From: Alphaproteobacteria bacterium
Lineage (GTDB): Bacteria > Pseudomonadota > Alphaproteobacteria > Reyranellales > Reyranellaceae
DNA length: 43,635 nt
Direction of reading: 5' to 3'
Assembly (NCBI GenBank): GCA_019235415.1
Contig: JAFAKN010000645.1
Location: forward strand, 1 to 43,635
Under the pieces are notes generated by a model. That model made no database searches and was not told where the DNA came from. It saw nothing but the letters and a program-made list of their open reading frames with translations. The position numbers and the translations under genes were made by a program. This document shows, in pieces, positions 1 to 43,635 of the stretch (the stretch's first letter is position 1; each line of letters opens with the position of its first letter).

Positions 1-61
1 GGAGGCGCTGTCTTCACTCTGAGCGACCGTCACGCCTTGCTCTAGCGGAGAAGCGCGACGC

Positions 62-241
62 TCAAGGGATGTTCACGTTCGTGATGCTGCCGGCAGCCTG
101 GCGTCCGGCGTCTTGCGCGTGCTGGTCGAGATCCACGGGGCCCGGTCTCGCCATTTTCTGCTCTTTGACGGAGAGCCAGTACGCGACGCCGACGACCACG
201 GCAAAGAGCCCGAGACTGAGTATGATCTCCAGCAAGCTCAT
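62..241 (-). CDS. Small single-pass membrane protein, unknown function
   Basis: Encodes 59 residues if it begins at the ATG at 241, which has an AAAGG Shine-Dalgarno-like stretch just upstream. A second in-frame ATG at 256 would add five residues. Residues about 3-23 form one hydrophobic helix rich in Leu, Val and Ile, followed by a short charged tail (KEQK) and a polar C-terminus. That is the build of a small bitopic inner-membrane protein. I do not recognise a family. It is divergent from the lytic transglycosylase gene. A reading frame of similar length on the other strand covers the same DNA, so coding status rests on the membrane helix and the ribosome site. Confidence 0.5.
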   Translation of the reverse strand: MSLLEIILSLGLFAVVVGVAYWLSVKEQKMARPGPVDLDQHAQDAGRQAAGSITNVNIP

Positions 242-256
242 ACTACCTTTTAGCAC

Positions 257-573
257 ATTTCGGAGGCCGGGACCTGCCAGCGCCTAGCAACGGGAGTGGC
301 CGGGCAGTGCCTACGATGCGAGAAGCTGACTTGATGGACGCGCCCTCCACACTGCCATCATGAGCCGCGAGTTCTCCGCCGCTTCAGGGTATCCTCGACC
401 GAGGCGTTGTGGCTGGCACAGCGGGGCGAGGCCGATCCTGTCGGCTACATTGCTGCTCAAGCGACGCCCCGGACTCGGCATCTCGGTGGCGCTGGAAGTC
501 GTCTAAAATTTGACTAGAATTGCCGGTAGTTGGCGGCCATTCTTCATCAAAAGCATTATCGGCTGGAGACGCC
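257..573. other. Gene-free stretch upstream of the lytic transglycosylase
   Basis: About 317 bases lie between the small divergent membrane gene and the transglycosylase start. I see no convincing reading frame, RNA gene or strong hairpin. The 3' part is locally AT-richer around 500-520 (TAAAAT at 504-509, TTGACT at 510-515), so a promoter for the downstream gene probably lies here. I could not pair a -35 and a -10 at good spacing. Confidence 0.5.
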
Positions 574-1455
574 ATGACATCGATCAGTCGACGCCTCCTG
601 TGTGCGGGCACTGCGTTGCTGCCCTTCGCGGCGCGGGCCGAGACCAGCGATCCCAAGCTCGCGGCGTGGCTGCGCGGCGTGCGCGCCGAGGCGCTGAAGG
701 CCGGCGTCGATGCCGGCACGCTCGATGCGGCGCTGGGCTCGGTCGAGGAGATCCCACGCGTCATGGAGCTCGCGCACAACCAGCCGGAGTTCAAGATGAC
801 CTGGGATCAGTATCTCGGGATCGTCGTTTCCGACGAACGCGTCACCAAGGGTCGTGCGCTGCTCAAGGAGAACCGGGCGCTGGTCGATCGCTTCGCCGTG
901 CCAACCGGCATCCCGAGCTCGACCGTAGTGGCGCTGTGGGGCATCGAGAGCAACTTCGGCACGCGGCTCGGCGACTTCGAGGTCGTGCCGGCGCTGGCGA
1001 CGCTCGCCTACAACAACTTCCGCGCCCAGTTCTTCCGCGGCCAGCTGATCGCGGCTCTGCAGATCGTGTCGCAGGGGCACATCGGCCTGCACCAGATGAA
1101 AGGCTCGTGGGCCGGCGCCATGGGCCAGTGCCAGTTCATCCCCACGAGCTTTTTAGCTTACGCCGCCGACGGTGACGGCGACGGGCGCAAGGACATCTGG
1201 ACCAACAAGGCCGACGTGTTCGCCTCGATCGTGAACTACCTCAACCGCGTCGGCTGGCGGCCCGGCCTGTCGTGGGGCGAGGAGGTCACCGGCGCCGGCG
1301 GGCAGGGCGGCGGCCGCATCGTGCGCCCGGCCGGGGCCAACGGGCCCGCCTTTCGCACGACCGAGAACTTCAAGGTCATCCTGCGCTGGAACCAATCGGA
1401 CTTCTTCGGCCTCGCGGTCGGGCTGTTGTCCGACAGAATCGCGGCGCCGGGATAA
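574..1455 (+). CDS. Lytic murein transglycosylase, MltB/SLT_2 family
   Basis: Cleaves the glycan strands of peptidoglycan in the periplasm, forming 1,6-anhydro-muramoyl ends. The 293-residue product starts at the ATG at 574, preceded by GGAGA at 565-569. It begins with a signal sequence (S-R-R-L-L, a hydrophobic core, then A-R-A-E). The family signature around G-I-E-S-N-F-G places the catalytic glutamate near residue 125, followed by the aromatic/Gly-rich M-G-Q-C-Q-F-I-P segment typical of SLT_2 domains. No lipobox is visible, so it is probably soluble in the periplasm, unlike E. coli MltB. RlpA and a D,D-carboxypeptidase follow, giving a cell-wall remodelling group. An upstream TTG at 520 is in frame but would bury the signal peptide. 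Confidence 0.9.
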   Translation: MTSISRRLLCAGTALLPFAARAETSDPKLAAWLRGVRAEALKAGVDAGTLDAALGSVEEIPRVMELAHNQPEFKMTWDQYLGIVVSDERVTKGRALLKENRALVDRFAVPTGIPSSTVVALWGIESNFGTRLGDFEVVPALATLAYNNFRAQFFRGQLIAALQIVSQGHIGLHQMKGSWAGAMGQCQFIPTSFLAYAADGDGDGRKDIWTNKADVFASIVNYLNRVGWRPGLSWGEEVTGAGGQGGGRIVRPAGANGPAFRTTENFKVILRWNQSDFFGLAVGLLSDRIAAPG

Positions 1456-1481
1456 GGGGCAGGCTCCTCGACCTCCTCAAT

Positions 1482-2519
1482 ATGAGGTATGATCAGCTTA
1501 CGATGCCCCAACGTGTAGTCAGCCCCCCCTCAGCGCAGGCCTTGCTGCGTCTGGGTATCGTGCTGGCCACCGCGGCGAGCGTCGCGGCCTGCGGCTCGTC
1601 CAGCAGCCGCCATGTCGCCCAGAGCCAGACGGGCGCCTACAAGATCGGCCCGCCCTACAAGGTCGATGGCGTCTGGTACACGCCGCAGGAAGAGTTCAAC
1701 CATGTCGAGACCGGCGTCGCGTCGTGGTACGGGCCGGGTTTCCACGGCAAGTCGACCGCCAACGGCGAGCGCTACGACCAGAGCGAACGGACCGCCGCGC
1801 ACCGCACCCTGCAGATGCCGGCCATCGTGCGGGTGACCAACCTGGACAATGGGCGCTCGACCGTGGTGCGCATCAACGACCGCGGCCCGTTCGCCCGCAG
1901 CCGCGTCATCGACCTGTCGCGCCAGGCCGCCGATGAGCTCGACATCGTGCGCATGGGCACGGCGCATGTCCGCATCGACCAGATGTCCGCAGAGAGCCAG
2001 GCCGTGAAAGAGGTCGCGTTGAACGGCGGAGGGCCGTCGGAGCAGATGACGGCCGTGGCGCAGGTCTCCTCCGGCCGACGCACGGCGCAGCCGGCCCCGA
2101 CGCAGGCCGTGGCCTATGCGCCGCCCCCTTCGCCGCCGGCCCCTCAGCAACCGCCCCCTCAGCAGCAGCCGACGCCCGCGGTATGGCAACCGAGCAGCCC
2201 GCCGCCGGAAGCCGTTCCCGTCTCGAGCCGCGGGGTGGCGGGCGGCGCGACCGTGTCGTCGCTGGTCGCCGGCAACGCCCTGCACCCGGCCGGCGGCTTC
2301 TACGTGCAGACCGGCGCGTTCTCGACGCCGGAAAACGCCGAGCGTCAGCGCGACGCCGTCAGCAGCTACGGCGTGAGCGAAGTTTCCCAGGGCTCCGCGA
2401 GCGGACGCGAGGTCTACCGCGTCCGCCTGGGTCCCTATACAACCCCGGATGCCGCCGGCATTGTCGCCGATCGGCTGAAGCGGTCAGGCTATGGTGATGC
2501 CCGTGTCGTTGCGAACTGA
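1482..2519 (+). CDS. rlpA: RlpA family septal-ring lipoprotein with SPOR domain
   Basis: RlpA proteins bind or cleave denuded glycan strands at the division site. The product is 345 residues from the ATG at 1482; the ATG at 1503 would remove seven. It has a lipoprotein signal peptide ending in V-A-A-C (lipobox). A double-psi beta-barrel domain follows, with the family hallmarks G-V-A-S-W-Y-G, H-R-T-L, V-R-V-T-N-L and R-I-N-D-R-G-P-F. Next is a long Pro/Gln-rich linker of about 60 residues. A C-terminal SPOR domain (F-Y-V-Q-T-G-A-F through Y-R-V-R-L-G-P) would target septal glycan. The 3' end overlaps the next gene by 29 bases, suggesting cotranscription with the carboxypeptidase. Confidence 0.92.
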   Translation: MRYDQLTMPQRVVSPPSAQALLRLGIVLATAASVAACGSSSSRHVAQSQTGAYKIGPPYKVDGVWYTPQEEFNHVETGVASWYGPGFHGKSTANGERYDQSERTAAHRTLQMPAIVRVTNLDNGRSTVVRINDRGPFARSRVIDLSRQAADELDIVRMGTAHVRIDQMSAESQAVKEVALNGGGPSEQMTAVAQVSSGRRTAQPAPTQAVAYAPPPSPPAPQQPPPQQQPTPAVWQPSSPPPEAVPVSSRGVAGGATVSSLVAGNALHPAGGFYVQTGAFSTPENAERQRDAVSSYGVSEVSQGSASGREVYRVRLGPYTTPDAAGIVADRLKRSGYGDARVVAN

Positions 2520-3816
2520 TCGATTCCGCTCCCTGTTGGCAATCTTCATCGCGCTGAGCCTCGGCGGCGCTGGTCTCGGCGGTACCGGCCTCGACGTGCT
2601 GGCCCAGCAGGCCGACCCGACGCCGAGCAAGCGGCCGGCGCAACAGAAGCCGCCGGCCAAGCCGCGCCAGCCGGGCGCCGCTGCGGCCAAGCCGCCCTCG
2701 GCCAAGGCCGAGGCGGCCAAGACCGAGGCGCTGCCGCCCTCTCAGATCGGCATTGGGACGCTCGCCCGGCAGGCCTACATGGTCGACCCGCTGACCTCGA
2801 CGGTGCTTCTCTTCAAGGAAGCCGACAAGCCGATGCATCCCTCGTCGATGGCCAAGATGATGACGATCTACATCGTCTTCGAGGAGCTGGCCTCGGGACG
2901 GCTGAAGCTCGACACCAAGTTCCGCGTGAGCGAGCGGGCGCGCAACATGGGCGGCTCGCGGATGTTCGTCGAGCTCGGCAGCGAGGTCTCGGTCGAGGAT
3001 CTCCTGAAGGGCATGATCGTGCTCTCGGGCAACGACGCCTGCGTGGTGATCGCCGAAGGCTTGGCCGGCAACGAGGACAGCTTCGCCGAGCGCATGACGC
3101 GCAAAGGGCGCGAGCTCGGCATGAGCGCTACGACATTCAAGAACGCCTCGGGCTGGCCGGCCGAGGGACAATGGACCACGGCGCGCGACCTCGCGGTGCT
3201 GGCTTGGCACACCATCGAGGATTTTCCGCAGTACTATCACTACTATTCGGAGTCCAACTGGACCTACAACAACATCAAGCAGGAGAACCGTAACCGCCTG
3301 CTGAAGATCACCCCCGGCACCGACGGCCTCAAGACCGGCCACACGGAGGAGGGCGGCTTCGGCCAGGCGACCTCGGTGGTGCGCGACGGTCGCCGCCTGA
3401 TCCTGATCGTGAACGGGCTGACGACGATGGCCGAACGCGCGCATGAGACGGCACGGCTGATGGAATGGGGCTTCCGCGAAACGACCAACACGACGGTATT
3501 CCGCGCCGGCGACGTCGTCGCCGAGGCCCCGGTGTGGCTCGGCACGCAGGACAAGGTGCCGCTGGTGGTGTCCAAGCCGATTGCGGTCACGACGCCGACC
3601 GGCCAACCGGCCTCGCCGCGCGTCACGGCGAAATTCGATGGGCCGTTGCCGGCGCCCATCGCCAAGGGCACCCAGCTCGGCACCGCGGCGCTCACCATGC
3701 CGGACGGCCGGGTGGTCGAATATCCGCTCGAAGCCGGCACCGACGTGCCGCGTCGCGGCGTGCTCGGCCGAGTCGCCGGGATGATCCAGCACTACCTGTT
3801 CGGCTGGTGGTCGTGA
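2491..3816 (+). CDS. D-alanyl-D-alanine carboxypeptidase (peptidase S11, DacA/PBP5-like)
   Basis: Removes the terminal D-Ala from peptidoglycan pentapeptides in the periplasm. The 441-residue protein shows the three penicillin-binding motifs in order: S-M-A-K with the nucleophile at Ser119 and Lys122, S-G-N in L-S-G-N-D-A, and K-T-G in L-K-T-G-H-T. A hydrophobic N-terminal helix (about 14-35) is the export signal. An unusually long Pro/Ala/Lys-rich linker (about 41-83) separates it from the catalytic domain. A C-terminal S11 beta domain ends in an amphipathic G-M-I-Q-H-Y-L-F-G-W-W, typical of PBP5 membrane anchoring. The ATG at 2491 lies inside rlpA; an ATG at 2497 is equally possible. Confidence 0.9.
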   Translation: MVMPVSLRTDRFRSLLAIFIALSLGGAGLGGTGLDVLAQQADPTPSKRPAQQKPPAKPRQPGAAAAKPPSAKAEAAKTEALPPSQIGIGTLARQAYMVDPLTSTVLLFKEADKPMHPSSMAKMMTIYIVFEELASGRLKLDTKFRVSERARNMGGSRMFVELGSEVSVEDLLKGMIVLSGNDACVVIAEGLAGNEDSFAERMTRKGRELGMSATTFKNASGWPAEGQWTTARDLAVLAWHTIEDFPQYYHYYSESNWTYNNIKQENRNRLLKITPGTDGLKTGHTEEGGFGQATSVVRDGRRLILIVNGLTTMAERAHETARLMEWGFRETTNTTVFRAGDVVAEAPVWLGTQDKVPLVVSKPIAVTTPTGQPASPRVTAKFDGPLPAPIAKGTQLGTAALTMPDGRVVEYPLEAGTDVPRRGVLGRVAGMIQHYLFGWWS

Positions 3817-4451
3817 GCGAAGCGTCTTCGGGACGCTTCATCACCCTCGAAGGCGGCGAAGGCGCAGGCAAATCCACCCAGATCGCGCGCCTGAAGGCGT
3901 GGCTCGAAGCGCGCGGCCGCCGCGTGCTGGCGACGCGCGAGCCGGGTGGCTCGCCGGGTGCGGAGATGATCCGCAAGCTCCTGGTCGAAGGCCCGATCGA
4001 GCGTTGGGACGGCAACACCGAGGCGTTGCTGCATTTCGCGGCGCGCCGGGACCATCTGCGCTCGACCATCTGGCCGGCGCTCAAGCGCGGCGAATGGGTG
4101 CTGAGCGACCGGTTCGCCGATTCGACCCTTGCGTATCAGGGCTACGGCCACGGGCTCGATCCGGCGATCTTCTCGCAGCTCTCGCGGATTGCCATGCAGG
4201 ACTTCCGGCCCCATCTCACGCTGATCCTCGACCTGCCGATCGACCTCGGCCTCAGCCGCGCGGCAAAGCGCCGAAGCCTGGAGACCCGCTATGAAAGTCT
4301 GCCGCGCGACTTCCATGCCCGCGTCCGCACCGGCTTTCTCGAGATCGCTGCGCGCGAACCAGAGCGCTGCGTGGTGATCGACGCGACAAGCGATGTCGAC
4401 GCCGTCGCGGCCGCCATTGCCGGAGCCGTCGGCGAGCGGCTGGGGAGCTAG
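3813..4451 (+). CDS. tmk: Thymidylate kinase
   Basis: Phosphorylates dTMP to dTDP for DNA synthesis in the cytoplasm. The 212-residue size matches the family. The P-loop is G-G-E-G-A-G-K-S-T near the N-terminus; the R-E-P-G-G-S substrate motif and the D-R-F-A-D-S-T-L-A-Y-Q-G signature follow. The start is the GTG at 3813, whose GTGA overlaps the stop of the carboxypeptidase, with GGTGG just upstream; this implies translational coupling. The reading frame stays open far upstream inside the previous gene, but that part does not look like Tmk. holB follows after three bases. Confidence 0.95.
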   Translation: MSEASSGRFITLEGGEGAGKSTQIARLKAWLEARGRRVLATREPGGSPGAEMIRKLLVEGPIERWDGNTEALLHFAARRDHLRSTIWPALKRGEWVLSDRFADSTLAYQGYGHGLDPAIFSQLSRIAMQDFRPHLTLILDLPIDLGLSRAAKRRSLETRYESLPRDFHARVRTGFLEIAAREPERCVVIDATSDVDAVAAAIAGAVGERLGS

Positions 4452-4454
4452 CGG

Positions 4455-5585
4455 ATGGCCAGGGTCAAGGTGAGCGCCGACGCGGGTGATCTCGAAAAGC
4501 TCGAATGGCCGCACGACTGGCCGCCGGCGTGGCGCAGCCAGGATTTGCTCGGTCACAAGGCTGCGGAGGAGACGTTGCTGGCGGCGCATGGCAGCGGCCG
4601 CCTGCATCATGCCTGGCTGCTGGCCGGCCCGCGCGGTATCGGCAAGGCCACTTTGGCCTGGCGGTTCGCACGCTTCCTGTTGGTGGGCCAGGCGCAAGGC
4701 GGGCTGTTCGGAGACGGGCCGCAGACTCTCGACGTGTCGGCCGATGCGCCCGGCCGCGCGCTGATCGACGCGCGTTCGCATCCCGACCTGTTCCATTTGC
4801 GCCGCACGCTCAACCCTGACACCGGCCGCATGCGGGCCGAGATCGCCGTCGACGACGTCCGCGACCTCGGTGGGTTCATGCACATGACGCCCGCCCTCGG
4901 CCAATGGCGCGTGGCGATCGTCGATGCCGCCGATGAGATGAACCGCAACAGTGCCAACGCGGTGCTGAAGATCCTCGAAGAGCCGCCACCCAATGCAGTG
5001 CTGCTGATCGTGACGCATGCGCCCGGACGGCTACTGCCGACCATCCGCTCGCGCTGCCGTCGCCTCACGCTGCCGCCGCTTTCGCAAGAGACCGTTATGA
5101 AGCTCCTGGAAGCGCATGCGCCGGCGCTTTCGGCCGACGAGCGCGCGGTCCTCGCCCAGCTCAGCGAGGGCAGCATCGGGCGGGCGCTGGAATTGAGCGG
5201 CGCCGGCAGCCTGGAGCTCTACCGCGAGATGGTCGACGTGCTGGCAACCTTGCCCGAGCTCGACATGCCGCGGCTGCACGGCTTCGCCGAACGCTTTGCG
5301 CGCCGCGGCGAGGAGGCGAACGCCGCTTGGCGCTCGCTCGGCTACCTGTTCGACGGCTGGCTGAAGGGGCTCGCGCGGCAAGCTGCGGTCGGGCAGGAAG
5401 CTGCAGCCATCGTGCCGTCGGAGCGCGGTCTGCGCGGGCGTCTGCTGACCGGAGCGAGCCTTGATCGCTGGATCGAGGCATGGGAGAAGGTCGCCGACCT
5501 GTTGTCGCGCGCCGACGCAGTCAACCTCGACCGCAAGCAGACGGTGCTCGGCAGCTTCCTGCTCCTGCAATCGGCGATGCGTTGA
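4455..5585 (+). CDS. holB: DNA polymerase III subunit delta'
   Basis: Part of the clamp loader that places the beta sliding clamp on DNA. The 376-residue AAA+ protein begins at the ATG at 4455 behind GGGGAG at 4442-4447. The Walker A-like motif G-P-R-G-I-G-K-A-T (58-66) has Ala65 where active ATPases have Ser/Thr, which fits the known inability of delta' to hydrolyse ATP. The S-R-C motif (T-I-R-S-R-C-R-R-L-T) used in clamp loaders is present. The four-cysteine zinc module of E. coli delta' is absent. The tmk-holB-metG-tatD order is a common conserved cluster. Confidence 0.93.
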   Translation: MARVKVSADAGDLEKLEWPHDWPPAWRSQDLLGHKAAEETLLAAHGSGRLHHAWLLAGPRGIGKATLAWRFARFLLVGQAQGGLFGDGPQTLDVSADAPGRALIDARSHPDLFHLRRTLNPDTGRMRAEIAVDDVRDLGGFMHMTPALGQWRVAIVDAADEMNRNSANAVLKILEEPPPNAVLLIVTHAPGRLLPTIRSRCRRLTLPPLSQETVMKLLEAHAPALSADERAVLAQLSEGSIGRALELSGAGSLELYREMVDVLATLPELDMPRLHGFAERFARRGEEANAAWRSLGYLFDGWLKGLARQAAVGQEAAAIVPSERGLRGRLLTGASLDRWIEAWEKVADLLSRADAVNLDRKQTVLGSFLLLQSAMR

Positions 5586-5610
5586 GGCGGCGACAGTCGG
5601 AGTTGAGCGC

Positions 5611-7164
5611 ATGTCGTCCCGCAAGACCTATTACGTCACCACCCCGATCTATTACGTCAACGACGTGCCGCACATCGGGCATGCCTACACGACGCTTGCC
5701 TGCGACGTGCTCGCCCGCTTCATGCGCCTCGACGGGCGCGACGTGCACTTCCTCACCGGCACCGACGAGCACGGCCAGAAGATCGAGAAGGCCGCCGCCG
5801 CCGCCGGCCTCGCGCCTCAGGCCTTCGCCGACAAGGTGAGCGTGTCGTTCCGCGAGCTGATCGGGGCCATGAACTACAGTCCCGACAACTTCATCCGCAC
5901 CACAGAGCCGCGCCACTATCGAGCCTGCCAGGCGCTGTGGGAGAAGCTCGAGGAGGCGGGCGACATCTATCTCGGCAAGTACGCCGGCTGGTATTCGGTG
6001 CGCGACGAGACTTATTTCGTCGAAGGCGAGACCGAGGTCGGGCCGGACAGCAAGCGGCGCGCCCTCTCGACCGGCGCCGAGGTCGAATGGGTCGAGGAGC
6101 CGTCGTATTTCTTCCGGCTGTCGGCGTGGGCCGAGCGTCTGCTGGCGTTCTATGAGGCCAACCCGCGCTTCATCGCGCCTGAGAGCCGGCGCAACGAGGT
6201 GCTGAGCTTCGTCCGCGGCGGGCTGCAGGACCTCTCGGTCTCGCGCACCAGCTTCTCGTGGGGCGTGCCGGTGCCGGGCGATCCCAAGCACGTGATGTAT
6301 GTGTGGCTCGATGCGCTGACCAACTACATCACCGAGTGCGGCTATCCCGATACGTCGGACGCGCTGTGGAAGTTCTGGCCCGCCGACCTGCATATGGTCG
6401 GCAAGGACATCATCCGCTTCCATTGCGTGTTCTGGCCGGCCTTCCTGATGGCCGCCGGCGTGGCGCCGCCCCAGCGGGTGTTCGCCCACGGCTGGTGGAC
6501 CAACGAGGGCCAGAAGATCTCCAAGTCGCTCGGCAACGTGATCGACCCTGTCGAGCTGGTGGCGACCTATGGTCTCGATCCGGTGCGCTACTTCCTGCTG
6601 CGCGAGGTGCCGTTCGGCAACGACGGAGACTTCCAAAGGCGCGCCATGATCGGCCGCCTGAATGGCGATCTCGCGAATGCCTACGGCAATCTCTGCCAGC
6701 GTGTGTTGTCGATCGTGGCGCGCAACTGCGGCGGCCAGGTGCCGGGGAAGGGGCCACTGATCGACGCGGATACGGCCCTGCTCGAGCGCGCCCGGGCTCT
6801 GCTCGCCATCGTACGCACCGAGCTCGAGGAGCAGGCCTTCCATCGCGCGCTCGCAGCGCTATGGGACGTCGTCGGCGAGGCCAATCGCTACGTCGACGCG
6901 CAAGCGCCCTGGGCGCTCGCCAAGACCGATCCGGCCCGGCGCGACACGGTCCTGTGGGTGCTGGCCGAGACGATCCGGCGCGTCACCCTGCTGGTGCAGC
7001 CGTTCATGCCAGGCTCGGCCGCGCGGATTCTCGACCAGCTGGCGGTGCCGGAAGCACAGCGCGCGTTTTCGGCTTTCGATGCGGAGCTGTTGCCCGGGAC
7101 GGCGCTGCCCGCGCCCCAGGGCGTGTTCCCGCGCTACGCCGAGCCGGCGAAAGCCGCCAGCTGA
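5611..7164 (+). CDS. metG: Methionyl-tRNA synthetase
   Basis: Charges tRNA-Met with methionine. The start is the ATG at 5611 with GGAG at 5599-5602, giving 517 residues. The class I signatures are H-I-G-H at 21-24 and K-I-S-K-S at 302-306. The zinc-knuckle cysteines of the longer E. coli type are missing in the W-Y-S-V-R-D-E-T-Y-F region, so this is the short zinc-free form. The C-terminal dimerisation/tRNA-binding (EMAP-like) domain is also absent. An upstream in-frame start within holB is unlikely because conserved residues begin immediately after 5611. The stop overlaps the next start by one base (TGATG). Confidence 0.95.
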   Translation: MSSRKTYYVTTPIYYVNDVPHIGHAYTTLACDVLARFMRLDGRDVHFLTGTDEHGQKIEKAAAAAGLAPQAFADKVSVSFRELIGAMNYSPDNFIRTTEPRHYRACQALWEKLEEAGDIYLGKYAGWYSVRDETYFVEGETEVGPDSKRRALSTGAEVEWVEEPSYFFRLSAWAERLLAFYEANPRFIAPESRRNEVLSFVRGGLQDLSVSRTSFSWGVPVPGDPKHVMYVWLDALTNYITECGYPDTSDALWKFWPADLHMVGKDIIRFHCVFWPAFLMAAGVAPPQRVFAHGWWTNEGQKISKSLGNVIDPVELVATYGLDPVRYFLLREVPFGNDGDFQRRAMIGRLNGDLANAYGNLCQRVLSIVARNCGGQVPGKGPLIDADTALLERARALLAIVRTELEEQAFHRALAALWDVVGEANRYVDAQAPWALAKTDPARRDTVLWVLAETIRRVTLLVQPFMPGSAARILDQLAVPEAQRAFSAFDAELLPGTALPAPQGVFPRYAEPAKAAS

Positions 7165-7952
7165 TGCTCATCGACAGTCACTGCCATCTCGACTTTCCCC
7201 AGCTTGCCGCCGATGAGACGGGCGTGCTGGCGCGCGCACGGACCGCCGGTGTCGCGGGCATGCTGACCATCGGCACGCGGCTCGATCAGTTCGACGGCGT
7301 GCGGGCGATCGCCGAGCGGCACGCCAACGTCTGGTGCTCGGTCGGCGTCCATCCGCACGAGGCCAAGGAGGAGGGGCAGCGCACCCCGGACCGGCTGGTC
7401 GAGGCGACACGTCATCCCAAGGTCATCGGCATCGGCGAAACCGGCCTCGATTTCTACTACGAGCACAGCCCGCGCGCCGAGCAGGCGGAGAGCTTCCGCA
7501 GTCACATTGCGGCGGCGCGCCAGACCGGCCTGCCGCTGATCGTGCATACCCGCGACGCCGACCGCGAGACCGGCGACATCCTCGAGGAGGAGTACGCCAA
7601 GGGCCCTTTTCCGGGCCTGATCCATTGCTTCAGCTCGGGACCTGGGCTGGCGCGGCGAGCGCTGGACCTGGGGCTCTACATTTCGATCTCGGGCATCGTC
7701 ACCTTCAAGGCGGCGGAGGATCTGCGCGCGCTGGTGCGCGAGCTGCCGATCGACCGCCTGCTGGTCGAGACCGACGCGCCCTACCTCGCGCCGGTGCCCA
7801 AGCGCGGCAAGACCAACGAGCCCGCCTTCGTCGCCCACACAGCCGCCAAGGTCGCCGAGCTCAAGGGCATCGACCTCGCGGCGCTGGAACGCGCCACGAC
7901 GGAGAACTTCTTCCGGCTGTTCGCCAAGGCGGAGCGGCGAGCGTGCGAGTGA
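7164..7952 (+). CDS. TatD family metal-dependent DNase
   Basis: A TIM-barrel hydrolase of the TatD/YcfH family, 262 residues, probably a 3'-5' exonuclease or nucleic-acid quality-control enzyme. The metal ligands are recognisable: D-S-H-C-H-L-D at the N-terminus, the glutamate in G-E-T-G-L-D-F-Y, His in V-H-T-R-D-A, His in I-H-C-F-S and Asp in V-E-T-D-A-P-Y-L. The ATG at 7164 shares its A with the metG stop, so translation is coupled. The usual genomic partner is the MBL-fold enzyme that overlaps its 3' end. Confidence 0.92.
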   Translation: MLIDSHCHLDFPQLAADETGVLARARTAGVAGMLTIGTRLDQFDGVRAIAERHANVWCSVGVHPHEAKEEGQRTPDRLVEATRHPKVIGIGETGLDFYYEHSPRAEQAESFRSHIAAARQTGLPLIVHTRDADRETGDILEEEYAKGPFPGLIHCFSSGPGLARRALDLGLYISISGIVTFKAAEDLRALVRELPIDRLLVETDAPYLAPVPKRGKTNEPAFVAHTAAKVAELKGIDLAALERATTENFFRLFAKAERRACE

Positions 7953-8728
7953 CGATCCTGGGCTGCGGCACGTCGGGCGGCGTGCCGCGCGTCGGTGGCA
8001 AGGAAGGAAAGGGCGAGTGGGGGGCGGCCAACTCGGCCGATCCGCGCAACCGGCGCCGCCGCTGTTCGATCCTGGTCGAGGACCGCGGCAAGACGGTCCT
8101 GGTCGACACCTCGCCGGATGTGCGGGCGCAATTGCTCGATGCCGAGGTCGAGCGGGTCGATGCGGTGATCTGGACCCACGAGCACGCCGATCAGGTCCAC
8201 GGGATCGACGATCTGCGCCCCTTCGCCTTGCGGCAGGGGCCGATCGAAAGCTGGGCCAATGCCCGCACCCAAGACATCCTGCTGCGCCGTTTCCGCTACT
8301 GCTTCGAGGCCGAGGAGAACGGTTTCTACAATCCGATCTACCGGCCGTCGGTGGTCGATGGACCGTTCGAGCCGGCCGGTATCAAGGCCATTCCCTTCTT
8401 GCAGGACCACGGCACAACCCTGTCGCTCGGCCTGCGGTTCGGCCCGATCGCCTATGCCAACGACGTCGTGCGCCTGTCCGAGGAGGCATTTGAGGCGATG
8501 GCCGGGGTGAGGGTGCTGATCGTCGACGCCATGCGGTTCCGGCCGCATGGCACGCACGCCCACCTCGACCGAGCGCTGGAATGGATCGAACGGGTTCGCC
8601 CACAGCGGGCTTTCTTGACCAACATGCATGTCGACATGGACTATGCCGAGGTGGACCGGCTGACGCCCCCGCACGTGCAGCCCTGCCATGACGGGCTGGT
8701 CATCGAAGTGGAGGGAGGAACCCATTAG
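7943..8728 (+). CDS. MBL-fold metal-dependent hydrolase (PhnP/RNase Z-like)
   Basis: A metallo-beta-lactamase-fold phosphodiesterase-type enzyme, 261 residues. It starts L-G-C-G-T-S-G-G-V-P-R, typical of the PhnP-like group, and carries the metal motif T-H-E-H-A-D-Q-V-H-G-I-D-D. The usual His after Asp is Gln here. Later ligands appear to be H-G-T (near L-Q-D-H-G-T) and the H-M-H/N-M-H-V-D segment near the end. Start: GTG at 7943, chosen because GGAG at 7931-7934 is eight bases upstream; a GTG at 7949 would give a four-base overlap with tatD. The substrate is unknown. A role in nucleotide or cyclic phosphate metabolism is inferred from the family only. Confidence 0.88.
   Translation: MRVTILGCGTSGGVPRVGGKEGKGEWGAANSADPRNRRRRCSILVEDRGKTVLVDTSPDVRAQLLDAEVERVDAVIWTHEHADQVHGIDDLRPFALRQGPIESWANARTQDILLRRFRYCFEAEENGFYNPIYRPSVVDGPFEPAGIKAIPFLQDHGTTLSLGLRFGPIAYANDVVRLSEEAFEAMAGVRVLIVDAMRFRPHGTHAHLDRALEWIERVRPQRAFLTNMHVDMDYAEVDRLTPPHVQPCHDGLVIEVEGGTH
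8711..8720 (+). promoter_or_regulatory. Strong Shine-Dalgarno-like site with no standard start at the right distance
   Basis: GAGGGAGGAA lies inside the last codons of the MBL gene. Four to five bases downstream the frame of the next gene reads ATT (8724), overlapping the MBL stop as ATTAG. The nearest conventional in-frame starts, TTG at 8739 and GTG at 8760, are much too far from this site. Either the next gene uses an ATT start, or the site is coincidental. Confidence 0.35.
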
Positions 8729-8759
8729 CGACAATGACTTGCCCTCCTCGGTTAAGGTA

Positions 8760-9455
8760 GTGCGACAAGGTGGACAAAGCGAGTCCGGTCGCCGGATGTT
8801 CCTGCAGGTCGGCTTGGCGGCCTGTTTCGCTCTCTGTTCGCCCGGATGGGTGCTGGCTCAGGACAAGCTCGATGCGGGCGGACTGACGTTCCGCGACTTC
8901 GCCGTTAACGACAATGGCGCGAGCTTCAGCCGCGGCGACCGCGATCCGATGATCTCCGGCGGTCCCAACCAGGTTTCCTCGCGAATTGCCTCGGTCGAGG
9001 CGGCCAATGGCCTGGCGCGGATCCAGTTCACGTCCATCCGGGTCGAGATCGCCGTGCCACTGGGCTGGCAGGCTACCGAGGACTGGGAGCGCGGCGTGGC
9101 CTACAGCGCCGACAAGCGCTACCGGGTGGTCGTGTGGCGGGTCGACTTTCCCTTCGAAGGCGTGAAGGACGCCGAGCACTACGCCGCGACCAAGGTCGGC
9201 GCGATCCAATCCCGGCATCCCAGTGTCCACGCCCAGGCACGCAAGCTCGGCGACGGCACGTTCCTGGTGGTCTACGAGAACGCCCCCAAAGCCCACGGCG
9301 ATGGCGAACCGCGCGAGGTGTTCGACCTGGTACGGCAGAACCCGAGCAATCCAAAGGAGGGCGTGCTGCTCACGCTCGGCGTCCCGGCAAGCGATGCCGT
9401 GCGTGGGCTGAAGCTCATGGCTTTGTTGAGAGATAACATGCGGATCACCTGGTAG
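8760..9455 (+). CDS. Exported protein of unknown function, possible Tat substrate
   Basis: I do not recognise a family. From the GTG at 8760 it is 231 residues; the true start is unresolved (ATG 8688, ATT 8724, TTG 8739 and GTG 8760 are in frame). An R-R-M-F-L-Q motif just before a hydrophobic stretch ending in V-L-A-Q resembles a twin-arginine signal, so upstream starts are favoured over the internal ATG at 8796, which would remove the arginines. The mature part is a beta-rich domain with V-E-I-A-V-P-L-G-W-Q and Y-R-V-V-V-W-R segments and no obvious catalytic residues. It follows the MBL gene closely and may belong to the same transcript. No membrane segment lies beyond the signal. Confidence 0.75.
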   Translation: MRQGGQSESGRRMFLQVGLAACFALCSPGWVLAQDKLDAGGLTFRDFAVNDNGASFSRGDRDPMISGGPNQVSSRIASVEAANGLARIQFTSIRVEIAVPLGWQATEDWERGVAYSADKRYRVVVWRVDFPFEGVKDAEHYAATKVGAIQSRHPSVHAQARKLGDGTFLVVYENAPKAHGDGEPREVFDLVRQNPSNPKEGVLLTLGVPASDAVRGLKLMALLRDNMRITW

Positions 9456-9468
9456 CTCTCGGCAAACC

Positions 9469-9521
9469 TTACCAAAAATGTATTTGTCATAATATATATT
9501 ATACGATAATAGGATAGGGAG
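9469..9521 (+). promoter_or_regulatory. AT-rich promoter-like region with a perfect palindrome
   Basis: This is the most AT-rich patch in the window. It contains a perfect 14-bp palindrome, ATAATATATATTAT (9489-9502). Possible sigma-70 elements are TTACCA (9469-9474) with TATATA (9493-9498), or TTGTCA (9484-9489) with GATAAT (9505-9510) at a short 15-bp spacer. AGGA at 9511-9514 is the likely ribosome site of mazG. The palindrome overlaps the core promoter and could be an operator. Confidence 0.45.
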
Positions 9522-10355
9522 ATGAGCGAAGGGACCCCGCCAAGACCGACGCCTGAATCCCTGCCACAGGAGCCCCTGGCCCGGCTGCTGGCGGTCATGG
9601 CATGGCTGCGCGACCCGCACCACGGTTGCCCTTGGGACCTGGAGCAGACCTTTCTGACCATCGCGCCCTATACGATCGAGGAGGCCTATGAGGTCGCCGA
9701 CGCCATCGAGCGCAACGACCTCAAGGCGCTCAAGGAAGAGCTGGGGGACCTGCTGCTACAGGTCGTCTATCACGCCCAGATGGCCAGCGAAGCCGACGCG
9801 TTCACCTTCGCCGACGTGGCCGGTGCCATCGCCGACAAGATGGTCGACCGCCATCCGCACGTCTTTGGCGACACCCGGATCGACACCGCGGATGCCCAGA
9901 CCGTCTCCTGGGAGGCCCGCAAGGCCACCGAGCGCGCCGCCAAGGCCGAGCAGGCCGGCACCCTCGACGGCGTGGCGCGCGCCCTCCCCGCTCTCCTGCG
10001 CGCCGAGAAGCTGCAGAAGCGCGCAGCCCGGGTCGGCTTCGATTGGAAGAAAACCGGTCCGGTCATCGACAAGATCGAGGAGGAGCTGCGCGAACTGCGG
10101 GCCGAACTGGCTGCCGACGCCATCGATCAGGACCGTCTGAACGACGAACTGGGTGACGTGCTGTTCGCCGTCGCGAACCTCGGCCGTCATTGCAAGGTCG
10201 GCCCTGAGGCGGCGCTGCGCGCCACCAACGACAAGTTCGAGCGCCGCTTCCGCTACATCGAACACCGCCTCGCTGAAGTCGGACGCAAGCCGGCGGACGC
10301 GACTTTGGAGGAGATGGAAGCGCTCTGGCAGGAGGCGAAGACAGCGGCGAAGTGA
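9522..10355 (+). CDS. mazG: Nucleoside triphosphate pyrophosphohydrolase MazG
   Basis: Hydrolyses NTPs and dNTPs to the monophosphate and PPi, a house-cleaning role. The product is 277 residues with the two tandem MazG domains of the E. coli-type protein. The N-terminal domain has C-P-W-D-L-E-Q-T, E-E-A-Y-E-V-A-D-A-I and E-E-L-G-D-L-L-L-Q (the metal-binding E-x-x-E and E-x-x-D pattern). The C-terminal domain has K-I-E-E-E-L-R-E-L and D-E-L-G-D-V-L-F. A short Pro-rich N-terminal extension precedes it. The gene sits behind its own AT-rich promoter-like region and converges on the phosphatase gene across a hairpin-rich spacer. Confidence 0.93.
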   Translation: MSEGTPPRPTPESLPQEPLARLLAVMAWLRDPHHGCPWDLEQTFLTIAPYTIEEAYEVADAIERNDLKALKEELGDLLLQVVYHAQMASEADAFTFADVAGAIADKMVDRHPHVFGDTRIDTADAQTVSWEARKATERAAKAEQAGTLDGVARALPALLRAEKLQKRAARVGFDWKKTGPVIDKIEEELRELRAELAADAIDQDRLNDELGDVLFAVANLGRHCKVGPEAALRATNDKFERRFRYIEHRLAEVGRKPADATLEEMEALWQEAKTAAK

Positions 10356-10535
10356 CCTCCTCCCCATCGCGGATTCCGCGATGGTGAGGTGTCCGCGAAG
10401 CGGACGGAGGGGTCATGAGACATGAAATCTATGACCCCTCCGCCTGCCTGCGCGAAGCCGAAGCGGCTTCGCTTCGGCGAAGGCAGGTCGGCGTAAGACG
10501 CCGACATCTCCCCAAGCTAAGCTTGGGGAGGTGAG
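10356..10535. repeat. Composite palindromic intergenic repeat (stem-loop cluster)
   Basis: Between two convergent genes lie at least five inverted repeats. CCATCGCGGA pairs at 10364-10373/10375-10384 with a one-base loop. GTCCGC pairs at 10391-10396/10400-10405. GGAGGGGTCAT pairs with ATGACCCCTCC (10406-10416/10431-10441). GTCGGCGT pairs at 10487-10494/10498-10505. CTCCCCAAGCT pairs at 10508-10518/10520-10530. CCTGCCT/AGGCAGG (10444-10450/10481-10487) frames a GC-rich middle. The outer edges (ACCTCCTCCCC and GGGGAGGT) are also complementary. This modular build resembles BIME/REP-type elements. It probably stops transcription from both sides, but no clear T-tract is present. Confidence 0.75.
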
Positions 10536-10539
10536 CTAC

Positions 10540-11385
10540 TCACAGTGGCTTCGGCAAACTCGCCAGCAGAGGCAGCCGCACGGCCTCGAAGAGCCCGCGG
10601 GCCTCGGCCAGCGCGTCAGGCCGGGCCGCAGTGATCAGGCCTGAATTGAGCGGCTGAGCAGGCTCGTAGCTGTCGCCATTGAAGCGAACGGCGTCGCCGC
10701 CGGCTTCCTGCATCATCAAGGTGCCAGCGGCATGGTCCCACGGCTTGGTGAGGCGGTAGATGCAGAAGTCCGCCCGCCCGTTCAACAGCTCGAGGTACTC
10801 GGCGCCGGCACAGTTCAGGGTGGACAATCGCGCCAGCTGGCCCCGTTGCGCCTGCGGCAGTTGCCTGTCGAACTCCTTGCGGATGCGGTAACCGACAAAG
10901 CCGACCAGAGGTCGGCGGTCCGATGGCCGGCGCGCGACAGGTTGGGCGTCGAGCATGACCCCCTCCCCGCGCGTGGCCACGGCCATGTGCCCGCCCAAGA
11001 CATCGAGGATCCAGCCGGCGACCGCCCTGGTGTCCTGCACCAGGCAGACGATCATGGCGAAGCGCTCCTTGCCGGCGGCAAAGTTCGCCGTGCCATCGAG
11101 GGGATCGACGACCCAGCAGGCCTCACCGGGCCGTGCAATCAAACCAACCAGCCCGGGATCCTTCTCGACGGCTTCCTCGCCGACCACCGGCACGCCGGGC
11201 AGGATCTTGGCCAGCCCAGACGCAAGGCGCTGCTCGGAGAGCTCGTCGGCGACGGTCACGAAATCGCCCGGCCGCTTCTGGCGGATCTCGTCCTTGGCGA
11301 GCGCACGGAAGCGCGGCACGAGCTCGGCCGCCGCCGTCTCGCGCATCAGCTCGGCGACCCGCTCGGTATCGCCGTCCTTCAGCAT
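10540..11385 (-). CDS. Inositol monophosphatase family phosphatase
   Basis: A 281-residue Mg2+-dependent sugar or nucleotide phosphatase of the IMPase superfamily. The motifs are G-E-E, W-V-V-D-P-L-D-G-T-A-N-F (metal-binding DPLDG) and K-P-W-D-H-A-A-G, in order. The family includes inositol monophosphatase, histidinol phosphatase HisN, CysQ and fructose-1,6-bisphosphatase, and sequence alone does not settle the substrate here. It lies four bases downstream of groES and is probably cotranscribed with it. Confidence 0.88.
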   Translation of the reverse strand: MLKDGDTERVAELMRETAAAELVPRFRALAKDEIRQKRPGDFVTVADELSEQRLASGLAKILPGVPVVGEEAVEKDPGLVGLIARPGEACWVVDPLDGTANFAAGKERFAMIVCLVQDTRAVAGWILDVLGGHMAVATRGEGVMLDAQPVARRPSDRRPLVGFVGYRIRKEFDRQLPQAQRGQLARLSTLNCAGAEYLELLNGRADFCIYRLTKPWDHAAGTLMMQEAGGDAVRFNGDSYEPAQPLNSGLITAARPDALAEARGLFEAVRLPLLASLPKPL

Positions 11386-11389
11386 GGGC

Positions 11390-11677
11390 CTAGCCCAGGA
11401 TGCCGAACAGGTCCTCTTCCTTCAGGATCACGTGGTCGACGCCCGAGAGCTTGACCTCGGTGCCCGACCACTTGCCGTAGATCACCTTGTCGCCGGTTTT
11501 GACGCCCATCTCGGCCAGCCGGCCGTCCTCCAGCCGCTTGCCCTTGCCGACGGCGACTACCTCGCCCTGCATGGGTTTTTCCTGGGCGGTGTCGGGAATG
11601 ATGATGCCGGCCTTGGTGCGCGTCTCGGCAGGCAGCGGCCTGATCAGAAGTCGATCGTGCAAGGGCTTGAAATTCAT
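11390..11677 (-). CDS. groES: Co-chaperonin GroES
   Basis: Ten-kilodalton lid of the GroEL chaperonin, 95 residues. It has the conserved N-terminus ([11 protein letters not shown]), the mobile loop ([15 protein letters not shown]) and a conserved middle ([22 protein letters not shown]). A strong ribosome site (GGAAGGAAAC) precedes the ATG. No groEL follows: the next gene, after four bases, is a phosphatase. The main groESL operon is therefore presumably elsewhere and this is an extra copy. The CIRCE heat-shock operator was looked for and not found. Confidence 0.93.
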
Positions 11678-11702
11678 GCTGTTTCCTTCCTGGGAGCGGC
11701 CG

Positions 11703-11732
11703 CTTATAGGGAGCGGCTGCCGAGCCTGTCAA
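11703..11732 (-). promoter_or_regulatory. Predicted sigma-70 type promoter of groES
   Basis: Reading the minus strand, TTGACA (11732-11727) is a perfect -35 and TATAAG (11708-11703) a good -10, 18 bases apart; CTATAA shifts the spacer to 17. The ATG lies about 26 bases beyond the -10, which leaves a short leader with the ribosome site. Confidence 0.55.
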
Positions 11733-11793
11733 CGCGGCGGAGCGGCACCGGCCGTGCCCGGCGAAAGCCGCTCCGGATTCTAGAAAGCCGACT

Positions 11794-13146
11794 TCACTCG
11801 GGCGGGATGTGCCCTACCCGGCGCTCGAACTGAGCCGACGCGGCGGCATCGAGCGCCACCGTCAGGAGCGCATTGTGACCGTCGTCGCGGCGGCTGCGCA
11901 CCTCGCCGTGCCGGTACAGCCACGCGATCGTGGCACCGTCGCTCAAAGGCACGGCCACCTCGCGGGTTTGCGCGGTGCTTGCCAGCCAATCGCCGATCGC
12001 CTCGAGAAGCTGCTCCACGCCTTCGCTGGTCACGGCCGATACCGGATACTGTCGTGAGCGTTCGGCGCCGGTCGCGCAGCGCGTCCGCAACCTGGCTCGC
12101 GCCTCGGCAGGCAAGGCATCGATCTTGTTCAGCGCTTCGATCATCGGGGTCCCTCCCCCTTCCTCGAGGGCGCCCAGTTCGTGCAGCACGCGCTCGACAT
12201 CGGCCCGCTGCTGCTCGGAGTCGGGATGGGAAATATCGCGGACATGCACGATGAGATCGGCCTCGACCACCTCCTCGAGCGTAGCGCGGAAGGCCGCCAC
12301 CAAATGCGTCGGCAAGTCCGCCACGAAGCCGACGGTGTCGGAGAGCACGCACTCGCGCCCGTTGGGCAGCCGCAGGGAGCGCATCGTCGGGTCGAGCGTC
12401 GCGAACAGGAGATTCTCGGCAACGACGCCGGCGCCGGAGAGCCGGTTGAACAGCGTCGACTTGCCGGCGTTGGTGTAGCCGACCAAGGCGACCGTCGGCA
12501 GCCGCGCCCGGCGGCGGCCGACCCGATTGACCGCGCGGGTGCGGCGCACCCCCTCGAGGTCGCGCTTGATCTTGATGATGCGCTCGCCGATCAGGCGGCG
12601 GTCGATCTCGATCTGCGATTCGCCCGGGCCACCCAGAAAGCCGAAGCCGCCGCGCTGGCGCTCGAGATGGGTCCATGACCGCACCAGCCGGCCGCGCTGG
12701 TAGTCGAGCGCGGCCAGCTCGACCTGCAGGCGTCCTTCGTGCGTGCGGGCGCGGGCGCCGAAAATCTCCAGGATGAGGCCGGTGCGATCGATCACCTTGG
12801 CCTGCCAAGCCTTCTCGAGGTTGCGCTGCTGCACCGGCGACAGTCGGTCGTCCACGACGATCAAGCCGATACCATGCGCCTGCACAGCCTGCGCGATGCG
12901 CTCAACGGCGCCCTTCCCCAGCAGCGTCGCGGGAACGTGGCGCCGCAAGGGTACGGATTCCGCCAAGCGCACGTCGAGAGCGATGGCGCGCGCCAGCCCG
13001 ACCGCTTCCTCGAGCTTGCTCGCGCGGTCGCGCTCTGCGTCGTGGGAATAAGGCGATATGACCGCCGCAACCATTGCGGGACGTGCGGTCTCGACGCTCG
13101 TCCGCCTGCGCGCGCTATGTCCGTTCAGCTCGGCGTGTTCGCTCAA
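11794..13146 (-). CDS. hflX: GTPase HflX
   Basis: Ribosome-associated GTPase that splits stalled or heat-damaged ribosomes. About 450 residues from a TTG at 13146, two bases after the hfq stop; an ATG at 13074 is the alternative and would lose about 24 residues. The N-terminal HflX domain ([11 protein letters not shown]) and glycine-rich linker ([12 protein letters not shown]) are present. The G domain has G1 G-Y-T-N-A-G-K-S-T, the D-P-T switch region, G3 D-T-V-G-F and G4 N-K-I-D. The C-terminal beta domain ([11 protein letters not shown]) is also typical. hfq-hflX linkage is widely conserved. Confidence 0.93.
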
Positions 13147-13147
13147 G

Positions 13148-13396
13148 TCAGTTTGCGGCCTCGGCTTTGTCTCCGTCGAACAGCTGCACCGGCGTAACCG
13201 GCATGATGGTCGAGATCGCATGCTTGTAGACGAGCTGCGAATGACCGTCGCGGCGCAGCAGCACCGAGAAGTTGTCGAACCAGGTTACGATCCCCTGCAG
13301 TTTGACGCCGTTCACGAGAAAGATCGTTACCGGCGTCTTGTTCTTGCGCAGGTGGTTCAGGAAGACGTCCTGAACGTTCTGTGCCTTTTCACTCAT
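13148..13396 (-). CDS. hfq: RNA chaperone Hfq
   Basis: Hexameric Sm-like protein that pairs small RNAs with mRNAs. 82 residues with the Sm1 motif ([22 protein letters not shown]) and the Sm2 Y-K-H-A-I-S-T-I, including the Y-K-H residues that bind U-rich 3' ends. The short C-terminal tail is typical of alphaproteobacteria. AGAGG lies nine bases before the ATG. Confidence 0.96.
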
Positions 13397-13483
13397 GTTC
13401 TTGGCCTCTTGCTGGGCGGTCGGCTCACGGAGGGTTCGCCGGTGTCACGGAGGCGCAACGGGGCGCGCACCCGAGTTGAGTCA

Positions 13484-13511
13484 AATATAGGGTCCGGTCA
13501 ACTCAAAGCAA
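13484..13511 (-). promoter_or_regulatory. Weak candidate promoter for hfq-hflX
   Basis: Minus strand TATATT (13489-13484) is a good -10; the paired -35, TTGCTT (13511-13506), is poor, at a 16-base spacer. It overlaps the 3' end of the HAD gene. A 7-bp inverted repeat GAGTTGA/TCAACTC (13473-13479/13498-13504) overlaps it. Confidence 0.25.
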
Positions 13512-14159
13512 TGCCACCAGCTCATGACAATTGCGTGCCTTGAGACGCGGCGGATGCTCGAGCAAGGCCTCCGACAAAGCCTCGGCATCGCCGACGAGAA
13601 CGGGCACGCAGCCCGCGGCGTGGGCACATCTCAGATCGGCAGGTGTGTCGCCTACCATCCATACCGATTCGTCGGGGGCAATTCCCGTGCCACTCAGGGC
13701 ATGGAAGATGGGGTCCGGCGCTGGCTTGTCGCGCAGGCAATCGCGCGCGCCGACGGCGCGCGACACCCAGCGCTGCCAGCCCAGGTGGGCGAGTTCCATG
13801 CGCAGGTTGTCGCCGACCTTGTTGCTGACGACTGCAACGTAGCAGCCAAGGTCGTGGCAGCGCGCCAGCAGCGTCGCAGCACCAGGTAACGGCTCCAGCC
13901 GCTCGAGATGGATGCGATGGAAGGTCTCGTAGAACACCCGCTCGGCCTCGGCGGCGCGCGGCCCGAACAGGGTCGGAAAAAGGTCCCGCAGCGAGCCGTG
14001 GGCGCGGCCGCGCACTTCCTCCGCGGTCCAAGGTGGCAAGCCGAGGGCCGTGAAGGTGTCGCGGTAGCACTCGATGATCGTCGGCCAGGTGTTGACCAGC
14101 GTGTTGTCCCAATCGAACAGGACCGCGCGCGGTGGCTTCAGGTTCACCGGCAGTGTCAC
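13503..14159 (-). CDS. HAD-family hydrolase, phosphoglycolate phosphatase-like
   Basis: Haloacid dehalogenase superfamily phosphatase, 218 residues. Motif I is F-D-W-D-N-T-L-V, motif II V-V-S-N-K, motif III the lysine in K-P-A-P-D-P, and motif IV M-V-G-D-T-P-A-D-L. The helical cap between motifs I and II is that of the Gph/PGPase subfamily. The substrate is not deducible. The start is a GTG at 14159 whose GTGA overlaps the aminotransferase stop by four bases, so the two are translationally coupled. Confidence 0.88.
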   Translation of the reverse strand: MTLPVNLKPPRAVLFDWDNTLVNTWPTIIECYRDTFTALGLPPWTAEEVRGRAHGSLRDLFPTLFGPRAAEAERVFYETFHRIHLERLEPLPGAATLLARCHDLGCYVAVVSNKVGDNLRMELAHLGWQRWVSRAVGARDCLRDKPAPDPIFHALSGTGIAPDESVWMVGDTPADLRCAHAAGCVPVLVGDAEALSEALLEHPPRLKARNCHELVALL

Positions 14160-15019
14160 GTCACCTGCTCGCCGGCGCTGGCAAACCGGACATACTCCTC
14201 ACGCAGGCGGCGCGCCGTCGGACCGACGTTGCCGTCTCCTACCGTCTCGCCGTCGATCTTCACGACCGGCAACACGAACGAGGTCGCGCTGGTCACGAAC
14301 GCTTCCTTCGCCTGCTTGGCTTCGGCCAATGTGAAGGGGCGCTCGACGATCTTGAGCTGCAAGTCCTTGGCCAGCGACTTCAGGGTGCCGCGCGTGATGC
14401 CGGCCAGGATGCCGTTGTCGGACTGGCGGGTCACTAGCTCGTTGTCCTGCGTCACGATCCAGGCGTTCGTCGAGGCGCCTTCGGTGACCCTGCCCTGGCC
14501 GTCGACCAGCCAAGCCTCATAGGCGCCGCTCTCGCGCGCAGCCTGCTTGGCGAGCACATTGGGCAACAGCGCGACGGTCTTGATGTCGCAGCGCTCCCAG
14601 CGGATGTCCGGGTGGCTTTTGACGGCGACGCCCGGTCCCGGCTCCGCCTCGGCCCGCTTGGCATTCTTGGTCGTCAGCACCAGCGCAGGCTTGACCGGCT
14701 TCGTCGGAAAAGCATGGTCCCGCCGTGCCACGCCGCGCGTCACTTGGATGTAGACAAGCCCGTCGGTCAGGCGGTTGCGGCGCATCAGCTCGCGGATGAC
14801 GAAGCCGAGAGTGGCGCGCGATACCGGCCAGGCGATGCGGAGCTCCCTCAGCGAGCGGTCGAGGCGGTCGATATGCGGCTGCTCGTCGATCAGACGACCC
14901 TCGCGCACGCCCACGACCTCGTAGACGCCGTCGGCGAGCTGATAACCGCGATCCTCGATATGGACCGAGGCGGTGCGATGATCGACGTAGCGTCCGTTGA
15001 CGTAAGCGTAGCGCGCCAT
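14156..15019 (-). CDS. D-amino-acid aminotransferase (class IV PLP enzyme)
   Basis: Transfers the amino group between D-amino acids and 2-oxo acids, for example in forming D-Ala or D-Glu. 287 residues with a fold-type IV pattern: V-N-G-R-Y and E-D-R-G-Y-Q-L-A-D-G-V-Y-E near the N-terminus, the PLP lysine in C-D-I-K-T-V-A-L-L-P-N-V-L-A-K-Q, and E-G-A-S-T-N-A-W / G-I-L-A-G-I-T-R-G phosphate-binding segments. The C-D-I-K context matches D-amino-acid transaminase better than IlvE. It follows ntrX by eight bases, a linkage common in this group of bacteria. Confidence 0.88.
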   Translation of the reverse strand: MARYAYVNGRYVDHRTASVHIEDRGYQLADGVYEVVGVREGRLIDEQPHIDRLDRSLRELRIAWPVSRATLGFVIRELMRRNRLTDGLVYIQVTRGVARRDHAFPTKPVKPALVLTTKNAKRAEAEPGPGVAVKSHPDIRWERCDIKTVALLPNVLAKQAARESGAYEAWLVDGQGRVTEGASTNAWIVTQDNELVTRQSDNGILAGITRGTLKSLAKDLQLKIVERPFTLAEAKQAKEAFVTSATSFVLPVVKIDGETVGDGNVGPTARRLREEYVRFASAGEQVT

Positions 15020-15027
15020 GGGTAACT

Positions 15028-16440
15028 CTAATCAGCACTCGCGGCTTCGCCGGCGCGTTCGTCGGCGCCGCCGTGCAGGCCGAGCGACTTCAGCTTGCGA
15101 TGCAAGGCGGAGCGCTCCATGCCGACGAAGGTCGCGGTGCGCGAGATGTTGCCGCCGAAGCGCGTCACCTGCGCCAGCAGGTATTCGCGTTCGAACACCT
15201 CCCGGGCGTCGCGCAAAGGCAACTGCATGATCTCCCCGCCCTTTTCCCAGCGCAGCACCGACGGCGCGTCCTGGCTCACGTCGTTGGGCAGCACGTCGGC
15301 GCGGATCGGCCCGCCTCCCGAGGGAGCCAGAATCAGTAGCCGCTCGATGACGTTGCGCAGCTGGCGCACGTTGCCCGGCCAATCGTGGCCTTGCAGTGCG
15401 GCCAGCGTGTCCTCGCCGATCGACCGCGGGGGCAGCCCGGTCGCATCGGCTACGCGCCGCAGCAGGTCCATCGCAAGCTCGGGGATGTCCTCGCGCCGCT
15501 CGCTGAGCGGCGGCACGCGCAGGCCGACCACGTTCAGGCGATGGAACAGCTCCTCGCGAAAGGCGCCGGATGCGATCTCCTCCTGCAGCGAGCGGCCGCT
15601 CGAGGCGAGCACACGCACGTCGACCTCGACCTTGGTCTTGCCGCCGTCGCGGCTGAAAGCCTGCTCCTGCAGCACACGGGCAAGCCTGCCCTGCAGCGGG
15701 ATCGGCAGATCGACGACTTCCTTGAGCAGCAGCGTGCCGCCATGCGCCATCTCGAAAGCGCCGGTGACCCTGAGCGCATCGGCACCGCTTTCGCCGTCGG
15801 TGCCGAACAGCTCGATCTCGAGCCGCCCAGCCGGTAGGGCCGAGCAATTGACGACGACGAACGGCCCGTCGGCGCGCTTGGACGCCTGATGGACCAGGCG
15901 CGCCACCGTCTCCTTGCCGGCGCCCGACGGGCCGGTGATCAGCACGCGGCTGCCCGTCGGCGCCACTTTCTCGATCTGGTTGCGCACGCTGGAAGCGGGG
16001 CTCGAGGAGCCGACGAAGGCCACGTCGCCGCCGGCGCGACGGCGCAGCGCAACGTTCTCGCGCCGCAGCCGATCGGCCTCGATGGCGCGGTCGACCACCA
16101 GCAGCAGGCGGTCGGCCTTGAACGGCTTTTCGATGAAGTCGTAGGCGCCGTTCTTGATCGCCGCGACCGCGGTGTCGATCGTGCCGTGGCCGCTGATCAT
16201 CACGACGGGCACGGGTGGCTCCTCGCGGCGGATCACCTCGAGAAGCTGCAAGCCGTCGAGCTCGCTGCCCTGCAGCCAGACGTCGAGGATCACCAGCGCC
16301 GGCCGGCGCTGGCGTACCGCTTCGATCGCCTCGTTGCTGTTGTGGGCCCGGCGGGCGGTGTGCCCTTCATCCTCCAGGATACCGGCGATCAGCGTGCAGA
16401 TGTCGCGTTCGTCGTCGACGATCAGAATATCGTGGCCCAT
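15028..16440 (-). CDS. ntrX: Nitrogen-responsive response regulator NtrX
   Basis: Response regulator paired with the NtrY sensor, 470 residues. The receiver domain carries the acidic pocket D9-D10-E11, phospho-acceptor Asp53 and the E-K-P-F lysine. The AAA+ domain has Walker A G-P-S-G-A-G-K (Lys176). The sigma-54-contacting GAFTGA loop is absent, as is usual for NtrX. The Walker B region reads T-L-L-L-K240-E-V, with Lys replacing the normally invariant Asp; this is unusual. The C-terminal Fis-type helix-turn-helix (N-I-S-R-T-A-T-F-V-G-M-E-R-S-A-L-H-R-K) binds DNA. ntrY lies 35 bases upstream in the same direction. Confidence 0.94.
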   Translation of the reverse strand: MGHDILIVDDERDICTLIAGILEDEGHTARRAHNSNEAIEAVRQRRPALVILDVWLQGSELDGLQLLEVIRREEPPVPVVMISGHGTIDTAVAAIKNGAYDFIEKPFKADRLLLVVDRAIEADRLRRENVALRRRAGGDVAFVGSSSPASSVRNQIEKVAPTGSRVLITGPSGAGKETVARLVHQASKRADGPFVVVNCSALPAGRLEIELFGTDGESGADALRVTGAFEMAHGGTLLLKEVVDLPIPLQGRLARVLQEQAFSRDGGKTKVEVDVRVLASSGRSLQEEIASGAFREELFHRLNVVGLRVPPLSERREDIPELAMDLLRRVADATGLPPRSIGEDTLAALQGHDWPGNVRQLRNVIERLLILAPSGGGPIRADVLPNDVSQDAPSVLRWEKGGEIMQLPLRDAREVFEREYLLAQVTRFGGNISRTATFVGMERSALHRKLKSLGLHGGADERAGEAASAD

Positions 16441-16475
16441 GACCCTTCAAGTCGTCCGCACTGTGTCTTCGCGGA

Positions 16476-18710
16476 TCATTGTGCGGCGGTCGCATGCGCG
16501 CTTGCCGACGCGATCTCCTTCGCGTCGCGCCGGAATACCAGACTGATGCGCGCGCCGCCACCCTCACGGTCGTCGAGGGACAACAGGCCGCCATGGTCCT
16601 CCATGATCTTCTTGACGATGGCGAGCCCCAGGCCGGTTCCCTTGCTGCGCGTCGTCATATAGGGCTCGGTGAGGCGCTCGCGCCCGGTCTTCGGCAGGCC
16701 GCGGCCATTGTCCTCCACGACGATACGGACCACGCCGTCTTCGTCGTGCAGGTTGAGCGTGATCTCGCCCGGCGGCAAGGCTTGGCCAGGCGCCGCCGCA
16801 TCGCGGCCTTCGATCGCCTCCGCCGAGTTCTTGAGGATGTTGGTCAGGACCTGGCCGATCTGGCGGCGGTCGCAGGCGAGCGGCACGGCATGGTCCGGCA
16901 AGCTCGCTACGTAGCGGATGTCGGGATTGCCGCTGCGCTGCAGGAACAGCGCCTGCTGGCAGAGTTCCTTGGCATCCTCGGGCTTGACCGTCGGTCGCGG
17001 CATGCGGGCGAAGGAGGAGAATTCGTCGACCATGCGGCCGATGTCGCCGACCTGGCGGATGATGGTGTCGGTGCAGATCGAGAAGGTTTCGGGATCTTCC
17101 TTGATCTGCTTGAGGTAGCGGCGTTTCAGCCGCTCGGCCGAGAGCTGGATGGGCGTCAGCGGATTCTTGATCTCGTGCGCGATGCGGCGCGCCACGTCGC
17201 CCCAAGCGGCCATGCGCTGGGCCGACATCAGGTCGGTCACGTCGTCGAAGGTGACGACCGAGCCAGCATCCGATGCCGCACTGATGCGGACCAGCAGGAT
17301 GCGGCGCGTGCCGCGATGGAGGATCTCGACCTGGCCTTGCGTGAGGCGACCCGGACGTTCGGCGGCCTGGGAAAGCAGCGGCGCCAGCTCAGGCATGACG
17401 GCGGTCAGGGCGCGGCCCAGCACGCCGTCCTCGGGCAGCGCCAGCAGCTCGAGCGCCGAGCGGTTGGTGCGCGTCACCGTGCCGGACGCATCGACGCTCA
17501 GCACGCCGGCGGACACGCCCGCGAGGACGGCGTCGGTCAGCCGGCGCCGATTGTCGAGCTCGCTGTTGGCGTCGACCAGCTCTTCGCGCTGCTGCTCGAT
17601 TTGGCTCGCCATGCGATTGAACGAACGCGCCAGCTGGCCGAGCTCGTCGTTGGGCGGGCCCTCTTCCACGCGTGCCGTGAGGTCGCCGGCCCTCACCCGT
17701 TCCGCCGCGGCCATCAATCCGCCGATCGGCTCGGTGAGGCGCGAGGCGAAGAGGATGGCGAGCCACACCGCCGCCAGCAACATCAAGAAGGCGATGGCAC
17801 CGCAGAACAGGAAGATGAGCGCCTGGCTGCGCTGCATCGCATGCTCGATCTCCGAGTAGAACGAGCCGGCAAACTCGATGGTCTTGATGTAGTCGACCAG
17901 CCGGAGGTCGACGGCGTGCCCGGTGACCAGGAAATACGGCTCGGTGAGGAACAGCTGCATCACGAAGTAGGCGCCCTTGGGGCCCTTGATCTCGACCGGC
18001 CGCTGCTGATTGACCGCCTGCCAGAGGAATTGTGCGGGCGGCACCGGATCGGCGATCCCCTCCATTTCCGGCGCGATGGCCCGGGCGATGACGCCTTTGT
18101 CGGCATCGACCACCACGGCCTCGATCATCGCCCGGCCCGCGATCAGTCCTTCGAGAACTTGATTGGTGATTTGGCCGTCGCGCAAGGCGTCGATGCCGGC
18201 GTTCTGCAGGGGGCCGGAAATGGCCGCGATGTCGCGCAGGATCTCGTCCTCGCGCGCGCGACGCACCGGCTCGCCGATGGCGCGGGCCGCCTCGTACGAC
18301 GCCTTGGCAGGCTTCACCACGAAGTCGGTGAGGTTGATGACCAGGAACGACAGGCTGATCGCCACGATCAGCGTCGGCACCACCGTGAAGGCGCTGCACA
18401 CCAGCACCAGCCGCATGTGCAGGCGCGAGCCCGCCGCGCCGCGCCGGCGGTCGAGCCAGAGCTGCGTCAGCCGCACCGCCATCAGCGCGACCAGCGCCAC
18501 CGCGATGACGAGATCGGCAACCAGCAGGCCGGTGATCCAGCCAGGGGTGTTGAGCGACTTGGGCGCAAAGCCGGCCAGCCAGGCATAGGTGGCGGTGCCC
18601 GCGAGCATCGCCAGCACGGCAAGCATGACCGGCGCCACGCGGCTGCTGAGTCCGCGGCGCACCGTGCCCATCACATCGCCAAAGCGTGCACCGCCCAGCG
18701 CAACTGTCAC
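16476..18710 (-). CDS. ntrY: Nitrogen regulation sensor histidine kinase NtrY
   Basis: Membrane sensor kinase of the NtrYX pair, 744 residues from a GTG at 18710 (an ATG at 18671 is the alternative). Three hydrophobic segments occur near residues 25-50, 60-82 and 100-125. A periplasmic sensing region follows, then another membrane helix around 298-325 leading to a HAMP domain (P-I-G-G-L-M-A-A-A-E-R-V). A PAS domain precedes the HisKA helix, with the phospho-acceptor in A-H-E-I-K-N-P-L-T-P-I-Q. The HATPase_c boxes are visible: N in L-T-N-I-L-K-N-S-A-E-A, D-N-G-R-G-L and G-T-G-L-G-L-A-I-V. The ntrC stop lies four bases upstream. Confidence 0.95.
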   Translation of the reverse strand: MTVALGGARFGDVMGTVRRGLSSRVAPVMLAVLAMLAGTATYAWLAGFAPKSLNTPGWITGLLVADLVIAVALVALMAVRLTQLWLDRRRGAAGSRLHMRLVLVCSAFTVVPTLIVAISLSFLVINLTDFVVKPAKASYEAARAIGEPVRRAREDEILRDIAAISGPLQNAGIDALRDGQITNQVLEGLIAGRAMIEAVVVDADKGVIARAIAPEMEGIADPVPPAQFLWQAVNQQRPVEIKGPKGAYFVMQLFLTEPYFLVTGHAVDLRLVDYIKTIEFAGSFYSEIEHAMQRSQALIFLFCGAIAFLMLLAAVWLAILFASRLTEPIGGLMAAAERVRAGDLTARVEEGPPNDELGQLARSFNRMASQIEQQREELVDANSELDNRRRLTDAVLAGVSAGVLSVDASGTVTRTNRSALELLALPEDGVLGRALTAVMPELAPLLSQAAERPGRLTQGQVEILHRGTRRILLVRISAASDAGSVVTFDDVTDLMSAQRMAAWGDVARRIAHEIKNPLTPIQLSAERLKRRYLKQIKEDPETFSICTDTIIRQVGDIGRMVDEFSSFARMPRPTVKPEDAKELCQQALFLQRSGNPDIRYVASLPDHAVPLACDRRQIGQVLTNILKNSAEAIEGRDAAAPGQALPPGEITLNLHDEDGVVRIVVEDNGRGLPKTGRERLTEPYMTTRSKGTGLGLAIVKKIMEDHGGLLSLDDREGGGARISLVFRRDAKEIASASAHATAAQ

Positions 18711-18714
18711 CGGA

Positions 18715-20193
18715 TCACCCGCCTCGGCGAACCTGCGGCGTGCGTACCACGGGGACGTCGAGGTCCTTTATCTTCTTGCGCAACGTGTTGCGATTGAGCC
18801 CCAGGAGGCGGGCGGCGCGCAACTGATTCCCGCGCGTCGCTCCCAAGGCCAGCGACAGAAGCGGCCGCTCGACCTCGGAAATGACACGATCGTACAGCCC
18901 GTCGGGCGGCAGCCGGTCACCGTGCGCTTCGAACAGGGCCTGCAAATGGCGGTCGACCGCGTCGGCCAGCGAGCTATCGGGGGGGGCAGCCTGCCCGCCT
19001 GCCGGGGTGGCGTCGATCGGTGTTACGGCGTCAGCCAGCTCGGCCTCGATGATCTCGACGCCGATGACCTCCTCCGAGTAGAGCGCCGACAGTCGCCGCA
19101 CGAGGTTGACGAGCTCGCGCACGTTGCCCGGCCAGCGGTGCTGCTTCAGGCGCGCCATGGCATCGGGCGACAGCACCTTGGACGGCAATCCATCGGCCGT
19201 CGCCTGCCGCAGATAGTGGTTGGCGAGCTCGGGGATGTCGTCGATGCGCTCGCGCAAGGGCGGCAACCGGATCGGCACCACGTTCAGCCGGTAGAACAGG
19301 TCCTCGCGGAACAGGCCCTGCTGGATCAGGCGGCGCAGGTCGCGATGGGTCGCGGCGACGATGCGGACGTTGGCCTTGATGGGGGTGCGCCCGCCGACGG
19401 TGGTGTACTCGCCTTCCTGCAGGACGCGCAGCAACCGGGTCTGCGCCTCGGGCGGCATGTCGCCGATTTCGTCGAGGAACAGCGTGCCGCCGGATGCCTG
19501 CTCGAACTTGCCGGCCGAGCGCTGCACGGCGCCGGTGAAGGCGCCGCGCTCGTGGCCGAACAGCTCGCTCTCGATCAGCTCGCGGGGAATGGCGGCCATG
19601 TTCAGCGCCACGAACGGTCCCTTGCGGCGCTTGCCGTAGTCGTGCAGGGCGCGCGCCACCAGCTCCTTGCCCGCGCCCGATTCGCCCGTGACCATCACCG
19701 TGAGGTCGGTCGACATCAGCCGCGCCAGCGCGCGGTAGATCTCCTGCATGGCGGGCGAGCGGCCGATCAGCGGCAGGCGCTCGCCCTCTTCCTGCGGCTG
19801 GGGCAGGCGCGCTGACGGGGCAGCCGGCGCCGACAGGGCCCGGTTCACCACCGAAATGAGCTCGTTGAGATCGAACGGCTTGGGCAGGTACTCGAAGGCG
19901 CCACGCTCCGTCGCGCGCACGGCGGTGAGCAGCGTCGACTGCGCGCTCATCACGATGATCCGCAGGTCGGGCCTGAGCTTGCGGATGCGCGGCACGAGGT
20001 CGAGGCCGTTCTCGTCGGGCATCACGACATCGGTGATGACGAGCTGGCCCTCGCCTTCCTGGACCCATTGCCACAGCGTCGAGGCGGTGCCCGTGCTGCG
20101 CACGTTGTGGCCCTGGCGGCCCAGCGCCTGGTGAAGGACGGTGCGAATGGCGCGGTCGTCGTCGGCGACCAGGATGGTCGAGGCGCTGCTCAT
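18715..20193 (-). CDS. ntrC: Nitrogen regulator NtrC (sigma-54 activator)
   Basis: Response regulator that drives sigma-54 promoters under nitrogen limitation, 492 residues. It has a receiver domain with D-D-D near the N-terminus and a T-D-V-V-M-P phospho-acceptor site. The AAA+ domain is fully canonical: Walker A G-E-S-G-A-G-K-E, the G-A-F-T-G-A loop that touches sigma-54, and Walker [10 protein letters not shown]. The Fis-type helix-turn-helix is at the C-terminus ([16 protein letters not shown]). The ATG at 20193 overlaps the ntrB stop by four bases (ATGA). Its intact motifs contrast with its neighbour NtrX. Confidence 0.96.
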
Positions 20194-21302
20194 GAAGCGG
20201 CCTGGGGGAACTGCAGTGGCAACATCACCCTGAATGTCGTGCGGCCAGGCTCGCTGTCGAATTCGACCGCGCCGCCATGGTCGTTGATGATCTTGGCCAC
20301 CAAAGCAAGACCCAGGCCGGTTCCTGTCGGTTTGTTCGTAACAAAAGCGTCAAACAAGTGGCTGCGAATCTCCTCGCTCACCCCTTGGCCATTGTCCCGT
20401 ACCGACACCACCAGCGGCAGGTTGACCTTCGCGCGCTGGCCCGGAACAGCCAGCCGCAGCCCATGGCGATAGGCCGTGGACAACTCGATCTCGCGCTCGA
20501 GGTCGCCCGGTGCTTCGCAGGCGTTCTTCACCAGATTCAGGAAAACCTGGATGAGCTGGTCGCGGTCGCCGTGCACTTCGGGCAGCGACGGATCGTAGGT
20601 CTCGATGAAGCGCACTGACTTGCCGAAGCCGTTCTCGGCGATGCGCCGCACGTGGTTCAGCACCTGATGGATGTTGATCGGCCCCCGCTCGATCGGTCGG
20701 CCATCGGCGAAGGCCTCCATACGATCGACCAGGGCCACGATGCGGTCGGTCTCCTCGCAGATCAGCCCGGTGAGCTCGCGTTCGCTGTCGGGCACCGATT
20801 GTTCCAGCAGCTGGGCTGCGCCGCGGATACCGGAGAGCGGGTTCTTCACCTCGTGCGCCAGCATGGCGGCGAGCGCACTGACCGAACGTGCAGCGCTGCG
20901 GTGCGACAACTGGCGGTCGATGTTGCGGGCTATCGTCTGCTCGACCAGCGAGATCGCCACCAGACCTTCGGCATCGACCACAGGCGAGAGGCGCAGCGCG
21001 CAGAATCGATTGCCGATGCGCGGCGAAGCGAGCGTGACACCGTTCTCGGCGACCGCGCCGCCGGTCGACAGCACCTGGTCGAGCAGAGAAAACAGCGGCG
21101 TGTCCTCGGGGACGAACTCGCTCAGGGGATGGCTGACCAGGCGGGCGCGGCCCACACCGAAGAACTGCTCGGCCGAGAGGTTGGCGAAGTGGATCAGGCC
21201 CTGAGCGTCGACCACGACGATCGCTTCCGACAGCGAATCGAGGATCGCCGCCGGGAACTGCTCGTTGAGTGCGACCGCGCGCTTCAGGGGCTGGAAGGCC
21301 AC
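20190..21302 (-). CDS. ntrB: Nitrogen regulation sensor kinase NtrB (GlnL)
   Basis: Soluble histidine kinase that phosphorylates NtrC and is controlled by PII, 370 residues. It has an N-terminal PAS domain, then HisKA with [18 protein letters not shown], then HATPase_c boxes (N in [25 protein letters not shown]). There are no membrane segments. The start is a GTG at 21302, directly abutting the dusB stop, so translation is probably coupled in the classical nifR3-ntrB-ntrC operon. Confidence 0.95.
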
Positions 21303-22310
21303 CTAGGCCGCCTGTCGTTCGAGCGCCGGCAGGAAGAACGCCGCGAGCATCGCGCGAATCCGATCGGCGTCGGTTTCGCGGTTCACAGCGGCCCGGAAGT
21401 CGGCCGAACTGGGCAAGCCCCGCGAATACCAACCGAGGTGCTTGCGGGCCATGCGAACACCGGTCTCCTCGCCGTAATGCGACAGCATCGCCTCGAAGTG
21501 CGCCCGCACCGCCGCGTACTGCTCGGCGAGCGTCGGATCAGCCAGCCGCTCGCCCGTCCGCAAGTAGTGGATCGCCTGTTTAAGGAACCAGGGACGCCCG
21601 TAGGCGCCGCGTCCGATCATTACGCCGTCGGCGCCCGACTGCTCGAGCGCAGCATCGACGTCGTCGAGGGAGCAGATGTCGCCGTTCGCGATCACCGGCA
21701 GCCCGGTCGACGCCTTGACCTCGGCAATGAACCGCCAATCCGCTTGCCCGTCGTAGAACTGGCAGCGCGTACGGCCGTGCACCGTCAGCATGCGGATGCC
21801 GCTCGCTTCGGCGATGCGCGCGAGGCTGGGCGCATTGCGGTTCTGCGAATCCCAGCCTGTGCGCATCTTCAAGGTTACCGGCAGCTTCACCGCCTGGACG
21901 GTCGCCTCGAGGATCTTCGCGGCATGCACTTCGTCGCGCATCAGCGACGAGCCGGCGTGGCCGTTGACGACCTTCTTCACCGGACAGCCGAAGTTGATGT
22001 CGATGATCGCTGCCCCGCGGTCCTCGTTGAGCTTGGCGGCGTCGGCCATGACCCCCGGCTCGCACCCTGCAAGTTGCACCGCCATCGGGAACTCTTCAGG
22101 AGAATTCTTGGCCATCAGCAGGGTCTTGCGATTCTCCCGTACCATGGCCGCCGAGGCGATCATCTCGGACACGACCAGCCCTGCCCCGCCCTGCTTGACC
22201 ATCCGGCGGAACGGCATGTCGGTGACGCCCGACATCGGGGCCAGGATCACGGGGTCCTGAAGCCGCACGGGGCCGACATCGATGGGGGAAAGACGGGGCG
22301 AGCGAAGCAT
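21303..22310 (-). CDS. dusB: tRNA-dihydrouridine synthase DusB (NifR3)
   Basis: FMN- and NADPH-dependent enzyme that reduces specific uridines in the tRNA D-loop. 335 residues from the ATG at 22310; the frame is open upstream but does not look coding there. Hallmarks: L-A-P-M-S-G-V-T-D at the N-terminus, the catalytic cysteine in N-F-G-C-P-V-K-K-V, the H-G-R-T-R segment and the phosphate-binding G-A-D-G-V-M-I-G-R-G-A. It heads the ntr operon. No good Shine-Dalgarno sequence precedes the chosen start. Confidence 0.94.
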   Translation of the reverse strand: MLRSPRLSPIDVGPVRLQDPVILAPMSGVTDMPFRRMVKQGGAGLVVSEMIASAAMVRENRKTLLMAKNSPEEFPMAVQLAGCEPGVMADAAKLNEDRGAAIIDINFGCPVKKVVNGHAGSSLMRDEVHAAKILEATVQAVKLPVTLKMRTGWDSQNRNAPSLARIAEASGIRMLTVHGRTRCQFYDGQADWRFIAEVKASTGLPVIANGDICSLDDVDAALEQSGADGVMIGRGAYGRPWFLKQAIHYLRTGERLADPTLAEQYAAVRAHFEAMLSHYGEETGVRMARKHLGWYSRGLPSSADFRAAVNRETDADRIRAMLAAFFLPALERQAA

Positions 22311-22333
22311 TCTGTGATCAGTAATTAGGCATC

Positions 22334-22348
22334 TTGTGCAGTGCACAA
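22334..22348. promoter_or_regulatory. Perfect 15-bp palindrome upstream of dusB-ntrBC and ispDF
   Basis: TTGTGCA-G-TGCACAA is a perfect inverted repeat with a one-base centre. It lies 24 bases upstream of the dusB start, in the divergent spacer. On the minus strand its left arm could double as a poor -35 before TAATTA, so a bound regulator would block that promoter. It does not match the longer NtrC site (GCAC and GTGC separated by several bases). Confidence 0.45.
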
Positions 22349-22414
22349 TATTTGAGCGAGCAATAGCGGGTCCTTGGCGGGCACGCAAGTGGACTAAGTG
22401 CGCACCTGCTGGCG

Positions 22415-22438
22415 CAATGTTATGCGGCCAATGTTATG
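22415..22438 (+). repeat. Tandem 10-bp direct repeat just upstream of ispDF
   Basis: CAATGTTATG occurs at 22415-22424 and again at 22429-22438, a 14-base period. The second copy ends in an in-frame ATG at 22436 and abuts the GGGGAAG ribosome site of ispDF. It could be a regulator half-site pair or a small duplication. Confidence 0.4.
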
Positions 22439-22447
22439 GGGAAGAGC

Positions 22448-23611
22448 ATGCCCAGTTGCACCGCGCTCATCGTCGCCGCCGGCCGTGGCAGCCGCTTCGG
22501 CGGCAGCCTGCCCAAACAATATGCCCTTTTGGAGGGCGAGCCGGTGCTGCGGCGCACGATTGCCGCCCTCCGGGCCGCCGCCGGCATCGACAAGGTCCAG
22601 GTGGTGATCGGCGGCGGGGACGAGGGCCACTATGCCGAGGCAACGGCTGGCCTCGACTTGCCGCCCCCGGTCAAAGGCGGCGCCACACGGCAGCACTCCG
22701 TCCTCAATGGCTTGGAAGCGCTCGCCGTCGATCCGCCCGACATCGTGGCCATCCATGACGCCGCTCGCCCGTTTGTTCGGGCCGAAGACATCGCCGCCTG
22801 TCTTTCGAGTGTGTCCGAGCCAGGCATCGACGGCGCGGTCCTCGGGGTGCCGCTGGCCGATACGCTCAAGAGGGTCGAAGCAGGTGCCATCGTCCAGACC
22901 GTGCCGCGCGCCCAACTTTGGCGCGCCCAGACGCCGCAGGTCTTCCGCTACCCTGCCCTGCTGGCCGTCCACCGGTCGGTGGCGTCGCTCGGCAAACAGG
23001 AATCCACGGCCATGACCGACGACGCCGCAGTGGCCGAACATGCGGGGTTGCGTGTCGTTATGGTTCCAGGGCACGAGGACAATCGCAAGATCACGACGAT
23101 GGAAGACCTCCGGGCACAGGGCGCGATGGAGACCCGCACCGCTTTCGGCTTCGACGTGCATGGCTTCGGCCCCGGCAATGCCGTGACGCTGGGCGGCGTC
23201 GCCATCGCCCATTCGCAGACGCTGGCGGGTCACTCCGATGCCGACGTCGCGCTGCACGCCCTGACCGACGCCGTGCTCGGCACGATCGGCGCCGGCGACA
23301 TCGGCCAGCACTTTCCGCCGTCGGATCCGCAATGGCGCGGCGCCTCGTCAGACCGCTTCCTGCGTCATGCGATCGAGCTCTTGAAAGAGGCCGGCGGCCG
23401 GCTGGTGCATCTCGATCTCACGCTGGTGTGCCAGGCGCCGCGCATCGGCCCGCATCGCGAGGCCATGGTCGAAAGCATCGCTCGCATTGCCGGCGTCGCG
23501 CGTGGCAGAGTGAGCGTCAAGGCGACGACGACCGAGGGCTTGGGTTTCACCGGCCGCGGCGAGGGCATCGCGGCACAAGCCGTCGCGACCGTCGAGCTGC
23601 CAAGGCGCTAG
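22448..23611 (+). CDS. ispDF: Bifunctional IspD/IspF enzyme (MEP isoprenoid pathway)
   Basis: Fusion of 2-C-methyl-D-erythritol 4-phosphate cytidylyltransferase (IspD, about residues 1-222) and MECDP synthase (IspF, about 225-387), two non-consecutive steps toward IPP and DMAPP. The IspD half has A-A-G-R-G-S-R-F-G-G-x-x-P-K-Q-Y, H-D-A-A-R-P-F and E-D-N-R-K-I-T-T. The IspF half has D-V-H-G-F (usual D-x-H metal site), A-G-H-S-D-A-D-V-A-L-H-A-L-T-D-A and T-T-E-G-L-G-F-T-G-R-G-E-G-I-A. The ATG at 22448 has GGGGAAG in front; an ATG at 22436 is in frame but lies inside a direct repeat. This fusion is typical of alphaproteobacteria. Confidence 0.95.
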   Translation: MPSCTALIVAAGRGSRFGGSLPKQYALLEGEPVLRRTIAALRAAAGIDKVQVVIGGGDEGHYAEATAGLDLPPPVKGGATRQHSVLNGLEALAVDPPDIVAIHDAARPFVRAEDIAACLSSVSEPGIDGAVLGVPLADTLKRVEAGAIVQTVPRAQLWRAQTPQVFRYPALLAVHRSVASLGKQESTAMTDDAAVAEHAGLRVVMVPGHEDNRKITTMEDLRAQGAMETRTAFGFDVHGFGPGNAVTLGGVAIAHSQTLAGHSDADVALHALTDAVLGTIGAGDIGQHFPPSDPQWRGASSDRFLRHAIELLKEAGGRLVHLDLTLVCQAPRIGPHREAMVESIARIAGVARGRVSVKATTTEGLGFTGRGEGIAAQAVATVELPRR

Positions 23612-23621
23612 AGGACAACAG

Positions 23622-24113
23622 ATGTTCGACCACGACATGCGCAGCGCGGCAGACGGCCTTTTACACGCCTGTCGCAAGCGCAAGCTCACTCTCGTCACGG
23701 CGGAATCGTGCACCGGAGGGCTCGTGGCGGCGACGCTGACCGCCATCGCCGGGTCCTCCGATGTGGTCGAACGGGCGTTCGTGACCTACGCCAACGAGGC
23801 CAAGCGCGAGATGCTCGGCGTGGCGTGGGATGCGCTGCTGGGCTACGGCGCGGTAAGCGAGCCGGTGGCGCGTGCCATGGCGGCCGGTGCGCTCGCCCGA
23901 TCGACGGCCGATCTTGCGGTGTCTGTTACCGGCGTCGCCGGGCCAGGCGGCGGCAGTGCCGAAAAGCCGGTCGGCCTGGTCTACCTCGCGGCCTGCCGGC
24001 GCGGCGGCGGGATGATCGCCGAGCGCCATGTGTTTCCGGGCGACCGCGACGCAATCCGCCGCGTTTCGGTCCTCACGGCGTTGACGATGCTGGGGTCGCT
24101 GGTCGAAGCGTAG
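23622..24113 (+). CDS. CinA-type nicotinamide-nucleotide amidohydrolase (PncC)
   Basis: Stand-alone CinA C-terminal domain, 163 residues, predicted to deamidate NMN to nicotinate mononucleotide. Signatures: T-A-E-S-C-T-G-G-L-V-A-A-T-L-T near the N-terminus, Y-A-N-E-A-K and V-T-G-V-A-G-P-G-G-G-S-A-E-K-P-V-G. The N-terminal CinA (MoCF-like) domain is absent, as in PncC proteins. An AGAGGA ribosome site precedes the ATG, ten bases after ispDF. Its last 41 bases overlap the end of the convergent START-domain gene. Confidence 0.9.
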   Translation: MFDHDMRSAADGLLHACRKRKLTLVTAESCTGGLVAATLTAIAGSSDVVERAFVTYANEAKREMLGVAWDALLGYGAVSEPVARAMAAGALARSTADLAVSVTGVAGPGGGSAEKPVGLVYLAACRRGGGMIAERHVFPGDRDAIRRVSVLTALTMLGSLVEA

Positions 24114-24558
24114 GCTTGCCGTAGAGCTGGTCGGCACGGGCTTCGAAGGCCGACACCATGCGCTTGACGGCGTCGGCGAACAAGATCTGCACCGTCTTCT
24201 GCAGGAGCATCGAGCGGAACTCGAACTCGAGCTCGAAGTGGATGAACGTTCCGCCGGGATGCGGATGGAAGATCCAGCGGCTGATCAGGCGACGGAACGG
24301 GCCCTCGGTGCCGGTGGTGTCGATGCGCGGTCCCTCGGGATCGTCCGGCTTCAGCTCGACGCGCGATCCGAAGCGCTCGTGCCAGGGACCAAAGCCGATC
24401 GCGAGCTCGCCATAAAGCGTCTGCCCCTCGCGGCGGCGAATACGGGCCGCCTGACACCAGGGCAGGAACTCGGGATAGCGCTTGATGTCGGCCACGAGGT
24501 CGTAGAGCTGCCCGGGCGCATGCGCGACGAGGCGGTGCTCGACATGCCGAACGGGCAT
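24073..24558 (-). CDS. COQ10/RatA family START-domain protein
   Basis: 161 residues of the polyketide-cyclase/START fold. The usual N-terminus (E-H-R-L-V-A-H-A-P-G-Q-L-Y-D-L-V-A-D-I-x-R-Y-P-E-F-L-P-W-C) and the F-x-F-E-F-R-S-M-L-L-Q segment identify the family. Homologs act as ubiquinone-binding chaperones; E. coli RatA has been described as blocking 70S assembly. No RnfH-like partner is present, so a respiratory-quinone role is more likely (inference). It is seven bases downstream of lipA in the same direction. Confidence 0.87.
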   Translation of the reverse strand: MPVRHVEHRLVAHAPGQLYDLVADIKRYPEFLPWCQAARIRRREGQTLYGELAIGFGPWHERFGSRVELKPDDPEGPRIDTTGTEGPFRRLISRWIFHPHPGGTFIHFELEFEFRSMLLQKTVQILFADAVKRMVSAFEARADQLYGKPTLRPATPASSTP

Positions 24559-24565
24559 GCAGACG

Positions 24566-25525
24566 CTACCTCGGCAAGTGCGCGGCGCGCGCCGCTCTCA
24601 GTCGCGCGAAATCGTCGCCGGCGTGGTAGCTCGAACGCGTGAGGGGCGAGGCCGAGACCATCAGGAAGCCCTTGGCGCGCGCAAAGCTTGCCAGCTCGTC
24701 GAACGCCGCCGGGGGCCAGAAGCGATCGATCGGCGCATGCTTGGCACTGGGCTGCAGGTACTGGCCGACGGTCAGGAAGTCGACGTCGGCGGCGCGAAGG
24801 TCGTCCATGACCTGCAGGATCTCCTCGCGCGTCTCGCCCAGCCCGACCATCAGGCCCGACTTGGTGAACATCGCCGGATCGATCTCCTTCACCTGCGACA
24901 GCAGTTTCAGCGACGCGAAGTAACGGGCACCCGGCCGGATGGTGGGATAGAGGCGCGGCACGGTCTCGAGGTTGTGGTTGAACACGTCGGGCCGCGCCTT
25001 CACCACGATCTCGACCGCGCCGGGCTTGCGCAAAAAGTCCGGTGTCAGCACCTCGACCGTCGTCGCGGGTGCGGACCGGTGCAGCGCCTCGATCACCGCC
25101 GCGAAGTGGTCCGCGCCGCCGTCGGCCAGATCGTCGCGATCGACCGAGGTCACGACCACATGGCCCAGCCCAAGCTTGCCGACGGCTTCGGCGATGTTGG
25201 CCGGCTCATGTGGGTTCAGCGCGCCCGGCTTGCCGGTCGCGACGTTGCAGAAGGCGCAAGCCCGTGTGCAGACGTCGCCCATGATCATGAAGGTGGCGTG
25301 CTTGTGCTTCCAGCATTCGCCGATGTTCGGGCAGGCCGCCTCCTCGCACACCGTGGACAGGCCGTAGTGTCGCATCAAGCGGCGTGTCTCGGCGTATTCC
25401 GGTGAGTTGGGCGCACGCACCCTGATCCATTCCGGCTTGCGGCGGATGGGATTGTCCGGCCTGTGCGCCTTCTCGGGATGGCGTTCGGCGCGGCTTACAG
25501 CGGGCTTGTCGAGCGTGCCGTCCAT
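24566..25525 (-). CDS. lipA: Lipoyl synthase
   Basis: Radical SAM enzyme that inserts two sulfurs into octanoyl groups on lipoyl domains. 319 residues. It has the auxiliary-cluster motif [12 protein letters not shown] and the radical SAM motif C-T-R-A-C-A-F-C, with the terminal R-S-S-Y-H-A-G containing the conserved serine that ligates the auxiliary cluster. It lies six bases downstream of lpd and downstream of pdhA/B/C, whose lipoyl domains are its likely substrates. Confidence 0.96.
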
Positions 25526-25531
25526 GGCGGC

Positions 25532-26944
25532 CTAGATATGGAGCGGACGCCCGTAGGCTGCCAGTACCGCCTCGTGCATCATTTCCGACAGCGTGGGATG
25601 GGGGAACACCGTCGCCATCAGCTCGGCCTCGGTAGTCTCCAGCGTCTTGGCGATGCTGTAGCCCTGGATCAGCTCGGTCACTTCCGCACCGATCATGTGG
25701 GCGCCCAAAAGCTCGCCTGTCTTGGCGTCGAACACCGTCTTGACGAAGCCCTCCGGCTCGCCGAGCGCGATCGCCTTGCCGTTGCCGATGAACGGGAACT
25801 TGCCGACCTTCACCTGCAGGCCCTTGGCCTTGGCCGCCGCCTCGGTGAGGCCGATGCTCGCCACTTGCGGCTGCGAATAGGTGCAGCCCGGGATGTTGTC
25901 GACCTTCATCGGATGCACGCTGTTCAGTCCGGCGAGCTTCTCGACGACGACCACCCCTTCGTGCATGGCCTTGTGGGCAAGCCACGGCGGACCTGCGACG
26001 TCGCCGATGGCGTAGACGCCGGGCTCGCCGGTGAAGCCCCATTGGTCGATCACGATGTGCGTCTTGTCGACCTTCACCTTGGTGCCTTCGAGGCCGATGT
26101 TCTCGACGTTGCCGACGATGCCCACGGCGCTGATCACCCGATCGACGGTGATCTCCTGGCTCTTGCCGCTGGCTGTGATGGTCGCGGTCACCTGGTCGGC
26201 GCCCTTTTTCAAGCCGGACACCGTCGCCCCGGTCAGGATCTTCATGCCCTGCTTCTCGAACTGGCGCTTGGCGAAGGCCGACACTTCCTCGTCCTCGACC
26301 GGCAAGATGCGATCGACGACCTCGACCACCGTCACCTCGGCACCCAGCGTGCGGTAGAAGCTCGCGAACTCGATGCCGATCGCGCCGGACCCGATGATCA
26401 GCAGCGACTTGGGAAACTCCGGCGGCACCATCGCATCCTTGTAGGTCCACACCAGCTTGCCGTCGGATTCAAGTCCGGACAGCTGACGCGCGCGCGCGCC
26501 GGTTGCAAGAATGATGTTCTTGCCTGCGAGTGTGACGTTGCTCTTGTCGTTCATCGCCACGGCGAGCTTGCGCAAGCCGCCTTCGCTGCCTGCGAGCTTG
26601 GCGCTGCCGTCGAACACCGTGATCTTGTTCTTGCGCATCAGCATCTTGACGCCGCTGCTCAGCTGATTCGCGACCTTGCGCGACCGCTCGACCACCTTCT
26701 TGGCGTCGTAAGAAAATTCTTTCACCGACAGGCCGAACGACTCGGCGTGCTTCATCAGACCGTAGACTTCCGACGTGCGCAGCAGCGCCTTGGTCGGGAT
26801 GCAGCCCCAGTTGAGGCAAATGCCGCCCATGTGCTCGCGCTCGACGACAGCGGTCTTGATGCCGAGCTGCGCGGCGCGGATGGCGGCGACGTAGCCACCC
26901 GGGCCGCCGCCGACGACGATGAGATCGAAGTTGGTGTCGGCCAT
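25532..26944 (-). CDS. lpdA: Dihydrolipoamide dehydrogenase (E3)
   Basis: FAD enzyme that reoxidises dihydrolipoyl groups with NAD+, 470 residues. The FAD-binding site G-G-G-P-G-G-Y-V-A-A is followed by the redox disulfide in C-L-N-W-G-C-I-P-T-K. The NAD site G-S-G-A-I-G-I-E-F and the second FAD motif G-D-V-A-G-P are present. The dimer-interface catalytic pair is in H-P-T-L-S-E. Given its place behind pdhA/B/C it most likely serves the pyruvate dehydrogenase complex. Two small unknown genes separate it from pdhC. Confidence 0.95.
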   Translation of the reverse strand: MADTNFDLIVVGGGPGGYVAAIRAAQLGIKTAVVEREHMGGICLNWGCIPTKALLRTSEVYGLMKHAESFGLSVKEFSYDAKKVVERSRKVANQLSSGVKMLMRKNKITVFDGSAKLAGSEGGLRKLAVAMNDKSNVTLAGKNIILATGARARQLSGLESDGKLVWTYKDAMVPPEFPKSLLIIGSGAIGIEFASFYRTLGAEVTVVEVVDRILPVEDEEVSAFAKRQFEKQGMKILTGATVSGLKKGADQVTATITASGKSQEITVDRVISAVGIVGNVENIGLEGTKVKVDKTHIVIDQWGFTGEPGVYAIGDVAGPPWLAHKAMHEGVVVVEKLAGLNSVHPMKVDNIPGCTYSQPQVASIGLTEAAAKAKGLQVKVGKFPFIGNGKAIALGEPEGFVKTVFDAKTGELLGAHMIGAEVTELIQGYSIAKTLETTEAELMATVFPHPTLSEMMHEAVLAAYGRPLHI

Positions 26945-26945
26945 G

Positions 26946-27389
26946 CTACTGTGACCAACTCAGCGCTTCATTGATCTGTGTCTGAGAAACTTTGGCGGAA
27001 GGATCAAATTCCACTCTAAGTTCCGTACCGTCGAGTCGCACACGATTAATCTTCACCACCATCTTGAGGGCAGCCACGGTTACGGCGATTTCCAGGCTGG
27101 ATGCCGCTTGCGAACGTCGCAGATCTCGTTCGATCCGAGTGATGTCGTTCAGTGCCGCTTCCAGACGCTGGACGCTCGCATGGATGGAATGAATGTTTTC
27201 AACCGCTTTGCCCCGCCGCTCGGACGATGCGGACCAAGCTGATGCGCCTTGTTGGCTTGCCACGTCATTCCACCTCAATGGCGCTGGGCGCCTGGTCTTG
27301 GCGATTGCCCAGACAGAATTCAAAGTTAGGAAGACCGCGGCGATACCCGTGGCCCACATCAAAGCGTTGAGGGGAAGCGTCAGGTCCAT
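26946..27389 (-). CDS. Unknown membrane-anchored coiled-coil protein
   Basis: 147 residues with no family I recognise. A single hydrophobic helix (about 8-29) is followed by a basic patch, a Ser/Ala-rich stretch and a predicted coiled coil (about 58-96, with E-x-L-x-x-x-I-x-x-I spacing). A C-terminal alpha/beta segment (V-V-K-I-N-R-V-R-L-D-G-T-E-L-R-V-E-F-D) ends it. By eye its GC content is lower than the flanking pdh genes, suggesting a later insertion or relaxed constraint. Its stop is one base from the lpd start and it follows a 35-codon frame by 12 bases, so it is embedded in the operon. Confidence 0.7.
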   Translation of the reverse strand: MDLTLPLNALMWATGIAAVFLTLNSVWAIAKTRRPAPLRWNDVASQQGASAWSASSERRGKAVENIHSIHASVQRLEAALNDITRIERDLRRSQAASSLEIAVTVAALKMVVKINRVRLDGTELRVEFDPSAKVSQTQINEALSWSQ

Positions 27390-27401
27390 GGTTAGTTCGC
27401 C

Positions 27402-27509
27402 TCAGGCACCGGCATCGATGCGGACTGCGTACACTAGAGACAAAGCCACTCCACCTACGAGCATTATGGAGCAGCCGTCGATCAAAGGCAGCTGAAAGGT
27501 CAGGCGCAT
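27402..27509 (-). CDS. 35-residue single-helix membrane micro-protein (predicted)
   Basis: A very short frame directly after pdhC. The ATG at 27509 has an excellent GGAGAG ribosome site overlapping the pdhC stop region. The product has a polar start (R-L-T-F-Q-L-P-L-I-D-G) and one hydrophobic helix (about residues 13-29), ending D-A-G-A. It precedes the 147-residue membrane protein by 12 bases. No homolog is recognised. Coding status rests on spacing, ribosome site and hydrophobicity only. Confidence 0.45.
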   Translation of the reverse strand: MRLTFQLPLIDGCSIMLVGGVALSLVYAVRIDAGA

Positions 27510-27517
27510 GCGCTCTC

Positions 27518-28816
27518 CTACGCCAGCATCGCGGCCGGCTGCTCGACGTAGGCGCGCAGGGTTTGCAGCCATTGCGCGCCCATGGCGCCGTCGACGACGC
27601 GGTGGTCGACCGCGAGCGTGCAGCTCATCATGTTGCGCGCCACCACCTGGCCCTTGCGCACGACGGCCCGCTCCTCGCCCTTGCCGACGGCCAGGATCAT
27701 CGCCTGCGGCGGGTTGATGATGGCGGCGAAGCTGTCGATGCCGAACATGCCCAGGTTGGAGATCGTGAAGCCGCCGCCCTGAAACTCCTCGAGCTTGAGC
27801 TTGCCGATCTTGGCGCGCCCGGCGAGGTCTTTCATCTCGGACGCAATCTGCGCCAGCCCCTTCATGTCGGCGCTGCGCACGATGGGCGTGATCAGGCCGC
27901 GGTCGGTGGCGACAGCGACCGCGATGTCGACCGCGCCGTACTGGATCATCTCGTCCTCGGTCCACGAGGCATTGCACTCGGGATGGTCGCGCAGCGCCTT
28001 GGCGCAGGCCTTGATCATCATGTCGTTGACCGAGACCTTGGTCCCCTTCTTCTCGGCCACCGCGTTGATTGCCTGTCGCGCCGCCAGCAGTGCGTCGATC
28101 TCGAGATCGACCGTCAGGTAGAAGTGCGGGACGGTCTGCTTGGACTCGAGCATGCGCCGCGCGATCACCTTGCGGATCGAGGTGTGCGGCACGCGGCTGT
28201 CGCCCGGCGCCACGAACACCGGCTGAGGTGTCGGTGCCGGCGCAGGCTTCGCGGCCGGGGCGGGCTTCGGTGCGGGCGCCGCGACGGGCTTCGCATGCTC
28301 GACGTCCGCCTTGATGATGCGGCCGTGCGGCCCACTGCCCTTGATGGCCGAAAGATCGATGCCCTTCTCCGCGGCAATGCGCTTGGCGAGCGGCGAGGCG
28401 AAGATACGATTGCCGGTCGATGCGGGTGCCGGCTTCGCCGCGGGCACCGATGCCGAAGGTGCGGGAGCCGCAGCCGGCTTTGCAGCGGACGGCGCTGCAG
28501 GTCCTGCGGCAGCGGGCGCAGGCTTCGGGGCCGAAGTCGGTGCCGGCGCAGCAATCGCCGGCACCTCGGTTTCGCCGTCCTCCAGCAGGACGGCGATCAC
28601 GGCGTTCACCTTCACGCCCTCGGCGCCCTCCGGCACGACGATCTGGCCGATCTTGCCTTCGTCGACCGCCTCGACCTCCATGGTCGCCTTGTCGGTCTCG
28701 ATCTCGCAGATCACCTGACCCGCCTTGACCGGCTCGCCCACGTTGACGTGCCACTTGGCGAGCTTGCCCTCGGTCATGGTCGGCGACAGCGCCGGCATCA
28801 GGATGTTGATGGACAT
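27518..28816 (-). CDS. pdhC: Dihydrolipoamide acetyltransferase (E2 of pyruvate dehydrogenase)
   Basis: Core of the pyruvate dehydrogenase complex, transferring acetyl groups to CoA. 432 residues: one N-terminal lipoyl domain with the modified lysine in E-T-D-K-A-T-M-E-V, a long Ala/Pro linker (about 80-140), and a peripheral-subunit-binding domain (A-S-P-L-A-K-R-I-A-A-E-K-G-I-D). After a second Ala/Pro linker comes the catalytic domain with D-H-R-V-V-D-G-A near the C-terminus. Its first 45 residues are almost the same as those of PdhB. The pdhB stop lies 15 bases upstream. Confidence 0.95.
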   Translation of the reverse strand: MSINILMPALSPTMTEGKLAKWHVNVGEPVKAGQVICEIETDKATMEVEAVDEGKIGQIVVPEGAEGVKVNAVIAVLLEDGETEVPAIAAPAPTSAPKPAPAAAGPAAPSAAKPAAAPAPSASVPAAKPAPASTGNRIFASPLAKRIAAEKGIDLSAIKGSGPHGRIIKADVEHAKPVAAPAPKPAPAAKPAPAPTPQPVFVAPGDSRVPHTSIRKVIARRMLESKQTVPHFYLTVDLEIDALLAARQAINAVAEKKGTKVSVNDMMIKACAKALRDHPECNASWTEDEMIQYGAVDIAVAVATDRGLITPIVRSADMKGLAQIASEMKDLAGRAKIGKLKLEEFQGGGFTISNLGMFGIDSFAAIINPPQAMILAVGKGEERAVVRKGQVVARNMMSCTLAVDHRVVDGAMGAQWLQTLRAYVEQPAAMLA

Positions 28817-28831
28817 CGGAACGCCCCCGCC

Positions 28832-30223
<1,392 letters not shown>

Positions 30224-30227
30224 CGGA

Positions 30228-31247
30228 TCAGGCTCCGACCAGGACGTCGGTCCACACTTCCGACGGGTCGGGCTCGGGACTGTGCTGGGCGAACTCGGCG
30301 GCGTCGTTGATGGTCTTGCGGATCTCCGCGTCGACCGCCTTCAGCGCCGCCTCGTCGATGAGCTTCTGGTCGAGCAACAGCTTGCGCACGTGGTCGATCG
30401 GATCGCGCTCGTTGCGGTACTTGTCGACCTCTTCCTTGGTCCGGTACTTGGCCGGATCGCTCATCGAATGGCCGCGATAGCGGTAGGTCTGCATCTCGAG
30501 AATATAGGGTCCATTGCCGGCCCGGGCGTGCTCCACCGCCTTCAGCCCCTCGCTGCGCACGGCCATCACGTCCATGCCGTCGACCCGCTCCCCGGGAATA
30601 CCGAATGCCTCGCCATGGCGAAACAGCTCGGTGATGGCCGAAGCGCGCTCGACCGACGTGCCCATGCCGTAGCGGTTGTTCTCGATGATGTAGATCACCG
30701 GCAGCTTCCACAGCGCCGCCATGTTCATGGCCTCGTAGACCTGCCCCTGGTTGGCGCTGCCGTCGCCGAAATAGGTCAGCGCGACGTTGGCCTTGCCGTT
30801 GAACTTGTGGGCAAAGGCCAGCCCGGTGCCGATCGGGACCTGGGCGCCGACGATGCCGTGCCCGCCGAAGAAGTTCTTCTCGCGGCTGAACATGTGCATG
30901 GAGCCGCCCTTGCCCTTGGAATAGCCGCCGCTGCGGCCGGTCAGCTCGGACATTACGCCTTTGGGGTCCATGCCGGCGGCCAGCATGTGGCCGTGGTCGC
31001 GATAGGAGGTGATGATCGAATCGCCCAGCTGAATGGTCGATTGCATGCCGACCACGACAGCCTCCTGGCCGATGTAGAGATGGCAGAATCCACCGATCAG
31101 TCCCATGCCGTAGAGCTGGCCCGCGCGTTCCTCGAAACGGCGGATCAGCAGCATGTCGCGATAGAAGCGTTTCAGCTGCTCGGCGTCACCTGGCGCTGAA
31201 GGCGCGGCGGGAGCAGATTCCTTCGGCTTGGTGGCCGGCTTCGCCAT
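30228..31247 (-). CDS. pdhA: Pyruvate dehydrogenase E1 alpha subunit
   Basis: Alpha subunit of the E1 heterotetramer, 339 residues. The thiamin-diphosphate motif G-D-G-S-A-N-Q-G through E-N-N is clear. [14 protein letters not shown] and the [11 protein letters not shown] loop are classic E1 alpha features. The N-terminus is an Ala/Pro/Lys-rich extension of about 25 residues. A GAGGGGG ribosome site precedes the ATG. It is the first gene of pdhA-pdhB-pdhC-(two small genes)-lpd-lipA-START. Confidence 0.96.
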
Positions 31248-31273
31248 GAATTCCCCCTCGCTGGTCCGCTGGG

Positions 31274-31297
31274 CTTATAGCATCGCGGATCGCGATG
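31274..31297 (-). promoter_or_regulatory. Candidate pdh operon promoter -10 with operator-like inverted repeat
   Basis: Minus strand TATAAG (31279-31274) sits about 27 bases before the pdhA ATG. Immediately upstream is CATCGCG-GAT-CGCGATG (31281-31297), a 7-bp inverted repeat with a three-base centre lying where the -10/-35 spacer would be. No good -35 is visible, as expected for a regulated or activator-dependent promoter. Confidence 0.4.
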
Positions 31298-31421
31298 TGG
31301 TTGATCCGAAAGCAAAAAACCAGTTGAGCCCGCGTGCGTTGCAGCAATTGAGCGAATGTTTTTCGGCGAACCGTCGCACCCGACAGTTTCTTTCGGTCAG
31401 CCGCGAGGCGAACCCTGGCTG

Positions 31422-31718
31422 TCAGCGCGTGGGCATGAAGACGATGATGTCGTCCTTGCGCGAGAAGTTCAGCAGCACGCGCGCACGCTCGTCCAGCATG
31501 TCGGGCTCCAGGCTCTGATTGCGCAGTGCCGCGACACGACGCTCCCAGATTTTGCGCGTCGCTTCCGCTTCGGCGAGGTTCTGGTCAGCGATCAGCACCT
31601 CGCGCTGCAAGTGCGCCATGGCCAGCAAGCCGCGATCACCGTTGACCAGGTGATAGCCGAAATAGCCGAACATCATGGCGAAGACGATCGGCACCAGGAT
31701 TTGTCGGGGGCGCAACAT
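31422..31718 (-). CDS. Septum formation initiator FtsB/DivIC family protein
   Basis: Small division protein, 98 residues from the ATG at 31718 (AGGA nine bases upstream); an ATG at 31739 would add seven. One membrane helix near the N-terminus (I-L-V-P-I-V-F-A-M-M-F-G-Y-F-G-Y-H) is followed by a coiled coil (about 30-70) and a short domain ending D-I-I-V-F. In this group FtsB links FtsL and FtsQ in the divisome. Linkage to pdhA and enolase is common in alphaproteobacteria. Here enolase is separated from it by the AlaX, AraC and ABM genes. Confidence 0.85.
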   Translation of the reverse strand: MLRPRQILVPIVFAMMFGYFGYHLVNGDRGLLAMAHLQREVLIADQNLAEAEATRKIWERRVAALRNQSLEPDMLDERARVLLNFSRKDDIIVFMPTR

Positions 31719-31742
31719 ATGCCGGAATCCTAAAGGCATATG
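31716..31742. repeat. Inverted repeat covering the ftsB start
   Basis: CATATGCC (31716-31723) and GGCATATG (31735-31742) are perfect complements separated by 11 bases, and each includes one of the two possible ATG starts of the FtsB-like gene. The RNA hairpin would enclose the ribosome site AGGA, so it could influence translation. Confidence 0.4.
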
Positions 31743-31771
31743 GCAACATATTGTGTCCTGAAGTCAAGTCG

Positions 31772-31799
31772 GGCACTGTCTCACTTGTGAGACAGTGCC
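31772..31799. repeat. 28-bp near-perfect palindrome between alaX and ftsB
   Basis: A 13-bp arm, GGCACTGTCTCAC, is followed by TT and its exact complement. It begins right at the alaX stop. The hairpin would be very stable, but no T-run follows on either strand, so it is not a standard intrinsic terminator. It may be a mobile-element-derived (MITE or REP-like) palindrome or a 3'-end stabiliser. Confidence 0.7.
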
Positions 31800-32519
31800 T
31801 CACGGCGGCGGAGCGAGCGCGATGCGGACGCGGCGGTTGTGCCGGCCCTTGTTGTCGATCTTCAGGATGCGAATCGGCGGCGAGCTTCCGGTCGAGGCGA
31901 GGTGGGTGCCACCACAGGCTTGGCGATCGAGCCCGACGATCTCGACGACGCGGATCTTGCCGTCCGGCGTCGGCGGCGGTGCCACCGAGCGACTGCGGAT
32001 CAACCCCCGTTCCGCTTGCGCCTCCGCCATCGGTACGTATGCGAACTGCACGGCGATGTCTTGAGCGATCACGTCGTTGATCGGTCCCTCGAGCGCGCGC
32101 AGGCGATCGTTGTCGGCCCCTTGGATGTCGAAATCCATGCGGGCGCTGCCGTCCTCGTACATCTGCACGCCGGTCACCAGGGCGCCATCGAAGCTCTGGA
32201 AGACCAGCGCGTTCAGGATGTGCGAGCCGGTGTGCAGCTGCCGCATGGTGCGCCGGAAGTCGGCATCGACACACGCCTCGACGTCGCCGGAAAGCTCGGC
32301 CGGCGTATCGAGAAGATGCCAAAGCTTGCCGGCCGAGACGTCGAAGCCGGTCACCTTCGCCTCGCCGCCCGACCAGCGCAGCACGCCGCGGTCGGCGAGC
32401 TGGCCACCGCCGCCGGGATAGAACGGCGTTTGCGTAAGAGCGACCTTGCCGGGCATTGCCGCCGACACGGTCGTCTCCAGGGTCAGCGTCTCGGGATTCT
32501 CATGGCAGAAGAGATGCAT
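31800..32519 (-). CDS. Alanyl-tRNA editing protein, AlaX family
   Basis: Hydrolyses Ser-tRNA-Ala (and possibly Gly-tRNA-Ala) in trans. 239 residues, matching the editing half of AlaRS. It has the Q-T-P-F-Y-P-G-G-G-G-Q segment, the zinc-binding H-T-G-S-H-I-L and the C-G-G-T-H motif near the C-terminus. No aminoacylation or C-Ala domain is present, so it is AlaX-M like. It is not overlapped by neighbours. A long palindrome follows its stop. Confidence 0.92.
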   Translation of the reverse strand: MHLFCHENPETLTLETTVSAAMPGKVALTQTPFYPGGGGQLADRGVLRWSGGEAKVTGFDVSAGKLWHLLDTPAELSGDVEACVDADFRRTMRQLHTGSHILNALVFQSFDGALVTGVQMYEDGSARMDFDIQGADNDRLRALEGPINDVIAQDIAVQFAYVPMAEAQAERGLIRSRSVAPPPTPDGKIRVVEIVGLDRQACGGTHLASTGSSPPIRILKIDNKGRHNRRVRIALAPPP

Positions 32520-32599
32520 GTCGCACTGCTAGCCGCGACTGCCGCAGGCGTATTGGCAAAAATTGCCCATCTCGGATGGGAGGCCTCGGATTTGCGGTC

Positions 32600-33430
32600 T
32601 CAGGCTGCGGCCGCCCGCGCGAATTGCAGGGGCGTGATGCCGTAGCAACGCTTGAAGTGCTTGGTGAGCGCGCTCTGGTCGTAGAAGCCCACTTCGGCGG
32701 CCACTTCGGCAATCGGCCGTGCATGCCTGAGATGGCGGCAGGCCATGTTGAGCCGAAGTTGCGTCAGATAGGCGTGCGGCGCGAGACCCGTGCTGCGCTT
32801 GAAGAGGCCGATCAGCTGGAAGGTCGTGAGGCCTACGCTCTCGGCCAGCTCCTCGAGGCGCAATTCCGAGGCATATTCCGAGCGCATGCGCTCGCGCACC
32901 CGCTCGAGGATCAGGCGGTCCTTTTTAGCACGCTCGAGCGTGCGGTTGGCACTGCCGTGGCGTTCGAACAAGCGACCGAACGTGCCGATCAGCAGCTCGC
33001 GCTCCTCGAAGGCGTCCCTGCCCTGCTCGATGGCGCAATGCATGGCGAGGAAGGCCTCGATCAGGTCGGCGTCCTTGAACATGTTGCGCGTGAAGTACGG
33101 GATGCGCTGGATTCCCAGTCCGGCAGCGACCTGGTCGAGGGCCGCCTGCGTCAGGTAGAGCGACCGGTAGCGCCAGCGGCTGCTCCAGCCCATCCAGCCG
33201 GCATGTGGCTCGGCCGGATTGAATACGAACAAGGTTGCGGGCTCGGCCTCCTCCACCTGGCCGCGGCTTTTGATGATCGAGCCGCCGTGTTCGGTCACGG
33301 CGACGACCAGCGCTTGGTGGGTGTGCGGCGGATACTCGTGGGTGGTGAAATCGGCGCGCAGCAGGCTAAGACCGGTGAGGTGCCGGTCCCACCAGTACTC
33401 AGTCAGATTATTTGGATCGAGGCGCGCCAC
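32600..33430 (-). CDS. AraC family transcriptional regulator
   Basis: Cupin-type N-terminal ligand-binding domain (H-E-Y-P-P-H-T-H-Q-A-L-V-V-A-V, F-N-P-A-E-P-H-A-G) followed by two C-terminal helix-turn-helices (L-E-E-L-A-E-S-V-G-L-T-T-F-Q-L-I-G-L-F-K and I-A-E-V-A-A-E-V-G-F-Y-D-Q-S-A-L-T-K-H-F-K). The start is uncertain. The GTG at 33430 with TTAGG upstream gives 276 residues and a normal length; a GTG at 33487 next to AGGAG is the alternative, and the frame extends further. It is divergent from a small ABM-domain gene that it probably regulates (inference from position). The ligand is unknown. Confidence 0.9.
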   Translation of the reverse strand: MARLDPNNLTEYWWDRHLTGLSLLRADFTTHEYPPHTHQALVVAVTEHGGSIIKSRGQVEEAEPATLFVFNPAEPHAGWMGWSSRWRYRSLYLTQAALDQVAAGLGIQRIPYFTRNMFKDADLIEAFLAMHCAIEQGRDAFEERELLIGTFGRLFERHGSANRTLERAKKDRLILERVRERMRSEYASELRLEELAESVGLTTFQLIGLFKRSTGLAPHAYLTQLRLNMACRHLRHARPIAEVAAEVGFYDQSALTKHFKRCYGITPLQFARAAAA

Positions 33431-33490
33431 GCGCAAGCCTAACCAACCGGTGCAATTTTCGCCAATACGCGATACCGCTCCTTGCACATT

Positions 33491-33515
33491 CTCCTGGAAC
33501 CTCGAATTCCAGGAG
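33491..33515. promoter_or_regulatory. Perfect inverted repeat between araC-type regulator and ABM gene
   Basis: CTCCTGGAA (33491-33499) and TTCCAGGAG (33507-33515) are exact complements around seven bases. On each strand the outward AGGAG faces a gene start: the plus copy lies eight bases before the ATG at 33524, the minus copy three bases before a GTG at 33487. It could be a regulator site, an mRNA hairpin hiding the ABM ribosome site, or both. Confidence 0.5.
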
Positions 33516-33523
33516 ATGTCCCT

Positions 33524-35313
<1,790 letters not shown>

Positions 35314-35350
35314 GAGCGGCCTGGAGGCCCGCGGTCCGGCAAGACAGGGT

Positions 35351-36304
35351 CTAGCGCCAGGCGCTCTTCAGCGACTGCTCGGTCTTCCACTTCTCCACGC
35401 CGGCGATGTCGTCGCAGGAGAAGGCCTGCGTGTTCTTGCGCGGATTGCCCTCGATCCAGGCGAAGACGATGCAGTGCGATTGGCTCGTGCTTCCCTGCTT
35501 GGTCTCGAACACGACTTCGCTCGATACCCCGGGGCCTCCCTTGGCGTCGCCGTAGTCGTCGATCACCGGCGCGATCTCGCCCACGATGCGGCCGGCTGCC
35601 TTGGTGCCGGCGTACCATTTTGCGAAGTCGGCAAACTGCTCGCCGACCGCACCCTTGCCGTCGGCCGCGACGTAGGCCTTGAGATCGCGTACCAGCGCTT
35701 GAGTCGCGGCGTCGGCCTTCGGCTCCGCCGCCTTGCGCCGCTCCGCCAGCCTGTTGCGCAGCGACTTCAAGGCATCGTTGCCCGAACTCGCAGCTGCCGG
35801 CGGCGTGCTGGGGGACGCCGTGACCGTCTGCGTCGACGGGTCGATGCGGCGGATCGGCACGCGCGCGGCCTCGGCGTTGAGCTCGCGTGCTTCCTGCGGC
35901 GTCAGCTTGCCGATCGCATGCATGCCGTGGCTCTTCTGCCAATCGGCGATCGCCTTGGTGGTGGAGTCCGACTGCAGGTTGCCGTCGATCGGGCCGTTGT
36001 ACTTGTCGAGCGTGTGCAGCGATTCCTGGATGCGCCTGCGGTCGGGTTCCGGGCTTTGCAGCACCGTCGTGTAGTCGGGCGCCGGGGCCGCCGGCGGCCT
36101 GCTGACGGCAACCGGCGCGCTGGGCTGAGGCGCCGGCGGCGGAGCGGATGGTTGCCCGCCTTGCCCGCACGCAGCCGGATTCTGGAAGCATCGCTCGACC
36201 TCGCCGGCACTCTGGCTCCAGGCCAGTACCGGAGCCAAGAGCGTCGGCGCCAGAAGCGCCAGGCAGATCAGCGGCCCTCCGCGCCGCATTAGGCCGCGCC
36301 GCAT
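35351..36304 (-). CDS. Exported peptidoglycan-binding-like protein of unknown role
   Basis: 317 residues from an ATG at 36304 sharing a base with the upstream stop (TGATG); an in-frame ATG at 36289 repeats the same M-R-R-G start. A signal peptide (L-L-A-P-T-L-L-A-P-V-L-A-W-S-Q) is followed by a Pro/Ala-rich stretch. A PG_binding_1-like helical domain (about 75-145, I-D-G-N-L-Q-S-D-S-T-T-K-A-I-A-D-W-Q) comes next, then a low-complexity linker. The C-terminal domain contains two cysteines and W-I-E-G-N-P-R-K-N and is unknown to me. The frame also stays open upstream through the neighbouring gene, which I take as a GC-rich artefact. Confidence 0.8.
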   Translation of the reverse strand: MRRGLMRRGGPLICLALLAPTLLAPVLAWSQSAGEVERCFQNPAACGQGGQPSAPPPAPQPSAPVAVSRPPAAPAPDYTTVLQSPEPDRRRIQESLHTLDKYNGPIDGNLQSDSTTKAIADWQKSHGMHAIGKLTPQEARELNAEAARVPIRRIDPSTQTVTASPSTPPAAASSGNDALKSLRNRLAERRKAAEPKADAATQALVRDLKAYVAADGKGAVGEQFADFAKWYAGTKAAGRIVGEIAPVIDDYGDAKGGPGVSSEVVFETKQGSTSQSHCIVFAWIEGNPRKNTQAFSCDDIAGVEKWKTEQSLKSAWR

Positions 36305-37056
36305 CAGATCGCGCCGTAGGTGTTGGTGGCAAGCTGCGCCGGCAGCCCGATCACCATGACGATCGGCAGGCCGCGGTTGGTCTGGCCGCGGGCGATGATG
36401 TGGTCGTTGGGTGCGCCGGTCTTGCTCTGATAGCCGCCGGTGCCGCTGAACCGTCCAGTGAAGCAGGAGATCGAGAAATGCCCATTGCTCGGCGCCTCGT
36501 TGGTGAACGTGCCCTCGCAGACCTGCTCGCCGCGCGGATTGTCGACGGCGAACCTCACCGAGCGGTCGCGTCCGATCAGGGCGCCGTACTTGGCGAGGCC
36601 ATTCAGCCGCGCGACGTTGCCGCGATCGTCGCGGTAGAAGATCGAGACCGGGCCGTAGGAATCGTCCGGCAGCTGATTGCGCGGCACGACGTAGCGCTCG
36701 TTGCTGATCACCACCTGGCAACGGCAGTCGGCCGAATAGTTCTCGCCGAGCGGCCCCAGCTGACCGAGCTTCTGGTTGCAGCTCGAGACCGCCATCTGCT
36801 CGACTTCGGACTGGCTCATCTGTCCCCGCGAATAGGCGTCGGCGTAAACGAAGGCGCATTGCCGCGGCAGCGGAATGGCGAGGACCTTGTGGCTGGCTGC
36901 GTTCGTCTCGGCGTTTACCCAGTAGCGCTCGGCCATTTCGGGAAAGCGCAGGAAGAGCGGATCGCGCCGTTCCGCCTTGCCTTGCGATGTTTGGCTCCAA
37001 GCCACGGGCGCGAGGACGGTCAAGAGCGCAAGGACGAAAGCAGCAACTCGGTTCAT
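36304..37056 (-). CDS. Exported cysteine-rich protein of unknown function
   Basis: 250 residues from the ATG at 37056; ATGs at 37083 and 37104 are in frame but would push the signal peptide inward. The signal ends A-P-V-A-W-S-Q, very like that of the next gene. The mature protein has scattered cysteines (C-A-F-V-Y, S-S-C-N-Q-K, D-C-R-C, V-C-E-G, S-C-F-T-G) that could form disulfides, a Y-G-P-V-S-I-F-Y-R-D-D-R-G-N beta segment, and a G-H-F-S-I-S-C-F-T-G-R-F-S-G-T-G stretch. I recognise no family. It is coupled to the downstream exported protein, suggesting a joint envelope role (inference). Confidence 0.75.
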   Translation of the reverse strand: MNRVAAFVLALLTVLAPVAWSQTSQGKAERRDPLFLRFPEMAERYWVNAETNAASHKVLAIPLPRQCAFVYADAYSRGQMSQSEVEQMAVSSCNQKLGQLGPLGENYSADCRCQVVISNERYVVPRNQLPDDSYGPVSIFYRDDRGNVARLNGLAKYGALIGRDRSVRFAVDNPRGEQVCEGTFTNEAPSNGHFSISCFTGRFSGTGGYQSKTGAPNDHIIARGQTNRGLPIVMVIGLPAQLATNTYGAI

Positions 37057-37132
37057 CGCGCCCCGATTCCAGACGAAAAACATGACGGAAATGCGACCCG
37101 TCATGCGGCCCCGCTCGTAAGGCTAAAGCGCA

Positions 37133-38863
<1,731 letters not shown>

Positions 38864-39214
38864 CTACCGGTTGGGCGCCGAGGGCGGCGCTGGCGTGGCC
38901 GGAGTCGTGGGCGCGGCCGGCAATGCCGGCGCATTGTCCATGATCGAACGCGAGGCGTTCGTGGGGTTGGTCATGCTCCAGGCCATGACCAAGCTCAAGA
39001 AGAAGAAGATGCCGGCAAAGATCGCGGTCATCCGCGACAGCACATTGGCCTGGCCGCGCACCGAGAACAGCGCGTCGGTGCGACCCATGCCAAGTCCGCC
39101 GCCTTCGCTGCGCTGAAGCAGGATGACGACGATCATCGCGGCGGTAACGCCGACATGGATGATCAGCAGCACCACGCGCCAGTCGTGCAGAAAGCTCCTT
39201 ACCGCGTCCACCAT
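38864..39214 (-). CDS. secG: Preprotein translocase subunit SecG
   Basis: Small SecYEG channel subunit, 116 residues from the ATG at 39214. Two membrane helices (about 13-35 and 63-85) flank the conserved L-L-Q-R-S-E-G-G-G-L-G-M-G loop. An Ala/Pro/Thr-rich tail of about 30 residues follows, as in other alphaproteobacterial SecG proteins. tpiA-secG-pyrG is a conserved order in this class. Confidence 0.93.
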   Translation of the reverse strand: MVDAVRSFLHDWRVVLLIIHVGVTAAMIVVILLQRSEGGGLGMGRTDALFSVRGQANVLSRMTAIFAGIFFFLSLVMAWSMTNPTNASRSIMDNAPALPAAPTTPATPAPPSAPNR

Positions 39215-39283
39215 TCGTCCGGGGCCCAAATTATCGAGGCGAGAGTGATCGAGGCGCACATCAAGCGGGCGCTTCTAGCCGCT

Positions 39284-40039
39284 TTATGCAGCCTTGGCGA
39301 TAGCCAAAAACTCAGGCGCCTTAAGGCTCGCGCCGCCGACCAGCGCGCCGTCGACGTCGCCCGCCGCCAGCAGCTCGGCGGCGTTGCTCTCTTTCACCGA
39401 ACCGCCATAGAGCAAACGGATCCCCGCCGCCTCGCTGGTGAGCGTCGCCAGCACCTTACGGATGTGGCCGTGGGCGGCGGCGACCTCGGCTGTTGTCGGC
39501 GTCTTGCCGGTGCCGATCGCCCACACCGGCTCGTACGCCACGACCGTGTTCCACGCGGTCGCTCCGGGCGGAATGCTCCCCTTGAGCTGCGTCGCGAGCA
39601 CCTCCAGCGTGTCACCGGCCTCACGCTCGTCCAAGGTCTCGCCAATGCAGATCACGGGCACCAGGCTCGCGCGCCACGCCGCCTCGGCCTTGGCGCGTAC
39701 CAAGGCATCGCTCTCGCCGTGGTCGGCGCGTCGCTCGGAGTGCCCGACGATCACGTGGCTGGCACCGCAGTCGCGCAGCATCTCGGCGGCGATGTCGCCC
39801 GTGTGGGCGCCGGACGGCTTGGCATGGCAATCCTGGCCGCCGACCAGAAGCGCGCTGCCGCGGACGGCATCGGCAACCGCCATGACCAGCGTGGCTGGCG
39901 GACAGATCAGGACCTGCCGGTCGGTCCACGCAGCCTGCTTCACGCCGTCCGCAACCGCCCTGGCCAACGCCAGGGCATCACTCCTCAGGCCGTTCATCTT
40001 CCAGTTGCCGGCGATCATCGGCTGCCTCGTACGCGCCAT
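39284..40039 (-). CDS. tpiA: Triosephosphate isomerase
   Basis: Interconverts dihydroxyacetone phosphate and glyceraldehyde 3-phosphate. 251 residues with G-N-W-K-M-N at the N-terminus, the catalytic His in V-I-V-G-H-S-E-R-R, the catalytic Glu in [11 protein letters not shown] and the phosphate-binding L-Y-G-G-S-V. A strong AAGGGGAAA ribosome site precedes the ATG. It is divergent from ppiD. Confidence 0.97.
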
Positions 40040-40066
40040 GAATTTCCCCTTTTTATGCCGCTGCGC

Positions 40067-40095
40067 TCTCTAGCGGCCGCGCTTCGTGCGGTCAA
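40067..40095 (-). promoter_or_regulatory. Candidate tpiA promoter
   Basis: Minus strand TTGACC (40095-40090) is five of six bases from the -35 consensus and sits 17 bases before TAGAGA (40072-40067), a weak -10. It is placed correctly for tpiA, about 28 bases before the ATG. Confidence 0.4.
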
Positions 40096-40164
40096 AGAGC
40101 CTCGGTTGCCTGCCTCAGGGGCCGGTGGTAGGCATGGCGCCCCAAATCGGGCCTCAGCGCCCCC

Positions 40165-40207
40165 CGTGAAAGCGCACACGTGAAAGCGCGCTCGTGAAAG
40201 CGCAGTC
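40165..40207 (+). repeat. Three tandem 14-bp repeats forming chained mini-ORFs before ppiD
   Basis: CGTGAAAGCGC followed by three variable bases occurs at 40165, 40179 and 40193, and a fourth partial copy supplies the CGTGAA of the ppiD start. Each copy reads GTG-AAA-GCG-x-x-TGA, and each TGA overlaps the next GTG as GTGA. The third mini-ORF's stop overlaps the ppiD GTG at 40208. No ordinary ribosome site is seen; GAAAG in the last copy is the nearest purine run. Confidence 0.75.
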
Positions 40208-42139
40208 GTGAACAAGTTCCGCAAGTACGCCGGCTACATCATCTCGTTCGTGCTCTTCGGCATGCTGATCGTCAGCTTCGCACTGTGGGGCATCGGCGAC
40301 ATGCTGCGCACCGGCGGCCGCAGCAGCGAGGTGGCGCATATAGGCGGGACCCATATCCCGGTTTACGGCTGGATCGGCGGCGCGTCGGTCCCGGTCAGCG
40401 AGGTGCGCGAGCAGTTCAACCGGCAGCTCGAGAATATCCAGCGCCAGACCGGCCAACGGCCCGAGCAGGAGCAGGCGCTGCGCTTTGGCCTGCACGTGCG
40501 GGCCCTCGAAGAAGTCGTCCAGCGCGCCATTCTCGAATACGCCACGCAGCAGCTCGGCCTCGTCGTCAGCGATGCCGAGGTGCAGGCGGCGATCGCGCGC
40601 AATCCGGCCTTCCAGGGGGCAGGCGGCAAGTTCGATTCCATGACGTTCCGCAACCGCCTGCAGCAGGCGCGCATCTCCGAGGCTCAGTTCGTCACCGAGC
40701 TCAAGCGCGAGATCGCCGCTAGCCAGCTCTTTTCTGTCGTCCAACCGGACGGCTTGGCGCCGAAGTCGCTGCGCGACGACATCTTCAAGATGGAGCAGGA
40801 GAAGCGGATCGCCGAGACGATCTACGTCCCCGACTCGATCGTGGTCGACGTGCCCAAGCCCACGGCGGAGCAGCTGAACGCCTATTTCGAGGCCAACAAG
40901 GCCAAGTTCCAGATCCCCGAGTACCGCGCCTTCTCCTATGTGCTGCTCAGCGTCGACGACATCCTGCCGCAGGTCACCGTCACCGCCGAGCAGGTGAAGC
41001 AGGAGTACGAGGCGCGTGCCGCCGAGTTCGGCAGCCCGGAAAAGCGCGATGTCGACCAGGCCATGGCCGACAGCGAGGATAAGGCCAAGGCGATCATCGC
41101 AGCGGTGAAGTCCGGCAAGTCGCTCGAGGATGCGACCAAAGAGGTCGTGGGCAACGCCGATGGCGTGATCAAGCTCGGCACCGTCACCAAGAAGGATCTG
41201 CCGCCCGGCCCGCTCGCCGATGGCGTCTTCGGCCTGCCCGAGGGCGTGGCGCCGGCGCCGATCCAGTCGCCGCTGGGCTGGCATGTCATCCGCATCAACA
41301 AGATCGAGCCCGGCAAGCTGCAGCCGTTCGACGAGGTCAAGGCGCGACTCGAGAAGGATCTCAAGGCGCAGCAGGCCCCTGATCTGCTGATCAAGTTGGT
41401 GACCGACTTCGAGCGCATCCTGAGCAAGACCCAGTCGATGAAGCAGGCGGCCGACGAGCTCGGCCTGAAGGTCAGGAGCTACGAGAACGTCGACGCCAAG
41501 GGGCAGGACGCGGCGGGCAAGCAGATCGTGATCGGACCGGCCGCCAACGAGCTCGTGCAGGCGGCCTTCTCGACGCGCGAAGGCAATGAGAGCGACCTGT
41601 TGGAGACGCCGCACGGCGAGTACTTCGTGGTGCGCACCGACCGCGTGACGCCCGCCCGCATCCCGGCTCTGAACGAGGTCGAGGACAAGGTGATCGCCGC
41701 CTGGCAGGCGGAAGAGCGGCGCAAGCTCGCCGAGGCCAAGGTCAAGGCCGCGGTCGAGAAGGCGCAAGCCGGAACCGACCTCGCCACCATCGCCAAGGAG
41801 CTGGGCCTGGAGGTCCGCACGACCAAGGCTGTCTCGCGCTACGAGGCCGACCAGGGCAACTATCTCACGCAGCCCGTCGTGCTGGCGCTGTTCAAGCTCG
41901 AGCCCGGCAAGCTGACCTCGGTGCGCACCGCCGAGGGCAGCGTGATCGTGCGCCTGAAAGAGGTGCAACCGGTCGACCTTGCCAAGGAGAAGGACGCCCT
42001 CGACCGCTTCGGCAAGCAGCTCGACACCATGGTGGCCAACGACCTCCTGCTCGAGCTGGTGGGCGCGTTGCGTTCCAAGTACGGCGTGGCTGTCGACCAG
42101 GAAGTGTTCCTCGCGGCCTTCCGGCCGCAGCAGCAATAG
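40208..42139 (+). CDS. PpiD-like periplasmic peptidyl-prolyl isomerase/chaperone
   Basis: Inner-membrane-anchored chaperone that helps newly secreted proteins fold, 643 residues from a GTG. One N-terminal membrane helix (about 9-30) is followed by a SurA_N/PpiD_N domain (about 35-180, with E-x-x-V-Q-R-A-I-L and Q-F-V-T-E-L-K-R-E-I). Next is a central parvulin-like domain, recognisable mainly by G-V-F-G-L-P-E-G and S-P-L-G-W-H-V-I-R-I (about 345-365). The first half of the parvulin fold lacks the usual H-I-L-V, so isomerase activity may be weak, as in E. coli PpiD. A helical C-terminus closes it. trpE starts three bases after the stop. Confidence 0.9.
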   Translation: MNKFRKYAGYIISFVLFGMLIVSFALWGIGDMLRTGGRSSEVAHIGGTHIPVYGWIGGASVPVSEVREQFNRQLENIQRQTGQRPEQEQALRFGLHVRALEEVVQRAILEYATQQLGLVVSDAEVQAAIARNPAFQGAGGKFDSMTFRNRLQQARISEAQFVTELKREIAASQLFSVVQPDGLAPKSLRDDIFKMEQEKRIAETIYVPDSIVVDVPKPTAEQLNAYFEANKAKFQIPEYRAFSYVLLSVDDILPQVTVTAEQVKQEYEARAAEFGSPEKRDVDQAMADSEDKAKAIIAAVKSGKSLEDATKEVVGNADGVIKLGTVTKKDLPPGPLADGVFGLPEGVAPAPIQSPLGWHVIRINKIEPGKLQPFDEVKARLEKDLKAQQAPDLLIKLVTDFERILSKTQSMKQAADELGLKVRSYENVDAKGQDAAGKQIVIGPAANELVQAAFSTREGNESDLLETPHGEYFVVRTDRVTPARIPALNEVEDKVIAAWQAEERRKLAEAKVKAAVEKAQAGTDLATIAKELGLEVRTTKAVSRYEADQGNYLTQPVVLALFKLEPGKLTSVRTAEGSVIVRLKEVQPVDLAKEKDALDRFGKQLDTMVANDLLLELVGALRSKYGVAVDQEVFLAAFRPQQQ

Positions 42140-42141
42140 CG

Positions 42142-43635
42142 ATGTCGATCGCGCCCGACTTCGACGCCTTCGTCACGCGCTACGACGCGGGCAAGCCGCA
42201 GCTCGTCTCGACCAAGCTGGTTGCCGACCTCGAGACGCCGGTCTCAGCCTACCTGAAGCTGGCCGACGGCCGAGCCAACTCGTTCCTGCTGGAATCGGTC
42301 GAAGGCGGTTCGGTGCGCGGGCGCTATTCGATCATCGGTTTCAAGCCGGATGTGATCTGGCGCTGCACCAAGGGCACGGCCGAGATCAATCGCCGCGCCC
42401 GCGCCGACGTGCATGCTTTCGAGCCGGTCGAGGGCCGGCCGCTCGAGACGCTGCGCCAGTTGATCCGCGAATGCCAGATGGAGCTGCCGGACGGCTTGCC
42501 GCCGATGGCTTCTGGCCTGTTCGGCTTCTTGGGCTACGACATGGTCCGCGACATGGAGCGGCTGCCGGACAACAATCCCGACCCGATCGGCTTGCCGGAC
42601 GCGATCATGGTGCGCCCGACCATGATCTGCATCTTCGACCGGCTGGAGGACAACGTCACCCTGGTGACGCCGGCCTGGCCGCAGGCGGGCCTCAGCGCAC
42701 GCGCGGCCTACGAGGCGGCGCAGGAGCGCCTGGCCGACGCGGTGTCGGACTTCGAGCGCTCCCTGCCCTTCCGCCGCGAAAGCGCGAACGGTCTCGAAAC
42801 TCTTCCCGAGCCGCAAGCCAACATGTCGAAGGAAGACTTCAAGCGGATGGTCGAGATCTGCAAGGAGTACATCCGCGCCGGCGACGCCTTCCAGATCGTG
42901 CCCTCGCAGCGTTTCTCGCTGCCCTTCAACCTGCCGCCCCTGTCGCTCTACCGCTCGCTGAGGCGGATCAATCCATCGCCGTTCCTGATCTTCTTCGACT
43001 ACGGCGATTTCTCCATCGTGGGCTCGAGCCCGGAGATTCTTGTGCGCTTGCGCGACAATACCGTCACCATCCGCCCGCTTGCCGGCACCATCGCTCGCGG
43101 CGCCACGCCGGAGGAGGACAAGCGGCTGGCCGACAAGCTCTTGGCTGACCCCAAGGAGCACGCCGAGCACCTGATGCTGCTCGATCTGGCGCGCAACGAC
43201 GTGGGCCGCGTCGCCAAGCTCGGCTCGGTCCGCGTCGTCGAGCAGTTCACGATCGAGAAGTACAGCCACCTCCAGCACATCAGCAGCCATGTCGAGGGCA
43301 CACTGGAGGACGGGCTGGAGGCGATCGACGCGTTGAAGGCAGGTTTTCCGGCGGGCACGCTATCGGGCGCGCCCAAGGTCCGCGCCATGGAGATCATCGA
43401 CGAGGTCGAGCCGGTGCGTCGCGGCATCTACGCCGGCTGCGCCGGCTACTTTGCCGCCAACGGCTCGATGGACACCTGCATCCTGCTGCGCACCGGCCTC
43501 GTGAAGGACAACACGATGTACGTCCAGGCGGGTGTCGGCGTGGTGGCCGATTCCGACCTCGAGGCCGAGTACCAGGAGAGCGTGCTCAAGGCGCGCGCCC
43601 TGGTGCGCGCCGCGGAAGAAGCCGTGCGCTTCGCC
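42142..43635 (+). CDS. trpE: Anthranilate synthase component I (3' end beyond window)
   Basis: Converts chorismate and glutamine-derived ammonia to anthranilate, first step of tryptophan synthesis. The frame opens at the ATG at 42142 and is still open after 498 codons at the window edge; family members are about 500-510 residues, so only a few codons should be missing. The tryptophan feedback site L-L-E-S lies at 49-52. The chorismate-binding domain is complete, with P-S-Q-R-F, I-V-G-S-S-P-E, I-R-P-L-A-G-T-I-A-R-G, D-L-A-R-N-D-V-G-R-V, G-T-L-S-G-A-P-K and Y-A-G-C-A-G-Y. It is close enough to ppiD for cotranscription. Confidence 0.96.
   Translation, partial: MSIAPDFDAFVTRYDAGKPQLVSTKLVADLETPVSAYLKLADGRANSFLLESVEGGSVRGRYSIIGFKPDVIWRCTKGTAEINRRARADVHAFEPVEGRPLETLRQLIRECQMELPDGLPPMASGLFGFLGYDMVRDMERLPDNNPDPIGLPDAIMVRPTMICIFDRLEDNVTLVTPAWPQAGLSARAAYEAAQERLADAVSDFERSLPFRRESANGLETLPEPQANMSKEDFKRMVEICKEYIRAGDAFQIVPSQRFSLPFNLPPLSLYRSLRRINPSPFLIFFDYGDFSIVGSSPEILVRLRDNTVTIRPLAGTIARGATPEEDKRLADKLLADPKEHAEHLMLLDLARNDVGRVAKLGSVRVVEQFTIEKYSHLQHISSHVEGTLEDGLEAIDALKAGFPAGTLSGAPKVRAMEIIDEVEPVRRGIYAGCAGYFAANGSMDTCILLRTGLVKDNTMYVQAGVGVVADSDLEAEYQESVLKARALVRAAEEAVRFA

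Follow-up and report, generated by a model that had tools for sequence, protein, structure and literature searches.

Tandem 14-bp copies of the ppiD start segment in a Reyranella genome: a probable lineage-specific expansion with chained stop and start codons

The ppiD-like gene of the window (the whole stretch of 43,635 nucleotides analyzed here, one entire contig of a 7.63-Mb genome in 768 contigs) is preceded by three 14-bp units GTGAAAGCGCNNNC, the last of which ends on the ppiD GTG (Table 1). Judging from the leaders of related genomes, the ppiD start segment was expanded in tandem in the lineage of the window, and we consider it fairly probable that the chaining of its stop and start codons follows from the length of the unit (14 = 3n+2). 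The expansion is probably near-neutral at ppiD.

The ppiD start and its leader in Reyranella relatives

The three chained five-codon mini-ORFs running into the ppiD start, reported in the first-pass annotation, are real, as seen both in the sequence and with TRF. Each TGA overlaps the following GTG within a GTGA (at 40180, 40194, and 40208), the 4-nt stop/start overlap that characterizes gene pairs coupled by termination-reinitiation, and the GTG at 40208 is the earliest possible start in frame after the TGA at 40181-40183. TRF gave a period of 14 with 3.4 copies, 88% match, and a score of 75; no other window repeat whose period is indivisible by 3 scored as high. When the window was simulated 300 times with an order-3 Markov model, a comparable period-14 array arose once, and the observed array is not chance composition. 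It is better parsed as four copies of AGCGC-NNNC-GTGAA, the oldest of which carries its GTG at the start position of the relatives. GTGA is unchanged in all copies, whereas some other positions of the unit are altered.

Table 1. Features of the ppiD locus (window coordinates) and other 14-bp arrays of the same genome (coordinates within each locus).
Feature	Position	Strand	Basis or context
tpiA, TIM domain, divergent neighbor	39284..40039	-	domain match
Promoter-like element TTGCCTG-N11-GGTGGTAGGCAT	40106..40135	+	upstream of ppiD; conserved in genus
Oldest unit copy, AGCGC CCCCC GTGAA, 15 bp	40156..40170	+	parse; GTG at relatives' start position
Further AGCGC-NNNC-GTGAA copies	40171-40184; 40185-40198; 40199-40212	+	parse
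14-bp tandem array (ppiD)	40165..40212	+	TRF; RTGA start copied
Mini-ORF 1, GTG AAA GCG CAC ACG TGA	40166..40183	+	sequence
Mini-ORF 2, GTG AAA GCG CGC TCG TGA	40180..40197	+	sequence
Mini-ORF 3, GTG AAA GCG CAG TCG TGA	40194..40211	+	sequence; overlaps ppiD start
ppiD-like gene, 643 aa, GTG start	40208..42139	+	domain matches (SurA_N_3 + Rotamase_2)
L112 array	923-978		between nitrile hydratase beta subunit and small NHase-like gene; GTGA
L129 array	2483-2551		between ABC permease and its ATPase
L146 array	5352-5391		between ABC permease and short-chain dehydrogenase; ATGA
L229 array	14451-14504	-	between two FAD-binding monooxygenase-type genes; ATGA
L231 array	10699-10741		three SD-like units (AGGGGAGAGGCGGC) directly before ATG of glmS-like gene; no chain
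L216 array	5281-5337		spacer after a stop; no chain
L148 array	10827-10895		outside recognized genes

We searched 65 genomes of the genus, including that of the window, and obtained a protein match in 62, three of which (G015, G026, G027) gave a weak paralogue match only. A ppiD orthologue with a readable N-terminus was present in 58 of the 64 other genomes, and contig ends at most 33 nt from the start (L003, L009, L051) reduced these to 55 relatives with a leader of at least 60 nt. The array unit was found in none of these 55. The alignment of the spacer in relatives, suggested earlier as a check for conservation, thus spoke against it: a conserved ppiD device is ruled out, and the mini-ORFs are not conserved in relatives as a leader peptide or uORF would be. 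A period-14 leader repeat at 80% identity or more occurred in the window only, weaker single repeats of 12 or 13 bp being present elsewhere in the leaders L007, L010, and L040. For G024, which at 81% identity is the closest relative, the readable leader is limited to 10 nt and does not contain the unit.

The history of the array could be read from its distance to a conserved upstream element. AGGCAT was present in all 56 ppiD leaders of at least 60 nt (window included), 51 of which had the exact TTGCC-19-AGGCAT spacing, and from this conservation the element is probably a promoter. Its only exact match in the genome is the ppiD locus, the next best having 3 mismatches. The element is also an inverted repeat, though an imperfect one (TGCCTGCC/GGTAGGCA). 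The start lies 72 nt from AGGCAT in the window and 29-53 nt from it in 52 start-aligned relatives, with 30 as the commonest value. Subtracting the 42 bp of the insert from 72 gives precisely these 30 nt, which points to a tandem expansion of the start segment. A segment spanning the original ppiD start (AGCGC-NNNC-GTGAA) was expanded by three 14-bp copies in the lineage of the window. The relatives and this distance thus agree best with the alternative that the first-pass annotation had itself mentioned, a duplicated segment with the start in its last copy. We also considered a conserved ORF running from the ATG of the TAGGCATG element to the ppiD start and rejected it because its frame varies among close relatives (AGGCAT-to-start distances of 29, 30, and 31); furthermore, if the element is a promoter, this ATG lies before the transcript.

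It had also been claimed that no normal ribosome site precedes ppiD, and this was confirmed: the leader is without an SD core (GGAG/GAGG/AGGA/AAGG), the best match to the anti-SD complement being GAAAG, 7 nt upstream. The SD core was however lacking in 56 of the 57 ppiD leaders of at least 20 nt (window included), L031 being the exception. The absence of SD is thus the norm in the genus with or without the repeat, so that the chain is not required for ribosome recruitment, and the proposed dependence of ppiD on the chain for its ribosomes is not supported. This scoring used an assumed anti-SD sequence, as a 16S gene to supply the genuine one was sought but not found. Feeding of ppiD from upstream translation is not supported at this locus either: tpiA lies on the opposite strand, so that the chain is fed by no upstream gene, and the translated upstream cistron that delivers ribosomes in a coupled pair is missing.

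Single chained sites were nevertheless found in some relatives. In 5 of the 55, an RTGA lies no more than 45 nt ahead of the ppiD start, and each of the five opens a mini-ORF that stops on this start, the distance being 11 nt (L015, L017), 14 nt (L053, L054), or 23 nt (L055). L015/L017 and L053/L054 are two pairs whose single mini-ORFs differ from the window unit; the five sites amount to about three independent cases, with a probability by chance of about 1 in 27 by our own arithmetic, and as a pattern in the leaders they are suggestive at most of a role for the chain. Among 54 start-aligned leaders (window included), 6 have a mini-ORF no longer than 20 nt that stops on the start of ppiD, which is not above the expectation from base composition (about 10 by a rough estimate). 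In three relatives (L011, L025, and L059, from G051, G038, and G025), the ppiD start is apparently shifted and reads GTG AAT TCT (or TCC) CCG AAY ATG in frame, which would fit a short deletion joining an upstream GTG mini-ORF to the gene; L017 retains the separate form, with its upstream GTG mini-ORF unfused to ppiD.

Arrays of 14 bp in the genome, the genus, and the class

The chained arrangement is not a one-off, since it recurs at other gene starts in the genome and in the genus. We looked for tandem repeats in 951,711 bases of the genome of the window (81 pieces, about 12%), a sample that is not random because about a quarter of the pieces lie on contigs with earlier pattern matches; one such contig (C345) has a GTGA-14 match that was not counted as an array. 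With a minimum of 2.8 copies and multiples of 3 set aside, TRF recovered eight arrays of period 14, two of period 16, four of period 20, and none of periods 11, 13, and 17. The period-20 arrays correspond to a dispersed CTGTCATCCCGAGCGC repeat, observed in tandem units of 20-22 bp at L115:7894, L139:3907, L220:14351 and 18133, and L216:8360. Multiples of 3 were likewise common in TRF (twelve rows of 12 bp and nine of 15 bp). A second script applied to the same sample gave 8 arrays of period 14, against 1 of period 10, 1 of 11, 2 of 16, 2 of 20, 5 of 8, and none of 13 and 17; its single period-28 array was the L129 array again, and multiples of 3 gave 11 (9 bp), 9 (12 bp), 3 (15 bp), and 1 (18 bp). 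In 400 kb of G043 plus 400 kb of G007, this script detected no array of period 14, against 6.7 expected at the rate of the genome of the window (own arithmetic). At lower TRF score, short period-14 rows appeared in G043 (two) and G007 (one), and a four-unit array exists in G043 outside its 400-kb sample. The 14-bp arrays are thus commoner here than in the two sampled relatives, and single arrays occur in other species too.

In the 12% sample, the 14-bp arrays are mostly located at gene starts and stop/start junctions (Table 1). Five of the eight repeat an RTGA start codon, four of them between the stop of a gene and the next start, and L112, L146, and L229 each have an upstream gene. At L129, the first two units have TAA in place of TGA and the start of the ATPase may be the ATG located 12 nt past the last GTG. 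RTGA starts copied at 14 bp with at least 75% unit identity numbered five in this genome (ppiD, L112, L129, L146, L229) and none in the 800 kb of the relatives; weak RTGA copies at other distances were found at 8 bp (two), 9 bp, and 15 bp in this genome and once at 12 bp in each relative. The arrays L231, L216, and L148 form no start chain, so that the 14-bp length is independent of chaining, and the hypothesis that selection for chaining alone produced this period is weakened accordingly. The previous remark that the 14-base period exactly preserves the chaining is therefore correct in its arithmetic but carries less evidential weight than it seems to, since any 3n+2 length would do the same and unchained 14-bp arrays exist. 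Conversely, a purely mutational origin of the period is countered by the five of eight arrays on RTGA starts, and selection for the chain could also yield both the intact GTGA and this location on possible starts. A search for GTGA triplets with variable gaps gave at least 147 matches in the genome versus at least 27 in the control. Among the matches listed, the inspected triplets included equal spacings of 9, 12, and 15 bp besides 14, and the repeats at 12 and 15 bp are frame-extending and unchained (e.g., C122, C396, C228, C323).

In the genus, GTGA-N10-GTGA-N10-GTGA gave 52 matches in 28 of the 65 genomes and 18 in the reversed control, counts that include overlapping matches of single arrays, the control being in addition inflated by AGTG-containing arrays. 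The corresponding period-11 search, with overlaps counted in the same way, gave 42 matches in 11 of the 65 genomes and 5 in its reversed control; 28 of them were in G014 and G056, mostly from a dispersed GTGAGACATCG-like repeat, and 5 came from one G031 array, so that the comparison between the two periods is only qualitative. These GTGAGACATCG-like 11-bp tandem repeats are present on many contigs (21 pattern matches in G014 and 7 in G056) and are possibly transposon ends, which is a guess.

The 30 period-14 loci that we read in the genus correspond to 28 distinct arrays, one from the genome of the window, with genes called from ORF length and GC3. A coding-like ORF starts at the last GTGA in 11 of the 28 (and in one further array 14 nt on), and in 8 of these 11 an upstream coding-like ORF also stops in the first or second unit. 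Six of the 28 touch an upstream stop only and 10 neither a start nor a stop. Seven arrays (L179, L182, L185, L188, L189, L198, L199) have little unit similarity (never more than 4 of 10 positions between any units compared) and may be due to chance. The junction between a solute-binding protein and an ABC ATPase was read at 30 loci (L266-L295). It is a plain GTGA overlap in 9, eight of which are close to the expanded loci, and carries one extra unit in G048, two in G045 (15+14 bp), and three in G057, each expanded array still ending on the start; the remaining 18 loci have other stop/start arrangements. In a class-wide draw, the pattern was present in 62 of 385 genomes, including that of the window and one other Reyranella; as period 14 alone was searched, the result shows the occurrence of arrays of this kind elsewhere and no more. 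Perfect 14-bp GTGA tandem arrays were observed in scattered members of the class (e.g., G280, G180, G098, G342).

Interpretation of the array

With a unit of 14 = 3n+2 nucleotides containing GTGA, each copied start becomes a five-codon ORF stopping on the next start. Ribosomes starting at an upstream copy would then end on the next start instead of being lost out of frame, and the expansion would be tolerated, with at most a modest effect on PpiD. As there is no upstream gene at ppiD, little effect is expected there. Between two translated genes, the same chain would preserve translational coupling despite an insertion that could otherwise weaken it, and it may maintain coupling at the gene pairs described above, the passing on of a ribosome by a five-codon ORF being putative.

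A functional stop-start relay, in which ribosomes load at one of the upstream GTGs, translate five codons, terminate, and reinitiate at the following start to feed ppiD, with the copy number setting the output, appears rather unlikely to us. It would profit from the geometry of the chain, whose 4-nt overlap is a known means of gene coupling and is shared with the arrays between real gene pairs at L112, L146, and L229, from the genus arrays that start a coding-like ORF, from the variation between zero and three extra units among species at a single junction, and from the chained state of every near RTGA in the relatives. However, ppiD has neither an upstream cistron nor an SD core and the relatives manage without the array; mini-ORFs ending on the ppiD start do not exceed what base composition predicts, and, of the 28 genus arrays, 6 touch an upstream stop only and 10 no start or stop at all. 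The broader version of this idea, which we also regard as unlikely, would be that Reyranella has a class of heritable 14-bp relays handing ribosomes across stretched junctions, 14 bp being favored for preserving the 4-nt overlap together with an ORF of sufficient length to support reinitiation; the copy number would be an evolvable ratio between neighboring genes and ppiD a solo case devoid of donor.

The array could instead act as an inhibitory decoy, the extra GTGs and the longer, slightly less accessible leader diverting ribosomes and lowering PpiD. The predicted accessibility of the start is 0.44 with the array and 0.61 once the array is removed in silico, so that some effect is possible, but 0.44 falls inside the range of the relatives (mean 0.53, sd 0.08, range 0.38-0.70, n = 52), the leader fold is no more stable than shuffles (z = 1.0), and the mini-ORFs stop on the next start, so that diverted ribosomes would not be carried off; we judge this reading quite improbable. 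A structured or known leader RNA was rejected, given this ordinary fold and the absence of any Rfam match at the gathering threshold in 39900-40500. We consider it highly improbable that the array is a DNA-level element, whether binding repeats, the end of a mobile element, or an assembly artifact. The direct repeats do lie in tandem just past the promoter-like element and the genome is fragmented, but an insert of 42 bp is shorter than ordinary sequencing reads. The unit is repeated without mismatch at ppiD only, so that a dispersed or mobile repeat was rejected, and the other 14-bp arrays of the genome have units unrelated to it; the 11-mer CGTGAAAGCGC occurs 11 times in the genome, 3 of them in the ppiD array, against 6 in the reversed control. 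We thus favor the lineage-specific tandem expansion.

Three known systems resemble this array in part. Contingency loci are variable tandem repeats in bacterial leaders whose copy number changes by slippage. The ppiD array likewise has a tandem unit beside the start codon, with a copy number that could in principle change by slippage, but contingency loci are usually made of homopolymers or tetramers, whereas the ppiD unit is 14 bp long and carries a stop/start chain. Leader-peptide attenuators and uORFs are short ORFs located ahead of a gene, as are the mini-ORFs before ppiD; these differ, however, in that their unit is absent from relatives and the leader has no stable fold and no Rfam match. 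Termination-reinitiation at 4-nt (ATGA/GTGA) gene overlaps, which couples the translation of two genes, was reportedly described by Huber et al. in 2019. The stop/start overlap of such pairs is identical to that of the ppiD array, but the known pairs have a single overlap between two full genes, whereas ppiD has three tandem five-codon ORFs and no gene before them. In a 2023 E. coli study, reinitiation fell by 40-80% when a gap of 14 nt was inserted and was nearly abolished at 38 nt (PMC10666635); a 15-nt result given there concerns the end of a long translated fusion and not a free five-codon ORF. A review mentions studies with a much weaker dependence of reinitiation on distance (PMC12548453). 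As gaps of 14 and 38 nt are harmful to reinitiation according to the E. coli study, bridging of such a gap by a chain is conceivable in principle. Searches of the open-access literature (PMC; titles and abstract openings) brought up no paper describing arrays of this kind.

If the expansions are neutral, they nevertheless illustrate a run of 14-bp duplications within a single genome and explain how gene overlaps can absorb 3n+2 insertions. If the relays work, they would be natural constructs bearing on whether terminating ribosomes really reinitiate locally, since a ribosome can travel along a chain of five-codon ORFs only if it terminates and restarts again and again, and the species with 0, 1, 2, and 3 units at one junction would form a ready series.
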